The notes below the pieces were generated by a model. It did no database searches, was not told where the DNA came from, and saw only the letters and a program-made list of their open reading frames with translations. From assembly GCA_004299485.1 (NCBI GenBank), contig SCQP01000017.1:1-60398 (forward strand): a stretch of DNA of 60,398 nt. Reading direction: 5' to 3'. Shown in pieces: positions 1 to 60,398 of this stretch (position 1 is the first letter of the stretch; the number at the start of each line of letters is the position of its first letter). The translations under genes and the position numbers were made by a program. This DNA comes from Acidobacteriota bacterium (GTDB taxonomy: Bacteria > Acidobacteriota > Terriglobia > Terriglobales > SCQP01).

Positions 1-1903
1 GCAGGTGGAGGATCACGGCGGGCGGGTCGAGGCCGAGGTTGAGGTAGTGATTGCGGCCGCGCCAGAGGCCGCGCGGGCCGGCCAGCAGGTCCTCAACGGC
101 GAAGCTGTCGCCCACGCCGAGCTCTGCGCCGGGAATCTCAATCGGGCCCTCCTGGGCGTGCGCCGGGTCGAGATTCACTCCGACCACTAGAACATCCTCA
201 AAGTCCGGTGAAAAACGCGCGTAGAGCAGGATTTGGGGGTTCTCGGCGTGCAGGAAGCGCAGGCCCTCGATGCGCTGGAGCGCGGCGTGTTCGCGCCGGA
301 TGCGGTTTACCTTCGCAATCCAGTCTTTGATATTGCCGGGCCGGTTCCAGTCCCAGACCTTGAACTGGTACTTCTCCGAATCGGCGTACTCTTCCGTGCC
401 CGGCAGGGCGCGGTTTTCGCATAGCTCGAAGCCGTTGTACATACCCCAGGAAGGGGAAAGGGTCGCCGCCAGCACCAGCCGCTGCAAGAACGCGGGCCGT
501 CCGCCGCGTTGCAGAATCTCGGGCAAGATATCGGGCGTGTTCACAAAAAAGTTGGGCCGGAAATATTCCCGGCTCGGTCCCAGCGCCAGCTCAGTCAGAT
601 AGTCCGCCAGTTCGGGTTTGGTATTGCGCCAGGTGAAGTAGGTGTAGGACTGCGAAAAGCCCAGCTTGGCCAGCCGCTTCATTGGCTTCGGGCGCGTGAA
701 GGCTTCGGCCAGAAACACCACATCGGGATAAGCCGCGCGCACCTCGCGCAGCAGCCACTCCCAGAAGGGAAGGGGCTTGGTATGGGGATTATCCACGCGA
801 AAGATTCGGACTCCGTGGCGCGCCCAGAACAGCAGCAGATCGCGTATGGCTGCGGCTAATTCCGGCGCTGCGGGTCCATCAAAATTCAGCGGGTAAATGT
901 CTTCATACCGCTTGGGCGGATTTTCGGCGTACTGAATGCTGCCGTCGGGCCGGTGATAGAACCACTCCGGATGCTCCATTACCCAGGGATGGTCGGGCGA
1001 GCAATTCAGCGCCAGATCGAGCGCGATCTCGATGCCCTGCGCGGCTGCCGTTGCCAGGAAGTGGTCGAAGTCTTCGATGGTGCCCAGGCCAGGATCGACA
1101 GCATCGTGTCCGCCGGCGGCGTTGCCAATGGCATACGGGCTGCCGGGATCGGCCGCCATGGCACGCAGGGCGTTATTCCGGCCTTTGCGGTTGGTCTGGC
1201 CGACCGGGTGAATGGGCGGCAAATAAATCACATCAAAGCCCATGGCGGCGATTTCGGGCAGCCGGACTTCGCATTCGGCGAAGGTGGCGCTGCGCGTAGG
1301 GTCGGTGCCCTGGGAACGCGCGAACATCTCATACCAGGAGCCAAAGCGCGCCCGCGGCCGTTCCACCAGCACCTGCCACGAGCGCTCCGCCTGCTGTCGT
1401 GCGGTCAAATCGGGCCACTGGCGTTCGGCCGCCAGGACTTCGTCCGCCAGCAGCGCCGCGGCGGTTCGCGCCGCGGCAGCGTCGCGCAGCACCGTGGCAT
1501 CCTCGGGCGCCTGCGCCCGCGCGGCCGTGGCCGTGGCCAGCGCTGCTCCGGCGGTCAGCTCGCTGGCGATGTCCTGTCCCGCCGCCCGCTTGCGTTCCGT
1601 ATCCCGCCGCCAGCTTGCAAAGGCCTCGGTCCAGGCCACAAAACTGAATTCATAGATCCCCAGTTTTGTGACAGTAAAGCTGCCGCGCCAGCGGTCATTC
1701 TCGGGCACGCCCAAGGGCAGCTCCTGCCAGCCGGTCTGTCCTGGCGCTTGCACCCGCAGCGCGGCCGCCAGCACGCCATGCCCGTGCTGATAGATATCGA
1801 CAGCGACGTCAACCTGGTCGCCCAAGGTCCGTTTTACCGCAAATGCACCCGCATCCACGCACGGCGCGATGCATTCCATTACGATAGAACCAGGCTCGGT
1901 CAC
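1..1903 (-). CDS. glgE: Alpha-1,4-glucan:maltose-1-phosphate maltosyltransferase, 3' end cut by window
   Basis: GlgE transfers maltose from maltose-1-phosphate to the non-reducing end of alpha-1,4-glucans in the cytoplasm, the last step of the trehalose to glucan (GlgE) pathway. About 634 residues are visible. An N-terminal beta-sandwich domain (IAPCVDAGAFAVKR region) is followed by a GH13 barrel. The GlgE signature RVDNPHTKP places the nucleophile Asp near residue 371, and LAEAFTRP places the general acid Glu near 400. The C-terminal domain reads up to VVGVNLDPA before the window ends, so perhaps 30-60 residues are missing. I chose the GTG at 1903 because it leaves room for the usual short N-terminus; an in-frame ATG at 1877-1879 is the alternative. 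The gene diverges from otsA. Confidence 0.93.
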   Translation of the reverse strand, partial: MTEPGSIVMECIAPCVDAGAFAVKRTLGDQVDVAVDIYQHGHGVLAAALRVQAPGQTGWQELPLGVPENDRWRGSFTVTKLGIYEFSFVAWTEAFASWRRDTERKRAAGQDIASELTAGAALATATAARAQAPEDATVLRDAAAARTAAALLADEVLAAERQWPDLTARQQAERSWQVLVERPRARFGSWYEMFARSQGTDPTRSATFAECEVRLPEIAAMGFDVIYLPPIHPVGQTNRKGRNNALRAMAADPGSPYAIGNAAGGHDAVDPGLGTIEDFDHFLATAAAQGIEIALDLALNCSPDHPWVMEHPEWFYHRPDGSIQYAENPPKRYEDIYPLNFDGPAAPELAAAIRDLLLFWARHGVRIFRVDNPHTKPLPFWEWLLREVRAAYPDVVFLAEAFTRPKPMKRLAKLGFSQSYTYFTWRNTKPELADYLTELALGPSREYFRPNFFVNTPDILPEILQRGGRPAFLQRLVLAATLSPSWGMYNGFELCENRALPGTEEYADSEKYQFKVWDWNRPGNIKDWIAKVNRIRREHAALQRIEGLRFLHAENPQILLYARFSPDFEDVLVVGVNLDPAHAQEGPIEIPGAELGVGDSFAVEDLLAGPRGLWRGRNHYLNLGLDPPAVILHL

Positions 1904-1936
1904 CGCCGCGGCGGTCCGTCTCCGGGGGCGCGCGGT

Positions 1937-1966
1937 TTGGGTTCGGACCGCTGAGCGTCGTATCAT
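1937..1966 (+). promoter_or_regulatory. Possible otsA promoter, perhaps giving a leaderless mRNA
   Basis: A -10-like TATCAT lies at 1961-1966, with a weak -35-like TTGGGT about 18 bp upstream. Transcription would then start within a few bases of the otsA ATG at 1978. No Shine-Dalgarno sequence precedes that ATG, which fits a leaderless transcript. The assignment is weak and rests on hexamer similarity only. Confidence 0.25.
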
Positions 1967-1977
1967 ATACCAATCTT

Positions 1978-3612
1978 ATGGTGGGTGTGCAACAGATCCT
2001 GCAGGAAGTTACCTCGCTGGAGGGCCGGCGCTTTATCGTGGTCTCCAACCGGCAGCCGTTTGCGCATGTGCGCCATGGCGACAGCATTCGCGTCGAAAAG
2101 CCGCCCAGTGGCCTGACGCTGGCCCTGGAACCCATTGTACAAGCGACGCACGGCACCTGGATCGCATCGTCCAGCGGCGATGCCGATGCCGAGCGCGTCG
2201 ATGACAAAGGCCGGGTGACGACGCCGCCGCCGGGTGTGGAGTACGACTTGCGCCGCATCTTTCTGCCGCCGCGGCTGCAGCAGGACTTCTACACGGGCTT
2301 TGCCAACTCGACGCTTTGGCCGCTCTGCCACATCGCCTATCACCAGCCCCGTTTTGAGGAACGCTGGTGGAAGGCCTTTCTGCAGGCGAATCAGGTTTTT
2401 GCCGATACGGTGGCGGACGAAGTGAACGGGGACTCGGCCATCATCTTCGTGCAGGATTTCCATCTTGCGGTGCTGCCGTTACTGCTGCGCGAGCGCTGCC
2501 CGCAGGCGGTCATCGCCCAGTTCTGGCACATTCCCTGGCCCAATCCCGAAGCCTTCCGCATCTGCCCCTGGCGGCGCGACCTGCTGCGCGGACTGCTGGG
2601 CAATGACCTGCTCGGTTTTCATCTGCCCTACCACTGCAATAACTTCCTGGACACGGTCGACCGTGAGTTGCAGGTGCGGGTCGACCGCGCCGGCAGCGCG
2701 GTGGTGGGCGGGCAGAGCCGCACCAGCGTCGCGGCTTTCCCCATGAGTGTCGACTACCATCACATCCAGCGCGCTTCGCGCGAGCCGGCAGCGGTGCGCG
2801 AAGCCTCGCATCTGCGCCGCGAGTATATCCACAACGGGGACCGCAAGTTGGTGATCAGCGTGGAGCGGCTGGATTACACCAAGGGCATCCGCGAACGGCT
2901 GGAGGCGATTCAGCGCCTGTTCGAGCGCCATCCGGAATGGAAGCGCAAGGTGGATTTCGTCCACATCGCCACCCCCAGCCGGACCACCGTCCGCGCCTAC
3001 CGCGACTACGCGGCCGCGGTCGAGCGCACGGTCGCGCGCGTCAACGCCCTGCACGGCACGCCCGACTGGACGCCCATCCGGCCGCTGCACATCTATGTCG
3101 AGCCGGAAAAGATCTGGCACTGGTACCAGGCGGCCGACGTGGTCATCGTGAGCTCGCTGCATGACGGCATGAATCTGGTCAGCAAGGAGTTCGTGGCGGC
3201 GGCGCGGGAAGACGCGGTGCTGCTGCTGAGCGAGTTTACCGGCGCGGCGCGTTCTTTGCGCGAAGCCGTGCTGATCAATCCCTACGCCACCGACAGCTTT
3301 GCCGATGCCATCGCCGAGGCGCTGGCCATGCCGGAAGTGGAGAGGCGGGAGCGCATGCGGCGGCTGCGCTGGCGGGTGGCGCATTATGATATTGGAGTAT
3401 GGGCGCGGGAGATTTTGCGTGCCATACGGCAGCGCGAATTTGATGCCCAGGATCCCCGCCTTTCTCTCCCTCCCCTCTCCCCCGGCAGTCTCGACGGCAG
3501 CTTCGACGCCGGCAGTGGACGGCGCGGTCCGGGGCAGCGCGTGCTCGATGCCCGGCGGCTGGAGGCAACGGCTGGCCCACGCCTCACGCATCCTCATCGC
3601 CACGGACTTTGA
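1978..3612 (+). CDS. otsA: Trehalose-6-phosphate synthase (GT20)
   Basis: This retaining glycosyltransferase joins UDP-glucose (or another NDP-glucose) to glucose-6-phosphate to give trehalose-6-phosphate. The N-terminus has VVSNRQPF and GTWIASSSGDAD. QDFHLAVLP and FWHIPWPNPEAF follow, corresponding to the HDYHL and HIPFP motifs of the family. VERLDYTKGI (about residues 293-302) and HDGMNLVSKEF (about 394-404) form the donor site. GT20 homology ends near residue 480; the last 60 residues are low-complexity and overlap otsB in another frame, so this tail may be unconserved. A glucosylglycerol-phosphate synthase is a less likely alternative, since a phosphatase of OtsB type follows directly. 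Confidence 0.9.
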   Translation: MVGVQQILQEVTSLEGRRFIVVSNRQPFAHVRHGDSIRVEKPPSGLTLALEPIVQATHGTWIASSSGDADAERVDDKGRVTTPPPGVEYDLRRIFLPPRLQQDFYTGFANSTLWPLCHIAYHQPRFEERWWKAFLQANQVFADTVADEVNGDSAIIFVQDFHLAVLPLLLRERCPQAVIAQFWHIPWPNPEAFRICPWRRDLLRGLLGNDLLGFHLPYHCNNFLDTVDRELQVRVDRAGSAVVGGQSRTSVAAFPMSVDYHHIQRASREPAAVREASHLRREYIHNGDRKLVISVERLDYTKGIRERLEAIQRLFERHPEWKRKVDFVHIATPSRTTVRAYRDYAAAVERTVARVNALHGTPDWTPIRPLHIYVEPEKIWHWYQAADVVIVSSLHDGMNLVSKEFVAAAREDAVLLLSEFTGAARSLREAVLINPYATDSFADAIAEALAMPEVERRERMRRLRWRVAHYDIGVWAREILRAIRQREFDAQDPRLSLPPLSPGSLDGSFDAGSGRRGPGQRVLDARRLEATAGPRLTHPHRHGL

Positions 3613-4375
3613 CGGCACCTTGGCGCCTATAGTGGCGGATCCCGCCGCGGCTTTGCCGCTGCCGGGGATGCTGGACGTCCTGACGGCACTAGCGGCGCGG
3701 CGCGACTTCCGCGTCGCGGTAGTCAGCGGCCGGGCCCTCAGCGACCTGCGGGCGCGCTGCCCCGTACCCGGCTGCTGGTATGTCGGCGGCCACGGCAACG
3801 AGACCACGCCCGGCGCGGGCGATGATCTCGGCCCGCCACCGGCACCGCCACGCGCCCAGGCCATGCGGCGGCGGCTGGCCGAAATTGCCGACTCGATCCG
3901 GGAGCGCTTGCCGCAATGGCCGGGCGTGCGTCTGGAAGCGAAGCCGTATTCGCTGGCGCTGCACTTCCGCCAAGCGCCCCAGTGGGAAGAACCGATTCGC
4001 GAGCTGGTTTCCGGCTATGCCGCCGGAGACGGGTTTCGCACGCTGGCCGGCCGCCAAGTGATCGAATTGTTGCCCGATGACGCGCTCACCAAAGGGCATG
4101 CGCTGGAACGCCTTCTCCGCCGCCTGGGCTGTGATCTGGGGTTCTACTTCGGCGACGATACGACCGATGAGGACGTTTTCCGCCTGTACAACCCACAGCT
4201 TCTGGGCATCAAAGTGGAAAGCCGTGAAAACTCCGCCCCCAGCGCCGCCGACTATGCGGTGGGCTCGCCCCGCGGGGTGCTGCTCGCCCTGCACGAAATT
4301 GCCCAGCTGCGACGGTTGCCGACAACTGCACACGCGGCAAAGAAAAACATGCATAATGAGGCGATTCAGCCGTAG
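3548..4375 (+). CDS. otsB: Trehalose-6-phosphate phosphatase (HAD family)
   Basis: OtsB removes phosphate from trehalose-6-phosphate to release trehalose. HAD motif I is DFDGTLAP near residue 18 of the chosen start, VVSGR is motif II, and YFGDDTTDEDVF is motif IV with the Mg-binding aspartates. The length of about 275 residues is normal. The start is uncertain: ATG 3548 gives a compact N-terminus just before the catalytic motif, while in-frame ATG 3443 adds a Pro/Ala-rich stretch. Either way the gene overlaps the otsA 3' end in the +1 frame (65 bp or more), which suggests translational coupling. Confidence 0.9.
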   Translation: MPGGWRQRLAHASRILIATDFDGTLAPIVADPAAALPLPGMLDVLTALAARRDFRVAVVSGRALSDLRARCPVPGCWYVGGHGNETTPGAGDDLGPPPAPPRAQAMRRRLAEIADSIRERLPQWPGVRLEAKPYSLALHFRQAPQWEEPIRELVSGYAAGDGFRTLAGRQVIELLPDDALTKGHALERLLRRLGCDLGFYFGDDTTDEDVFRLYNPQLLGIKVESRENSAPSAADYAVGSPRGVLLALHEIAQLRRLPTTAHAAKKNMHNEAIQP

Positions 4376-4422
4376 GCTGGTAGTTGCTGGTGCTGTATGC
4401 CGGTGGTCGGAGGGCCGAACAG

Positions 4423-6054
4423 ATGCGCGTTTTCCTGATCTATCCCAAGCGTGACCCGGAGTCGCTGGTCCGCACCCAATTCAGCATGGAACGGGTGCAT
4501 GAGCTGGCGTTCTGGCCCTTGCGCGGCAAGAGCTACGGCCTGCAGTTCAACGGGCTGGAGTCGCTGAGCGCGCTCACGCCGAAATGGGTCGATCTCACCG
4601 TCATTAATGAGAATCTCCGTGACATCGACATGGACGCCAATGTCGATCTGGTCGCCATCACCGTGATGGTGACCAACGCTACGCGGGCCTACCAGATCGC
4701 CGATCATTTCCGTAAACGCGGGGTCAAGGTGGTGATGGGCGGCTATCACCCCTTCATGATTCCCCACAACAGCCTGGCCCACGCCGACGCCATCTGCACC
4801 ACCGAGGCCGAGTACGTCTGGGGGCAAATTCTTACCGACTGCCGTGACGGCAAGTTGCAGCAGATCTACCGGCAGACCGAAAAGACCGACATGATCAAGG
4901 CGCAACATATTCCCCGCGTCAAGCGCTGGGAGTGGTTGCATCAGGTGTCGCTCACGCTGCAGTCCAGCCGCGGCTGCCCCTTCAGTTGCGAGTTCTGCTC
5001 TATCGTGCAGATGCTGGGCCACGACATGCGGTACAAAACGCCCGCGCACCTCACGGAAGAGCTGGAAGTCTATTTCAAGCACGACATCCTCGGCCGCGTC
5101 TTTTACCGGCCCATCTTTTTCGTGGACGACAACATCTTCGGCCACCCGCGCACGGTCAAGGAGATGCTGCGGGCCATCATCAAGCTCAAGAAGAAATATC
5201 CGCATTACCGCGCCGTCTTCGGCTCCCAGATGACCATCAATGTCTATAAGGACAAAGAGGCGCTGGCGCTACTCGAGGAAGCCGGCTTCTACAACATCTT
5301 CATGGGCTTTGAAAGCCAGGATCGCGAGACCCTGAAGGCCTTCAATAAGCTGCACAACATCGCGCACAACTACGACGAAGCGGTCGCGACCCTGCGCGCG
5401 CACGGCATGGAAGCGATCTCCAGTTTCATTTTTGGCACGGACGGCGATACTGAGGCCTGCTTCGACGCCGCCTACGATTTCTTCGACCGCAACAACGTTC
5501 TATATCCGTACTTCAACATTCTCACGCCCACGTCCGACCAGTGGAAGCGATTCCTGGCCGAAGGCCGCATTCTCACCGTCAAGGCCAAGCTCTACGATGC
5601 GCACCACACGGTCTTCGTGCCCATGAAGATGACGCCCCGGCAATTACAGGAGGGCTTCATCAAGCTGGTGTCCAAGACCTTTGATTACAAGAACATCGCC
5701 AAGCGCATGCGGGGGGTTTACCTGGACAGCGGCCGCCGTCAGGCGCGCTTGTCGCTGCCGCTGCCGCTCGAAAAGGCGTTCTATCACAAGCTCCACTTCA
5801 CCCTGGGCATGCAGAACGATCGGGAAGGGCAGAGTTTCATGGAAGAACTGAAACCGCACGTCTGGAGCGGCATGGTTCCCATGGCTTCCGTGCTGCTCCA
5901 GATCGATCAGCACGACTGGGCGGTTCGCAACCGCTTCACCATGGCCGAGCACCGCTACAACCTCGATGTGCCCGCCTGGAAGGACCGGCCGCACGAGGAA
6001 ACGGCGATCGCCGGCGAAGGGCTGGCTTCCGATATTGCGGCCCAGGTGCGGTAA
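4423..6054 (+). CDS. B12-binding-domain radical SAM protein (DUF4070-like C-terminus)
   Basis: The first 150 residues look like a cobalamin-binding Rossmann domain (MRVFLIYPKRDPES, VVMGGYHPF). A radical SAM core with the 4Fe-4S motif GCPFSCEFCS follows at about residues 183-192. The C-terminal part (LYDAHHTVFVPMKMTP) resembles the DUF4070 region of hopanoid and lipid-modifying radical SAM enzymes such as HpnP. A methylase or other C-C bond-forming role is therefore possible, but the substrate cannot be read from sequence. ATG 4423 was chosen because GGAGG lies at 4409-4413, nine bases upstream; an in-frame ATG at 4384 lacks a ribosome site. It follows otsB in the same direction after 47 bp. 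Confidence 0.85.
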   Translation: MRVFLIYPKRDPESLVRTQFSMERVHELAFWPLRGKSYGLQFNGLESLSALTPKWVDLTVINENLRDIDMDANVDLVAITVMVTNATRAYQIADHFRKRGVKVVMGGYHPFMIPHNSLAHADAICTTEAEYVWGQILTDCRDGKLQQIYRQTEKTDMIKAQHIPRVKRWEWLHQVSLTLQSSRGCPFSCEFCSIVQMLGHDMRYKTPAHLTEELEVYFKHDILGRVFYRPIFFVDDNIFGHPRTVKEMLRAIIKLKKKYPHYRAVFGSQMTINVYKDKEALALLEEAGFYNIFMGFESQDRETLKAFNKLHNIAHNYDEAVATLRAHGMEAISSFIFGTDGDTEACFDAAYDFFDRNNVLYPYFNILTPTSDQWKRFLAEGRILTVKAKLYDAHHTVFVPMKMTPRQLQEGFIKLVSKTFDYKNIAKRMRGVYLDSGRRQARLSLPLPLEKAFYHKLHFTLGMQNDREGQSFMEELKPHVWSGMVPMASVLLQIDQHDWAVRNRFTMAEHRYNLDVPAWKDRPHEETAIAGEGLASDIAAQVR

Positions 6055-6063
6055 AAAGGAAGT

Positions 6064-6615
6064 ATGGCGGCCACTTCCTCGAAGATGGTGCCACTCGGCA
6101 CCCCGGCGCCCGATTTTTCTTTACCCGACGTAGTGAGCGGCGAGACCGTGCGACTGGCGGATCTGCCCGCTGATCGTCCGCTGCTGGTGACGTTCCTCAG
6201 CCGGCACTGTCCCTATGTCTGGCACGTCAAAGCCGCGCTGGCGCAACTGGGGCGCGACTACCGCGGGCGGGCCAGCCTTGTGGCCATCAGCGCTAACGAT
6301 GCCCGCGCCTATCCGGAAGACGCGCCCGAGCGGCTGCGCGCCCTGGCGGTCGAGACCGGTTTCAATTTCCCCGTTTGCTATGACGAGCCGCAAACCACGG
6401 CGCGTGCGTATGGGGCCACCTGCACGCCCGATTTCTTTTTATACAATAGCCAGCGCAGACTCGTCTATCGCGGTCAGCTCGATGTCAGCCGCCCGGGCAA
6501 TGGCGTTCCGGTCACTGGCACCGACGTGCGGGCTGCGCTGGAGGCTCTGCTGGCAGGCCAGCCGGTGGCCGCCAGCCAAAGTCCCAGCCTAGGTTGCAAC
6601 ATCAAGTGGAAATGA
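6064..6615 (+). CDS. Thioredoxin-fold redoxin (AhpC/TSA-like)
   Basis: This is a 183-residue cytoplasmic thioredoxin-fold protein without a signal peptide. It has the N-terminal GTPAPDFSLPD strand typical of peroxiredoxins. The redox site is SRHCPYVWHV, with only the first cysteine of a CxxC. CTPDFFLY contains the cis-proline segment, and the C-terminus SLGCNIKWK is a signature of this uncharacterised redoxin family. A single peroxidatic-type cysteine plus distal cysteines suggests thiol peroxidase or reductase activity, but the function is unproven. AAGGAAG sits just before the ATG. The gene starts nine bases after the radical SAM gene and is probably cotranscribed. Confidence 0.82.
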   Translation: MAATSSKMVPLGTPAPDFSLPDVVSGETVRLADLPADRPLLVTFLSRHCPYVWHVKAALAQLGRDYRGRASLVAISANDARAYPEDAPERLRALAVETGFNFPVCYDEPQTTARAYGATCTPDFFLYNSQRRLVYRGQLDVSRPGNGVPVTGTDVRAALEALLAGQPVAASQSPSLGCNIKWK

Positions 6616-6626
6616 TGGCGGGGAAT

Positions 6627-6700
6627 TGGCTGCCGGGCAGGGACTCGAACCCCGATAGGCAGATCCAGAATCTGCTGTCCTACCATTGAACGACCCGGCA
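6627..6700 (-). tRNA. tRNA-Gln (anticodon CTG)
   Basis: The minus strand folds into a cloverleaf. The acceptor TGCCGGG pairs with CCCGGCA, the anticodon stem GCAGA/TCTGC encloses the loop TTCTGGA with anticodon CTG, and the T-arm contains GGTTCGAGTCC. The U1-A72 pair is typical of glutamine tRNAs. The 3' CCA is encoded. The gene is convergent with the redoxin gene. Confidence 0.96.
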
Positions 6701-6713
6701 AGCTCGACGAACA

Positions 6714-6742
6714 ATTATACCGTGACCGCTTAAAGCAAAATC
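6714..6742 (-). promoter_or_regulatory. Promoter of tRNA-Gln
   Basis: On the minus strand a perfect TATAAT (6719-6714) stands about 13 bases before the tRNA 5' end, the spacing expected for a short-leader tRNA transcript. A 17-bp spacer puts the -35 position (GATTTT, 6742-6737) inside the left arm of the inverted-repeat element at 6731-6846. The -10 is convincing; the -35 is weak. Confidence 0.6.
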
Positions 6743-6846
6743 AGCGTTCGCGTATCCCGCATCGGACTGAGGCGTACGGCATTTCCTGATGTCAAAGCCG
6801 CAGGCGGTTCGATCCGCCGGGCCACAGCGATGCTGATTTTGCTTTA
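6731..6846. repeat. 116-bp element with 15-bp perfect inverted ends and a tRNA T-arm-like hairpin
   Basis: TAAAGCAAAATCAGC at 6731-6745 is the exact reverse complement of GCTGATTTTGCTTTA at 6832-6846. These arms are AT-rich in a GC-rich genome. The 86-bp interior contains two further 5-bp stems with 6-nt loops: GGCAT/ATGTC at 6778-6793 and GGCGG-TTCGAT-CCGCC at 6803-6818, which resembles a tRNA T-arm. The right arm carries the stop codon of the zinc-ribbon gene and the left arm overlaps the tRNA-Gln promoter. A structured RNA, a MITE-like insertion or a degenerate tRNA are all possible. I see no second copy in the window. Confidence 0.6.
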
Positions 6847-7122
6847 GCCGGAGTGTTTTCCCCAGCGGTAGCGGCGTTTGCCGCAGCGCCGGCAAGAATA
6901 GGGCCAGAGCATCGCTACGGAGGCCAGGCGGTCACTGACGGTTTCCCGCCGCCGGCGGTCCAGATCGGTGCCGCAGCGCCAGCAGTTCTTCACATGGTAG
7001 ACGGGATTGCGGCGGCCGCAGTGCGTGCAGGCATAGACGATCCGGCATCCCGCCAGTTTTTCACCGAATTTCCGGTGCGTGCGTGCGGTTTCCGCGCTCT
7101 CGCAGTACTTGCAGACTGGCAT
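6844..7122 (-). CDS. Small zinc-ribbon protein, function unknown
   Basis: This protein of about 92 residues carries four CxxC knuckles in order: CKYC near the N-terminus, CTHCG, CWRCG and CRRCG. That is enough for two treble-clef or ribbon zinc sites. It is rich in Arg and has no membrane segment, so nucleic acid or protein binding is plausible but unproven. I prefer ATG 7122 (MPVCKYC); an in-frame ATG at 7158 would overlap the upstream ligase gene by eight bases. It follows the ligase/acyltransferase gene on the same strand and ends inside the inverted-repeat element. Confidence 0.6.
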   Translation of the reverse strand: MPVCKYCESAETARTHRKFGEKLAGCRIVYACTHCGRRNPVYHVKNCWRCGTDLDRRRRETVSDRLASVAMLWPYSCRRCGKRRYRWGKHSG

Positions 7123-7150
7123 GCTTGCGTTGGCGCCTCGTGCTACGGAG

Positions 7151-9748
7151 TTACTCACGCAGTCTATACCATTCTTCCAGTTTTGCGGTAATTTCTTCGG
7201 CGCTTTCTCTGCGGAAATGCAACATCGGTCCGAATTTCACATATGCAGGCCCGCGATGGGCGCGGCGCGCTTTGTCCGGCAATATCTCGTATAAGCCGCC
7301 AATCTCGATCGGCACGACCGGCAAGCGCAGGGCCGAAGCAAAGACGCCAATGCCGGGGCGGAAAGGATGCAATTTGCCATCGGGCGTGCGCATGCCCTCC
7401 GGAAAAATCAGCGGACAATAGCCCTGATCGGCCAGCCGCCCGGTGTGCCGCAAGGAGGCACCCACGGCGCCGTAGGCGGTGAGCAGATAGCCGTTGAAAA
7501 AGAGCTGCGATAACTGCAGCCGCCAGCGATCGCGGAAGCGGCGCCAGCGTGAGGCGCGCGGGTCATAGGCACCGACGTAGGGGTCAATCCCCATGGCCGG
7601 TGCCAGCCAGGGCCGCCATTCCCGCGGCATGGCACGCAGAATCAGGGGCACGTCCAGCATGCTCTGATGGTTAGAAATGAAAAAGATGGGGCGCTGCCAG
7701 TGGGCAAACTGCTCCGCGCCTTCGACGGTCAAACGTGAAACGGCCGTTTTCAGGACCGGGAAGACAATCGCATCGAATAAGCCGGCGCGAACATGGCGCA
7801 CAGCGGGGTGCAAGGGCCAGGTTTTCTCGTGCGCCGGCACCAGCAACGGCGGCGCTTGCGGCGGGGGCAGCACAGCACCGCCCCCGACGCCGCTGACCAT
7901 GGCCGCGCTCTTCTCCGCCGCGGCGGCCTGCGGCACGAGCAAGGCATCGACGTCCGCCACGGTTTGCGCCAGCACGATCGAGGTTTCCTCCAGCGCGCCG
8001 GCTGCATGCGCCTCGATCCAGCTCCACAATTCCACGCGATCGAGCGAGGACAGTCCCAGATCCGTATCGAGCCGCACCTGCGGCAACATCCGCGCCGCCG
8101 CGATGCCCCAGCGCCGCGCCACAAACTGCTTCCAGTTAACTGCTTCGCCGTCACCGATCTTTTCCGGCGTGGCTGGCTGACCCTGATTGACCCAGCGCGC
8201 AATCGCGATGCGCTGCAGCTTGTGGGTCGAGGTGGTGCGAGGCAAGTGCGCCTGCGGCCATAAGGAGGCCGCGCGCACACGCTGGTGCGGTTCCAGTTGG
8301 CCATTCGCACCGGCCACGGCCGCGTCCAGTTCCGCGGCCGGCGCGCCCTCGCGCAGCACCACCACGGCATGGACCTTGCTGCCGCCATTGCGCCGGTCTT
8401 CCACGGCCGCCACTTCGGCCACCGCCGCCTGCGCCAGCAAGGCCCGCTCCACGTCCTCGGGATATACGTTCAGCCCATCGGGTGTGACGATGACTTCTTT
8501 TTTCCGCCCCAAAAACGTCAGGTTCTTGTTTCCGTCAATTCGCCCCAGATCACCGGTATGCAGCCAGCCATCGGCAAACGCCTGCTGCGTCGCCTCGGGA
8601 TTGTTGTAATAGCCCGGTGATACATTCCCGCCGCGCACCAGGATTTCTCCGTCCGGAGCGATCTTCACTTCGACTCCGTCCAGCGTCTGCCCCACCGCGC
8701 CGCGCCGGATTTTGAAGGGATGCGTAATCGCAATGGCGGGCGCGGTTTCCGTCAACCCGTAGCCTTGGACCACGGCATACCCGAGCGCGTGCCAGCCATC
8801 TTCCACTTCCTGGCTGAGCGCGGCGCCGCCGGAAATGAACGCCCACATCTTCCAGCCCAACCGCCGGTGCAACTTGCGCCAGCGCCGGAAGCGCCACAGG
8901 ATGCCGTGGGCCTTGCTGATCTCGATGGCCTCCGGAAAGGTCGTGCCGATTTCCGCCAGCGCCCACTGGCTGAATAGCTGCAACTGCTGCGGGACGGCCA
9001 CCAGCGCCGAGGCGCGATAGCGCTTCATCAAGCCGGCCCATTGCGCCGGCGCCTGGGTTTCCGGGTAGATCACGGTGCTGTCCACCAGGGTGGGGATCAA
9101 CAACCCCATTATCTGACCGAACAAGTGACTCAGCGGAATCAGGTGAATGAATCCCAGCGGCAGCAGGATCCGCAGCCGCGGCTTGTACTTTCTAACTTCG
9201 TTGGCTACGGGCCGCAGATTCGCCAACACGTTCCCGTGCGTGATCATCACGCCCTTGGGTTCGGCGGTGGCGCCGGAGGTATAGACGATTTCCAGCAGGG
9301 AATTCGCATCGACAGCCGCGGGCTCGGGCGCCGCAGCCGCCGGCGGCAACTCGCGGATAGCGGCAAAGGGCAGGACCGCGGTATCCAGGGTTTCGCCGCG
9401 ATCGGTGCACAGCAGCACGGCCTCGGTCTGCTTGCGTACCCGTGCGGCCAATTCCGCCGAAAAGGCCACATCCAGCGGCACCATGACTGCGCCGGTCAGC
9501 ACACAGCCGTAAAAGGCGATCGCCCAGGCCGCCCCGGCTGCGCCCCACAGCATCACGCGGTCTCCGGGCTTCACTCCCCGGCGCACCAGTTCCTGTTGCA
9601 GAGCGCATGCCTTGCCGATCAACTCGGCGTAACTCAGCCGGTAGGCGCGATAGAGCTGTTGCTCGATGAGGGCCGTACGCTTGCCCAGACGCGCCAGCCC
9701 CAGAATGTAGTGCGACAGCGAGTCTAAGTTGTCGTGGGCGTTTGGCAT
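7151..9748 (-). CDS. Fused acyl-CoA/acyl-ACP ligase, ACP-like domain and PlsC acyltransferase
   Basis: The 865-residue protein has three domains. Residues 1 to about 530 form an ANL adenylate-forming ligase: YTSGATAEPKG near 155-166, GYGLTE, and HTGDLGRID. At about 555-580 an acyl-carrier-like segment contains GLSSLDRVELW, where a phosphopantetheine serine would sit. Residues from about 670 form an LPLAT/PlsC acyltransferase with NHQSMLDVP near 693 and FPEGMRT near 784. It probably activates a fatty acid, holds it and transfers it to a lysophospholipid or other acceptor at the inner membrane, a recycling role like E. coli Aas. Aas, however, has the opposite domain order and no carrier segment. 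Acceptor specificity is unknown. Confidence 0.88.
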   Translation of the reverse strand: MPNAHDNLDSLSHYILGLARLGKRTALIEQQLYRAYRLSYAELIGKACALQQELVRRGVKPGDRVMLWGAAGAAWAIAFYGCVLTGAVMVPLDVAFSAELAARVRKQTEAVLLCTDRGETLDTAVLPFAAIRELPPAAAAPEPAAVDANSLLEIVYTSGATAEPKGVMITHGNVLANLRPVANEVRKYKPRLRILLPLGFIHLIPLSHLFGQIMGLLIPTLVDSTVIYPETQAPAQWAGLMKRYRASALVAVPQQLQLFSQWALAEIGTTFPEAIEISKAHGILWRFRRWRKLHRRLGWKMWAFISGGAALSQEVEDGWHALGYAVVQGYGLTETAPAIAITHPFKIRRGAVGQTLDGVEVKIAPDGEILVRGGNVSPGYYNNPEATQQAFADGWLHTGDLGRIDGNKNLTFLGRKKEVIVTPDGLNVYPEDVERALLAQAAVAEVAAVEDRRNGGSKVHAVVVLREGAPAAELDAAVAGANGQLEPHQRVRAASLWPQAHLPRTTSTHKLQRIAIARWVNQGQPATPEKIGDGEAVNWKQFVARRWGIAAARMLPQVRLDTDLGLSSLDRVELWSWIEAHAAGALEETSIVLAQTVADVDALLVPQAAAAEKSAAMVSGVGGGAVLPPPQAPPLLVPAHEKTWPLHPAVRHVRAGLFDAIVFPVLKTAVSRLTVEGAEQFAHWQRPIFFISNHQSMLDVPLILRAMPREWRPWLAPAMGIDPYVGAYDPRASRWRRFRDRWRLQLSQLFFNGYLLTAYGAVGASLRHTGRLADQGYCPLIFPEGMRTPDGKLHPFRPGIGVFASALRLPVVPIEIGGLYEILPDKARRAHRGPAYVKFGPMLHFRRESAEEITAKLEEWYRLRE

Positions 9749-9797
9749 GCGACTGAGACAGCCTGCAGCCCTTTCATTTTAAGCGATCCGGCCCAAT

Positions 9798-11192
9798 CTA
9801 GACCGGCGTCGGATATTGCCCAGTAAAACACGATTTGCAGAAGCGGTCGTCGCGGTTGCCGACCGCCTCGTCCAGTCCCCCCAGCGACAGGTAGGCCAGG
9901 CTGTCGGCGCCGATCGCCGCCCGGATTTCCTCCACGCTCTCATTGGCGGCCACCAACTCCTGCTTGGTCGGCGTATCGATGCCGTAGTAGCACGGCGAGA
10001 TGAACGGCGGCGAGGATATGCGCACATGCACCTCCTTCGCTCCTGCGTCCCGGATCATGTTCACGATCTTGCGGCTGGTTGTCCCGCGCACAATCGAGTC
10101 ATCCACCAGCACCACCCGTTTGCCTTCCAGCAGCCGCCGCACCGGATTCAGTTTCAGCTTTACGCCGAAATCGCGTATCTGCTGCGAGGGTTCGATGAAG
10201 GTCCGGCCGATATAGTGATTCCGGATCAGGCCGAAGCGGCAGGGCAGGCCCGCGGCTTCAGCGTATCCGAGCGCGGCAGCCACGCCCGAATCCGGCACCG
10301 GTACCACCACGTCGGCCGCCGCCGGAGCCTCGCGCGCCAGAATGCGGCCCATCGCCTCGCGGCTCTGCTGCACGCTCTGGCCGAACACCTGGCTGTCCGG
10401 CCGCGCGAAATACACATGCTCGAAAACGCATTGCCGCAGCGGCCGCGGCGGGGCGAAGCGGTGGCTTTCGATCCGGGGTGCGTCTGCATCCCAGCTTACC
10501 CGCACCCATTCCCCGGCTGCGATATCCCGCTCGTAGCGGGCGCCGATGAGGTCGAAGGCGCAGGTCTCGCTGGCGAAAACCACCCCACCCTCGGGCAGGC
10601 GTCCCATCGCCAGGGGCCGGAACCCCCAGGGATCGCGGATGGCATATAAGCTGTCGGAGGTCAGCAAAACCAGTGAGTAGGCCCCCTCGACTTGTCGCAG
10701 GGCCTGCTCCAGCGCTGTATCAAAGTTCCCCGTCTGCGCTTGTGCCAGCAGGTGCAGAATCACTTCCGTGTCGCTGGTGGTCTGAAAAATCGACCCTGCC
10801 GCCTCCAGGCGCTGGTGAATCCCGGCGGCGTTGGTCAGATTGCCGTTGTGTCCAATGGCGATTTGGCCTTTGTTGCACTCGATGGTCAGCGGCTGGGCGT
10901 TGTTCAGGCCGCTGTCGCCGCACGTGGAATAGCGCGTGTGGCCGATCGCCGCCCGCCCGGGCAGGCCGGCCAGCACGTCGGGCGTAAAAATATCCGCCAC
11001 CAGTCCCATGGCGCGCTGGGTGTGAATGGCATCCGTCGCGTTCCGCGCTTCCGTGGACGCGATCCCGGCCGATTCCTGTCCCCGGTGCTGCAGCGCGTAC
11101 AGTCCCAGATACGCCAGCTTCGCGGCTTCGGCGTGTCCCCACACGCCTACGATGCCGCACTTCTCGCGCAGATCATCGAAGGGAGCACTCAT
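9798..11192 (-). CDS. purF: Amidophosphoribosyltransferase
   Basis: PurF catalyses the first committed step of purine synthesis, PRPP plus glutamine to phosphoribosylamine. The start at ATG 11192 puts the catalytic cysteine of the class II glutaminase at residue 11 (EKCGIVGV), after a short propeptide as in the Bacillus-type enzyme. The C-terminal half has the PRPP loop [20 protein letters not shown], the cysteine before [12 protein letters not shown] and a terminal CKSCFTG supply the four cysteines of the Fe-S-containing class, so an oxygen-sensitive cluster is likely. The ATG overlaps the purL stop in an ATGA, which indicates translational coupling. Confidence 0.96.
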
Positions 11193-13405
11193 CGCGTCAT
11201 GGCCTCCCACGCTGCGGTCATCTCCTCCAGGCTCAGGCGGACCATCTCCTGACCATGCCATGTAATCTCCAGCGGCCCCAACTGGGTTGAACCGAGGCGA
11301 TGTGCCCGCAATCCTTTCGCCTCCGCGAGCGCTATCAACCCGGTGGTGTCTTCCGGAGCGCAGCTAATCACCACCCGGCTCGCGGCTTCGTCAAACAACG
11401 CCAGCATCGCGCTCGCTGCGGCCAGCTCCACCTTGGCTCCGAACCTTTCCGCGGGCACTTCTTCCGCCCGCCGCGCCAGGCAACATTCAGCGAGGCAAGC
11501 GGCCAAGCCGCCGGTCGAAACCTGATGCGCCGATCGCAACCAGCCTTGCGCGTGGGCCGCGTGCAGGACTGCGTGCAGCCGCTGCTCGGCCTCCAGATCC
11601 AGCGCGGGTGGCATTCCCCACGTCGATCCCAGAATGGCAGCCGCGTACTCGCTGGCCCCCAGCCAATCGCCTTCGGGCGCGCCGCTCAGCAGCACAATTG
11701 CCAGCCCCGGGGCAGGGAATCGGCTGCCCAAAGGTCCCGGGCGAATTTCCAGCCGTCCCACCACTCCGACCACCGGAGTCGGTTGAATTCCGACGCCCAG
11801 GGTCTCGTTGTACAGACTCACATTGCCGCCCGTGATGGGCGTTCCCAGCGCCCGGCACGCTTCCCCGATGCCGGCAATGGCTTCCGCCAACTGCCACATG
11901 ACCTCGGGTTTTTCGGGATTGCCAAAATTGAGGCAGTTGGTCGCGGCGATGGGTACGGCACCGGTGCAAGCCACCTTGCGGGCTGCCTCCGCGACAGCCA
12001 ATTTGGCCCCGGTTTGGGGGTCGAGGGCGCAATAGCGTCCGTTGCCGTCGAGCGCCATCGCCAAGGCAAACGGCGTGTCTTTTATGCCGATTACGCCGGC
12101 ATCGCCACCTGGACCGGCGAGCGTGTTGGTGCGCACCATGGTGTCGTACTGCTCCCACACCCAGCGTTTGCTGCACACATTCGGGGAGGCCAGCAGCGCC
12201 AGAACATCGGCCTTCCAGTCCCGTTGCTGGTCCAGCAGGCCCAGTGGCGCCGCCATCGGAATCGCCCGCTCCGGCCGCTGCTGCGGGCGCTGATACCGCG
12301 GCGCCGCTTCGGTTAGCGCGGCATTGGGGATTTCCGCCACAACCTTGCCGTGATGACTCACCCGGAGCTTGCCGTCTCCGGTGACCTCCCCGACGGTGAC
12401 GGCATCAAGGCCCCACTTGGCAAAAACATCGAAGACTGCTTTCTCGCGCCCGCGCTCGGCCACCAGCAGCATCCGTTCCTGGCTTTCGCTGAGCAGCATC
12501 TCGTACGCCGTCATGCCGGTTTCGCGCTGGGGAACCCGGTCGAGATTCAGTGCCACACCCGTGCCGGCGCGGCCACCCATTTCGCAGCTCGAGCTGGTTA
12601 GCCCCGCGGCGCCCATGTCCTGAATGCCCACCACGGCGCCGGTCGCCATCGCCTCCAGGCACGCCTCCAGCAGCAATTTCTCCAGGAACGGATCGCCTAC
12701 CTGCACGTTCGGCCGCTTGGCGGCGCTGGTTTCGGAGAATTCCTCGCTGGCCATGGTGGCGCCGTGAATGCCGTCGCGCCCGGTCTTGGCACCGACGTAA
12801 ATGACGAGGTTGCCGATACCGGCGGCTTTGCCAAAAAACAGCTTGTCTTCGCGCGCAATGCCGAGCGCGAAGGCGTTCACCAGCGGATTGCCGCTGTAGC
12901 TGGCATCAAACACCGTTTCGCCGCCCAGGTTTGCCACGCCAAAGCAGTTCCCGTAATGGCCGATGCCGCGAATGACGCCGTCCATGATGGCGGCGTTCTG
13001 CGCATCTTCCGGTGGTCCAAAGCGCAAGGAGTCCATAATCGCCACCGGTCGCGCTCCCATGGTGAAGACGTCCCGCAGAATGCCGCCCACGCCCGTGGCC
13101 GCGCCCTGGAAGGGCTCGATGTAACTCGGGTGGTTGTGGGACTCGATCTTGAACACGCACGCCCAGCCGGCGCCAATCCGCACGACTCCGGCGTTTTCGC
13201 CGGGGCCCTGCAGAATGTCGGGCCCCGCCGTGGGCAGCGTCTTCAGGTGCACGCGGCTGCTCTTATAGGAGCAGTGTTCGCTCCACATCACCGCAAATAC
13301 GCCCAGCTCGGTCTCGTTGGGCTCGTGCCCCAGCAGCGTGCGGACGCACTCATATTCCGCCTCCGTCAGCCCCTGCAACCGGATTTGCGCGTCGCCTACC
13401 GGCAT
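11189..13405 (-). CDS. purL: Phosphoribosylformylglycinamidine synthase subunit PurL
   Basis: This is the ATP-dependent synthetase subunit that converts FGAR to FGAM using ammonia from PurQ. The 738-residue length is that of the small, Bacillus-type PurL that works with separate PurQ and PurS, not the 1,300-residue proteobacterial fusion. Recognisable segments include [11 protein letters not shown] near the N-terminus, [15 protein letters not shown], and GGRAGTG in the second half of the first AIRS-like unit. It overlaps purQ by ten bases and purF by four, so the three genes form one coupled unit. No purS is visible in the window. Confidence 0.96.
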
Positions 13406-14064
13406 ACCATCTCTAAAGAATGCAACACCCGCCAGCCGCCCTGCGATCCCAGTGCGGCGTCAATGGCCCGCTCCGGATGCGGCATTAGCCCAACCACATT
13501 GCGGCCGTCGTTGCAGATCCCCGCAATGTCGTGCATCGAGCCGTTGGGATTGTCCTCAGGCTCATAGCGGAACACAACCTGCCGGTTGCGCTCCAGACGC
13601 TCCAACACCTCCGGCTCCGCCACGTAATTGCCTTCCCCATGGGCCACCGGAATGGAAATCACTTTGCCCGCCGTGTAGGCGGCTGTAAATGGTGTATCGA
13701 TGACTTCTACCCGCACCCGAATCTGCCGGCAGACAAAGCGCATGCCGGCGTTGCGGACCAGCGCCCCCGGCAATAGTCCGGCTTCACAGAGTATCTGAAA
13801 GCCATTGCAAATTCCCAGCAGTGGATGCCCGGCGGCGGCAAACTTCGCCAGCGGCTTCAAAATTGGCGAAAAGCGCGCAATCGCTCCGGTCCGCAGATAG
13901 TCCCCATAGCTGAACCCGCCGGGCAGAATGATGGCGTCGCAGCCGCGCAGGTCTTCGCTCTCATGCCACAACGCTTCCGCCGGCTGCCCAGCCGCCAGCG
14001 ACGCCGCGGCCAGCGCGTCGTGGTCGCAATTGCTGCCTGGAAACACCACCACGCCCAGTTTCAT
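13396..14064 (-). CDS. purQ: Phosphoribosylformylglycinamidine synthase glutaminase PurQ
   Basis: PurQ is the class I glutamine amidotransferase that supplies ammonia to PurL. The 222-residue sequence starts [14 protein letters not shown], has the oxyanion segment [12 protein letters not shown], the nucleophile cysteine in LLGICNGFQ and the His-Glu pair in MPHPERA. It is the first gene of the purQ-purL-purF unit and overlaps purL by ten bases. The PMM/PGM gene ends 22 bp upstream on the same strand, so cotranscription with it is possible. Confidence 0.96.
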
Positions 14065-14086
14065 GATTTATGTACTCAGGAGACTT

Positions 14087-15439
14087 CTATTCTACTACTG
14101 CGCGCACCCGCCCCAGTCCCGCGTCCAGCGACGCCTGGCTGCGCGCTTCGACATTGAGCCGGAGCAGCGGTTCGGTATTCGACGGCCGCAGATTGAACCG
14201 CCAATCCGGATACGCTACCGACAATCCATCCGTGTAATCCATCTCTCCGCCGGCAAACGCGGTTTCCGCGCGCGCGATCACGGCCGCGGCATCGGCCACC
14301 TCGAAATTGATCTCCCCGCTGGCGAAATACTTTGCGCGCAGCGGCGCTACGTACTCCGACAGCTTCTTCTTCTCCCGCCCCAGCAGCTCCAGCATCAGCA
14401 GCAGGGGAATCATGCCGTTGTCCCGGTACCAGTTCCGGCGGAAATAGAAATGCGCCGACATCTCTCCCGCAAAGGCAGCGTTCACCTCCCGCATCTTTGC
14501 GGGAATGATCGTCATTCCCGCCCGGCTCAGCACGGTCTTGCCTCCGAGCGTGGCAATGGTCTCCTGTGTTGCCCAGATGCTGCGCGGGTCAATCACCACC
14601 GTCGCCCCTGGTTCATGGTGCAGAATCGACCGTGCCAGGATCGCCGTGGTGAAGTAGCCGGACAGGAAATATCCCGTCTCATCCACGAAAAAGCAGCGGT
14701 CGCCGTCGGCATCCCATGCCACGCCGAGATCGGCATGGTTTTGCTTCACCGCTTCCACAAGCTCGCCCTGGTTTTGCGGCAGTAAGGGATTCGGCACGCC
14801 GCCCGGTACGGGGAAATTTCCGTCCGGCTCCTCGTACATGCCCTGGATCTCCAGTGGTAGTCCGCCGCGCCGTGCCACCAGCCGCAGCACTTTGACCTGC
14901 AAGCCGCAGTTGCCATTGGCCACAATCCGCATTGGCCGCAGTTTCGTCCGGTCAATGTAGCCCAGCACGTAATCGGCAAACCCGTCCCAGACGTTTTCCT
15001 GCCGCAGTGCCCCCGGCACACTCGCTGGCGCTCCTCTGTTGTCGCGCAGCGCCAGCTCGCGAACCTTTTCCAGGCCGCTGGTGAGCGCGAGGGGTACGGC
15101 CCCGCGGCGGCAGCAGTTGAAGCCATTCCACTCTTTGGGATTATGCGACGCCGAGACGGTAAATCCTCCGTCCACGTCAAGCGTCGCGGCGGCAAAGTAG
15201 AACATGTCGGTCGACACCGTTCCGATGTCTACGACCTCGACTCCGGCGCGGAGTAGCGCTCCGATCGCCGCCGCGGCCAGCGCCGGGCCCGAAGCCCGCA
15301 CGTCTTTGCCGACCACGACCTGCTTCGCGGCCACCACTTGTGCAAATGCCCGGGCAATCGCTTCGGCCCCGGCCTCATCCAACTGGTCCGGATACACTCC
15401 GCGGATGTCGTAGCTCTTGAAAATTTCCGGATCGATCAC
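14087..15439 (-). CDS. Phosphomannomutase/phosphoglucomutase
   Basis: This 450-residue alpha-D-phosphohexomutase interconverts mannose-6-P and mannose-1-P and/or glucose-6-P and glucose-1-P. FKSYDIRGVYP opens domain 1. The phosphoserine loop is TVSASHNPKEWNG near residue 98, the metal loop is DADGDR near 242, and the C-terminal phosphate-binding loop is RPSNTEPLLRL. The SASHNP form and the length match the PMM/PGM (ManB/AlgC) group rather than glucosamine mutase. The product could feed sugar nucleotides for the cell envelope or glucose-1-P for the trehalose and glucan genes at the left end. Substrate preference cannot be read from sequence. Confidence 0.9.
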   Translation of the reverse strand: MIDPEIFKSYDIRGVYPDQLDEAGAEAIARAFAQVVAAKQVVVGKDVRASGPALAAAAIGALLRAGVEVVDIGTVSTDMFYFAAATLDVDGGFTVSASHNPKEWNGFNCCRRGAVPLALTSGLEKVRELALRDNRGAPASVPGALRQENVWDGFADYVLGYIDRTKLRPMRIVANGNCGLQVKVLRLVARRGGLPLEIQGMYEEPDGNFPVPGGVPNPLLPQNQGELVEAVKQNHADLGVAWDADGDRCFFVDETGYFLSGYFTTAILARSILHHEPGATVVIDPRSIWATQETIATLGGKTVLSRAGMTIIPAKMREVNAAFAGEMSAHFYFRRNWYRDNGMIPLLLMLELLGREKKKLSEYVAPLRAKYFASGEINFEVADAAAVIARAETAFAGGEMDYTDGLSVAYPDWRFNLRPSNTEPLLRLNVEARSQASLDAGLGRVRAVVE

Positions 15440-15623
15440 GTCGCCTCCAGACGCCAGTGTATCCTGCGGCGCTTCTCGGCTGGCAGCCGCGGCGCACCGC
15501 CGATCCGCTATAACACGAATGCCCCGTCACACTTGCGTGCGCCGGGGCTCGTGGGTAGTACTGCAACCTTCACGGTAACAAAAAATAGCCAGTGGCACTC
15601 AACTTTCGAGCACCGCCGGCCCA

Positions 15624-15658
15624 AACTGATAACTGACAACCGATAACTAAAAACTAGA
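15624..15658. repeat. Degenerate heptad array, 5 units (AACYRAN)
   Basis: Five contiguous 7-bp units run without phase change: AACTGAT, AACTGAC, AACCGAT, AACTAAA, AACTAGA. The first three positions are invariant. The last unit contains the stop codon of the TonB-receptor remnant on the minus strand. No inverted partner array is present nearby. The array lies in the gap of about 215 bp between the mutase gene start and the pseudogene; the rest of that gap holds no recognisable gene. Confidence 0.75.
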
Positions 15659-15985
15659 AGTTCGGTTTGGCCGTCAACTCGATCAGGCGCGGCAATTCAT
15701 CGTCGCCCAGGAACGATCGCAGCCGGCTCGTGGGTACGCTCACCGCGCTCAGGATTTGTCTTGCAGATGTCATTGATCGGGTTACCAGAGTTGGGGTAGT
15801 TGAACGGATTGAAGAACTGCGCTGCCAAACCCAACTGCGCGGTCTCCCAGCCGGGAATTGCCGTGTTCTTGAATACGCTCAGATCGATGTCAACCGAAAT
15901 TCTGGTTGGTCGGCGTGCCCGATGCCGCCTTATCCACCACGCAGAAGAACATGTCGCATGGCTCATGGGGTGATTCAACGCAGAG
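15654..15985 (-). pseudogene. Decayed 3' fragment of an Oar-like TonB-dependent receptor
   Basis: Minus-strand peptides match the C-terminus of the intact receptor immediately upstream. VDIDLSVFKNTAIPGW corresponds to FDTDLSVMKNTAIPGW, FFNPFNYPN to FFNLFNHPN, and a terminal LPRLIELTAKPNF to SPRLIELTAKLIF followed by a stop. These pieces lie in different frames (shifts near 15870 and between 15700 and 15760), and the upstream part of the receptor is absent. This looks like the residue of a tandem duplication. The intact gene's terminator separates the two, so the remnant is probably not transcribed from that promoter. Confidence 0.85.
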
Positions 15986-16023
15986 CCCGGCCCGGTCGCC
16001 GCAAGCTGCGTTTGACAGCTTAC

Positions 16024-16063
16024 AAAAAACCGGCGCCCCGCGTGTCTCCACGCGCGGCGCCGG
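16024..16063 (-). terminator. Intrinsic terminator of the TonB receptor gene
   Basis: On the minus strand a 15-bp GC-rich stem with one mismatch (arms 16049-16063 and 16030-16044) closes a 4-nt loop and is followed directly by six T (16029-16024). It lies 31 bp past the receptor stop codon, exactly where an intrinsic terminator is expected. Confidence 0.88.
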
Positions 16064-16093
16064 GAGTTACAGCAAGCTGGAAGCTGTAAGGAC

Positions 16094-19000
16094 CTAAAAG
16101 ATCAACTTCGCCGTCAGCTCAATGAGACGTGGCGAGGCATCTCCTCCCAGGAACGAGCCCAGCAGGCTTGTGGGTACGCTCACTGTCCGAATAACGGTCC
16201 CGAACTGTGAGTTGGCAACATCGGCCACGGGCTGGTCGAAGTTGGGGTGATTGAAGAGGTTGAAGAACTGGATCCCCAGCGCCAACTGTCCGTTCTCCCA
16301 ACCCGGAATCGCCGTGTTCTTCATCACGCTCAGGTCGGTGTCGAAGAAGCGCGGGCCGCGGAACTGATTCCGGACCTGGTTGCCAAAGCCAGTGGGCGTC
16401 GCGGTCGAGGGGGAAAACGCGGCGGCGTTCAGGCACTGCTTGTCGATCGTGCAGGTGCCGTTCTGCCCGTTGCCGGTCAGCTCACTGGCGAACAGCACTG
16501 CACTGGTCGAGGTGCCATTGCCGAAGTTGGTGGCGGCCAGTGTCGAAGTCGCGGCGTTGTCGATCACCGTCATCGGCAAGCCGCTGCGGGCAAACAGGCT
16601 TCCCGCCAGCGTCCAGCCCTTCCAGAGCGCGCTGCCGCCGCCCGAACCGAACACCCGGTCAAACGGAATCGTCCATACGTAATTCAGGCTCAGGTATTGC
16701 CGGATGTCATAGTCGGCGTTGCCGTAGTTGAACCGCCGCAGGTTGAACGGATCCTGCGGGCTAAGAACGCTGGTGTTGGTGCCGAAGTTGAAGGGATTGA
16801 AGCCACCATTGGAAATTTCATCCAGCGCGTGGCTCCAGGAGTAGTTCACGCCGAACTCCAGCCCGCCCGCCATACGGTGCTGGAATCGCACCGTCAGGCC
16901 GTTGAAATTCGAGATGGCCTGGTTCTGGAGGTGAGTGACGGTGGCGAAGCGCGGGTCTGGGGCCGTGGCCGGCAGGCCCACAAAGCCCGTCGCGAAGGCA
17001 TTGATGCCGCTGTTGAGCACGGGCTCATGAATGCCATGGTTGCCTACGTAATTCAGGCTGAAGCTGGAGTTGGCGCCGATCCCCTGCTGCAGCTCCAGGT
17101 TCCATTCGTAGTAGGTCGGTGGCTTCACTTTCGTCGGCGTGCTGAAAAAGCCCGGCGGCACAAAGCCCGGGTTAGTTGCCGAAATCGAGGCCAGGGTGCC
17201 CCCGTTAGCAAAGGCGGTCAGGAAGGCGGCATTATCCGCGGTGGCGGCGGCCGGCGCAAACCCGGGCGTACCCGGCGCCAGCGTGCCCGGCACGATGAAA
17301 GTGTTCAGATTGGGAGAGTTCCCTGCCAAGCTGTCCATCAACTGTCCCGGCAGCGAGTCATTGAACATGCCAAATCCGCCCCGCAGCACCGTGTTGTGCA
17401 TGCCGAAGACCTGCCAGGCGAAGCCAGCGCGCGGTTGCCACAGCACCGTTTGCGTGGAGGGGAACGCCCGCCGGAGTCCGGTCTGAATCACCGCGTTATA
17501 AGGCACGGCGGGATCGTGCGCCAGTTCCGGGAACGGCGCCGTTAGCCGGGACACGCAATTGTGCAGGCACACCGGATTGGAGTGATGCTCCAGCCGCAGC
17601 GTCAGCGTCAGCTTCAAATCCGGCGTCACGGCTACGTCATCTTCCACGTACCCGCCCAGCCGGTACAGCCGCACCGGCTGGTTGAACCGGTTGGGGAAGG
17701 CCTGTTCGGCAAACAGCGATTTGCCGGCGAAGAAGTTATCGAGGGTGGTCACGACCAGCGGGGTCGTCAAGATCCCCAAGTCGTAATCGTTGACGTCGTT
17801 CAGGGTCCAATCCACGCCGAATTTCCAGGTGTTGATGCCGTCGACCAGGGAAAAATCATCGGTCAGGCCGAACTGGGTCACGTTGCGTCCCTGCGGGAAG
17901 AGATAACTCAGCCCGCCCAGGTTGGCGAACGAGCCGCCGGCGAAACTCAGCGAATAGGGAAACACGGCCGCACGCGCCGCTGGATTCGGTCCGAAAATGG
18001 CAGAGTAATGGTTGCCGCTGGCGTTGAACTGGTTCACCGAGCCGCCGCTGAAGCTGTGGGTCCAGTTCGTCTGGCCCTGGTATTCCGGCTGGTTACTGGT
18101 GATGTTGAACGCCGGGTTGACCGGGTCAGTTTCCGTGGCCTGAATTCCCCGGTCCATCGAGTAACGGAAGTAGGCGGTATCGTTGGGGCCAAAATGCTGG
18201 TCTACCCGGGCCGCCAGGTCCCACTCGTGTGTCTTGTTGCTGGTGTTCGAGAAGAACGAATTTGCGCACACCCCTCCCGCCGGCAGGCCCGTGAATGTGC
18301 CGCACGACCCTGCCAGCGGTGTCGCCCGGCTCGCGCCGTTGGCGGTGTTATACAGGTTGAAGATGCTGTTATAGAACGGCACCTGGGCCGCATTGCCCGT
18401 GGCCGCTAGATTGGCCAAGGTCGCCGCCTGAAACGCCGGGCTCGGAATTCGGGTCTGCACGCTGGTGGGCAGCACCACATACAGGCCGTCGGTGTTCACA
18501 AAGAAAAACGTCTTATCTTTCACGATCGGGCCGCCAAAGCCCACCGACCAGTTGTTGATGTTGTCGAACGAACGCGGCGCGCCGCTGGCGTTGTTGAAGA
18601 AACTATTGGCGTTCATCGTCCGACCGTTCCAGTTGTAGGTCGCATCCCCGTGCCAGCCATTCGTGCCTGACTTGGTAACGTAGTTTACGTTCGCACCGCC
18701 AAAGCCGCCGTACTGGCCCGAGTAACCGTTGTTCACCACGGTCACCTGTTGCACCCCGCTTTGCCCCAGCGTGAGGTTGGTCGGTCCGGAGTTGTTCAGA
18801 TTCAAAAACGGATCATTGTCGGGCTGGCCGTTGATGGTAAACAGGTTGGATGTGGCCGGCAAGCCGAAGGTGGAGAAATTGCCGTACCCGCTCTGGGTGT
18901 TCATCACCGCCCCCGGCGCGGTCTGCACCATCGAGGTCAGGTCGCCGCCCCCGTTGGGCACCTGTTGCACTTGCGCGTTGCTGAAACTGGTAGTGATGTT

Positions 19001-19408
19001 CGCATTGTTGATCTGTACCGGCGCCGCCTCGCCGGTCACGGTGACGGTTTGCGTGGCCGCGCCTACCTGCAGACTCATGTTGGCCGCCGCCACCTGGCCC
19101 ACGTTCACGGCGACTCTCACCTTCTTGGGAGTGAAACCGGTGGCGACCGCCTCGACCGTATAGCTACCCGGTGGCAGCAGGGAAAACTGATATTCCCCGT
19201 GTGCGCCGGTGCTGACAATTTTTGCCGTGCCGGTTTGGGTGTTGATCAGGGTTACCTTGGCGCCCGGGATGGCGGCGCCGCTGGGATCGGTGACTACGCC
19301 AGTGACGCCGCCTGAGGTCAGGCTCTGGGCCGCCAGCAACCCTGCTACCAGCAGAAACAGAAGAGGGACGAGCAAACGGAACGATAGGACAGTGGTGCGG
19401 TTCTTCAT
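16094..19408 (-). CDS. Oar-like TonB-dependent outer membrane receptor
   Basis: The 1,104-residue protein begins with a clear signal peptide (MKNRTTVLSF, then a Leu-rich core ending AAQS). It continues with a carboxypeptidase-regulatory-like beta-sandwich (GVVTDPSGAAIPGAKVTLIN), a TonB plug-like region and a long beta-barrel ending in phenylalanine (ELTAKLIF), the usual outer-membrane insertion signal. Acidobacteria encode many such receptors, probably for import of large substrates such as glycans or siderophores; the ligand is unknown. ATG 19408 is preferred over ATG 19414 because AAGAGG lies six bases upstream of it. No SusD-like partner is next to it. It diverges from tilS and has its own terminator, so it is monocistronic. 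Confidence 0.9.
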   Translation of the reverse strand: MKNRTTVLSFRLLVPLLFLLVAGLLAAQSLTSGGVTGVVTDPSGAAIPGAKVTLINTQTGTAKIVSTGAHGEYQFSLLPPGSYTVEAVATGFTPKKVRVAVNVGQVAAANMSLQVGAATQTVTVTGEAAPVQINNANITTSFSNAQVQQVPNGGGDLTSMVQTAPGAVMNTQSGYGNFSTFGLPATSNLFTINGQPDNDPFLNLNNSGPTNLTLGQSGVQQVTVVNNGYSGQYGGFGGANVNYVTKSGTNGWHGDATYNWNGRTMNANSFFNNASGAPRSFDNINNWSVGFGGPIVKDKTFFFVNTDGLYVVLPTSVQTRIPSPAFQAATLANLAATGNAAQVPFYNSIFNLYNTANGASRATPLAGSCGTFTGLPAGGVCANSFFSNTSNKTHEWDLAARVDQHFGPNDTAYFRYSMDRGIQATETDPVNPAFNITSNQPEYQGQTNWTHSFSGGSVNQFNASGNHYSAIFGPNPAARAAVFPYSLSFAGGSFANLGGLSYLFPQGRNVTQFGLTDDFSLVDGINTWKFGVDWTLNDVNDYDLGILTTPLVVTTLDNFFAGKSLFAEQAFPNRFNQPVRLYRLGGYVEDDVAVTPDLKLTLTLRLEHHSNPVCLHNCVSRLTAPFPELAHDPAVPYNAVIQTGLRRAFPSTQTVLWQPRAGFAWQVFGMHNTVLRGGFGMFNDSLPGQLMDSLAGNSPNLNTFIVPGTLAPGTPGFAPAAATADNAAFLTAFANGGTLASISATNPGFVPPGFFSTPTKVKPPTYYEWNLELQQGIGANSSFSLNYVGNHGIHEPVLNSGINAFATGFVGLPATAPDPRFATVTHLQNQAISNFNGLTVRFQHRMAGGLEFGVNYSWSHALDEISNGGFNPFNFGTNTSVLSPQDPFNLRRFNYGNADYDIRQYLSLNYVWTIPFDRVFGSGGGSALWKGWTLAGSLFARSGLPMTVIDNAATSTLAATNFGNGTSTSAVLFASELTGNGQNGTCTIDKQCLNAAAFSPSTATPTGFGNQVRNQFRGPRFFDTDLSVMKNTAIPGWENGQLALGIQFFNLFNHPNFDQPVADVANSQFGTVIRTVSVPTSLLGSFLGGDASPRLIELTAKLIF

Positions 19409-19542
19409 GCCCATCCTCTTGCACCCGCAGGACCGCTCCCGCTCTGCTCCTTTTGGCTGCAACCATTGATACTTAGCAGAGCTGCCCCGTGTCTCCGGAT
19501 TCCAGTCCCCACAACCCGCTACACTCGATCTAAAATTCCGGA

Positions 19543-20517
19543 GTGGCGGTTGCGCGCGAAACTCTCGCCAGCTTCTTTCAACCCGGTGACCGCATTGCTG
19601 CTGCGGTCTCCGGCGGCGCCGACTCCGTTGCCCTGTTCCTGTTGCTGGCGGAGCTTGCGCCTGTCTATGGCCTGCAGCTCTCAATTGCCCACTTCGATCA
19701 CCACTGGCGGCCGGAATCGGCCGCCGACGCCGCCTTCGTGCGCGGCCTCGCGGCCCAGCACAGTGTTGATTTCCACCTCGGCGAGGCCCCAGCGGCGCCT
19801 CCGGCGCGCGATCGCGAGCAAGCTGGCCGGCGCCAGCGTTACGCCTACTTCACCGCGCTGATCGGTGCCGGCAGGGCTGATTTCATTGCCACCGCCCATA
19901 CCGCCGACGATCAGGCTGAAACCGTCCTGCTGCGGTTGCTGCGGGGCGCCGGTCCGTCCGGGCTGGCGGGGATTCTCCCCCGTCGCGCCGATGGCATCAT
20001 TAGGCCGCTGCTGGGCTTTCGCCGTGCCGAGCTGCGCGCCTGGCTCGAAGCCCGCCAGCAGCCCTGGCGCGAGGACGCCACCAACGCCGACCTCGGTCCG
20101 CGCCGCAACCTTCTGCGCCATCGCTTTGTGCCTGAGCTGGCCGCTGCCTTCAACCCGGCGCTGGCTGTCCACCTGGCCTCTCTGGCCTCGTTCGCACAGG
20201 CCGAAAACGAATTCTGGGCCAGCTACCTCGATCCCCTCCTTAGCCACCTCTGGACCCCTACGACCACTGGCGGCACGCTACCCCGGAAAGAACTCCTCGC
20301 CCTGCCGCTTGCTGTTCAGCGGCGCCTGCTGCGTGCTGCGGTGGAGCGTCTTCAGGGTGACGTTCGCGGCCTCGATTCGCTTGCCTTAGAAGAAATCCTG
20401 GCCTGGCTGGCCGCGCCCGCCCGCCGTCCGCGCCGCCGCTCCCTCGCTCGCTGCAGCTGTCTTCTGACCGCTCGCACCCTCGAACTCATCACCCCTGGCG
20501 CGGGACCGCTGCTATAA
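19543..20517 (+). CDS. tilS: tRNA(Ile)-lysidine synthetase
   Basis: TilS attaches lysine to C34 of tRNA-Ile(CAU), using ATP, so that AUA codons are read as isoleucine. The PP-loop is VSGGADS at about residues 22-28, and HTADDQAETVLLRLLRG is the second conserved block. The 324 residues cover the N-terminal catalytic domain and part of the C-terminal region; this is on the short side. The start is GTG 19543 with only a weak GGA upstream. The downstream neighbour is ftsH, the tilS-ftsH order seen in many bacteria, here without hpt between. Confidence 0.92.
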   Translation: MAVARETLASFFQPGDRIAAAVSGGADSVALFLLLAELAPVYGLQLSIAHFDHHWRPESAADAAFVRGLAAQHSVDFHLGEAPAAPPARDREQAGRRQRYAYFTALIGAGRADFIATAHTADDQAETVLLRLLRGAGPSGLAGILPRRADGIIRPLLGFRRAELRAWLEARQQPWREDATNADLGPRRNLLRHRFVPELAAAFNPALAVHLASLASFAQAENEFWASYLDPLLSHLWTPTTTGGTLPRKELLALPLAVQRRLLRAAVERLQGDVRGLDSLALEEILAWLAAPARRPRRRSLARCSCLLTARTLELITPGAGPLL

Positions 20518-20623
20518 TGGGAATAGCGTCGTGCGTGTGCCAACCAGCAGCACTATGCCTCTCTGTGGGAACTATTCTCCGCCATTAACATCTAAAAAAG
20601 CAGCAGCTTCGGCGCCGGCATTG

Positions 20624-20651
20624 GAAACCTAAACTCGAAACTCAAAACTTC
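20624..20651. repeat. Degenerate heptad array, 4 units, upstream of ftsH
   Basis: Four in-phase 7-bp units, GAAACCT, AAACTCG, AAACTCA and AAACTTC, end two bases before the ftsH GTG codon. The shared core is AAACNN. The array occupies the ftsH leader, where a ribosome site would be expected, and could affect translation. The rest of the tilS-ftsH gap (20518-20623) shows nothing clear. Confidence 0.65.
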
Positions 20652-20653
20652 CT

Positions 20654-22576
20654 GTGAATTCAACTGTCAAAAGCGTCGTTCTCTGGGTGGTTCTAATTGC
20701 CGCCGCGCTCGTGCTGTGGCAAATGGTGAAAATGGGGGGAGCCTCTGCTCGTGAACAGCAGATCAACTTCACGCAGTTCATGACGCAGGCGCAGAACGGC
20801 AACATCGCCTCGGTCACCATCGACGGCCAGGACGTGCACGGCAAGGTGCGCAGTCCCAAAGACGAAACCTTCCACAGCATCATCCCGGCTTCTTACCCCG
20901 ACGTTTTCAAGGTCCTACAGGACAAGGGCGTCTCCGTCAACGTCAAGAACCAGTCCAACTCCGGCTGGATGGCCGAGCTGCTGATTGACGGCCTGCCCTT
21001 GCTGCTCATTCTGGTGCTCTGGATCTGGATGATGCGGCAGATGCAGACGGGCGGAAACAAAGCGCTCTCCTTCGGCAAGAGCCGGGCCAAGCTGCTCTCG
21101 ACGCAGCAGAAAAAGGTCACTTTCAAAGATGTTGCTGGCGTGACCGAAGCCAAGGAAGAGCTGCGCGAGATCATCGAATTTCTAAAGGAGCCGCAAAAGT
21201 TCCAGAAGCTGGGTGGCCGCATCCCCAAAGGGGTGCTGCTGGTCGGCCCTCCCGGCACCGGCAAGACGTTGCTTGCCCGCGCGATTGCCGGCGAAGCCAA
21301 CGTCCCGTTTTTCTCTATTTCCGGCTCCGACTTTGTGGAAATGTTCGTCGGGGTGGGCGCCAGCCGTGTGCGCGACCTGTTTGAGCAGGGCAAGAAGAAC
21401 GCCCCCTGCATCATCTTCATTGATGAGATCGATGCCGTTGGCCGGCATCGTGGAGCGGGTCTCGGCGGCGGGCACGACGAGCGCGAGCAGACCCTCAACC
21501 AATTGCTGGTGGAAATGGATGGCTTCGAGAGCAATGAGGGCGTGATTCTCGTGGCTTCGACCAACCGCCCCGATGTGCTCGATCCCGCGCTGCTGCGCCC
21601 CGGCCGGTTTGACCGCCGGGTAGTGGTTCCGCGTCCCGATCTGCGCGGCCGCGAGGAAATCCTCCGCGTCCACGCGCGCAAGATTCCTCTTGCCGAAGAT
21701 GTGGATCTGGGCGTGCTCGCCCGCGGCACCCCCGGTTTTACCGGCGCCGATCTCGCCAACCTGATCAACGAGAGTGCCCTGCTGGCCGCCCGTTACAGCC
21801 GTAAGACGGTGATGATGTCGGACCTTGAGGCCGCCAAGGACAAGGTGCTGATGGGCGCTGAGCGCCGTTCCATGATCATCACCGACGAGGAAAAGAAAAA
21901 CACCGCCTATCACGAGGCCGGCCACACACTGGTCGCCGCCAAAGTCCCCAACTCCGACCCGCTGCACAAGGTCACCATCATTCCGCGCGGCATGGCGATG
22001 GGCGTGACCATGCAGTTGCCCACCGATGACAAGCACACCTATTCGCGCGATTATCTGGAAGCGCGCCTGGCGGTGATGATGGGCGGCCGCATCGCCGAAG
22101 AGCTGATCATGCAGCATATGACCACCGGCGCCGGCAACGACATCGAACAGGCCACCGATCTGGCCCGCAAGATGGTCTGCGAGTGGGGCATGAGTGAGCT
22201 CGGACCGCTCACCTTCGGTAAAAAGGAAGAGCAGATCTTCCTCGGCCGCGAGATTTCCCAGCACCGCGACTTTTCCGAGGACACCGCCATTCGCATCGAT
22301 CAGGAAGTGCGGCGGCTGGTGATGGAAGGCTACGACCGCGCCCGCAAAGTCCTGACCGAAAACGTGGACATGCTGCACAAGCTGGCGCAGGCGCTGCTCG
22401 AGCGCGAATCGCTCGATGCCGAAGAAATCCGCATGGTCCTCGCCGGCCAGCCCCTGCCGCCGATGCAGGCGCCGCCGCCGCCGCCTTCGAGCGGCGAGCC
22501 GCAGCAAGAGGTGCTGCGGCCGGAGCCGGCCCGTCCGCCGCGGCCCGTCCCCGGCGATCATCCCCAACCCGCGTAA
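20654..22576 (+). CDS. ftsH: ATP-dependent zinc metalloprotease FtsH
   Basis: FtsH is the inner-membrane AAA+ protease that degrades misfolded membrane proteins and regulatory factors. The 640 residues show an N-terminal membrane segment ([17 protein letters not shown]), a periplasmic domain, a second segment ([14 protein letters not shown]) and Walker A GPPGTGKT near residue 198. Walker B (IIFIDEID), the second-region-of-homology arginines and the zinc site HEAGH at about 420-424 follow. The tail is Pro-rich. The start is GTG 20654, immediately after the heptad array. It follows tilS. Confidence 0.97.
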
Positions 22577-22645
22577 GTGCAGCGCCGCGGAGCGACGCGC
22601 GACACAACGAGCGAAAGCGGGGGTAGCGCGCCGCAAGCGCTGAGC

Positions 22646-23218
22646 CTACTCCCCGCTATGGCCATCGCACCGCAGCACTCCCAGATATTGCGCCCATGGC
22701 CCCACGGCTTCGCGGTATTGATGCGCCAGAATCCTGGAAATCTGGTGTAGATGGGTCAAATCATGCACCGCCCACGCGGCCAACAATTCTGTCAGCGTGA
22801 TCGTCCCCAGCGCCGGATGCCTGCCCCGCAATTTCATCTCCCGATCGCCCAGCCGTAGCCCCCGCAACTGCTCCAAATTCTGCGCCCGCAGGCGCGCAAA
22901 CTCGTCGAGCAACGCCCCCAGACTCTTCCCGCGCGTTTCCTGGGCAAACCCCCACCGGTTTAGCGGTTCAAAGGTCCGCTCCTCGCCCGATTCCAGAATG
23001 AGCCGCACCCTGGGCATCCAATCGACGCGCTCCACGTAGGCCAGATGTGCCACGACTTCCTGCACGCTCCACGTCTTCTCGCCCTCGTTCCGCGCGACCC
23101 AGTTCTCCGTCAGGTCCCGCACCAGCGCGCCCACTGCGCCCGGCGTTCGAGCCAGCAGGGCAATCGTGTCTCCCAGTTCTTGTTCCAATTGGTCTCGCCG
23201 CTCTGTCGCTCGCTTCAA
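22646..23218 (-). CDS. DinB-like four-helix protein
   Basis: The 190-residue protein has the DinB/YfiT-type pattern of three widely spaced histidines. The first is in the helix VVAHLAYVERV, and the others are in HDLTHLHQISR near the C-terminus; they would coordinate a divalent metal. Members of this superfamily act as thiol-dependent S-transferases (bacillithiol or mycothiol type) or have no known role. No function can be assigned here. It is convergent with ftsH, and the 69-bp gap between them contains no strong terminator. Confidence 0.8.
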   Translation of the reverse strand: MKRATERRDQLEQELGDTIALLARTPGAVGALVRDLTENWVARNEGEKTWSVQEVVAHLAYVERVDWMPRVRLILESGEERTFEPLNRWGFAQETRGKSLGALLDEFARLRAQNLEQLRGLRLGDREMKLRGRHPALGTITLTELLAAWAVHDLTHLHQISRILAHQYREAVGPWAQYLGVLRCDGHSGE

Positions 23219-23275
23219 TGTACCAGAGCGACACGGGCTGGCGAGCGCCCGCGCATGTACGTTTCCGGACGGGCT

Positions 23276-23542
23276 TTACCCGGCTCTCCGCCTCGCGCCG
23301 CCGCCGGCGAGCGCCCGGACGATGACGGTCAGCACCACCGCTCCTAGAATTGCTACCAGGATGGTGTAGATCATCCCTCCGCTGGCAGGTGCTCCCAGCG
23401 CCTGCATAATCGCGCCGCCCAGAATCGCCCCAATGATACCGATCACAATGTCCAGGAGGATGCCATAGCCGCCGCCGTGCATGATTTTGCCCGTTGCCCA
23501 GCCCGCAATCAGCCCCACGATCACCCACCATATCAGGATCAT
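23276..23542 (-). CDS. YeaQ/YmgE (transglycosylase-associated) family membrane protein
   Basis: An 88-residue protein made of three hydrophobic helices rich in Gly: ILIWWVIVGLIAGWATGKIM, then a Gly-rich central helix, then YTILVAILGAVVLTVIV. These are the features of the GlsB/YeaQ/YmgE family, small stress-associated inner-membrane proteins of unknown mechanism. ATG 23542 was chosen because it begins directly at the first conserved helix; the in-frame ATG at 23602 adds an unrelated basic stretch and would touch the neighbouring pseudogene. Confidence 0.85.
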   Translation of the reverse strand: MILIWWVIVGLIAGWATGKIMHGGGYGILLDIVIGIIGAILGGAIMQALGAPASGGMIYTILVAILGAVVLTVIVRALAGGGARRRAG

Positions 23543-23598
23543 GACGTATTGGATGCGCCTTGGAGCTTCCCGGCTGCACTTGGTCATGGCCCCCGACC

Positions 23599-25572
23599 TC
23601 ATTCCGTCCGCAGAGTCACTGCCGGGTCCACGCGGCCGGCGCGGCGCGCGGGCATGTAGCAGGCCAGTGCCGCGATCAGGACCAGCAGCACCGCTACGCC
23701 GGCGTAGGTCACCGGATCGGTGGGGCTGACCTGATACAGCAGTCCGGCTAAGACCCGGCTCGCCCCCAATGCCAGTACCACGCCGATCGCCACGCCGATC
23801 GCCGCGGTCTGCACGCCGCGCCGCACCACCGATCCCTCCAGCGAACCCGGCGAGGCTCCCAGCGCCATCCGCACCCCGAATTCCCAGCGCCGTTGGCTCA
23901 TCGTATACGCCAGGCCTAGGACCGCCAGGACCAGTGCCAGCAGGCCGAAGGCGCTCAGCAGGATCACGGTCACGTGAGCGGGGAACAGCGATACCGCCAA
24001 AAACTGCTCGCCCGTCTGCAGAGGCGACAGATCGGGATCCACCTGCCGGAGGCGCTGCTGCACGGTGAGCAGTACTGATTGCGGGGGGCCGGCGGTATGC
24101 ATCATCAGAAAGCCGGTGGTTGAAAGTTTCTGCAGCTCATACAGGAACGGCTTGGGCGGCTCATCGAGCGCCGTATACTTGCCCGTCGGCGTCTCGCCAA
24201 TCACGACCGCCTGTGGGGTGGTCTCATCCAGAAAGTTGACCTGCTTCCCGATCGGGTCCTGTCCGGGCCAGAACTTCTCGGCAAACGCCCGGTTGACGAC
24301 CACGACACTGCCCGCATGCGCCAGGTCGGCCTCGGTAAAGCTGCGGCCACGCAGCAGTGGTGTCTGCATCGCCGCAAAAAAGCCGGGACTCACCTGCGTG
24401 TCCTGGATGTCGTAGCCACGATGGCCCGCCGGCGGCGCCACGCCCGGCACGTTCAGCATGGCGTCGGATTCGCCCGCCTGCAGGGGCGGCATCGAAATCC
24501 AGTCCGCCTGCCACCAGCGCCAGGACAATGCTTTCGATCAGCACCTGCCGGATCAGACGTCCGCGGCTCGCGCCCAGCGCCGCCCGCAGCGCCATTTCCC
24601 GGCGCCTTCCTGTGGCTTGCGCCAGCAGCACATTCGCCGCATTGGCACAGGCGATCAGCAGCACCAGTCCGACTATGCCCATCAACAGCACCATCAGTCC
24701 GCTTGCCGCCTGCCGGAACGGCATGGGGACTGTCTCCAGCGGCACCGCGACGGCACTGAACACTTTGCGGTCACTGCCCGGATAAGCCGCATCCAGATGT
24801 TGCGCAATCAGCGCCAGGTTCGCCGACGCCTGCTGCAGGGTTACACCCGGCCGCAGCCGTCCAGCCGCGAAAAAAGTGCGTGCGTTCCGGTTCGTCAGGT
24901 CTTGCTCGGCGGTAGGCGTGCCGAATGAGCCCAACCGTCCCAGGATTTTCTGCGGATGCCCAAATCCGGCTGCAGGCCCGCAAACAATCCCGCAAAGCCG
25001 GGCGGCGCTACCCCGACCACGGTAAATCCCTGCCCATTCAGATCAATCTGCTTGCCGAGGACGTCGTGGCGGCCGCCGAACTGCTGGCGCCAGAACTGAT
25101 CCGACAGCACCACCGCCAGCGGTCCGCCCAACTGGGTTTCGCTCGGGTCAAACGCGCGCCCGATTTGCGGAGGCACGCCGGTCACATTGAAATAGGCTCG
25201 CGTCACCATCTGCAGCATGATGGTCTGCATCCCGCCCCGCGCCGGCCGGTAGGTGGCAAAGCCGAGCGCGTATGCAGTCAAGCCGCTGAAGCTCTGGCTC
25301 TGCGTACGGAAATCCTGGAAATCCGGATAGCTCATGGGCAGATAGCCATTCAGCGGCGCATTGGCCTCGTGGTCGCGCGTATACACTTCCGCCATCTGCC
25401 CAGGTTGCGCCACGTCCGGGGCGCGTAACACCACCGCGCGCGCCAAACTGAAGATGGTCACGTTGGCGCCAATGCCCAGCGCCAACGAGAAAATCGCCAC
25501 GGCCGCCACGGCCGGCTTACGCGTCAGCAGCCGTCAGCCGGAGCGAAGGTCTCTGCCAATACCTGTGCTCAT
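23599..25572 (-). pseudogene. Broken ADOP/MacB-type ABC transporter permease
   Basis: Pieces of one permease lie in order but in different frames. The original start is probably ATG 25572 (MSTGIGRDLR). A stop codon follows after about 12 codons, before RLLTRKPAVAAVAIF, the first membrane helix. The MacB-like periplasmic part (YFNVTGVPPQIGRAF) runs to GLQPDLGI and then shifts frame. The next piece has GLVLLIACANAANVLLAQ and RRREMALRAALGASRGR. About 200 residues seem to be deleted after ESIVLALVAGG. The final piece carries RRWEFGVRMALGASPG and the last helices to PAVTLRTE. The intact family has about 800 residues. The gene is non-functional unless the assembly is faulty. Confidence 0.85.
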
Positions 25573-25684
25573 ACGTGCTCCATGGCAATCCCAGGCCCAC
25601 AGGCGGCTGTTGATGGCAAAGCACTTATGCGGTGGCCACTGTCCGCTTACGGGCAGTTCCATCTCATGACCGGACGATCCGCAC

Positions 25685-26128
25685 CTAAGCAGGGGAGGCG
25701 AGAGGGTTCACGCCCTCCAGCCCAAACCAGCGCGCCGCTTCCAGTATGCGCCGATCGTTACTGTAAATTTCGGCGAACCCGTGCTGCCGCGCGCACGCCA
25801 GATGCAAGGCGTCCCCGGCCCGCAGCACCACCTCTTCCGGCAACCGCTCCAGCGTGCGCCGCGCTGCCTCGACCAGTCCCGAGTTAAGCGGCAGCCATCG
25901 CCAAACGCCGGCACTCTCGTCCCGCACAAATCCTCCCTGTGCGAGTTCCACGCCCTCCGGCGTCAGCCTCCGCTCTCTCCAGTGGCGCCGAAATACAGAG
26001 TCAACTTCAATTCGCGAGAGCTCGCAACTGGCGATCGTTTCCTGCTGCCGCGCCAATCCGCGAATGATGTCCGCTCCCGCCTCGTTCAAGTAGCACTTCG
26101 CGATAAACGCCGCGTCGAAGTAGATCAT
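25685..26128 (-). CDS. PIN-domain ribonuclease toxin (VapC-like)
   Basis: The 147-residue protein opens with MIYFDAAFIAKCYL, giving the first PIN acidic residue at Asp5. A glutamate at about 41 (SRIEVDSV) and the C-terminal acidic residues in RAGDALHLACA and IYSNDRRIL complete the four-residue Mg-binding set. VapC-type toxins cleave tRNA or rRNA and are blocked by the partner antitoxin. The start overlaps the antitoxin stop by four bases (ATGA), the classic antitoxin-first arrangement. The 112-bp gap between this gene and the broken permease holds nothing recognisable. Confidence 0.85.
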   Translation of the reverse strand: MIYFDAAFIAKCYLNEAGADIIRGLARQQETIASCELSRIEVDSVFRRHWRERRLTPEGVELAQGGFVRDESAGVWRWLPLNSGLVEAARRTLERLPEEVVLRAGDALHLACARQHGFAEIYSNDRRILEAARWFGLEGVNPLASPA

Positions 26129-26361
26129 GCCCGGTCGCGGTCGTCCTGCTGGTACACCACGGAGTCAATCGTGATGAAGGGCTGACTCTTGATTTTGGCT
26201 TCGCGGTCGGGCAGCCGTGCCTGCTTGCGCGGCGCTTCGTAGGGTTGCAGCTCCGCCACCTTACGTCCGCGGTCAGTCACGACCACCGGACCCTGTTCCG
26301 CGGCATGCCGCACCCATTTTCCGGTGTCCAGATGCAGTTCGCGGATGGAGATGGTCTTCAT
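26125..26361 (-). CDS. Phd/YefM-type antitoxin
   Basis: The 78-residue protein begins MKTISIRELHLDTGKWVRHA and continues GPVVVTDRGRKVAELQPY. This is the N-terminal DNA-binding fold of Phd/YefM antitoxins, in which a short strand-helix unit dimerises on the operator. The C-terminal half (KIKSQPFITIDSVVYQQDDRD) would be the toxin-binding tail. ATG 26361 is preferred over the in-frame ATG at 26379 because the longer form would cover the probable operator palindrome. It is translationally coupled to the PIN toxin. Confidence 0.82.
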   Translation of the reverse strand: MKTISIRELHLDTGKWVRHAAEQGPVVVTDRGRKVAELQPYEAPRKQARLPDREAKIKSQPFITIDSVVYQQDDRDRA

Positions 26362-26367
26362 GTGCAC

Positions 26368-26380
26368 AATGTAACACATT
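26368..26380. promoter_or_regulatory. Candidate toxin-antitoxin operator palindrome
   Basis: AATGT-AAC-ACATT is a perfect 5-bp inverted repeat with a 3-bp centre, seven bases upstream of the antitoxin ATG. A second, looser pair ATGTG/CACAT overlaps it. Phd-type antitoxins repress their own promoter by binding short palindromes in this position. The palindrome ends at the patatin stop codon. The assignment rests on location and symmetry only. Confidence 0.35.
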
Positions 26381-27345
26381 TACTCGGGTGCAGCGCTGCT
26401 GGCGGCATCGCGGCCCAGGAGCGCGGCGGCGATCTCATCCAGCACGGCTACCTGCTGCTGGGCGTATTCTCTTGCCGTCGCACACAGCGCCGGGATCGCT
26501 GCGGGATTGTCCATCGCGCTTTCTTCCGGCTTCAGCTCCGGTTGCAGCCGCCAAAACCGGTCCTGACCCCGTTCGCACAGCCAAGTCGCCTCGTAATCGT
26601 CCGCCTCGCTCACCCCGTCCATCATTACCGGAGCGATCTGGCGGGCCCAGCCCAGTAATCCCCAGTGAATCGCATCGCGTGCCCGAAGGTCATCGCGCGC
26701 ATTGCCGGTGCCGATCGAGACCAGATGAATCACGCTGGCCTGGGGAGATCGCCGCGCGGCTTCTGCATACGCCGCAACTGCCGGATTGTTGGCATAAAGG
26801 CCGCCATCCGCAAAGACGTAGCGTTGCCCATCCGGACCTCGCGTCGCGAAAGCCGGCAGGTAGGTCGGCGCCGCGGAGGTGGCCAGCGCCACGCTCACCA
26901 GCGGCCAGTTCTGCTGCGGCTGTACTTTCGCGCTTTCGCTCTTGAAGAAGTAGGGGACCTGCCGCGCCAGGTCATAACAGGCAATGAGTACCGGCGTCAG
27001 AGCCTCGGCCAGCCTTGCCTGTTGAAACAGCCGCGCCAGCACCCGGGTCAGTCCCGCGCCGCTGTACTTGGGTGCGAACAAATTCCGCACGCCATTCCAC
27101 CAATGCTGCGGAAATATGACGTTGCCGTTGTCGCGGTAGACTTCGAGCAACTCCCCCGCGGTCAACGGCCGCCCGTCGCGCAGTGGATAACTCAATCCCA
27201 GCGCGATCAAGCCGCCGGTCGATGTTCCCGCAATGAGATCAAAGTGCTGATGCAGCGCCCCGCCCAGCCGCTGTTCCAATTCTTGCAGCAGGATGGCCGG
27301 AATCACACCCCTGACCCCGCCCCCATCCACGGCTAGCACGTTCAC
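26380..27345 (-). CDS. Patatin-like phospholipase
   Basis: This 321-residue serine lipase has the three patatin signatures. The oxyanion glycine loop is DGGGVRG at residues 7-13, the nucleophile elbow is GTSTGG with Ser42, and the catalytic aspartate is in FADGGLYANN at about 180. No signal peptide is visible, so it should act on membrane lipids from the cytoplasm. The DGGGVRGVIPAILL opening resembles the patatin group that includes CBASS effector phospholipases. No nucleotide cyclase or other defence gene is next to it, so a general lipase is the safer call. It follows thrS by 17 bp and precedes the toxin-antitoxin pair. Confidence 0.85.
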   Translation of the reverse strand: MNVLAVDGGGVRGVIPAILLQELEQRLGGALHQHFDLIAGTSTGGLIALGLSYPLRDGRPLTAGELLEVYRDNGNVIFPQHWWNGVRNLFAPKYSGAGLTRVLARLFQQARLAEALTPVLIACYDLARQVPYFFKSESAKVQPQQNWPLVSVALATSAAPTYLPAFATRGPDGQRYVFADGGLYANNPAVAAYAEAARRSPQASVIHLVSIGTGNARDDLRARDAIHWGLLGWARQIAPVMMDGVSEADDYEATWLCERGQDRFWRLQPELKPEESAMDNPAAIPALCATAREYAQQQVAVLDEIAAALLGRDAASSAAPE

Positions 27346-27362
27346 GGCGCGTCCCTCTTCCC

Positions 27363-29225
27363 TCAGTACTTCATCTCCGCGTCCCCCGCGGCCTCGGTCC
27401 GGAACAGCGCCGAGTAATCCTTGACGCTTACATCCAGCGATCGCTCACGGTTTTTCTTTACGATCTCTTCGGTCACCGCCGCCAGCGCCATTACCCCTCT
27501 GTCCTTTTCCTGATAGGTACGCACGGCCACCGTGCCGGCTTCGGCTTCGCGCTTGCCCACGACCAGCATGTAAGGAATTTTATGCAGTTCGGCATCGCGG
27601 ATGCGGTAGCTGATCTTGCTCTCCGCCGGCATCATTTCGGCGCGCAGTCCCGCAGCCTCCAGCTGTTCGAGCACCTGGCGCGCGTAGGCGTCCTGGCCCT
27701 CGGCAATGGGCAGCACCATCACCTGCACCGGCGCCAGCCAGGTGGGCAGCGCCCCGGCAAAGTGTTCCAGCAGAATGCCCAGGAAACGCTCGACCGAGCC
27801 GAACAGCGCCCGATGGATCACCACCGGCGTACGCGGCTGGTTATCGCGGTCGGTGAACTCGAGCTCGAACCGCCGGGGCTGATTAAAGTCAATTTGCACG
27901 GTGCCGCATTGCCATTGCCGTCCCATGCTGTCATGCACCATCACATCGATTTTGGGTCCGTAGAACGCGCCGCCGCCAGCATCAACCGTATACGGCAGCT
28001 TCAGCGTGTCGAGCGCCTGGCGCAAGCCGGCCTCGGCCTTTTCCCACAGCTCCGACTCGCCCATCGCCTTTTCCGGCTTGGTCGATAACGTCACGGTGTA
28101 GCGCAAGCCGAAGAAGGAATAAATCAGCTTGAGCAGCTCCATCACCCGCACGATTTCGTCCTGAATCTGATCCTCGTGCAGATAGATATGCGCGTCGTCC
28201 TGGCTGAAGACGCGCGCCCGCATCAGCCCGTGCAGCGCGCCCACGGGCTCATTGCGGTGCAGAAGCTGGCCTTGGGAGATGCGCAGCGGCAGCTCGCGGT
28301 AGCTGTGCTGGCGCGTTTTGTAGTACAGCATGGTGTCGGGGCAGTTCATGGGCTTGAGCGCCATGTTCGCTTCCGGCTCTTCGCCCTCGCGTACCAGAAA
28401 CATATCTTTCTGGAAGTGCTCCCAGTGTCCGGAGGTTTCAAACAACTCCTTGCGGTAGAGTACCGGATTCAGGATCTCGATGTAGCCCGCCTTCTTGTGG
28501 GTCTCGCGCCACAGCCGGCGCAGCTCCTCGCGCACCACCAGACCGCGGGGATGCCAGAAGGGGCAGCCGCCCGACCAGGGATGAAAACTGAACAAGTCGA
28601 GCTGTTGGCCGAGCTTGCGGTGATCGCGCGCCTTCGAGTCTTCAAGGAATTGCAAATACTCGTTGAGTTCCGCCTCGGTCTCCCACGCCGTTCCGTAGAT
28701 GCGCTGCAGCATTTGGCGATGCTCATCGCCGCGCCAGTAGGCTCCCGCCACCGAGAGCAGCTTGAAAGAGCCGCAGACGCCACCCTTGGTGACATGCGGC
28801 CCGGCGCACAAATCAATGAACCGGTCCTGCTTGTAGAGCGATACCGCCGGGTCTTTGATACCTTCGATCAGTTCGACCTTATACGGCTGATTCCACTCCC
28901 GGAACACTTCCAGCGCCCGCTCGCGCTCCAGCGTGCTGCGGTAAAACTGGGGATCGCGCGCCACGATCTTGCGCATCCGCTTTTCGATCTCCGGCAGATC
29001 GGCCTCGGTCAGCGCCCGCGGCAGCTCCATGTCGTAATAGAAGCCGTTCTCAATCGGTGGTCCGATGGCCAGCTTGGCGTCAGGAAAAACCTCCCGTACC
29101 GCTTGCGCCATCACATGCGATGCCGAGTGCCGAATCCGCCGCAGCCGCTCCTGCCGCGGCAGATCCTGCGGCGCCTCGTTCGCCTGCCACTCAAGTCCCT
29201 GCAAAATCTCATTCGCTACCGGCAT
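27363..29225 (-). CDS. thrS: Threonyl-tRNA synthetase lacking the TGS domain
   Basis: ThrRS charges tRNA-Thr and hydrolyses mischarged Ser-tRNA-Thr. From ATG 29225 (MPVANEILQ) the protein has 620 residues. The usual 60-residue N-terminal TGS domain is absent, and the sequence enters the editing domain at once. Editing residues are kept: RHSASHVM (HxxxH) and DLCAGPH. The catalytic zinc ligands are the cysteine in KPMNCPDTM and the histidines in SQDDAHIY and VVIHRALFGS. HRNEPVGALHGLMR is motif 2. The C-terminal anticodon domain (WLAPVQVMVLPI) is intact. An in-frame ATG at 29306 adds 27 residues that do not look like TGS. The 189 bp upstream show no T-box or other leader I can recognise. Confidence 0.95.
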   Translation of the reverse strand: MPVANEILQGLEWQANEAPQDLPRQERLRRIRHSASHVMAQAVREVFPDAKLAIGPPIENGFYYDMELPRALTEADLPEIEKRMRKIVARDPQFYRSTLERERALEVFREWNQPYKVELIEGIKDPAVSLYKQDRFIDLCAGPHVTKGGVCGSFKLLSVAGAYWRGDEHRQMLQRIYGTAWETEAELNEYLQFLEDSKARDHRKLGQQLDLFSFHPWSGGCPFWHPRGLVVREELRRLWRETHKKAGYIEILNPVLYRKELFETSGHWEHFQKDMFLVREGEEPEANMALKPMNCPDTMLYYKTRQHSYRELPLRISQGQLLHRNEPVGALHGLMRARVFSQDDAHIYLHEDQIQDEIVRVMELLKLIYSFFGLRYTVTLSTKPEKAMGESELWEKAEAGLRQALDTLKLPYTVDAGGGAFYGPKIDVMVHDSMGRQWQCGTVQIDFNQPRRFELEFTDRDNQPRTPVVIHRALFGSVERFLGILLEHFAGALPTWLAPVQVMVLPIAEGQDAYARQVLEQLEAAGLRAEMMPAESKISYRIRDAELHKIPYMLVVGKREAEAGTVAVRTYQEKDRGVMALAAVTEEIVKKNRERSLDVSVKDYSALFRTEAAGDAEMKY

Positions 29226-29414
29226 AGGGTTCAGTTTACCCTGCCCTCCGGTGGCAACGGTGTCGAAGTGCCGCGTGAAGGCAGCACGCGCTGCCGTGCT
29301 GGGCACACGCCGCTATTACTTGACGGTCATCAATCTGGGCGCCGCGCTCCGCGCCGCTGCTTTCCGGCGGGCAGGCGCGCTCCGAGTGCGTGCGACCGGC
29401 TGCCCTGACGCAAT

Positions 29415-29927
29415 TTAGGGTCCGGTGACTTTGTTCGTACTCGGCCTGACCGTCATCAGGTAGTTGTAAATGGCTATCAAGTCGGCATCGGGCACCTGTG
29501 CGAGGCCCTGCCAGGGCATCGGTGGCTGAAGGACGTGCCCGCTGGAGTCTTTACCGGTGCGCAGCGTGGTGAGGAACTCCTGTTGCGTCCAGCTCCCGAT
29601 GCCGTTGGTCTTGTCGGAGGTGATATTGCGCGCCAGGCTCAAGCCCCACGGTCCCCGGAAGGCTCCGTTGATCTCGATCAGATCCGTGCCCTCCACCGTG
29701 GGCGGCAAGGGTCCACCTTCGGGGAAGCCGGAGAGCGCCCGGTTCATATCCGGTTGCCCGCCGGGCAGCCGAGGCGTGTGACAATCGTTGCAACCGCCCA
29801 GCGCCACCAACTGTGCGCCACGCGCCGCGCTGGTATCTCCCGCCGCCACGGCCGGCGCCGAATGCGAGGAACACGCCGCCAGAGCCAAGGCGGCAACCGC
29901 TGCCACTGAAATCAGAATCGTTTTCAT
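29415..29927 (-). CDS. c-type cytochrome lipoprotein
   Basis: The 170-residue protein starts MKTILISVAAVAALALAAC, a lipoprotein signal with the lipobox LAAC. One haem site, GCNDCHTPR, lies near residue 50 and gives covalent haem c attachment. A methionine further on (PPMPWQGLAQVPDADL) is a plausible sixth ligand, and YNYLMTVRP resembles the C-terminal helix of class I cytochromes. It is predicted to sit in the periplasm or on the outer membrane and carry electrons; the partner is unknown. ATG 29927 is preferred over 29939 because GGTGAG lies just upstream. It starts 13 bp after the protease gene and is probably cotranscribed. Confidence 0.82.
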   Translation of the reverse strand: MKTILISVAAVAALALAACSSHSAPAVAAGDTSAARGAQLVALGGCNDCHTPRLPGGQPDMNRALSGFPEGGPLPPTVEGTDLIEINGAFRGPWGLSLARNITSDKTNGIGSWTQQEFLTTLRTGKDSSGHVLQPPMPWQGLAQVPDADLIAIYNYLMTVRPSTNKVTGP

Positions 29928-29939
29928 AAGCTCACCCAT

Positions 29940-32900
29940 TTACCGCTTGCTTTTGCCGCCGCCCGCAGCGACCTTCGCGGGCGCGACGCCACCAATTTGC
30001 GCCAGCAGGACCTTCACCGCCGCCGCCAACTGCGGATCTTCGCCACTCTGCCATGCTCCCAGCGGATTGTGTACTTCGACGTTCACCGGTCTTGGATGCA
30101 GTTCCATGGGCTTGCCGTTGGTATCGAGCACGGTGATCATGGGCAGCCGCAGGGTCGAGCCGTCCACCAGTTGTCCAGCGCCGGTGTAAATGATCCAGCC
30201 CGCCGTCGGGAGGCCGATGACTTTGCCCAGATGCATCGCCTCGTAGCCCTCCGTAAAATCCTCTCCGTCCGACAGCGTGTTCTGGTTGGTCACCAGAATC
30301 GTCGGCTTTTCCAGCGCCCGCTGCCCGAGCATCTCGCGCGCCTGTGCCTTGGGGAAACCGCGCGGAATCATGGTGAGGTAATGCTGCCGGGTCAGTATGT
30401 CGAGCGCGTAGGCGTTGACGAAGCCGCCATTGTTATTACGGACATCGATGACCACGCCGGCCTTGCCGAACTGGGTCGAGTTCAGATCCAAGTACAACTG
30501 ATCGAGGGAGTCGGCGCCCATGGCCGCCATGTGGATGTAGCCCAGGCGTCCGCCGCTGAGCCGGTCCACCAGCGCGCGGTTGTGCGCGATCCAGGCGCGA
30601 TACAGAAGCTGTCCGCCGGCGCGCGCGTTCACCGGCTTCAGGATGACGGTGCGCGCCTTGGCCTGCGAGTCCGTCAGGTCGAGGGTCAGCTTCTTGCCGA
30701 CGGTGTTGTGCAGCAGTTCGTCCAGATTCACCGAGCCGCTGATGGCGGTTCCATCGACTGCGGTCAGGCAGTCGCCGGCATCGACGCCGGCCAGGGCCGC
30801 CGGCCCCTGGGGCACGACATCGCTGACGCACAGCTTGCCCTGGGTTTCATACTGGACGCGGTCAAAGAACAGGCCAATGTGGCCGGTCGCCGGCTGCTCC
30901 TCGCCGCGCGGCGGATGAATGCCGGAATGCGACGAGTTCAGCCGCCCGATCATCTCCGAGAGCAGCCAGCGGAGCGAATCCGGCGTAGCTGCGGCCGCCA
31001 CTTGCGGCGCAAACTCGGTCTGTACTGCCTTCCAGTCGACGCCGTTCATTTTCGGGTTCTGGTAGTCGTCGCGCAGGTAGCGCCACACCTGCGCGAACAT
31101 CTCCTCCTTTTCGCGGCTGAAGTTGATGTCGAGTTCCGCCGTCACGTTGACTTCGTGGCCGGAGCCGCCGGTCACCGCGACGCGGTGAATATGGCCGCCA
31201 TCGAGGTAGTAGAGCGTTTTGGAATCCGCAGTGAATTGCAGATCGGCTTTGGCGCCACTGGTCGAGGTGAGCTGCTTGGGCGCTTTGGGTTTTGTCAGCA
31301 GCAGCGTTTTCCGGTCGAGCGGCACGACGTAGAGGTTGTCCGTCGCGCCTTCCGCGCCGATATAGGCCAGCCACTTGCCATCCGGCGAAACTCGCGGCGA
31401 GCGCGCATTCAGCATGGGCAGCAATTGCACCCGCTCGGCGATATCGCTGTAATCGATCGCAGGCGTCGCGGCCGGCTGATCACTGGCTGCGGATCGCGGA
31501 TGGCCTACCGGCTTCGTCGTGAACAAATCCTGAAACAGGTTCTCGCGGAACAGCGGCAGTTCGGGCGTCAGGTCCACGCGCGCGATCCGGCTTGGCTGCG
31601 TGCGCTGACTGGTTTGATAGAGCAAGAAGCGGCCGTTCGGGCTCCAGGCCAGCGCGCCGCTGTTGGTGTTGGCGACGAAGCTTACTTGCCGGGCCTTGCC
31701 GCCACCGGCCGGTACGACGTAGGCTTCCGGAAACAAGCCGTCCGCGCGGTCGAGGAACGCCAGATACTGGCTGTCCGGCGACCACGTCATGATGCCGTTG
31801 TTGACCAGTGGTGGCAGGCGGTTGAAATAACCCGCCGCCAGTAACGTCTCTTTGCCCGTCGCCAGGGCGAGCTTGACGATCTGCGTCTCGCCGCAGTCAA
31901 AGGCAATCGCTTTGCCGTCGGGGGCGTAGTGGATATTGAACTCTTCCTGATCGCCGTTGGTGAGCTGTTTTTCCTGATGGGTCAGGAAGTCGTACTGGTA
32001 GATGTGGTCCGTGCCGCTACGGTCAGACACATACGCGAGATGCTCGCTGTTGGGCGCCCAGACGAGGTCGAACTGCAGCTTGCCGTTACGGGTAATGGGC
32101 AGCGCCGGTCCGCCATCCTCGGCCATGTCCACAAACACTTCGCCGTGCACCAGAAACGCCAGCTTTTTGCCGTCCGGCGACACCGCCAGATCACTTACCT
32201 TGCTGAAATTCTTGTGCTGAATGGCCGGCACGGGGGGCGCGCCCAGGAGTTGAATCTTCACTGCCTCGGCCCGGTCATGCCGCAGGTCGAGCTCCCAAAT
32301 TCTAAAGTTGCGCTCGAACACAATCGTGCGGCCGAAAGCGTCAATGGAGGGCCACAGCAGCCGGCCATCGTTGAAATGGGTCAGCTCGCGCGGCGCGGCC
32401 GCAGGCGCACCGGTTGCGGGCACGTCCGGCAACTCCCAGAGGTTTTCTACGCCGCTGCGGTCGGACATGAAATAGAGCGTGCGTCCGGTCGCGCTCCACA
32501 TGGGCCAGATGTTTTTGGCTCCGCCGCTATGGAGCAGGAGCTGATAGCCGGTTTGTTGTCCCTCCTGTACCGCCGGGGTCGCGCGCCAGATTTGGGTGTT
32601 GTCGATATGCGCATGCCCGTCCCGCCACCATTGCGACAGCCCCATCTCGCCCCGCGTGACCACGGCCAGCGAACCGCCGGGCGCCACCGCGGCGTCGTAC
32701 TCGCTGACGTAGCGTTCCATGCTTACCGGCAGAGGCGTGCCGCCGCTGATGCGCACGCGGTAGATATCGTTCATCCCGCTGATATTGTGGCTGGCCGAGC
32801 TGAAGTAGACCCACTGGCTGTCGCGCGACCAGCCGTCGAGCCGGTCGAGGCTGTCATCCCAGGTCAGCCGCCGCAATTCGTTGGTGGTCCGGTTGAACAG

Positions 32901-33206
32901 GTAGAGATCGCCGTTGCCGGTGCGCGTGGACTCGAACGCGATCCAGCGCCCGTCAGGCGAGTACAGTGGCCGGGACTCGGTCGCCGCGCTGCTGATCAGG
33001 ATGCGTGCGTTGCCGCCCCTGGCCGCGACCGTCCAGATGGCGCCACCGGAGGCAAAGGCAATTTGCGTGCCGTCGGGCGATAGCGCCGGCTGCGTCATCT
33101 CGCCTGGCAAGGCCGGCGGCAGGGTGCAGCAGGCGGGAGTGGATTGGGAGCGGGCGAAGGTGACAAAAAACACTGCGACAAAAAGGCCGGCCAGAGTACG
33201 CTTCAT
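29940..33206 (-). CDS. Secreted tricorn-like S41 protease
   Basis: The 1,088-residue protein has a signal peptide (MKRTLAGLFVAVFFVTFARS). It continues with repeated beta-propeller blades of WD40/TolB type (PALSPDGTQIAFAS, PLYSPDGRWIAFES, RVSPDGKWLAYIG). A C1-type helical region, a PDZ-like domain (CVSDVVPQGPAALAGVDAGD) and a C-terminal S41 core follow. In that core LSDGEDFTEGYEAM presents the nucleophile serine, as in tricorn. The family normally processes peptides; acidobacterial members with signal peptides probably degrade periplasmic or extracellular peptides. It diverges from the protein of unknown function at 33245, with only 38 bp between the two starts. Confidence 0.9.
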   Translation of the reverse strand: MKRTLAGLFVAVFFVTFARSQSTPACCTLPPALPGEMTQPALSPDGTQIAFASGGAIWTVAARGGNARILISSAATESRPLYSPDGRWIAFESTRTGNGDLYLFNRTTNELRRLTWDDSLDRLDGWSRDSQWVYFSSASHNISGMNDIYRVRISGGTPLPVSMERYVSEYDAAVAPGGSLAVVTRGEMGLSQWWRDGHAHIDNTQIWRATPAVQEGQQTGYQLLLHSGGAKNIWPMWSATGRTLYFMSDRSGVENLWELPDVPATGAPAAAPRELTHFNDGRLLWPSIDAFGRTIVFERNFRIWELDLRHDRAEAVKIQLLGAPPVPAIQHKNFSKVSDLAVSPDGKKLAFLVHGEVFVDMAEDGGPALPITRNGKLQFDLVWAPNSEHLAYVSDRSGTDHIYQYDFLTHQEKQLTNGDQEEFNIHYAPDGKAIAFDCGETQIVKLALATGKETLLAAGYFNRLPPLVNNGIMTWSPDSQYLAFLDRADGLFPEAYVVPAGGGKARQVSFVANTNSGALAWSPNGRFLLYQTSQRTQPSRIARVDLTPELPLFRENLFQDLFTTKPVGHPRSAASDQPAATPAIDYSDIAERVQLLPMLNARSPRVSPDGKWLAYIGAEGATDNLYVVPLDRKTLLLTKPKAPKQLTSTSGAKADLQFTADSKTLYYLDGGHIHRVAVTGGSGHEVNVTAELDINFSREKEEMFAQVWRYLRDDYQNPKMNGVDWKAVQTEFAPQVAAAATPDSLRWLLSEMIGRLNSSHSGIHPPRGEEQPATGHIGLFFDRVQYETQGKLCVSDVVPQGPAALAGVDAGDCLTAVDGTAISGSVNLDELLHNTVGKKLTLDLTDSQAKARTVILKPVNARAGGQLLYRAWIAHNRALVDRLSGGRLGYIHMAAMGADSLDQLYLDLNSTQFGKAGVVIDVRNNNGGFVNAYALDILTRQHYLTMIPRGFPKAQAREMLGQRALEKPTILVTNQNTLSDGEDFTEGYEAMHLGKVIGLPTAGWIIYTGAGQLVDGSTLRLPMITVLDTNGKPMELHPRPVNVEVHNPLGAWQSGEDPQLAAAVKVLLAQIGGVAPAKVAAGGGKSKR

Positions 33207-33244
33207 GCCCGAGATCGTACCATCACTCGCGTACTATGGAAGGA

Positions 33245-34015
33245 ATGACCATTGAGGAAACGCTGCGCGGCGGGCAGGTCCACACCGCCGAGAACGGGCT
33301 GATGTATGCGGTGGTGGCCGAGGAAGGCGGGCCGGACAGCAGTAGCGTGCAGCGCGGTCTGGCGCACATGATCGAGGCCGTTCCCCGCTCCCTGATTCCT
33401 CATCTCGGCCGCGCCGTTTGCTATTTCGTCCCCTGGCTGTACAAGCAGCGCCGCAGCATCCTCATCGGCCTGAAGCCCGCGGCCGAAGGGGAAGCGCGCA
33501 AGGAACTGTGCCATCACCTCGACGTGAAGCCGAGCGGCAGTCTGCTGCTCATCAGCCTCAAGTTTTACGAGCACGACACCTACGGCCTGGCCATGGAGTT
33601 TTTCGACAAGATCGCCTTTCTGGCCGCGATGGAATCGCCCGACGCCAGCGATTTTGAGTCCCTGCTGCGCCGTCAGTTCGACGCCGGCAAAGCCGGCGAA
33701 CTGACCGCCGAAGCCTGGGAGTGGCGGACCGCCTATAGCGAAGCCAAAGCTGAAGATAAGCCCGAAGCGTGGCGCAACTATCGGCGCTCGGCAGAAGCTG
33801 ACGCCCTCGGGCTCTACATGGCCTCGATGTTCACCGACATTTTCTATGAGGATCTGTTCGAACCGGAGCCCGGCTTCCCGCCGCTCGATCCTGCGCTGGT
33901 GCATGAGCGCGTCCGTTCGGTGGAGCACCTCTATCCGGCCAATCGCGGCTACAGCCTGCAAATTGTGCGGCAGCGGCCGCGCCACCGCCGTCCCGCGGCC
34001 AGTGCTTCCCGCTAG
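33245..34015 (+). CDS. Conserved-looking protein of unknown function
   Basis: I do not recognise this 256-residue protein. It has no signal peptide, membrane helix or cysteine motif. The sequence is well mixed in composition and codon use looks like that of its neighbours, so it is probably a real soluble protein. An acidic, aromatic central part (KFYEHDTYGLAMEFFDKI) is followed by a helical region and a basic tail (RQRPRHRRP). ATG 33245 follows AGGA directly; in-frame ATG 33236 has no ribosome site. It precedes the deoxyhypusine-synthase-like gene by 20 bp in the same direction, which suggests a two-gene operon and perhaps a shared role. Confidence 0.65.
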   Translation: MTIEETLRGGQVHTAENGLMYAVVAEEGGPDSSSVQRGLAHMIEAVPRSLIPHLGRAVCYFVPWLYKQRRSILIGLKPAAEGEARKELCHHLDVKPSGSLLLISLKFYEHDTYGLAMEFFDKIAFLAAMESPDASDFESLLRRQFDAGKAGELTAEAWEWRTAYSEAKAEDKPEAWRNYRRSAEADALGLYMASMFTDIFYEDLFEPEPGFPPLDPALVHERVRSVEHLYPANRGYSLQIVRQRPRHRRPAASASR

Positions 34016-34035
34016 AATCAGTTTTGGAGATCCCC

Positions 34036-35121
34036 GTGCCTGACAAGCCCATCCTGCAAGTTCCCGGCGCCGGCCCGATTGACGCCCGCGCCAAAGCCGA
34101 AGTGCTGCACACCCGCATCCAGCCGGTGGACTACGACCATATTTCCACCGTGGCCGATCTGGTCGGCGCCATGCGTGGCGCCTCGATTCAGGCGCGCAAT
34201 CTCGGCCGCTGTGCCGAAGTGCTGGACAATCTCTATGCCGACCCCGACCGCCCCACGGTGATGCTCGGCCTCGCCGGGCCACTCATCGCCGCCGGTCTGC
34301 GCAAAGTACTGCGCGACCTGGTCGCCGGCGGATTCATCGATGTCATCGTTTCCACCGGCGCCATCCTCTACCAGGACATCTATCAGGCCCGCGGCTTTGG
34401 TCATTACGTCGGGGATCCAAACGCCAATGACCCGGAGCTGCACGATCTCATGATCGACCGCATCTACGATACCTATGTGGACGAGGAAAAGTTCATCGAA
34501 ACCGATACCTGGCTCGGCCACCTTGCCGATGAGCTGCCGCCCGGCAACTACTCCTCGCGCGCGTATCTTGACTACGTGGCCACCAAGCTCACCGACGACA
34601 ACTCCATCGTCCGCACTGCGTACCAGCGTGGCGTGCCGATGTTCGCGCCCGCCATCAATGACAGCTCGATCGGCATCGGCCTGACGCACCATTACCATCG
34701 CGCCACGCTGGAAAAGCGCCCCAAGATCGCCATTGATTCCATCCGCGACAACTACGAGCTGACGCAGATCACGGTGCAGTCGAAAAAGACGGCAGCTATC
34801 TACATCGCCGGCGGCGTACCCAAGAACTACATCAACGACTCGGTCGTAATGGCCTACATCTTCAACGAAGAAAAGGGACACAGCTACGCGCTGCAGCTCA
34901 CGGCCGATGTTCCGCACTGGGGCGGCCTTTCCGGAAGCACGCTGCACGAAGCCATGTCCTGGGGCAAAATTCAACCCATGGCGACCACGGCCATGTGCTT
35001 CGTCGAGCCTTCGGTTTCGCTACCCATGCTGGCCGGCTACGCCTTGCAGAAGAAGCTCGCCGCGAGCCGCAAAGCACTGAAACTCGAGTGGGAGAACGAC
35101 ATTTTGAAGTCGCTGCAGTAA
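34036..35121 (+). CDS. Deoxyhypusine-synthase-like enzyme (putative aminobutyl transferase)
   Basis: The 361-residue protein belongs to the deoxyhypusine synthase fold family. These NAD-dependent enzymes move the aminobutyl group of spermidine, in eukaryotes and archaea to a lysine of eIF5A. GLAGPLIAAGLRKVL and IDVIVSTGAILYQDI form the NAD-binding region, and GGVPKNYIND holds the lysine corresponding to the imine-forming catalytic lysine. Bacteria lack eIF5A, so the acceptor here is probably a small diamine, giving homospermidine or a related polyamine; this is inference. GTG 34036 is chosen because GGAG lies six bases upstream; the TTG at 34024 overlaps that site. Heptad/octad repeats follow. 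Confidence 0.87.
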   Translation: MPDKPILQVPGAGPIDARAKAEVLHTRIQPVDYDHISTVADLVGAMRGASIQARNLGRCAEVLDNLYADPDRPTVMLGLAGPLIAAGLRKVLRDLVAGGFIDVIVSTGAILYQDIYQARGFGHYVGDPNANDPELHDLMIDRIYDTYVDEEKFIETDTWLGHLADELPPGNYSSRAYLDYVATKLTDDNSIVRTAYQRGVPMFAPAINDSSIGIGLTHHYHRATLEKRPKIAIDSIRDNYELTQITVQSKKTAAIYIAGGVPKNYINDSVVMAYIFNEEKGHSYALQLTADVPHWGGLSGSTLHEAMSWGKIQPMATTAMCFVEPSVSLPMLAGYALQKKLAASRKALKLEWENDILKSLQ

Positions 35122-35125
35122 AGCG

Positions 35126-35210
35126 GTATTTCAGTATTTCAGTAGATCAGTATTTCAGTTCGCCCAGCCCAGGAATGCGTGCACGCCCGAGGCTCACGAT
35201 ACTGAAATAC
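35126..35210. repeat. Octad array with inverted partner
   Basis: Three exact TATTTCAG units and one TAGATCAG unit stand in strict 8-bp phase at 35127-35158. ATACTGAAATAC at 35199-35210 is the exact reverse complement of GTATTTCAGTAT at 35126-35137, so the arms can pair over 12 bp. The interval begins with GTTCG after the array and ends with ACTG, as in the two heptad elements at 43717 and 45331. It fills the gap between the convergent deoxyhypusine-synthase-like and DUF2007-like genes. There is no T-tract. Confidence 0.75.
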
Positions 35211-35480
35211 TTACTCGATCGGTTGCGGCCCATTCGCGCGGGCGTCGGCCTCGTCCAGCAGCCGCCGGGCTTCGGCGGCGGACCGCTTGTACACCCAAAG
35301 CGAGAGGTTCGTGTGCAGGCCGGGGATGATCATCGCGCCGATTTCGGCGGCAATGCCCTGGGCGCGTAAAAACCCTGCCGCCAGCTCGGCTTCGGCCTCT
35401 TCGTCGAAGTTGCGCACCGCCTCGCGCTGGTCCGGCGGCACAAACGTCAGCTCCAGATCTTCCGGCAAATCGCCGTTCAT
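35211..35480 (-). CDS. DUF2007-like small protein
   Basis: The 89-residue protein contains an NFDEEAEAELAAGFLRAQGIAAEI segment followed by a short strand and LWVYKRSAAEARRLL. This matches the ferredoxin-like DUF2007 family (putative signal-transducing proteins) found in many bacteria. No enzymatic residue is obvious. ATG 35480 overlaps the recX stop codon in an ATGA, so the two genes are translationally coupled. An earlier in-frame ATG at 35558 would lie entirely inside recX. Confidence 0.72.
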   Translation of the reverse strand: MNGDLPEDLELTFVPPDQREAVRNFDEEAEAELAAGFLRAQGIAAEIGAMIIPGLHTNLSLWVYKRSAAEARRLLDEADARANGPQPIE

Positions 35481-36007
35481 TCGCTTTCCTCCTGCATTTC
35501 GCCCAACTGTTGGATCCACTCCGGATCGAGTTTCCAGGCTTTCAGCGCCCGCTGGCATGCCGCCGGGCTAAAACCGGCGCGCAGCAGCTTCCGGCACAGG
35601 CTCGCCGCCTGGCGGATATCCGCGGGTGGCTTCACGCGCCGGGCACGCAGAAAGCTGCGCAAAAGTGTGTCCTCATTAGTTCCGGCGTAACCGTTTTGCA
35701 CCGCTTCTTCGGCAATGCCGGCGCTCACGCCGCGCGCTCTCAGGTCGCGTAGCGCACGCATTTTGCCGTGGCGGACAATTTCTCTCTGGTAGAGGGTGAA
35801 GCCAGCCGCCAGACGCCGGTCGTCGAGATAGCCGTGGTCGCGTAGCCGTAACAGGGCCGCCTCGATGTCGGCGGGTGAGGCGGCTTTGGGCCGCAGCGCG
35901 CGCCGCAGCTCGACCTCGCTGCGTCCGCGCGCGGCGAGCAGGCGAACCGCCTTCTGGTACAAGGCTTCGCCGTCCAGTTTGGCTGCTTCCCGGCGCGTAG
36001 TTCTCAT
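35477..36007 (-). CDS. recX: RecX-family regulator of RecA
   Basis: RecX proteins bind RecA filaments and inhibit recombinase activity. The 176-residue sequence is built of three-helix repeats. LLAARGRSEVELRRALRPK is the first, RLRDHGYLDDRRLAAGFTLY carries the hallmark GYLDD, and ALRDLRARGVSAGIAEEAV is the second repeat; a third follows. Length and composition are normal. ATG 36007 is chosen because it opens just before the conserved part; the in-frame ATG at 36121 would add an Arg/Ala-rich stretch and overlap the divergent flavoenzyme. recA is not in the window. Confidence 0.82.
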   Translation of the reverse strand: MRTTRREAAKLDGEALYQKAVRLLAARGRSEVELRRALRPKAASPADIEAALLRLRDHGYLDDRRLAAGFTLYQREIVRHGKMRALRDLRARGVSAGIAEEAVQNGYAGTNEDTLLRSFLRARRVKPPADIRQAASLCRKLLRAGFSPAACQRALKAWKLDPEWIQQLGEMQEESE

Positions 36008-36032
36008 CAGTGTCAGTGTACAATCGGCGCGA

Positions 36033-37373
36033 GTGGAGAATATTGTTGTTATTGGCGGCGTGGCCGCCGGCCTGAGCGCCGCCAGCCGCGCCCGCAAGCT
36101 GGCGCCCCGGGCACAAATCACGGTGCTGGAGCGCGGCGCGCAGGCGGCGTATAGCGCCTGCGGCCTGCCCTATTATCTGGCGCGGCGGGTGCCGTCGCTG
36201 GAGGCGCTGCGGGTGCACCCGGCGGATTGGTTTCGCGAGCGGCGACAACTGGATTTGCGGCTGGGGTGCGAGGCGGTCGAGATCGAACCGGCGCGGCGGC
36301 GCGTTCTGGCGCGCAGCGCGCAGGGCGCGCGCTGGATCAACTATGACCGGCTCGTGATCGCTACGGGCACGCGCTCGCGCTGGGAGCCGGAAACGAAGCT
36401 GCGGAACGTATTCGCAGCCAACACGTGGGATCAGGTGCAGACGCTGGAGGCGGCGCTGCAAACCGGCGCGCTGCAACGCATTGCGGTTGTGGGCGGTGGC
36501 TACATTGGGCTGGAAACAGCGGAGGCGCTGGCGCAGCGCGGGCTGCACGTGGCGCTGGTGCATGCCCATGAGCAAGTGCTGCGCGGATTTGATCCGGACC
36601 TGGTTGCTGACTTGCCGGGCCGGCTCGCCGCGCTGGGCATTGAGCTGCATTTGGGCACGCGCGTCGAGGGACTCGAGGGCGCACAAGGCGGGCGGGTGCT
36701 GGGCTTGCAGTCGGCATCGGAGATGATTGCCTGCGACGCGGTGATCAACTGTGGCGGCTTGCAGCCAGAGGTCACGCTGGCGCAGGCTGCCGGCATCGCG
36801 CTCGGCCGGACCGGCGCGATTGCCGTGGATGAGCGCCAGCAGACCAGCCTTCCTGGCGTTTTTGCCGCAGGCGATTGCGCGGAAACACGCCAGCAGGTGA
36901 CGGGCGCAGCAGCATGGGTGCCGCTGGGCGCGCCCGCGAACAAGCAGGGCCGCATCGCCGGCGCCAACGCCGTCAACGCCCCGGCGGCGCGCTTTCCGGG
37001 CGTGCTGGCCACGTTGGCCGTTCCCCTCGCCGGCCAGGAATACGGCCGCACCGGGCTTAGCCTGGAGCAAGCGCGCACGGCCGGTTTTGATGCTGCCGTC
37101 GAGGAAGTGACCGGCTCCTCAAAAGCGGGCTACCTTGATGCCCAGCCGGTTACGGTCCGCATCGTCTATCAACCCTCGACCGGCCGACTGCTTGGCGCTC
37201 ACTTCCGCGGCGCCCCGGGCACGGTTGCCGGCCGCCTGGACACCGCTGCCGCGGCGCTCACCGCCCGCATGAGCCTCGAGCAGGTGGAACATCTCGATCT
37301 CGTCTATAGCCCGGACATTGCACCGCTCTACGAGGCTCTCCTCATCGCTGCCCATAATGCACGGAAGACCTAG
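36033..37373 (+). CDS. CoA-disulfide-reductase-like FAD/NAD(P) oxidoreductase
   Basis: The 446-residue flavoprotein starts at GTG 36033 with VENIVVIGGVAAGLSAASRAR, the FAD-binding GxGxxG region. YSACGLPYY places a single redox cysteine at residue 43, the position of the active-site cysteine in CoA-disulfide reductases and NADH oxidases of this group. VVGGGYIGLETAEALA is the NAD(P)H-binding motif, GVFAAGDCAE the second FAD motif, and a C-terminal dimerisation domain completes the fold. Likely substrates are CoA disulfide, polysulfide or oxygen; the residues cannot separate these. It diverges from recX with 25 bp between starts. Confidence 0.87.
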   Translation: MENIVVIGGVAAGLSAASRARKLAPRAQITVLERGAQAAYSACGLPYYLARRVPSLEALRVHPADWFRERRQLDLRLGCEAVEIEPARRRVLARSAQGARWINYDRLVIATGTRSRWEPETKLRNVFAANTWDQVQTLEAALQTGALQRIAVVGGGYIGLETAEALAQRGLHVALVHAHEQVLRGFDPDLVADLPGRLAALGIELHLGTRVEGLEGAQGGRVLGLQSASEMIACDAVINCGGLQPEVTLAQAAGIALGRTGAIAVDERQQTSLPGVFAAGDCAETRQQVTGAAAWVPLGAPANKQGRIAGANAVNAPAARFPGVLATLAVPLAGQEYGRTGLSLEQARTAGFDAAVEEVTGSSKAGYLDAQPVTVRIVYQPSTGRLLGAHFRGAPGTVAGRLDTAAAALTARMSLEQVEHLDLVYSPDIAPLYEALLIAAHNARKT

Positions 37374-37399
37374 TTTGCGGCCTGCGAACTGCTGGCAGC

Positions 37400-37915
37400 T
37401 TACGCGGCGCGCCTTAAGAAGCCATGTTTGTGGCGCCCAGCCCTGCCGCCAAGGAATTTCGTCGTAGCCCAAAGGCCCACGCCATAGACCAGGTGCGCGC
37501 CGAGTGACGTAGCATGATCTTGGGTTAGCCGGTCCTTGGGGTGCTGGCCCAGACCAGCCTTATAGCGGCCCCATTCGTCCGTCGCCATCCAAGCCATCAC
37601 GCCGTACGGCAGACCCAAGCCCCAGGTTGTTGGGATTCCGGCTGCACGTCCGGCGCCGGCGAGCAAGCCCCAGGTGATGCCCGTGCCCCAATGCACCGCT
37701 TCGCCGCCGTACTTGCGCGCCTGGCTGGAGGGTGAGCGTACGCCCGCGCGCTTCAGCGCTTTGCGTGCGGCCTTTTCCGTGCTGGGCTCTTCGTCGCTTT
37801 TCACCAGCTCGGGTTTGGTCTTGGCCAAGCCTTTCCAATAGGCGTTCATTGCCGCCGTGCCCGCCAGGCCGCCCAGGACTCCGATTGCCAAGTTGCGCTT
37901 AAGTTTTCCCGCCAT
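37400..37915 (-). CDS. DUF1440-like membrane protein
   Basis: This 171-residue protein has hydrophobic helices near the N-terminus (LAIGVLGGLAGTAAMNAYW) and in the middle and end (GTGITWGLLAGAGRAAG, YGVMAWMATDEWGRY, GAHLVYGVGLWATTKFL). The AAMNAYWKG start and ALKRAGV region resemble the DUF1440/YagU family of inner-membrane proteins, some linked to acid resistance. It is the last gene of a tight minus-strand series, 18 bp after the nitrilase gene, and is convergent with the flavoenzyme gene. Confidence 0.65.
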   Translation of the reverse strand: MAGKLKRNLAIGVLGGLAGTAAMNAYWKGLAKTKPELVKSDEEPSTEKAARKALKRAGVRSPSSQARKYGGEAVHWGTGITWGLLAGAGRAAGIPTTWGLGLPYGVMAWMATDEWGRYKAGLGQHPKDRLTQDHATSLGAHLVYGVGLWATTKFLGGRAGRHKHGFLRRAA

Positions 37916-37933
37916 GGCGGGATAAGATGCCCA

Positions 37934-38719
37934 TCAGGCGTAGTGAGCAACCTGCCGGTCGGCGAAAAGGTCGTTGTACTCGCCCAGGGCTTTCGAGCGC
38001 GCCTGCGCCAAATCAATTTCTACGACCGCAGTCTCTTCGCGCTCGCGCGAGAGCCGGACCAGCAATTCACCACGCGGACTCACGACTTGGCTCGATCCGA
38101 TGAACTCATGCCGCACGCTGCCATTGATTTCCAAACCGACGCGATCACATGTGGCCGCGAAGACGCGGTTTTCGAGCGAGCGCGTAATCATGGCTTGCGG
38201 ACAATGCTGTAAGACGAGATTGGACGGATGCAGCAGCAGCTCGGCGCCACGCAGGGCCAGTGAGCGCGCCACTTCAGGGAACGTCCAGTCAAAGCAGATC
38301 ATCACGCCCGCTTTGCCCCACGGCAGATCTACTATGGGGGCGGGGGCATCGCCAGTCGAGAAAAATAGCTTCTCCCGTCCGAAAACGTGCAGCTTGCGGT
38401 AGCTGGTCATCAGGCCTGACGGGCCGACCAAATTCGCGGAATTGAAGAACTTCTGGCCTGCGCGTTCGGGAAAGCCGTAGCAAACGTACGCTTTGCGCTC
38501 ACGGGCGAAGTTCCCAAACGCTTGCAAACTCGGGCCGCTCGCCGCCGGCTCGGCACAGCGCTCGACTTCATCTTGTGCCACAAAAGTGTACCCGCTGGTG
38601 GCCAACTCCGGTAGCAGATAAACGTCAGCTTCAAGCGCGCGCATTGTTGCCAGTGCGGCGCTGACGTTAGCTTCCACTTGCAACAGTTTGGGGGCGGACT
38701 GAATCAGGGCCAGCCGCAT
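37934..38719 (-). CDS. Nitrilase-superfamily carbon-nitrogen hydrolase
   Basis: The 261-residue protein has the full catalytic triad: Glu38 in LPELATSGY, Lys109 in YRKLHVF and Cys142 in MICFDWTFPE. These enzymes hydrolyse amides, carbamoyl compounds or nitriles. The substrate is not evident; the CFDWTFPE context resembles predicted aliphatic amidase and N-carbamoyl-hydrolase branches rather than true nitrilases. It begins three bases after the S41 protease stop, inside a five-gene minus-strand operon. Confidence 0.87.
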   Translation of the reverse strand: MRLALIQSAPKLLQVEANVSAALATMRALEADVYLLPELATSGYTFVAQDEVERCAEPAASGPSLQAFGNFARERKAYVCYGFPERAGQKFFNSANLVGPSGLMTSYRKLHVFGREKLFFSTGDAPAPIVDLPWGKAGVMICFDWTFPEVARSLALRGAELLLHPSNLVLQHCPQAMITRSLENRVFAATCDRVGLEINGSVRHEFIGSSQVVSPRGELLVRLSREREETAVVEIDLAQARSKALGEYNDLFADRQVAHYA

Positions 38720-38722
38720 GCT

Positions 38723-39943
38723 CTAGCGCCTGGCTCCGGCCGCAGCAGCTTTGGGCGCTGCGGTCAAAAGGTGCAGGGCCTTTTGCATCTGCAAGTCAGC
38801 TTGCGGTCCGGTTACACCTTCGGGAGGAAAGTCGAGCTGCGGCAGGGCTCCGGCGTACTGCACTTGCTGGATATTGGGCGTTAGCCCGTCTTGTACCAGC
38901 TTGCCGTTGGGCGTGTAGTAGCGCGCCACCGTCAGCCAGAGCGCGCTGCCGTCGCCTACCGGGATCAACTTCTGCACCGAGCCTTCGCCAAAGGTCTCAT
39001 CGCCAATCAGCTTGGCGCGTCCGTTCTGTTGCAGCGCCGCGGCCGCAACTTCCGCCGGCCCGGACGTGCCGCCATTGATCAAAACCTCCAGTGGCGCCGC
39101 CGAGAGCACGGCATCGGCAGACGTGGCGGACGTGGTAAGGCGCGGATACTTTTGGCCCTCGATGTAGGTAATCGTGCCGTGCGTCAGGAAGAGGTTGGCG
39201 GTGTGCTCGGCTTCGGCGTAGGTGCCCGCCCCGCAGTTCCGCAGGTCAAGAATGAACTGGTGAGCGCCCTGCGCCTTCAGAGACCTGATCGCTTTGGTGA
39301 TCTGGGCGCTGCGACCGGTATCAAAATTTGGCACGGCAATCACGCCGACGCCGCTTTGCAACGACGACTGCAAGGGAACGGCCGGCGTCACCGCAAACGG
39401 AATCGTAATCTGCACCGGATCGGAATGGTGCAGGTGCACCACGCTAAGCGTAACGCTTTGGCCGAGCGGGCCAGCCAGCCGCCGGTGAATCGCTTCCAGC
39501 GACATGTCGCGCGTGCCCAAGCCATCGATGGCTTCAACAAAATCGCCACGCACCAAGCCTGCTTTGGCGGCATTGCCGCCGGGCTGCACATCCACCACAT
39601 CCGCATAGCCGACCCGCTTGGAAACCACTGCGGCGACGTGGCCTGCGGCCGGGTGCTGCTGGTTCTGCTCGAACAACTTGAATTCGGCCGGATCCATATA
39701 GCTGGAGGCAGCATCGAGCGAATCCACCAACCCGTGCAGGGCTCCATCGGATACCTTGTGCAGATTGGGCGTCACCACGTAATCATCGTTGATGTAGCGG
39801 TAGACTTCGGCCATGATGCCCAACTGTTGTGCCGGTCCGCTGGCATCCGCCGGGTGCTGCGCGCGCAACATGGCGCCCGACACCAGCGCTGCAATGATGA
39901 CCAGCGAACAGGCGAGGACAATCAGACTGGTTTTTCTGGACAT
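38723..39943 (-). CDS. Carboxyl-terminal processing (S41) protease
   Basis: The 406-residue protein has an N-terminal signal or anchor (SLIVLACSLVIIAALVSGAML), a helical cap and a PDZ domain (VDVQPGGNAAKAGLVRGD). In the S41 catalytic domain the nucleophile serine sits in NGGTSGPAEVAA and the general-base lysine in GEGSVQKLIPV. It should cleave C-terminal tails of periplasmic proteins, as CtpA/Prc do. It lies between the metallophosphoesterase (37 bp upstream) and nitrilase genes on the same strand. Confidence 0.9.
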   Translation of the reverse strand: MSRKTSLIVLACSLVIIAALVSGAMLRAQHPADASGPAQQLGIMAEVYRYINDDYVVTPNLHKVSDGALHGLVDSLDAASSYMDPAEFKLFEQNQQHPAAGHVAAVVSKRVGYADVVDVQPGGNAAKAGLVRGDFVEAIDGLGTRDMSLEAIHRRLAGPLGQSVTLSVVHLHHSDPVQITIPFAVTPAVPLQSSLQSGVGVIAVPNFDTGRSAQITKAIRSLKAQGAHQFILDLRNCGAGTYAEAEHTANLFLTHGTITYIEGQKYPRLTTSATSADAVLSAAPLEVLINGGTSGPAEVAAAALQQNGRAKLIGDETFGEGSVQKLIPVGDGSALWLTVARYYTPNGKLVQDGLTPNIQQVQYAGALPQLDFPPEGVTGPQADLQMQKALHLLTAAPKAAAAGARR

Positions 39944-39980
39944 GAAACGGCTCGGTTCTTTTCAGTATATCGGATGCGCC

Positions 39981-40688
39981 TCATATCTCGACCAGGCGGA
40001 AGGCTTGCGGTGGTTTCTGTGCCAGCAGCAACGGCTGGGCGACGTTGTAGACGGGGATGCCGCCGCGGGTGCGGCCCTCCAGGGCGCCGTGGTGGGCGTG
40101 GCCGTGAAATATGGCGCTGGCGCCAAACCTGTCGCACACGTCCGCCAATCGCGAGCTGCCGAGGAAGGGATAAATCTCCCGCGCCTCGCCCGCTGCCGTC
40201 TCCGGGATGGGAGCGTAGTGCAACAAGACGACGCGCTTCTCATTGCGCAGCCGCGCCAAAGCCCGCTCCAGCGACAGGCTTTCCCCCATGGAGGCATGCA
40301 CAAAGCGCTTGATTTCGCTCTCCCCAAACGAGGTCAGCTCGCCGCGCCCGAAGCCGCCGCAAAACCCCTTGACGCCGGCAAACCCCACGCCATCGCGCTC
40401 ATACGGTTCGCCGTCCAGCGTTTTGATGCCCACCGCGCGCAGACGCTTCAGCAGTTCGGGCGCGGCGTCGGATTCAAAATCATGGTTTCCCAGGACCGTA
40501 ATGATGGGGAGGCGCAGTCGCAACAATTGACTGATCAGCACCTCCAGTTCCTCGGGCCGTCCGTAGTCGGTCAGATCGCCGCCGATGAGGAGCACGTCGG
40601 CATCCTCCGGCAGCGCGTTCAGCCGCTCGCGGATGCGCTCCCGGTCGCCCACGCCGCAGTGTAAATCCGCTACCGCCGCAATTCGCAT
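39981..40688 (-). CDS. Calcineurin-like metallophosphoesterase
   Basis: The 235-residue cytoplasmic protein contains all metallophosphoesterase motifs in order: DLH near residue 8, GGDLTDYG, GNHDFES, LLHYAPIP and GHAHHG near the end. These bind two metal ions. Possible substrates are phosphodiesters or protein phosphates; nothing in the sequence narrows this. ATG 40688 (MRIAAVADLH) is chosen because the longer in-frame start at 40760 lies inside the nucleotidyltransferase gene, which ends four bases upstream. Confidence 0.87.
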   Translation of the reverse strand: MRIAAVADLHCGVGDRERIRERLNALPEDADVLLIGGDLTDYGRPEELEVLISQLLRLRLPIITVLGNHDFESDAAPELLKRLRAVGIKTLDGEPYERDGVGFAGVKGFCGGFGRGELTSFGESEIKRFVHASMGESLSLERALARLRNEKRVVLLHYAPIPETAAGEAREIYPFLGSSRLADVCDRFGASAIFHGHAHHGALEGRTRGGIPVYNVAQPLLLAQKPPQAFRLVEI

Positions 40689-40692
40689 GCGT

Positions 40693-41496
40693 TCACTCCT
40701 GGGATAGCTGCCGCCGGCGCGACTCATCTTCCAGATTGTCCAGCCCCCACTGGCCCACATCCACAGCGAACATCAAGGGGTCAATCAACGATCCGCGAAA
40801 CGCTACGGCCGGCGGCACGGTATCCGCCTCGATCTGCCGTCGCTCCAGTTCCCGCCAGACGGCTTGTGGCACCACCGCCCGCACTGCAGCCGGATAGATA
40901 TAGCGGAACAGGATCAGGTGCCAAAGCAGCATTTCCCAGTGCGCGCCCACTTCTTCCAGTAGGTGCGGCCAATTCAACGTGCCTCCGGTGCGGTAGAGCA
41001 GATGACAAATATCGCTGCCGTCAAAGCGGTCGCGCCGGGTGACGAAGATTTTGCTCAGAATCATCTCCTCGGGCGCGAGGATGCGGTACCTGTGACCCAG
41101 GACGATGCCGCTTCGTGCGCGCTCCATCCAGGATGGCGTTACCCAGTACACGCCGTTCGACATGCCGGAGATCAGATCGACATAATAATCGCCGGCCCAC
41201 GCCTTGGCCAGCCAGACTGGATCGGTCACTTCGGTGATGAGGCCGGCGGTGCGGCAGAGCGTCAGCGCCACCTGCACTTTTTCAGCGGGGAGAAAAATGT
41301 CGAGATCCTTGGTGAAGCGCCAGATGCCGGTGTAGTGTTGAAAGGCGAAAGCTCCCGCAACGGCAAAAGTGACGCCGCCATGACTGAGTGCGCGCAGCAC
41401 ACGCTGGAAAAGCTGCCGCTGCTCGGCGACCCAGACCGGCGCCGCCGGCGGCGTGGCCGGATTCGGCGGAGGCGCGGGATCGGGTGATGGCGACAT
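40693..41496 (-). CDS. Nucleotidyltransferase-fold protein
   Basis: The 267-residue protein has a short Pro-rich start (MSPSPDPAPPP). A nucleotidyltransferase core follows, in which VAGAFAFQHYTG is the glycine-rich loop and TKDLDIFLP gives the paired acidic residues (DxD). DYYVDLISG is probably the third acidic site. It resembles the DUF6036/AbiEii-like group of uncharacterised nucleotidyltransferases. It lacks a partner antitoxin, so a toxin role is not supported. ATG 41496 abuts the earliest possible start of the divergent M48 gene, so both genes lack promoter space; a later start is possible. It heads the five-gene minus-strand operon. Confidence 0.72.
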   Translation of the reverse strand: MSPSPDPAPPPNPATPPAAPVWVAEQRQLFQRVLRALSHGGVTFAVAGAFAFQHYTGIWRFTKDLDIFLPAEKVQVALTLCRTAGLITEVTDPVWLAKAWAGDYYVDLISGMSNGVYWVTPSWMERARSGIVLGHRYRILAPEEMILSKIFVTRRDRFDGSDICHLLYRTGGTLNWPHLLEEVGAHWEMLLWHLILFRYIYPAAVRAVVPQAVWRELERRQIEADTVPPAVAFRGSLIDPLMFAVDVGQWGLDNLEDESRRRQLSQE

Positions 41497-41508
41497 ATGG
41501 CATGGCAG

Positions 41509-42705
41509 ATGGTTCAGGCCGCTAGCGGCGTTGCCCCTTTGTCGGCGGCGGAGCTGGCCCGCGCACGCCAGTATCTGTACGGCGGCATCGCCTGGAGCGT
41601 GGCTTCCGAGTTCTGGATGCTGGCGCTGCTCGCGGCGGCTTATTTCTCCGGGGTCACAGCCCGATTCCGGACCTGGCTGGAAAAGGCCATCAGCCATCAG
41701 CCATCGGCCATCAGCCGACATTCAGCCTCGGCGTCGGCGGTGACGGCGCTGGCGACGGCGGCGCTGTTTACGGTGATTCTCGGGTTGCTGCTGCCGTTCG
41801 ATTTCTATATCAGCTACCACCGCGAGCGCGTGTTCGGGTTTCAGCACCTCGCGATGGGTGCCTGGTTCGGTCAATGGGTGACCGCGCTGGTGCTGACGGT
41901 GGTAGTGGGCGTAATGGTCGCCTCCATTGGGTACGCGTGGGTACGCAAGCGCGGCGGACCGCGGTGGTGGGTGAAGTTCTGGATCGTCGTATCGGTGGCA
42001 GTGGTACTGGCGGTGGCGATCGATCCGCTGGTGATTGCGCCGCTGTTCAACCAGTTCACGGTGGTTCAGAACCCCGAGATTCGCGCCGACATCGAGGCGC
42101 TGGCGCGCAAGGCCGGCATTCCCCATGCTGCAATCCTCGAGATGAACGCCAGCCATGACTCCGCTCATGCCAACGCCTACGTCGTCGGCATCCTGGGCAG
42201 TCAGCGAATTGTCGTTTATGACACCTTGCTGCGGGAAGAAACCCCGGCGGAAATTGAGTTCACGGTCAGCCACGAAATTGGGCACTACGTTTTGCACCAT
42301 TTGTGGAAGGGCATCGTTTTCACGATTGGCCTGCTATTCGTGCTCTTTGCCATGCTCGGCTGGTGGTTTCCGCGCTGGGCGGCCATTGCCAAGGGGGATT
42401 CGCCCGCCGATCCGGCGGCGCTGCCGCTGATTCTGTTGATTCTACTGGGGCTGCTATTTCTCGCCTCGCCCGCGACCAACGGGTTTTCGCGCTGGGAGGA
42501 GCATCAGGCGGATGCCTTCGGCATCAGGCTGAGCCAGAAGCCGCGCGCGGCGGTGAGCGGCTTCGAAAAGGAAGAGCACACCGACCTGATCTATCCCGAT
42601 CCTCCCGGCTGGATGGTCTGGTTCTTTTTCAATCATCCCAGCCAGCAGGCGCGAATTAACTTTTCGCTGAACCAAATTCCCCAGTACGGCTCGCGCCGTC
42701 GCTAG
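41509..42705 (+). CDS. M48-family (Ste24/CAAX-protease-like) membrane metalloprotease
   Basis: The 398-residue integral membrane protein has hydrophobic segments near residues 25-45, 70-95, 110-165 and 265-320. The zinc site is HEIGH at 255-259, with the third ligand glutamate in WEEHQADAF near 330. It is related to the Ste24 zinc proteases that cleave membrane substrates. The coding sequence contains a heptad array at 41685-41719 that is read as KAISHQPSAISRH in the first loop, where family members would normally have unrelated sequence. The start is ATG 41509 or, less likely, ATG 41497, which would abut the divergent nucleotidyltransferase start. Confidence 0.87.
   Translation: MVQAASGVAPLSAAELARARQYLYGGIAWSVASEFWMLALLAAAYFSGVTARFRTWLEKAISHQPSAISRHSASASAVTALATAALFTVILGLLLPFDFYISYHRERVFGFQHLAMGAWFGQWVTALVLTVVVGVMVASIGYAWVRKRGGPRWWVKFWIVVSVAVVLAVAIDPLVIAPLFNQFTVVQNPEIRADIEALARKAGIPHAAILEMNASHDSAHANAYVVGILGSQRIVVYDTLLREETPAEIEFTVSHEIGHYVLHHLWKGIVFTIGLLFVLFAMLGWWFPRWAAIAKGDSPADPAALPLILLILLGLLFLASPATNGFSRWEEHQADAFGIRLSQKPRAAVSGFEKEEHTDLIYPDPPGWMVWFFFNHPSQQARINFSLNQIPQYGSRRR
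41685..41719. repeat. Heptad array inside the M48 gene, 5 units (RGCCATC)
   Basis: Five contiguous 7-bp units GGCCATC, AGCCATC, AGCCATC, GGCCATC and AGCCGAC lie in the reading frame of the protease. Thirty-five bases is not a multiple of three, so three phases of the same word are translated. The AGCCATC word recurs at 59101 and 59115. This is the only array of the set found within a gene. Confidence 0.75.
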
Positions 42706-42706
42706 C

Positions 42707-42721
42707 CGGGGCTTCGCCCCG
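42707..42721 (+). terminator. Hairpin just after the M48 gene
   Basis: CGGGGC-TTC-GCCCCG forms a perfect 6-bp stem two bases after the protease stop codon. No T-tract follows, so intrinsic termination is doubtful; it may stabilise the 3' end instead. Confidence 0.35.
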
Positions 42722-42808
42722 CGCCTCCCGTTGGTCGGCTTCCCCTCAATCTCCGGTGCCGAATCGGGGCTGCATCGGGTACGATAATTAGTCGTCCGGA
42801 GAATAGCC

Positions 42809-43717
42809 CTGCTACGCACCACGCTTCTTGCCCTGTCGCGCAATCCCGGCATGCGCCACTTCACCGAGAACAGCGCTCTCGGAAAACGCGTTTCCCGGCG
42901 TTTCGTTGCTGGTCTGACGCTGGAGGACGCCATCGCGGCCATTGCCGCCGTCAACCAGCTCGGGATGACGGCGACGCTCGATCCGCTGGGCGAAAATGTG
43001 ACCTCGCAGGCAGAAGCCGAGCAGGCCGCCACGACCGCCTGCCATATCCTGGAGACCATCCACGCGCGCCGCGTAGACTCAACCGTTTCGGTCAAGCTGA
43101 CGCAGTTTGGCCTGGATCTCGGCCTCGACCTGGCGCGTGCTCAGCTCCACCGGGTGCTCACTGCCGCGCAACAATGGGATACGTTCATCCGCGTCGACAT
43201 GGAGGGCAGCGCGTATTCCGAAACCACCGTGGCACTGGTCGAGCAGATGCATGGCGAAGGGTTCAACGTTGGCACGGTGCTGCAAGCCTATATGCACCGC
43301 ACCGAAACAGATATGGACCGGCTACTGGCACAGAACATCCGCATCCGGCTGGTCAAAGGCGCCTACCGCGAGCCGGCCGAGCTGGCGCTGCAGGAAAAAG
43401 CCGACGTCGACGCCAACTACGTCCGGTTGATGCACCGCCTGCTGACCCACGACGGCTACCACGCCATCGCCACCCACGACGAACGCATGATTACCGCGGC
43501 AGTGGCCTGTGCCCGCAGCGAAAAGCGCGCGCCTGACAGCTTTGAGTTCCAGATGCTGTACGGTATCCGCCGCGACCTGCAGCAGAAACTCCGCGCCGAG
43601 GGCTGGCGCGTCCGCGTCTACATCCCCTTCGGCCCCGAGTGGTATCCCTATTTCATGCGCCGTCTCGCCGAGCGGCCCGCGAATCTGCTGTTTCTGCTGA
43701 AGAATCTCGCGAAGTAG
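42809..43717 (+). CDS. Proline dehydrogenase
   Basis: This monofunctional flavoenzyme oxidises proline to pyrroline-5-carboxylate at the membrane. The TIM barrel shows VSVKLTQFGLDLG, FIRVDMEGSAY, VLQAYMHRT, IRLVKGAYREP, IATHDERMI, FQMLYGI and YIPFGPEWYPY, the usual order of the ProDH core. Homology seems to extend upstream of the first ATG (42851) as LLRTTLLALSRNPG, the normal N-terminus. The frame is open only back to 42788 and contains no ATG, GTG or TTG there. GGAG at 42798-42801 stands seven bases before a CTG codon at 42809, which I propose as the start. The partner P5C dehydrogenase is not in the window. Confidence 0.87.
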   Translation: MLRTTLLALSRNPGMRHFTENSALGKRVSRRFVAGLTLEDAIAAIAAVNQLGMTATLDPLGENVTSQAEAEQAATTACHILETIHARRVDSTVSVKLTQFGLDLGLDLARAQLHRVLTAAQQWDTFIRVDMEGSAYSETTVALVEQMHGEGFNVGTVLQAYMHRTETDMDRLLAQNIRIRLVKGAYREPAELALQEKADVDANYVRLMHRLLTHDGYHAIATHDERMITAAVACARSEKRAPDSFEFQMLYGIRRDLQQKLRAEGWRVRVYIPFGPEWYPYFMRRLAERPANLLFLLKNLAK

Positions 43718-43809
43718 TTTTCAGTTTTCAGTCATCAGTTCTCAGTTCGAACGCGCTGGCCTGACAACGCCAAGGGCGTACTGAAAACTGTGAACTGAAA
43801 ACTGAGAAC
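43717..43809. repeat. Composite inverted heptad element, copy 1
   Basis: The left arm has units GTTTTCA, GTTTTCA, GTCATCA, GTTCTCA and GTTCGAA (43717-43751). The right arm has TGAAAAC, TGTGAAC, TGAAAAC and TGAGAAC (43782-43809), the reverse complements of the same words. The element could fold into one long imperfect hairpin. Its 39-nt centre, from GTTCG to ACTG, aligns without gaps to that of the element at 45331. It lies between the convergent proline dehydrogenase and broken permease genes, starting in the last base of the stop codon. Confidence 0.85.
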
Positions 43810-43816
43810 TTTTGCC

Positions 43817-44930
43817 TCAGTCTTCGCGCAGCAGCACTGCCGGGCGAATGGCCAGGGCGCGGCGTTCGGGCACCCACACTGCAATCAACCCGATGAGCGC
43901 CATGGCGGCAACCACCCCAGCCATCGCGAGGGGATCGCGTGGCGTGGCCTTATAGACAACGGCGCCCAAAACGCGCGCGGCCAAAATCCCCAGCACCAGG
44001 CCGGCGCTTGCTCACGGCCGCAGCCGCGAGGCCGAAAATGCCGGTCAGCGAAAGGATCACGCCCATCAAGCCGAGCAGGCCCAGCGCCGAGGCGGCCACG
44101 CGGGCGGCGAACAAGGCGCCCGTCATGGCCTGATTCCAGGTTTCAATGAACGACGGTAGTCCCGGATCGAGACTCCGCAATTTCCCTTTGATCGCCAGCA
44201 CCAGCGTCTGCGGGTTGAGCGGCGAGCGCACGATCATGACGGAACTACTGGAGGGCCACTGCAGCAGCGGCAAAAACATGGCCGGTTGCTGGGCTTCGGT
44301 AAGGCTGTTGTACTTGCCGTTTTCGACCACCCCTGCAACCTCGATGCGCGTGCCGTCGTGCAACTTGAAATAGCTACCCACGGCGGCGGTGGTCGAGCCG
44401 AAGAGCTGCCGGGCGAATTGCTGGTTCACAAGCGCGACTTTTGCGGCAGTGGCGTCATCGCTCCAGTCCAGCCTGCGGCCGGCCAACAACGCCGTGCCCG
44501 CAGCGGGGTACGACAGACGCAGCGAGGTGTCGTGCAGGCGGGGTTGTAGGGCGTAGAGAGTCTGCGCCTGCGGGACATTCAGCGGGCGCAGAATGACGGC
44601 GTTCAGTGCGCCAAATACGACCGCGTTGGCGGCAATCGCCACCGCCAGCGTGATGATGGCGGTGAGGGTGAAGCTGGGGGTCTTGCGCAGGCAGCGAGTG
44701 GCGTAGCGCACGTCGCGCCAGAAGGCGTCGAGGCCAACCCAGTGCGTTGCTTCCCAGAATCGCTCCTGGGCGCTGGCAGTGTTGCCGAACGCCCGGTGCG
44801 CTGCCGAGCGCGCTTGCTCGCCGCCGAGCCCCTGCTCGGCCAGGGCATCCGCCTCAAGTTGCAGGTGGGCTTCAATTTCCGCTTCAAAATCTCTGCTGCT
44901 GCGCTTGCGCCGAAACCAGCTTGGGAACAT
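43817..44930 (-). pseudogene. Broken ADOP/MacB-type permease next to padR
   Basis: The start (MFPSWFRRKR, ATG 44930) and the N-terminal ADOP extension (FEAEIEAHLQLEADAL) are present, as is the first membrane helix (LTAIITLAVAIAANAVVFG). At LRLSYP the sequence jumps to the second periplasmic domain (AAGTALLAGRRLDW), so about 400 residues of the usual 800 are missing. After FGLAAAAVSKRRPG the frame shifts, and a second stretch is lost. The last helices and PAVLLRED continue in another frame to a stop at 43817. The gene is non-functional. It starts two bases after the padR stop. Confidence 0.85.
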
Positions 44931-44932
44931 GG

Positions 44933-45283
44933 CTACACCTCTTTTGCCTCCAGTACGCGGCCCATCGCCGCCGCAAACCGTTTCCATTTCTCCGTCGCGC
45001 GCGTCAGTTGTGCCCGTCCGCTGCGTGTGAGTTCGTAGAAACGCGCTCGCCGGTTGTTACTCGACGTTCCCCATTCGGCCGCGATCCAGCCGTGCTCTTC
45101 CAGCCGCTGCAAGGCCGGATAAAGCGCGCCGTGTTCCACCAGCAGTTCCTTGCCCGAGGAGTCCTGAATGGCGTGCGCGATCGCTTGCCCGTGGTGCGGG
45201 CCAAAAATCAACGTCCGCAGGATGAGCAAATCGAGCGAGCCCTGCATCAGTTCCAGGCGTTCCTTTTCCGTTCTGGTCAGCAT
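44933..45283 (-). CDS. PadR-family transcriptional regulator
   Basis: The 116-residue protein has the PadR winged helix: [16 protein letters not shown] is helix 1, [16 protein letters not shown]-type sequence ([15 protein letters not shown]) the recognition helix, and [15 protein letters not shown] the wing. A short C-terminal helix would dimerise. In acidobacteria PadR genes often precede ADOP permeases and probably repress them; here the permease is broken, so the regulator may be an orphan. ATG 45283 begins directly before the conserved part. Confidence 0.87.
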
Positions 45284-45330
45284 TTGACCCAAGCGTCCCC
45301 GGCTTGGGTAAGATGTCAACTGGAACGTCA

Positions 45331-45416
45331 GTTGTCGGTTCTCAGTTTTCAGTTCGTACGTGCTTGCCCGCGGGTGCCGGGTGCGAACTGAAAACTGATG
45401 ACTGAGAACTGTAAAC
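45331..45416. repeat. Composite inverted heptad element, copy 2
   Basis: The left arm is GTTGTCG, GTTCTCA, GTTTTCA, GTTCGTA (45331-45358). The right arm is TGCGAAC, TGAAAAC, TGATGAC, TGAGAAC, TGTAAAC (45382-45416). The words and the 39-nt centre match the element at 43717-43809 (26 of 39 identical, no gaps). It lies in the gap between divergent padR and nnrED, seven bases before the nnrED ATG, so it cannot be a simple terminator. Confidence 0.85.
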
Positions 45417-45423
45417 TTGCTGT

Positions 45424-46989
45424 ATGCATGTTCTTTCCGCGGCGCAGATGCGCGAGGTCGATCACCTCACCATCACGGCGCACGGCATTGCCGGTCCGGA
45501 GCTGATGCTGCATGCCGCACAGGCGGTAGAAAAGCGGCTGGAACGGGATTTTCCGCGTGCGCTGGAGGGCCGCATCGGGATCGTCTGCGGCGGCGGGAAT
45601 AACGGCGGCGACGGCCTGGTGCTGGCGCGTCTGCTCGCCGAGCGCCACGTCGATGTGTTGTGCCTGTTGTGCGCGCCGGCAGACCGGCTGCGCGGAGATG
45701 CTGCGGCGGCGCTGCGGCTCTTACCCGTCAAGCCGGTCGAGCTGACTTCCGCCGCTGCCTGGACCGGGCAGCGCGCCGGCTTGCTCGGGTGCGATCTCAT
45801 AGTTGACGCGCTCTTTGGCACAGGCCTGCTGCGGCCATTGGCGGGGTGGCTGCGGCAGTTGGTGGAAGAGTTGAACCGTGACTACGCGCGGCCGGTGCTG
45901 GCAGTCGATATTCCTTCGGGGTTGGGAGCGGATGGGGAAGGGCCGGTCGAAACCGCGGATGCGGCGGTGATGCGTGCGACTGCGACGGTTACCTTCACGG
46001 CGCCGAAACGTGGACTGTATTTTTCGCGCTACGCCGCTGCCGTGGGTGCGCTCACGGTGGCGCCGATCGGCTCGCCCGAAGAGGTCATTGCCGCGTGCGG
46101 GCCGCATTTGCGGCGGACCACACCGGGCGATTGCCGGCCTTTTTTGGCCGCGCGGCCGCGCGACAGCCACAAAGGACTTTACGGCCATGTACTCGTTATC
46201 GGCGGTTCGCTCGGCAAGTCGGGCGCGGTCGCCATGGCGGCGACGGCCGCGTTGCGCACCGGCGCAGGTCTGGTGACGGCGGCCGTGCCCGCTTCGGTGC
46301 TGCCGCTAGTGGCCGCGGCACGGCCGGAACTCATGACCGAACCGCTGCCGGAAACGGCAACCGGGGCAGCCAATTTCCACGCACTCAGCCCCGAGGCACT
46401 CGATCGGCTGCTGCATCCGGCCACGGTGCTGGCGGTCGGCCCCGGGCTTTCGCAGGATCCAGAAGCGGCGGCTCTGGCCCGGCATTTGATCCAGCACAGC
46501 AAGCTCCCCTGTGTGCTTGACGCCGATGGGCTCAATGCCTTCGACGGGCACCTGGCGGAATTGCGACCCGCTCACGGCGTGCTGACGCCGCATCCGGGCG
46601 AGATGGCCCGCTTGTTCGGTACCTCGACCGCCGATGTGCAGTCGCGCCGGCTTTACTACGCTTCACGGCTGGCGGCGGAAACCGGGGCGGTCGCGGTGCT
46701 CAAAGGTCAGTTCAGCCTGATTGCCGATCCCAGCGGCAATGCCTTTGTCAACCCCACGGGCAATCCCGGCATGGCCACCGGAGGAGCGGGCGATGTGCTC
46801 ACGGGCGTGGTGGCCGGTCTGCTGGCGCAGTTTCCCGCGGCGCCCGCACTGGAGCTCGTGGCGGCTGCCGTCTATCTGCACGGCCGCGCTGGCGACGCGG
46901 CTGCCGCCCGTACCGGCGAAATGGGTCTGCTGGCCGGCGACATCACGGCTGCGCTTCCTGCCGCTATCATGGAAACGCGCAGCCGATGA
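45424..46989 (+). CDS. nnrED: Bifunctional NAD(P)H-hydrate epimerase/dehydratase
   Basis: The enzyme repairs hydrated NADH and NADPH. The N-terminal YjeF_N domain ([45 protein letters not shown]) is the epimerase. The C-terminal carbohydrate-kinase-like domain ([56 protein letters not shown]) is the ADP/ATP-dependent dehydratase. The fused length of 521 residues is typical. The start is ATG 45424, next to a heptad element. The stop overlaps the tsaE start by four bases, a common nnrED-tsaE pairing. Confidence 0.94.
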
Positions 46990-47432
46990 ATCCTGTGACT
47001 TGTGCCACCGCCGACGACCTTCGCGCCTGGGGACGCCAGCTTGCAACCCAACTGCCTCCCTTCACGATTCTGGTGCTGGTGGGCGAGCTCGGCGCGGGCA
47101 AAACCACGCTGATGCAGGGCGTCGCCGTAGGCTGGGGCGTGGCGCGCGAGGACCAGATTGCCAGTCCTACGTACACGTTAGTTCACGAATACCGCTGCGA
47201 CCGCCGCTGGATGCTTCACCTCGATCTCTACCGGGTTGAAAGCGGCGCGCAGCTCGATACACTTGGACTGGAGGATGTGCTGCTTCCGCCTCCGCCGGGC
47301 GAAGAAAAGCTGGTGGCCATTGAGTGGGGCGAGCGCCTCGAGGTCAGCCTCCCACACCCCTACCTGCGCATCGGCATCTCGACCGATCCGGTCACCGATG
47401 TGCGTACGTTAACGCCACACTGGGTGCGATAA
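46986..47432 (+). CDS. tsaE: tRNA threonylcarbamoyladenosine biosynthesis ATPase TsaE
   Basis: TsaE is the small P-loop ATPase that, with TsaB and TsaD, makes t6A37 in ANN-reading tRNAs. The 148-residue protein has Walker A GELGAGKTTL, the conserved SPTYTLVHEY switch, the aromatic-acidic HLDLYRVE and IEWGERLE. The ATGA overlap with nnrED indicates coupling. tsaB and tsaD are not in the window. Confidence 0.94.
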   Translation: MNPVTCATADDLRAWGRQLATQLPPFTILVLVGELGAGKTTLMQGVAVGWGVAREDQIASPTYTLVHEYRCDRRWMLHLDLYRVESGAQLDTLGLEDVLLPPPPGEEKLVAIEWGERLEVSLPHPYLRIGISTDPVTDVRTLTPHWVR

Positions 47433-47436
47433 CCGG

Positions 47437-47697
47437 TCAGCTTGCCAGCCAGCCGATCGACTTGCCCGCCTGTTTCGTCCCACACGCAACGTTGCGGCCA
47501 ATCTCCTTGCCGGCTTTGGCGACCGCCTTGGGCACCCGCCGCAACGCCCGCCGCGTAGCGCGGGGATGCTGCGTAATCGCGGTGACCGGCGACACCAGCG
47601 CCAGCAGGAACCCCAGCCGCCTGTGCCCACTCAAAATCAGTGCCACGCCGAACCCCAGCGGTGCCCACGTAAGTAGCTGTTCGGTTGTTCTCTCCAT
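47437..47697 (-). CDS. Small membrane protein of unknown function
   Basis: An 86-residue protein begins MERTTEQLLTWAPLGFGVAL, with a hydrophobic hairpin (LGFGVALILS then LGFLLALVSPVTAI) followed by a basic amphipathic tail (RRALRRVPKAVAKAGKEIG). I do not recognise a family. Coding is supported by the coherent hydrophobic/basic layout. It is convergent with tsaE, four bases from its stop. A longer in-frame form starting at 47928 would run through the heptad array and the ZIP gene start and is not credible. Confidence 0.55.
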   Translation of the reverse strand: MERTTEQLLTWAPLGFGVALILSGHRRLGFLLALVSPVTAITQHPRATRRALRRVPKAVAKAGKEIGRNVACGTKQAGKSIGWLAS

Positions 47698-47704
47698 GCG
47701 CCGG

Positions 47705-47739
47705 TTAGTTGCCCTTTGGCCGTGGCCCGTTGCCCATTG
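47705..47739. repeat. Degenerate heptad array, 5 units (CCCNTTG)
   Basis: In-phase 7-bp units TTAGTTG, CCCTTTG, GCCGTGG, CCCGTTG and CCCATTG lie in the gap between the divergent small membrane protein and ZIP genes, eight bases from the former. The word differs from those of other loci but the period is the same. The rest of the gap (47740-47869) shows no clear feature. Confidence 0.6.
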
Positions 47740-47869
47740 GCGGCAGCTTGGAGGAGCTCTGAGCACCAGCGGGCGGACCCTGCCAGGAATCGAAGCCCGC
47801 ACTCCAAGCGACCAAAGGGAGCGACCAGGGCAAAAAGTGGCGAGCCACAATGCTAACCTTGACCTCTCT

Positions 47870-48604
47870 ATGCCCGCTGCGTACATCTGGGCTCTGGCGC
47901 TTGGCATTTTGGCTGCGCTGGCCAACATCTTCGGCGGCCTGGTGCTTACCGGGCGCGACTGGGAACGTCAGTACTTGCGCTACTTCGTGGCTATCGGGGC
48001 CGGTTTCATGCTCGGCACCGCACTGCTGGAAATGGTTCCGCAAAGCTGGAAGCTCAATGCCACCACCACGCCGTTCCTGTTGCTGGGAGGCTACCTGCTC
48101 GTCCATTTGGTCGAGCACAGTTTTGTCGCTCACTTTCACTTCGGAGAAGAGACGCATGGCGGCGCTTTCCTGCAAGGCCAACTGCCCTGGTCGGTGCTGG
48201 CTGGGCTTTGCATTCACACCTTTTTCGACGGCGTGGCGATCGGCAGCGGCTTTCTAGTCTCGAGCTGGCTGGGCTGGGTGATATTCATCGCCATCTTCAT
48301 GCACAAAATTCCGGAGGGATTCACCATCGCCTCGGTCATGCTGGCGGCCGGACGCGGCAATCGCGCCGCGTTGCTGTCAGCGGCCGGCATCGGCGGTGCT
48401 TCGGTCCTGGGCGTCGGCATAATTCTGCTGTACCCCATGAGCCTGGCGCAGGCGCTGCCGTTTGCTGCCGGCGTGACGCTCTACGTAGCCGCCACCGACC
48501 TGATTCCAGAAGTCAACCGCGAGTCCGGCATTGGCATGGCCTTCTGCGTCTTCCTCGGCGTCGGGGTGCTGGCGCTGCTGCAGTTCCTATTTCACGGAAT
48601 CTGA
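47870..48604 (+). CDS. ZIP-family metal transporter
   Basis: The 244-residue protein has about eight membrane helices and the ZIP metal path. CIHTFFDGVAIGSGF is helix IV with its histidine and aspartate, and MHKIPEGFTIASVML is helix V with the HxxPEG signature; HLVEHSFVAHFHFGEETHG is a His-rich loop. ZIP proteins import zinc, iron or manganese into the cytoplasm, so divalent metal uptake is likely; the exact ion is not readable. ATG 47870 begins just before the first helix, with no obvious Shine-Dalgarno sequence. Confidence 0.88.
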   Translation: MPAAYIWALALGILAALANIFGGLVLTGRDWERQYLRYFVAIGAGFMLGTALLEMVPQSWKLNATTTPFLLLGGYLLVHLVEHSFVAHFHFGEETHGGAFLQGQLPWSVLAGLCIHTFFDGVAIGSGFLVSSWLGWVIFIAIFMHKIPEGFTIASVMLAAGRGNRAALLSAAGIGGASVLGVGIILLYPMSLAQALPFAAGVTLYVAATDLIPEVNRESGIGMAFCVFLGVGVLALLQFLFHGI

Positions 48605-48611
48605 ACCACCC

Positions 48612-49063
48612 TCAAGCCGATCTGGAACAACGAGACGGGCACCTGCCAGGGTTTCGGCAAACATGGTGATGGCCCGGAGGCGCGCGCGAATCAGCGCTCG
48701 CATGGGATAGGCTGCACTCAGCCGGGAGTGGCGCGGAACGCCTCGACCTGTTGCTCCGAAGATTGTTCATGTGCTGGAAACTGCTGCTCCAACTCTTCGA
48801 ACCTAGGACCGGCAAGTTCGGCGATCTCGCCGAAGGCGGTTCCTGCCGAGAACGATGACGGCGGCAGGCACCCATGAATCGGCGCGGCCGGCTGCAGGAA
48901 GGTACTGCGAAGGGCAGTCGTCGATGAAGTGCGCGGAGAATCCGGCCACCCACGGCACCCAGCGGTAAACGGGCAGCTCGCGGTTGCCGGCAAAGACGGA
49001 ATTGCGGAGTCCGCTGGAGTTCGCCGCTGCCGGGCCAAATAGCGCTGGCTGGGTGGTGCCCAT
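48612..49063 (-). pseudogene. Possible decayed gene, identity unclear
   Basis: This 450-bp stretch between the ZIP and TPM genes has no full-length gene. Minus-strand peptides look protein-like but lie in different frames. From ATG 49063 the sequence reads LRNSVFAGNRELPVYRW and VPWVAGFSAHFIDDC. A second frame carries FGEIAELAGPRFEELEQQF, and a third, near 48690-48610, MRALIRARLRAITMFAETL. The first peptide faintly recalls the N-terminus of some bacterial DNA methyltransferases, but I cannot confirm this. A frameshifted remnant is the best reading; non-coding sequence is the alternative. Confidence 0.35.
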
Positions 49064-49119
49064 GTGTTCTTAGGCTGTCAGGGAACGGCGGGGGCAGGGG
49101 TGCTACTCTTTTCTTTCAT

Positions 49120-49965
49120 ATGGGCTTGCGCGTCAAAAGGGTCGGCCTCATTGTGGTGGCGCTGCTGGTGACGGTGGCGCTGCGGGCGCAGGCGGTTCCT
49201 GCTGCCAGCAGTCTCAAGCCGCAAGGGCTCGTCAACGACTACGCACATGTGCTCAGCCCCGATGCGGCGTCCCAGCTCGAGCAGGCGGCCGAGGCTCTGA
49301 ACCAGGCGCTCAAGGTTCAGGTGGCCATGGTGACGGTCACAACCACCGGGCAGACCGACATTTTCGACTACTCCTATGCGCTCGCCCAGCATTGGGGCGT
49401 GGGCGCGAAAGTTGCCGCCAATGGCCAGGATAAGGACACCGGCCTGCTGATCTTGCTGGCGGTCAACGACCGGAAATATTTCACCCAGGTGGGTTACGGG
49501 TTGGAACCCTACATCACCGATGCTGATGTCGGCACCTGGATGCGCGACCTGACGCCTGAGCTGCGGGCGGGCCGCTACGGCGCCGTCTTCGCGGGCATGC
49601 TGCAGCAGATCGAGACGACGCTGGCGGCGCGCATGCCGGGCGCGGCCAAGCAGCTACAGGCCATGAGTGCCCAAGGCCAACTGCCCAGCCGCAGCCTGCG
49701 CGATGCGCGCGGGGGGCCGTCGCCCGCGGGCCAATTGGGCTTCATCGTCTTTTTAATCGTTATCTGGATCATCGGTGCGTTCGCCATGCGCGGCCGCGGT
49801 GGCGGCTGCTTCTGGCCGCTGGTGTTTTTCAGCATGATGAACGGCGGCTTTGGCGGCGGCAATCGCGGCGGCTGGGGCGGCGGTTTCGGCGGTGGTGGCG
49901 GAGGAGGCTTCGGCGGTTTCGGCGGCGGCGGTTTTGGCGGCGGCGGAGCGGGCGGGAGTTGGTGA
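49120..49965 (+). CDS. TPM-domain (YgcG-like) secreted protein with Gly-rich tail
   Basis: The 281-residue protein has a signal peptide (GLIVVALLVTVALRAQA) and a TPM domain (VNDYAHVLSPDAASQLEQAA, VTVTTTGQTDIFDYSYALA, VGYGLEPYITDADVG). It ends with one membrane helix (LGFIVFLIVIWIIGAFAM) and a long Gly/Phe-rich tail ending GGGGAGGSW. Proteins of this kind (YgcG, Psb32-like) are often encoded beside LemA proteins, as here, and face the periplasm. A phosphatase role is known for the plant homologue but not proven in bacteria. It is the first gene of the TPM-LemA-sigma series. Confidence 0.87.
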   Translation: MGLRVKRVGLIVVALLVTVALRAQAVPAASSLKPQGLVNDYAHVLSPDAASQLEQAAEALNQALKVQVAMVTVTTTGQTDIFDYSYALAQHWGVGAKVAANGQDKDTGLLILLAVNDRKYFTQVGYGLEPYITDADVGTWMRDLTPELRAGRYGAVFAGMLQQIETTLAARMPGAAKQLQAMSAQGQLPSRSLRDARGGPSPAGQLGFIVFLIVIWIIGAFAMRGRGGGCFWPLVFFSMMNGGFGGGNRGGWGGGFGGGGGGGFGGFGGGGFGGGGAGGSW

Positions 49966-49973
49966 AGAAGGGT

Positions 49974-49997
49974 GGTCAGCGTGTCAGCTAATCAGCT
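49974..49997. repeat. Octad array, 3 units (NNTCAGCN)
   Basis: GGTCAGCG, TGTCAGCT and AATCAGCT stand in exact 8-bp phase between the TPM and nucleotidyltransferase-like genes. The TCAG core and the 8-bp period are shared with the array at 35127. With only three units, chance cannot be excluded. Confidence 0.5.
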
Positions 49998-50024
49998 TGC
50001 GAGGTGGGCGGATCGGAATAGGCC

Positions 50025-50759
50025 ATGGGAAAGATAGATACTGAGCAGGCGCTGGAAAAGATCACGGCTTGGCTGCGCGAGATCTACGGCGCGCGGTTGC
50101 AGTTACTGATTGCCTATGGTTCGGCCGCGGGCGGCAATCACCAGAGCAAACACAGCGGCATCAATCTGCTTGCGATTTTGGACCGCCTGGATGCGTCTAC
50201 GCTGGACGTCGGCGCGCCGGCGGCGAAGTGGTGGAAAGACCAGGGCCACCCGCCGCTGGTGATGTGGGCGCGCGACGAATGGAACGATTCCGCCGACGTC
50301 TTTCCCATCGAATTTTCCGACATTGCCGCGCATCACCGCGTTCTGCATGGTGAGGACCTATTTGGCAACATCCCCAAGTATCCTGAGCTGCATCGCTTGC
50401 AGGTGGAGCACGACCTGCGCGCCAGCATATTGCGCTTGCGCGGCGCGTATATGGTGCACGGCCGCGACGCCAAGGCTCTGGAGGCGACTCTGCTCGACTC
50501 GGTCAGCAGTTTTCTGACCCTGTTCCGGCACGCGCTGACGGCTCTCGGGGAGCCGTGGGAGGTCGACAAGCGCAAGGTGCTGGCGGCGGCGGCCCAGCGC
50601 TTTCAATTTGCTGCCGCGCCGCTGGAGGAGGTGCTGCAAGCACGGCAATCCGGCGGACGGCTCCAGGGTGGTAAGCTGGAGCCATTGCGGCAACTGTTTG
50701 CCCAATATCTCGCTATCATGATGCAAGTGGAGCGCGCGCTGGAGGCCAGCCAACCATAA
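50025..50759 (+). CDS. Nucleotidyltransferase-like protein with altered active site
   Basis: The 244-residue protein resembles a MNT-type nucleotidyltransferase at its N-terminus: LIAYGSAAGG matches the GS loop. The following HSGINLLAIL stands where SDIDLLVIL is expected, so both catalytic aspartates are replaced by Gly and Asn. The rest is helical and has no recognisable motif. It may be a degenerate, non-catalytic member with a binding role. The stop overlaps the LemA start by one base (TAATG), so the two are cotranslated. It belongs to the operon running from the TPM gene to DUF3106. Confidence 0.65.
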   Translation: MGKIDTEQALEKITAWLREIYGARLQLLIAYGSAAGGNHQSKHSGINLLAILDRLDASTLDVGAPAAKWWKDQGHPPLVMWARDEWNDSADVFPIEFSDIAAHHRVLHGEDLFGNIPKYPELHRLQVEHDLRASILRLRGAYMVHGRDAKALEATLLDSVSSFLTLFRHALTALGEPWEVDKRKVLAAAAQRFQFAAAPLEEVLQARQSGGRLQGGKLEPLRQLFAQYLAIMMQVERALEASQP

Positions 50760-51358
50760 TGCCAAGCCATCGTACACAAGGTGCAGCCAAGCCATGGCTG
50801 ATCGCGGTGATCGTGATCGTGCTTGTCGTTCTCGGTTTCGCCACCAGCTTTACCGGCCGCTACAACAACATGGTGAAGATGCGCGAGGCTGTCAAGCAGA
50901 GCTGGTCGGAAGTGGATGTGAACATCCAGCGCCGCGCCGACCTGATCCCTAATCTGGTCAATACGGTCAAAGGGTTTGCCAAGCAGGAGCAGACGGTCAT
51001 TGGCGAAGTCACCACGGCTCGTGCCGAGCTGGGCGGAGCGCGCACGCCGCAGCAAGAGATGAAGGCCAACAACCATTTGGATGGTGCGCTCAGCCGGCTG
51101 TTGTTGATCGTCGAGAACTACCCCGACCTGAAGAGTAATCAGAACTTTCTGGCGTTGCAGGACGAGCTGACGGGAACGGAAAACCGCATTGCCGTCTCGC
51201 GCCGGCAGTACAACCTGGCGATTCAGCAATACGATGCTTACATTCAGACCTTCCCCAACAACATCATCGCCCATTGGGGGGGGATGAACTACAACGACGC
51301 CTACTTCGAGACCGCGCCGGCGAACCGCAAAGCGCCGCCGAAAGTCAGTTTCAACTGA
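50759..51358 (+). CDS. LemA-family protein
   Basis: The 199-residue protein has an N-terminal membrane anchor (WLIAVIVIVLVVLGFATSF). The LemA helical bundle follows: RYNNMVKMREAVKQSWSEVD, QRRADLIPNLVNTVKG, ENYPDLKSNQNFLALQDEL, then TENRIAVSRRQYNLAIQQYD. LemA proteins are extracytoplasmic and of unknown function. The gene is coupled to the altered nucleotidyltransferase upstream and is followed after six bases by the sigma factor. Confidence 0.94.
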   Translation: MPSHRTQGAAKPWLIAVIVIVLVVLGFATSFTGRYNNMVKMREAVKQSWSEVDVNIQRRADLIPNLVNTVKGFAKQEQTVIGEVTTARAELGGARTPQQEMKANNHLDGALSRLLLIVENYPDLKSNQNFLALQDELTGTENRIAVSRRQYNLAIQQYDAYIQTFPNNIIAHWGGMNYNDAYFETAPANRKAPPKVSFN

Positions 51359-51364
51359 AACAAA

Positions 51365-52042
51365 GTGCCTGACGACCGCAACTTGATGCCGCCGCTCGGG
51401 TTACCGTTGCCGGGGGATGGCGTGCTCAGCAGCGGCGCAGCGGTTCTGGATGGAGCAGTAGCGGCGATTGACGTCGATACGGCGCTGATGCTGCGCTTTC
51501 AGGCCGGTGAAGACGTCTGTTTTGAAGAGCTGGTGACGCGCTTCCGGCGCCCGCTGATGGGCTATATCTATCGCATGGTGCACGACGCCGCCGCCAGCGA
51601 GGAGCTGCTGCAGGATGCTTTTGTGCGCGTCTACCAGCACCGGCAGCGCTACCGTCCGGACGCGCGCTTCAGCACCTGGATGTACCGCATCGTGCACCGG
51701 CTGGCGCTGAACTATCTGCGCGATCATCGCCACGAATTGGCGGTTCCGGCGCAAGTAGAGGATGCGGAAGAAAGCCGCCGGCAGCGCGAGCAGGCCGACC
51801 TGCACCCCAATGTGGAGCAGGCGATGCTGGCGTTTGGCGAAGCGGAACGGCGCCGTCTGCGGGTGCAGCAGGCCATTGCCGTGCTGCCGGAACGCCAGCG
51901 TGCGGCTGTGATTTTGAATAAGTATCAGGGATTCGACTACGAAGAAATCAGCCGGGTGCTGGAGCTGAGCGTCAGTGCCACGAAATCCTTGTTGTTCCGC
52001 GCTTACGGAACCTTGCGCCGCGAACTGAGGGATTTGCTATGA
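51365..52042 (+). CDS. RNA polymerase sigma factor, ECF-type
   Basis: The 225-residue protein has an N-terminal extension of about 35 residues and then region 2 (FEELVTRFRRPLMGYIYRMV, ELLQDAFVRVYQHRQRY, FSTWMYRIVHRLALNYLRDH). Region 4 follows (AIAVLPERQRAAVILNKYQGFDYEEISRVLELS, then TKSLLFRAYGTLRREL). Regions 1 and 3 are absent, as in ECF sigma factors. The start is GTG 51365. The stop overlaps the next gene by four bases (ATGA); that gene encodes a small membrane protein that may be its anti-sigma factor. Confidence 0.92.
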   Translation: MPDDRNLMPPLGLPLPGDGVLSSGAAVLDGAVAAIDVDTALMLRFQAGEDVCFEELVTRFRRPLMGYIYRMVHDAAASEELLQDAFVRVYQHRQRYRPDARFSTWMYRIVHRLALNYLRDHRHELAVPAQVEDAEESRRQREQADLHPNVEQAMLAFGEAERRRLRVQQAIAVLPERQRAAVILNKYQGFDYEEISRVLELSVSATKSLLFRAYGTLRRELRDLL

Positions 52043-52395
52043 ATCTTCCGGAATGGGACAGTCTGGATTCACTGTTGAACGAGTGGCAGCCGCCGACGCC
52101 GCTTCCAGGCGCCGCTGGCGTCGATGCGGAACGGACCCTGTGCCAGCGGGTCCAGGAACGCGTTCGCGCGTCGCGCGTGTGGCGCAGCGTCGTCGCCGCC
52201 GGAGCCGCCGCGGCTGTGCTGGCGGGGCTGGTCTATCTGGGGCCGCTGACGCCCGCACCGGCTGCGCGCACAGTGGAGCAAATCGCGGTGATGCAGGACA
52301 TGCAACTGCTTAGCCGGAATGCCGACCTCATCGAGCATCTGGACTTTCTCATGCTGCCTGCCTCCTCGGCTACGGAAGCATCCCAGCCGGAGTAA
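52039..52395 (+). CDS. Small membrane protein, candidate anti-sigma factor
   Basis: The 118-residue protein has an N-terminal cytoplasmic segment of about 50 residues, one membrane helix (VVAAGAAAAVLAGLVYLG) and a short periplasmic tail with MQDMQLLSRNADLIEHLDFL. The zinc-finger HxxxCxxC of classical anti-sigma factors is absent. The role is inferred from the ATGA overlap with the sigma gene and the one-helix topology; no homology was recognised. Confidence 0.6.
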   Translation: MNLPEWDSLDSLLNEWQPPTPLPGAAGVDAERTLCQRVQERVRASRVWRSVVAAGAAAAVLAGLVYLGPLTPAPAARTVEQIAVMQDMQLLSRNADLIEHLDFLMLPASSATEASQPE

Positions 52396-52398
52396 GCC

Positions 52399-52944
52399 GT
52401 GTTGCGATGGAGCCGAGGCAGTTGCGTATTCCTGCTGGTGCTGCTGGCGGCGGCGACGGTCGTCGCGCAACGGCCGCATCGCCGCAGTCCGCCGCGGCTG
52501 ACCTCACCCGGCGCGGGATTGCATCGCCTCACCCAGCTTCCGCCCCCGGAAAGCGAACAACGGCTGCGGCAGAATCCGGATTTTCAGCGCCTTTCGCCGG
52601 AGACGCAACAGAAAATGCTGCGCAGGCTGAAGCGGCTCAACGCCATGCCGCCACAGAAACAGAAGCGCGTCATCCGGCACCTGCGGGCCTTCGGCAAGCT
52701 GACTGCGCAACAGCAAGCGGGCCTGCGGCAGGTCTACGCGCAGTACAGCAAGATGCCGTCCGCCGACCAGCTCGCCTTTCGCACGGCCTATCATTCTCTG
52801 CGCCCGATGGCGCCCGCTGCGCGCCAGCAGTACCTGGCGCAACTGCAACAGCAGCACAGCCTGACCGCCCCTGAGCTGGTGACGTTGCGCCACGCGCTGG
52901 ATCTGGATCTGCCGGCTGACCTGGTGAGCGCCCCTGATCCTTAA
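52399..52944 (+). CDS. DUF3106-like secreted protein
   Basis: The 181-residue protein starts at GTG 52399 with a signal peptide (SCVFLLVLLAAATVVAQ). A basic Pro-rich linker and short helical repeats rich in Gln, Leu and Arg follow (QRLSPETQQKMLRRLKRLNAMPP, KLTAQQQAGLRQVYAQYSKM). This fits DUF3106, periplasmic proteins often encoded after an ECF sigma factor. Function unknown. It starts three bases after the candidate anti-sigma gene. Its stop codon overlaps that of the convergent rpe gene by four bases. Confidence 0.75.
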   Translation: MLRWSRGSCVFLLVLLAAATVVAQRPHRRSPPRLTSPGAGLHRLTQLPPPESEQRLRQNPDFQRLSPETQQKMLRRLKRLNAMPPQKQKRVIRHLRAFGKLTAQQQAGLRQVYAQYSKMPSADQLAFRTAYHSLRPMAPAARQQYLAQLQQQHSLTAPELVTLRHALDLDLPADLVSAPDP

Positions 52945-53615
52945 CCAAGGGCGGCGCGGAGGGTGTTAACACCGGCGGTGGCGCCCTGAGGATGGCCGAA
53001 GACGGCGCTGCCAGCGACGAAGATGTTAGCGCCGGCGGCGCGAGCCTCGGCAATCGTGGAGGGTTCGATGCCGCCATCGACCTCGATGTCGCAGACGAGG
53101 CCGCGGGCGTCGAGCACTTGGCGCAGGCGGGCGATTTTGGGGAGCACGCTGCTGATGAATGCCTGGCCGCCGAAACCGGGCTCGACCGTCATCAGCAGCA
53201 CCAGTGCGACTTGATCAAGCGCTTCTTCGATCAGCGCCAGCGGTGAATCCGGGTTGAGGGCGACAGCGGGTTGGGCGCCGGCTTTGCGGATCGAGGCGAG
53301 CAGACTGTGAAGGTGGACGGTTGCCTCGGCGTGGACAATGATGACGTTGGCGCCGGCCTGGGCGCAAGACGTCACCCATTGTTCGGGGCGCGAAACCATC
53401 AAATGGGTTTCGATGGGCAGGGTGGTGAAACGGCGCGTGGCGGCGACGAACATGGGGCCCATGGAGATGTTGGGCACGAAATGGCCATCCATGATGTCGA
53501 CCTGAAACCGATCCGCGCCGGCGGCTGCGGCGGCAGCAAGTTCACGCTCCAGGCAGCCGAAGTCGGCGGACAAAATCGATGGGACCAGTTGTACTGCTCG
53601 CTTCGCCGCGCTCAT
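52941..53615 (-). CDS. rpe: Ribulose-phosphate 3-epimerase
   Basis: Rpe interconverts ribulose-5-P and xylulose-5-P. The 224-residue TIM barrel shows VPSILSADFGCLERE, VDIMDGHFVPNISMGP, the metal ligand histidine in IETHLMV, VEPGFGGQAFI and IEVDGGI. ATG 53615 overlaps the opcA stop in an ATGA; the longer in-frame start at 53765 would lie inside opcA. It is the last gene of the pentose phosphate operon. Confidence 0.95.
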   Translation of the reverse strand: MSAAKRAVQLVPSILSADFGCLERELAAAAAAGADRFQVDIMDGHFVPNISMGPMFVAATRRFTTLPIETHLMVSRPEQWVTSCAQAGANVIIVHAEATVHLHSLLASIRKAGAQPAVALNPDSPLALIEEALDQVALVLLMTVEPGFGGQAFISSVLPKIARLRQVLDARGLVCDIEVDGGIEPSTIAEARAAGANIFVAGSAVFGHPQGATAGVNTLRAALG

Positions 53616-54661
53616 GCGGCGGCGGCTTCCCAGCCGGCCATGAGTGCCAAACCGCGTTCGAGAGCTAGCTGAAACAGCCGGTCGGCGCGATGAATCGAGA
53701 GTTCTTCGGAGAGCGTGGCGGCTTCGCCGCGCAGCAGCATGTCGCCGGCGCTCGTGCCCGTCCATTCACCCACGACGGCTTCACCCTGGCGGATGGTGAT
53801 GCCGATATGCGGACCACGATGTTCGATGGCGACGACAGTGCGCGGCGAGCCGCCTTCAATGATGATGTGCTTCAGCAGGCATTCGTGCGAACTGGCCGGC
53901 TCGAAGCGCAGCAAGACGGGCGCGCCTTGCGGCCGGTTGAGTCGCAGGCCCTCGCGGGTGCGCTCGCCGGATTGCCATTGCAGCTTCTGCGCCATCCAGC
54001 CGGCCATCATAGTGGCTGCGAGGCTGCCGCCGCTGTCGGCAGGATCGCCAATGCCTCCGGCGGAAACGGTTACGGCTTCGATGCTGGCGGGATTGGCCAG
54101 CTCGCCTTCGAGACCCTGGCAGACCAGATGCCGCCAGGGCGTCAGTCGCGTCCAGGTGAGATCGCCGATGGTGGTGTTGCCCGGCATGGACTGCGCCAGT
54201 TGGGTCAGCCGCGCCGCCGGCAAGTGTAGCCGATGCGCATCCACCAGAATGCGTCCGCTGAGACTGGCCCAGGCCATGAACTCTCCGTTGCCGCTGGGGT
54301 CGCCTGCGCGCCAGAGCAGCAATACCGGCAAGTCACAGGCCAGCAGCGGAGCAACGATGCTGGGCATGCGCTCGGGCAGGCCACAGAGGGACACCATCTC
54401 CGAGCCCCCCGGATGGGCCGCCACGCACACGCGCACTGCGGCATCGCCCGGTGCGATCAGAAAAACGCGCGCCGGATGGTGCGGTCCCAGATCCCAGAGC
54501 TGCTGCGCGATGCGCCCGGCGTCGGCTTCATCGTGCGCGCGGCAAATCAGATTGAGCGCCAATGCCCGCGGCTGCGTCATGCCCTCTGCCTCGGGCAGAC
54601 GGAGCTGACGCCACTGACTTTCGAGTTTGGCAATGCGTCCCGCGCGCCATTCCAGTTGCAT
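53612..54661 (-). CDS. opcA: OpcA-like glucose-6-phosphate dehydrogenase assembly protein
   Basis: The 349-residue protein matches the OpcA family, which promotes oligomerisation and activity of G6PD in cyanobacteria and actinobacteria. Segments include ALALNLICRAHDEADAGRIA, HPARVFLIAPG, VAPLLACDLPVLLLWRAGDP and DLTWTRLTPWRHLV. ATG 54661 (MQLEWRAGRI) is chosen because the longer in-frame start at 54829 runs into zwf. Its place between zwf and rpe supports the assignment. Confidence 0.85.
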   Translation of the reverse strand: MQLEWRAGRIAKLESQWRQLRLPEAEGMTQPRALALNLICRAHDEADAGRIAQQLWDLGPHHPARVFLIAPGDAAVRVCVAAHPGGSEMVSLCGLPERMPSIVAPLLACDLPVLLLWRAGDPSGNGEFMAWASLSGRILVDAHRLHLPAARLTQLAQSMPGNTTIGDLTWTRLTPWRHLVCQGLEGELANPASIEAVTVSAGGIGDPADSGGSLAATMMAGWMAQKLQWQSGERTREGLRLNRPQGAPVLLRFEPASSHECLLKHIIIEGGSPRTVVAIEHRGPHIGITIRQGEAVVGEWTGTSAGDMLLRGEAATLSEELSIHRADRLFQLALERGLALMAGWEAAAA

Positions 54662-54687
54662 ATCGCCGCCCCCTTCTCGCCATCCCC

Positions 54688-56256
54688 TCACGGACGCCGC
54701 CATTCGCGCCCGTCTTTGCGAATAAACTCTTCGGCCGCCTCCGGCCCCCAACTGCCCGCCGCGTAGTTGGGCAGCTCCGGCGCCGGCGTCGACTCCCACG
54801 CCTCCAGCAGCGGGGTGGTCAGCGTCCAAGCCGATTCCACCATATCGTAGCGCGCAAACAGCATGCCGTCACCCAGCATGGCGTCCAGCAGCAGCGTCTC
54901 ATAGGCTTCCGGCTGCGGCTCGCCAAAGCTGGTGCCGTACTGAAAGTCCATTTTGACTGGCCGCAGGCGCATATCCGTGCCCGGCACTTTGGCCTCGAAA
55001 CGCAGGGAGATACCTTCGTCAGGCTGGATGCGGATGACCAGCACGTTGGCCTCGATGGTTTCCGGGTACACATCCTGGAACATCAGGAACGGAGGGGACT
55101 TGAACTGAATGGCGACTTCGCTGACACGCTTGGGCAAACGCTTGCCCGAGCGCAGATAGAACGGCACACCCGCCCAACGCCAGTTCTCGATCATCAGCTT
55201 GAGTGCGACGAAGGTTTCGCGGTTGGAATCGGGCGCCACATTGGCCTCTTCTCGGTAGCCTTTGACCTCCTCGCCATCGACCAGGCCAGGGCCATACTGG
55301 CCGCGCACGGCCACGCTGTCGTAGGTAGCCGCGCCCGGTGGCAACAGCGGCCGGATGGAGCGGATGAGCTTGATCTTTTCATCGCGCACCGAACCCGCCT
55401 CAAAGCGCACCGGCGCCTCCATGCCCACAATCGATAGCACCTGCATGAGATGGTTCTGCACCATGTCGCGCAGCGCGCCGGCTTCTTCGTAATACTTGCC
55501 GCGGCGCTCGATGCCGATGGATTCGGCCACCGTGATCTGCACGTGGTCAATATAGCGGCGGTCCCAGATGGGCTCGAAGATGCCGTTGGCAAAGCGGAAG
55601 ACGATCAGATTGCGCACCGTTTCTTTGCCGAGATAGTGGTCGATACGGAAGATCTGCTCTTCTTTGAAATTCCGGTGCAGATGCTGGTTGAGGGCCCGCG
55701 CACTGGCCAGGTCATGGCCGAACGGTTTTTCCACGATGATGCGCGTCCAGCCCTGCGGCGAAAACTGGTTCAGGCCGGCGCGCGCCAATTGATCGGCGAG
55801 CGGCGCAATCAGGCTGGGCGGAGTGGCGAAATAGAACAGCACGTTGCCACCGCCCTGGGGCAGCTTGCGCAGCATTGTGGCCAGCTTCTGGAACAGATCG
55901 GGATGGTCGAACGTGCCGCCAAGAAACTGCATCCGCCCCGCGAAGGAATTCCATACCGCGTCATCGAGCTGTCCGGAGCCTCCCTCCCCGTCATCCGGCG
56001 TGGCGTACTGTTCGATGGCCTTGCGCATTTGGTCGCGAAAGTCCTCGCTGGTCCAGTCCGAATCCGCGACGCCGATGACATGAAAGGTGGGCGCCAGCCG
56101 TTGCATGCGCGCCAGCGCGTAGAGCGCGGGCATGAGCTTACGGTGCGTGAGGTCGCCGGAGGCGCCGAATATCACCATGGTGCAAGGCGGCGCGGTGCGC
56201 TGCATGCGAATGCCGGTGCGCAGGGGGTGGGGGGCGGTGGTCGTCGTGGTGGCCAT
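54688..56256 (-). CDS. zwf: Glucose-6-phosphate 1-dehydrogenase
   Basis: Zwf oxidises glucose-6-P to 6-phosphogluconolactone with NADP. The 522-residue protein has the nucleotide-binding loop [21 protein letters not shown], the substrate and catalytic motif RIDHYLGKE, and [11 protein letters not shown] in the beta+alpha domain. It starts nine bases after the tal-pgi stop. 6-Phosphogluconolactonase and 6-phosphogluconate dehydrogenase genes are not in the window. Confidence 0.97.
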
Positions 56257-56265
56257 GGCGGATGC

Positions 56266-59070
56266 CTAGTCTGCGGCATTCTCGTTGCGCGCGCCCTGCG
56301 GCAGCGCCAGCGCCGCGGCCAGTTCCTTCAGGTCAACAGCGGCATCCGCGCCGAGATCGACGCGCAGCAGACGGCGCTGATGCTTGGCCAGTGATTCATA
56401 GTCGCCAATCGCTTGCGCCGCCAGCAGCGTGGTGAAGCCGTACTTCTGACCGGGAATCGGCAGGTTCTGCCTGGGCGGCGCGGTGATCTGCAGGAAGACG
56501 CCATTGTTGCCGCCGCCCTTGTGCAACTGACCGGTGGAGTGAAGAAAGCGCGGGCCAAAACCGAGCGTGGTCGCTACGTGGAGGCGGTCACGCAAACCGA
56601 GACGGAGTGCCTCGAGGGCTTTGTTCCAGTCGTCGTTGCGGTCGACGTAGGCCATGATGGCGATGTAATCGCCGGGTTTGACTTTGTCCAGCCACTCGTC
56701 CAACGGCTTTTTGGCGCTGCTGGCCGGAGCGAAAAACTGCAACGCACCGGTGCGCGCCGTGGGTACGGCGGTGAAGCCGGCGGCAGCATCGCCGCCTTTC
56801 AGGTACTCGCCCAGCACGCGCACGGTGTTGTCTTTGCTCTCCTGCACGTTGGGTTCGTCGAAGGGGTTGATCTCCAGCACCGCGCCGGCGATGGCGGTGG
56901 CGAACTCCCAGCGGAAAAACTCGCGGCCGAGATCGTAGCGGTCGCGCAGGCCGATCTGGAAGACGGGCGCATTGCTGCTCAGGCCAGTGCAGGCAGCGCC
57001 GGTGGCGTCGTTGGTGCCGCCCAGGCCGAGTTGTGCGAAAACGCGATCGTCGCCGTAAACGCCGGGCTTGCCCAGTGCTTCGCCCGCAACCGGCACGATG
57101 CCGGTGCCCAGCTTGCCGGTGCTTTCGGCCAGCAATTGTTCGAGCCATGAGCCCAGGCTCGCCAGCTCGGGGCTGGTAATGAACGTGAGCTTGTCTTTTC
57201 GCGGTTTGGAATCGGCTCGTGCCCAAACGCCGATGGCGGCGCCAAGCTGTGCGGCCGGATTGTGCGCCAGCGGAATGTCGGGACCGCAGGCTTCGGCCAT
57301 GTCTTGCGCGAGGCGCAGCAGCTTGGCGACATCGACGCCCAGCAACGCCGCCGGAACGAGCCCAAAAAATGACAAAGCCGAATAGCGGCCGCCAATATCG
57401 CCAGGATTGGTGAAGACCTTGCGGAACTTGTGATCGGCGGCGAGTTTTTGCAGCGAAGTGCCGGCATCGGTGATGGCGGCATAATGGCGGCCGTCGGCGA
57501 GCTTGGACCAGAAGTAGGCGAACAGGCTGTTGGGTTCAAGCGTGCCGCCGCTTTTGCTGCTCACCAGGAAGAGCGTCTTGGCGAGCGTGACTTCTTTTTC
57601 AATGCGTGCAATCTGGTCGGGATTGGTGGTATCGAGCACATGCAGCCGCAGGCCTTTGCCACCTTCGGCGCGTGCGCCAAAGACCTTGCTGAAGACCTCC
57701 GGCGCCAGGCTGCTGCCGCCCATGCCCAGCAGCACGCAGTCGGAGTAGCCGTCCTTCTGGCAGCCCTGCACGAAACCCTGAATTTCATCGACCTTGGCTT
57801 GCATGCTCTGGGGCAGCGCCAGCCAGCCAAGACGATTGGCGATTTTCGCCTGCACGGCTTTATCGGTGCTCCAGAAGCTGGCGTCGTGCTTCCCAATGCG
57901 TTCGCCGGCCTTCTGGCCGTCGAGCTTCGCAAGGGCTTTGGCAGCGGCATCCAATTGCGCCTGCGGGCCAACCAATACCTGGCTGACGCGCGCGACTTTG
58001 TGGCGCAGGCCGGTGATCAGCTCGACATAGGATTTCTGGAACGAGTCCACACCCTCGTCCTGAAGCTCGCGCGCGACCTGGTCCATATCGATGCCGGCTT
58101 TGGCGAGGGCATCGAGCACCGCCTTTACTTCAGTGTCGTAATGATCCATGGCTTCCTGCAACCGGTTGGCAGGTTTGCCGTGGTCGCGGTAGGCCTGGAT
58201 AGTGACCTCGGGCATGGTGTCGACCGTGTGCGGGCCGATCAGCGCCTCGGCATAGAGTGTGTCGGGGTATTTCGGGTTCTTGGTTGAGGTCGAGGCCCAC
58301 AGCAACCGCTGCGGATGCGCTCCTTTAGCCAAGAGTTTTTCCCAGCGCGGCCCGGAAAGGGTTTTTTGGAAATACTGGTACATACGCCGGGCGTTGGCGA
58401 TGCCGGCTTTGCCGTGCAACTCGGGATTTTTGTCGAGGCGTTTGTCGACCTTGGTATCCACGCGGCTGACGAACAGACTGGCGACCGAGGCCAGCTTGTC
58501 GATGGGCTGGCCGGCGGCAACGCGCTTTTCCAGAGCCGAAAAGAAAGCTTCGACTACCGCCTGGTAACTATCGAAGCCGAACATCAGCGTGATGTTGATG
58601 TTGATGCCCTCGGCGAGACAGGTTTCGATGGCCGGGATGCACTCGGGCGTGGAAGGAATTTTGACCATCACGTTCGGACGGCCAACTTTTTTCCAGAGCA
58701 TGCGCGCCTGTTCGATCGTGCCCTGGGTGTTGCGGGCGAGATCGGGGAAGACCTCGATGGAGCAGAAGCCATCGTGGCCATCCGCACTGTCGAAGACCGG
58801 GCGCAGGACGTCGCAAGCGTGCTGAATGTCATCCACCATCAGGCTGATGAACAGGTCGGCGGGAGCCTTAGTCCATTCGTGGCGGATGGCGGTGTCGTAA
58901 TCACTGCCGTGCTCCAGGGCTTTGGCGAAAATCGTGGGGTTGGAAGTCAGGCCACGCAGGCCATCCTCGCGCACCATGCGCGCCAGCTCGCCATTGCGCA
59001 GCAGGTCGCGGCGGATGTTGTCATACCAGAAACTCTGGCCGAATTCATGTAGCTGCTGGAGTGGGTTCAT
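56266..59070 (-). CDS. Bifunctional transaldolase/glucose-6-phosphate isomerase
   Basis: The 934-residue protein fuses two enzymes. Residues 1 to about 360 are transaldolase: GLTSNPTIFAKAL, the Schiff-base lysine in VMVKIPST, ININITLMF and LLWASTSTKNPKY. From about residue 390 the sequence is a phosphoglucose isomerase: LLGMGGSSLAPEV, FLVSSKSGGTLEPN, NPGDIGGRYSALS and a C-terminal HSTGQLHKGG. The fusion links the non-oxidative pentose phosphate pathway to glycolysis. ATG 59070 is chosen because GAGG lies five bases upstream; earlier in-frame ATGs at 59085 and 59106 are less well placed. It is the first gene of the tal-pgi, zwf, opcA, rpe operon. Confidence 0.95.
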   Translation of the reverse strand: MNPLQQLHEFGQSFWYDNIRRDLLRNGELARMVREDGLRGLTSNPTIFAKALEHGSDYDTAIRHEWTKAPADLFISLMVDDIQHACDVLRPVFDSADGHDGFCSIEVFPDLARNTQGTIEQARMLWKKVGRPNVMVKIPSTPECIPAIETCLAEGININITLMFGFDSYQAVVEAFFSALEKRVAAGQPIDKLASVASLFVSRVDTKVDKRLDKNPELHGKAGIANARRMYQYFQKTLSGPRWEKLLAKGAHPQRLLWASTSTKNPKYPDTLYAEALIGPHTVDTMPEVTIQAYRDHGKPANRLQEAMDHYDTEVKAVLDALAKAGIDMDQVARELQDEGVDSFQKSYVELITGLRHKVARVSQVLVGPQAQLDAAAKALAKLDGQKAGERIGKHDASFWSTDKAVQAKIANRLGWLALPQSMQAKVDEIQGFVQGCQKDGYSDCVLLGMGGSSLAPEVFSKVFGARAEGGKGLRLHVLDTTNPDQIARIEKEVTLAKTLFLVSSKSGGTLEPNSLFAYFWSKLADGRHYAAITDAGTSLQKLAADHKFRKVFTNPGDIGGRYSALSFFGLVPAALLGVDVAKLLRLAQDMAEACGPDIPLAHNPAAQLGAAIGVWARADSKPRKDKLTFITSPELASLGSWLEQLLAESTGKLGTGIVPVAGEALGKPGVYGDDRVFAQLGLGGTNDATGAACTGLSSNAPVFQIGLRDRYDLGREFFRWEFATAIAGAVLEINPFDEPNVQESKDNTVRVLGEYLKGGDAAAGFTAVPTARTGALQFFAPASSAKKPLDEWLDKVKPGDYIAIMAYVDRNDDWNKALEALRLGLRDRLHVATTLGFGPRFLHSTGQLHKGGGNNGVFLQITAPPRQNLPIPGQKYGFTTLLAAQAIGDYESLAKHQRRLLRVDLGADAAVDLKELAAALALPQGARNENAAD

Positions 59071-59096
59071 GGCTGCCTCATTCATTAGGATACGGC

Positions 59097-59124
59097 TATC
59101 AGCCATCCGCTTTCAGCCATCCGC
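59097..59124. repeat. Heptad array, 4 units, between tal-pgi and purC
   Basis: TATCAGC, CATCCGC, TTTCAGC and CATCCGC stand in exact 7-bp phase with a 14-bp higher-order repeat. Read one phase on, it contains AGCCATC twice, the same word as in the M48 array at 41685. It lies in the 148-bp gap between the divergent tal-pgi and purC genes. Confidence 0.65.
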
Positions 59125-59165
59125 CGTGCCGGGTGGACGGCAAATGCGATGGTGGCGCGGGGTGC

Positions 59166-59195
59166 TTGACAGCCGATGGCGCAAGCGGAGAAGAT
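59166..59195 (+). promoter_or_regulatory. Probable purC promoter
   Basis: A perfect TTGACA lies at 59166-59171, followed after 18 bp by GAAGAT, a weak -10. Transcription would start about 20 bases before the purC ATG at 59219. The consensus -35 between divergent genes makes this plausible; the poor -10 keeps confidence low. Confidence 0.4.
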
Positions 59196-59218
59196 GAAAG
59201 CCTCGCAAGAGTTCACAA

Positions 59219-60127
59219 ATGCCTACACCAACGGTCGTCGAGTCGCAGCTTTCCGGTCTGAAACTGATTTCCCGCGGCAAGGTCCGCGACCTGTACGATG
59301 CCGGCGACCGGCTGCTACTCGTCGCCAGCGACCGTCTGTCAGCGTTTGATGTGGTGCTGCCGACGCCGATTCCCGACAAAGGCCACGTACTCACGCAGAT
59401 TTCGCTGTTCTGGTTTGACTATCTGCGTGACGTCTGCCGCAATCATTTGATTTCAGCCGATGTGAAGGCCTTTCCTGCGGCGGTGCAGGGCGAGCGCACA
59501 CAGCTTGAGGGCCGCTCGATGCTGGTGAAAAAGTTGCAGATGTTTCCAGTCGAGTGCGTGGTGCGGGGGTATTTGTCCGGTTCGGGCTGGAAGGAATACA
59601 AAAAGCTGGGCACGGTCTGCGGCATCAAGCTGCCGGCCGGACTGAGCGAGTCGGCGAAGCTGCCGGAGCCGATCTTTACGCCTTCGAGCAAGGCCACCGT
59701 CGGCCACGATGAAAACATCACCATGGCCCAGGTCGAAAAGTTGATCGGCGCTGCACCGGCGGCGCAATTGCAGCGGCTGAGTCTGGAGATTTATAGCCGC
59801 GCCGCCGCGTATGCCGAAACGCGCGGCATCATTCTGGCCGACACCAAGTTCGAGTTTGGCCGCGATCCGGTGGACGCGACGGGTGAGCCGATTCTGGCCG
59901 ATGAAGTGCTCACGCCGGATTCATCGCGCTTCTGGCCGCGCGACAAGTACGCACCCGGCCGCGCGCAGGAGAGCTACGATAAGCAGTACGTACGCGACTA
60001 TCTGGAGCAGGTGGGCTGGAACAAGCAGCCGCCCGCGCCGGCGTTGCCCGACGAGGTGGTGCGGCACACCAGCGAAAAGTACCGCGCGGCGTACAAGGAG
60101 CTATCCGGCCGCAATCTCGGCGCCTGA
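59219..60127 (+). CDS. purC: Phosphoribosylaminoimidazole-succinocarboxamide synthase (SAICAR synthetase)
   Basis: PurC condenses CAIR with aspartate in purine synthesis. The 302-residue protein shows GKVRDLYDAGDRLLLVASDR, SAFDVVLPTPIPDKG, ECVVRGYLSGSGWKEY, DENITMAQ and ILADTKFEFG, then SRFWPRDKY and the C-terminal PALPDEVVRHTSEKY. The length fits the yeast-like/long bacterial form. It lies 44 kb from the purQLF cluster, so purine genes here are dispersed. Confidence 0.97.
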   Translation: MPTPTVVESQLSGLKLISRGKVRDLYDAGDRLLLVASDRLSAFDVVLPTPIPDKGHVLTQISLFWFDYLRDVCRNHLISADVKAFPAAVQGERTQLEGRSMLVKKLQMFPVECVVRGYLSGSGWKEYKKLGTVCGIKLPAGLSESAKLPEPIFTPSSKATVGHDENITMAQVEKLIGAAPAAQLQRLSLEIYSRAAAYAETRGIILADTKFEFGRDPVDATGEPILADEVLTPDSSRFWPRDKYAPGRAQESYDKQYVRDYLEQVGWNKQPPAPALPDEVVRHTSEKYRAAYKELSGRNLGA

Positions 60128-60215
60128 GATCGCCGCGAACTTCGATGGTGCCCCGTCCAAAGCCGACCATCGGGAGGCGGGCGATCGCGGCCCTAGCCAG
60201 CAGCGGCGCGAGCCG

Positions 60216-60398
60216 ATGAACTTGCTCGATTACATCCTCTTGCTCATCGTCGCAGTCTCGATCGTGACGGCTGCGGTAAAGGGCTTTTTCTACGAAATCT
60301 GGATGATGGCGGCCACGATTGCCGCCATCCTGCTGGCGGCCTGGAACTATGAAGCCGCGGCGAAGTGGCTCCACTGGATTGGCGTGCCCGAAGCGGCG
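60216..60398 (+). CDS. CvpA-like membrane protein, 3' end beyond window
   Basis: Sixty-one codons are visible. They begin MNLLDYILLLIVAVSIVTAAVKGFFYEIWMM and continue into a second hydrophobic helix (AATIAAILLAAWNYEA). The opening D-Y-x-L-L-x-I and the KGF motif between the first two helices fit the CvpA family of four-helix inner-membrane proteins, whose role is not settled. It follows purC in the same direction after 88 bp that hold nothing recognisable. Confidence 0.65.
   Translation, partial: MNLLDYILLLIVAVSIVTAAVKGFFYEIWMMAATIAAILLAAWNYEAAAKWLHWIGVPEAA

Follow-up and report, generated by a model that had tools for sequence, protein, structure and literature searches.

The window analysed here, a whole stretch of 60,398 nucleotides from an acidobacterial contig, contains a tRNA-Gln gene (CTG) at 6627-6700 on the minus strand, as called by ARAGORN, and a zinc-ribbon gene at 6844-7158 on the same strand. 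Between the two lies a 116-base feature bounded by perfect reverse-complement arms, TAAAGCAAAATCAGC (6731-6745) and GCTGATTTTGCTTTA (6832-6846), spaced 86 bp apart. An earlier interpretation made from the letters of the window (hereafter the sequence-only reading) had described these 15-bp inverted ends around an 86-bp interior, and it was borne out: the arms are exact, and the RNA fold of the feature is far lower in energy than those of dinucleotide shuffles (z of -5.4 on the plus and -6.2 on the minus strand). The inverted repeat is genuine, and chance is ruled out.

Comparison with other copies led to a revised anatomy, in which a TA bounds most copies on both sides. The TAs at 6731-6732 and 6845-6846 are the left and right target-site duplications, and the element proper covers the 112 bp at 6733-6844, assigned to the plus strand as the strand of the better consensus fold. 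Its terminal inverted repeats at 6733-6748 and 6829-6844, which overlap the perfect 15-bp arms (these count the TAs), form the 5' and 3' strands of a covarying terminal stem (helix 1). The interior holds a central core hairpin on the plus strand at 6776-6801 (consensus GCGGCTTTTCYTGRNGNNAAAGCCGC; window copy ACGGCATTTCCTGATGTCAAAGCCGC, in which two pairs have decayed) and, at about 6805-6820 on the same strand, the hairpin GGCGG-TTCGAT-CCGCC, which the sequence-only reading had correctly located and likened to a T-arm.

The zinc-ribbon gene takes its stop codon from the right arm, at the last TTA: in the open reading frame list its TAA (6844-6846, minus strand) consists of the final base of the element and the right TA, as had been proposed. 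The insertion point thus coincides with this stop codon, on the opposite side from tRNA-Gln. As to the further proposal that the other arm overlaps the tRNA-Gln promoter, the distance from the tRNA 5' end to the left arm, on the upstream side, is 31-45 bp, and a TATAAT-like -10 sequence at 6714-6719 on the minus strand is kept in congeners, but a promoter scan found no full sigma-70 promoter. In the window copy itself, scans for promoter or terminator signals found none.

Copies, empty sites and placement

With the element as BLAST query, the own genome (3.3 Mb in 22 contigs, 98.8% complete) yielded about 20 copies at scattered places, 70-96% identical to it. A covariance model built from 20 of the BLAST-found copies (model R1), a search that the sequence-only reading had recommended, recovered 27 strong full-length copies in the same genome, with diverged copies and fragments besides, so that about 30 copies are present; minus-strand matches at identical places are an effect of the palindrome. 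The copies are short and dispersed over unrelated loci, lack a transposase gene and have the layout TA-[112 to about 118 bp]-TA, and most carry perfect terminal arms of 12-20 bp. Further copies and compensatory changes in the stems, the two findings on which the sequence-only reading had made its case depend, are both present. A dispersed sequence, GTGGCTCGCCACTTTTTGCCCTGGTCGCTCC...GGCTTCGATTCCCGGC..., adjoins three element copies or fragments (L009, L025, and L038).

The family is distributed patchily, with copies in 11 of 60 relatives, among them members of further genera within its acidobacterial order. Among the congeners, G001 has many copies and G003 few, and none were found in G002 and G004; multi-copy sets occur in G007, which belongs to the same family, and in several members of the order (e.g., G014, G026, and G050). 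When 297 genomes sampled across the phylum were searched with stricter filters, matches were confined to the same order, and the exact core pattern was found among GTDB contigs in four acidobacterial MAG contigs only, classified by their record titles (Acidobacteria). Phage and plasmid records and a pattern search of IMG/VR gave no match to the element. Rfam gave nothing for the element at gathering or permissive thresholds, the sole Rfam match of the window being tRNA-Gln, and the Acido-1 and Acido-Lenti-1 families, which had been suggested for comparison, were negative as well: neither covariance model matched the element or eight other copies at E<=10. In G007, six copies (L034, L069, L070, L075, L076, and L077) have the core within a longer repeat with similar flanks on both sides; this repeat is at least about 200 bp long and is not a TA-bounded 112-bp element.

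Element-free counterparts exist for several loci. In G003 and G001 the window locus comprises tRNA-Gln and the zinc-ribbon gene but no element, and their zinc-ribbon protein terminates at the same codon, which is TGA there; if the element and one TA are taken out of the window, the remaining site reads TTAG and includes the stop codon of the neighbour. At a serA-like locus, G002, G003, and G004 stop at the codon that the element forms in the own genome. At a UbiD locus, the same stop codon is used in G001, G003, and G004, the convergent gene pair is free of the element in G003, and removal of the element and one TA restores two overlapping stops in CTAA. The suggestion that the feature is an insertion at a tRNA locus is upheld by these empty sites as far as insertion is concerned, but the neighbouring tRNA-Gln looks incidental.

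The flanks of the copies define the target. TA is present on both ends in 44-45 of 66 copies, and a clear TA is missing at one or both ends in 22 of the 66 checked, which we read as decay or imprecise ends. Of 45 readable copies, 39 have YTAR, often as CTAG, for their rebuilt pre-insertion site, against a background of 338 of 1597 intergenic TAs (21%; P about 1e-20, indicative only since the copies are related); C or T precedes the left TA in 43 of 45, and G or A follows the right TA in 40 of 45. The alternative of a 4-bp YTAR duplication was dismissed: in many copies the two flanks have different fourth bases, and the first and last bases of the element pair with each other.

Insertions are concentrated at stop codons and in convergent gaps. 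Among classifiable copies, 27 of 50 have convergent genes on either side (12 of 22 in the own genome, 15 of 28 in others); in 460 kb of the own genome, the same holds for 15% of gene neighbours or, counted by intergenic TAs, for 22%. About half of the copies (32 of 62, seven on both sides) form with their end the TAA or TAG of a neighbour, whereas 14% of intergenic TAs belong to stop codons; these figures rest on approximate gene calls from a simple codon-usage script. CTAG occurs 0.42 times per kb in 400 kb of the own genome (contigs C1 and C14), whereas 3.3 are expected from base composition, an about eight-fold depletion. Stop codons are hit in part because CTAG is depleted and TA is tolerated there, and copies pile up at stop codons and in convergent gaps because such insertions are nearly harmless. 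Most other copies likewise owe their insertion point to a stop codon or to a gap between convergent genes, not to tRNA genes. An orientation bias relative to neighbours was not significant (tandem '--' 14, '++' 6).

Some palindromic repeats do enter genes; those of Rickettsia form in-frame insertions within coding sequences. Two own-genome copies (L004:1505-1626 and L005:1497-1618) are reminiscent of these, being read through in frame within a TonB-dependent receptor and an acyltransferase-like membrane protein, where the added stretch ..KQNQHRCGPADRTACDFD.. amounts to a net insertion of 114 bp or about 38 codons. The family differs from the Rickettsia elements in that only these two own-genome copies are sited within genes.

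Transposase partner and proposed mobilisation

The feature is very probably a miniature inverted-repeat transposable element (MITE) that is moved in trans by IS630/Tc1-mariner-type transposases and targets TA within YTAR. The MITE-like character already proposed in the sequence-only reading is supported by the many scattered copies, their TA flanks and the empty sites. IS630 elements duplicate TA (PMC2170065), and a preference for TA in CTAG is stated in the title of a 1991 paper cited there; the family has the same TA duplication with CTAG/YTAR preference. A link to an autonomous partner comes from the congener G001, in which contig C410 carries a 1160-bp IS630 element (NCBIfam transpos_IS630, 277 bits; Pfam DDE_3) with the ends TAGTGTCCTGAGTCAGA. 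The same ends bound the own-genome copies L044 and L045, which contain the family core (one arm of L044 is off by one base), and a match to a full IS630 is confined to this subfamily. A search of the own genome with DDE_3 and one protein query found no DDE_3 or IS630 protein match, possibly owing to loss or to a missed relative, the assembly being 98.8% complete. No autonomous element with the TARAGC ends of the window subfamily was recovered, the 49 matches (control 29) being elements already known, halves of copies and hits about as frequent as in the control, and a search for terminal inverted repeats around other IS630-type genes of the order gave no further match to the ends of the element. 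We infer that the putative IS630-type transposase of the window subfamily has been lost or has escaped detection.

In the proposed mechanism, the ends would serve as IS630/Tc1-mariner-type terminal inverted repeats at which an IS630-family transposase supplied in trans would cut. The excised element would then be joined to a new TA within YTAR, preferably CTAG, and the TA duplicated. As the ends of the element start with R, insertion at the TA of a stop codon would remake TAA or TAG (TA+R), and both flanking proteins would be left intact even where convergent genes had shared one YTAR. The family illustrates in detail a way for a transposon to settle in a genome dense in genes and poor in CTAG while doing little damage, by a target that overlaps stop codons and ends that rebuild them.

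Fold, shared core and competing explanations

The sequence-only reading had allowed that the element might be structured, and in this it was right. Pairs of the terminal stem covary (A-T, T-A, G-C, and C-G at the same positions with pairing retained), and over the whole structure 96.1% of cells are paired and 14 pairs are altered on both sides, a result that none of 500 shuffles equalled and that compares with 34-45% paired in slid controls. The terminal stem, a feature kept by any inverted-repeat transposon, contributes most to these measures. Support from the central hairpin is independent of it and smaller: within the own genome three of its pairs have changes on both sides, and between genera it appears as GCGGC..GCCGC, GTGGCC..GGCCAC, GGGGCA..TGCCCC, and others. 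Its pattern has 23 matches in the own genome, all within elements, and the reversed-pattern control has none. Counts of G.U against A.C (92 vs. 28 in the plus-strand fold, 34 vs. 45 in the minus-strand fold) hint that plus is the folding strand, a comparison that leans to plus because the fold had been chosen on that strand.

Such two-sided changes, a consensus fold that is better on plus and shows its G.U excess there, and a core hairpin conserved across subfamilies are what would be expected of a functional structured RNA whose fold is kept by selection and which spreads as well, be it as a cis element in 3' untranslated regions or as a dispersed small RNA. We consider this improbable, since the copies lie at non-orthologous positions and in both orientations relative to genes, most of the relatives searched carry none, the window copy is devoid of promoter and terminator signals and the element belongs to no Rfam family; moreover, fold-dependent steps on single-stranded DNA or hairpin correction during replication could yield part of the covariation, and the G.U count has the leaning just described. 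The enrichment between convergent genes, together with the long stable stem and its T-rich right arm, could also suit a bidirectional terminator common to convergent genes. This is less probable still, as the window copy has no terminator-like site, no U tract follows the stem in other subfamilies, and at least a third of the copies are outside convergent gaps, two of them in frame within genes.

A tRNA-derived or tRNA-targeting element, as the sequence-only reading had suggested from the T-arm-like hairpin and the adjoining tRNA-Gln of the window copy, is largely refuted and has very little probability left. The hairpin is limited to the subfamily of the window and near relatives, is unstable in most of the 27 copies and on average barely exceeds shuffles in stability; ARAGORN and Rfam find no tRNA in the element, and other copies are sited by stop codons and convergent gaps. 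A cloverleaf was also tried and rejected, its side hairpins P3 and P5 scarcely beating shuffles. Being palindromic, intergenic and structure-conserving, the element could also be a REPIN or IS200-IS605-type element, which a Y1 transposase (RAYT in the case of REPINs) moves in single-stranded form, but this explanation is just as hard to sustain: Y1_Tnp (PF01797) is absent from the own genome (G000), which has the most copies, and from G001, and the TA flanks and YTAR target are unlike the Y1 pattern.

For a MITE mobilised by IS630-type transposases, the most unusual feature is an identical central hairpin with unrelated ends. An identical 25-nt core, GCGGCTTTTCTTGGTGAAAAGCCGC, occurs with four different ends (AGAGCAGTTTTAGC, AGAGCGCAATCAGC, AGAGCAAATCCAGC, and AGAACCTGTCTCATAATG), which runs against the pattern of ordinary MITEs, which conserve their ends and leave the middle free to vary. 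The differing ends could reflect gradual co-evolution with transposases or an exchange of ends. As a more speculative suggestion, which we put forward as a possibility well short of an even chance, the hairpin GCGGCTTTTCYTG..AAAGCCGC may be a self-contained module kept for its fold in single-stranded DNA and repackaged between several IS630-type ends, that is, one satellite lineage using successive unrelated transposases. If the shared core and the exchanged ends hold, the family would be a test case for transposase switching by non-autonomous elements and for interiors conserved more than ends.

Relation to known repeat families

Several known families resemble the element in architecture, as described in reviews. 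RUP of Streptococcus pneumoniae, a 107-bp MITE whose presumed mobiliser is IS630-Spn1, is similar in its length, short IS630-resembling inverted ends, TA target and intergenic siting (PMC2229807); it belongs to another phylum, and a common core with unrelated ends and siting at stop codons are properties of the present element that the passages on RUP in that review do not mention. ERIC, Correia/NEMIS and other MITEs of ~100-200 bp are likewise short, palindromic and intergenic with TA termini and stable transcript folds (PMC2229807), whereas the terminal stem of the element is longer and covaries between subfamilies. The CIR repeats of Caulobacter and relatives are intergenic inverted repeats of about 100 bp with TA termini (PMC2229807, PMC10969869), but they form two arms plus a linker and contain GANTC, while the 5' and 3' ends of the element pair. 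The IS630 family (ISY100 and IS630) shares the TA duplication, the preference for TA in CTAG (PMC2170065) and the ends of one subfamily, and differs from the 112-bp element, which has no transposase gene. With no such family named in the open-access literature searched and Rfam negative, the MITE family is apparently undescribed, and it adds to a phylum with few described MITEs.

The own genome also contains a second, unrelated repeat family. Its unit, CAGTTTTCAGT / ACTGAAAACTG, occurs as imperfect inverted and tandem repeats in intergenic regions, at 43716-43817, 45329-45417, and 15627-15648 of the window and at L010:186-271. Close to the last of these window sites, two 90-nt segments (15654-15743 and 16094-16183) lie 440 bp apart and are 77% identical, possibly as the ends of duplicated genes.
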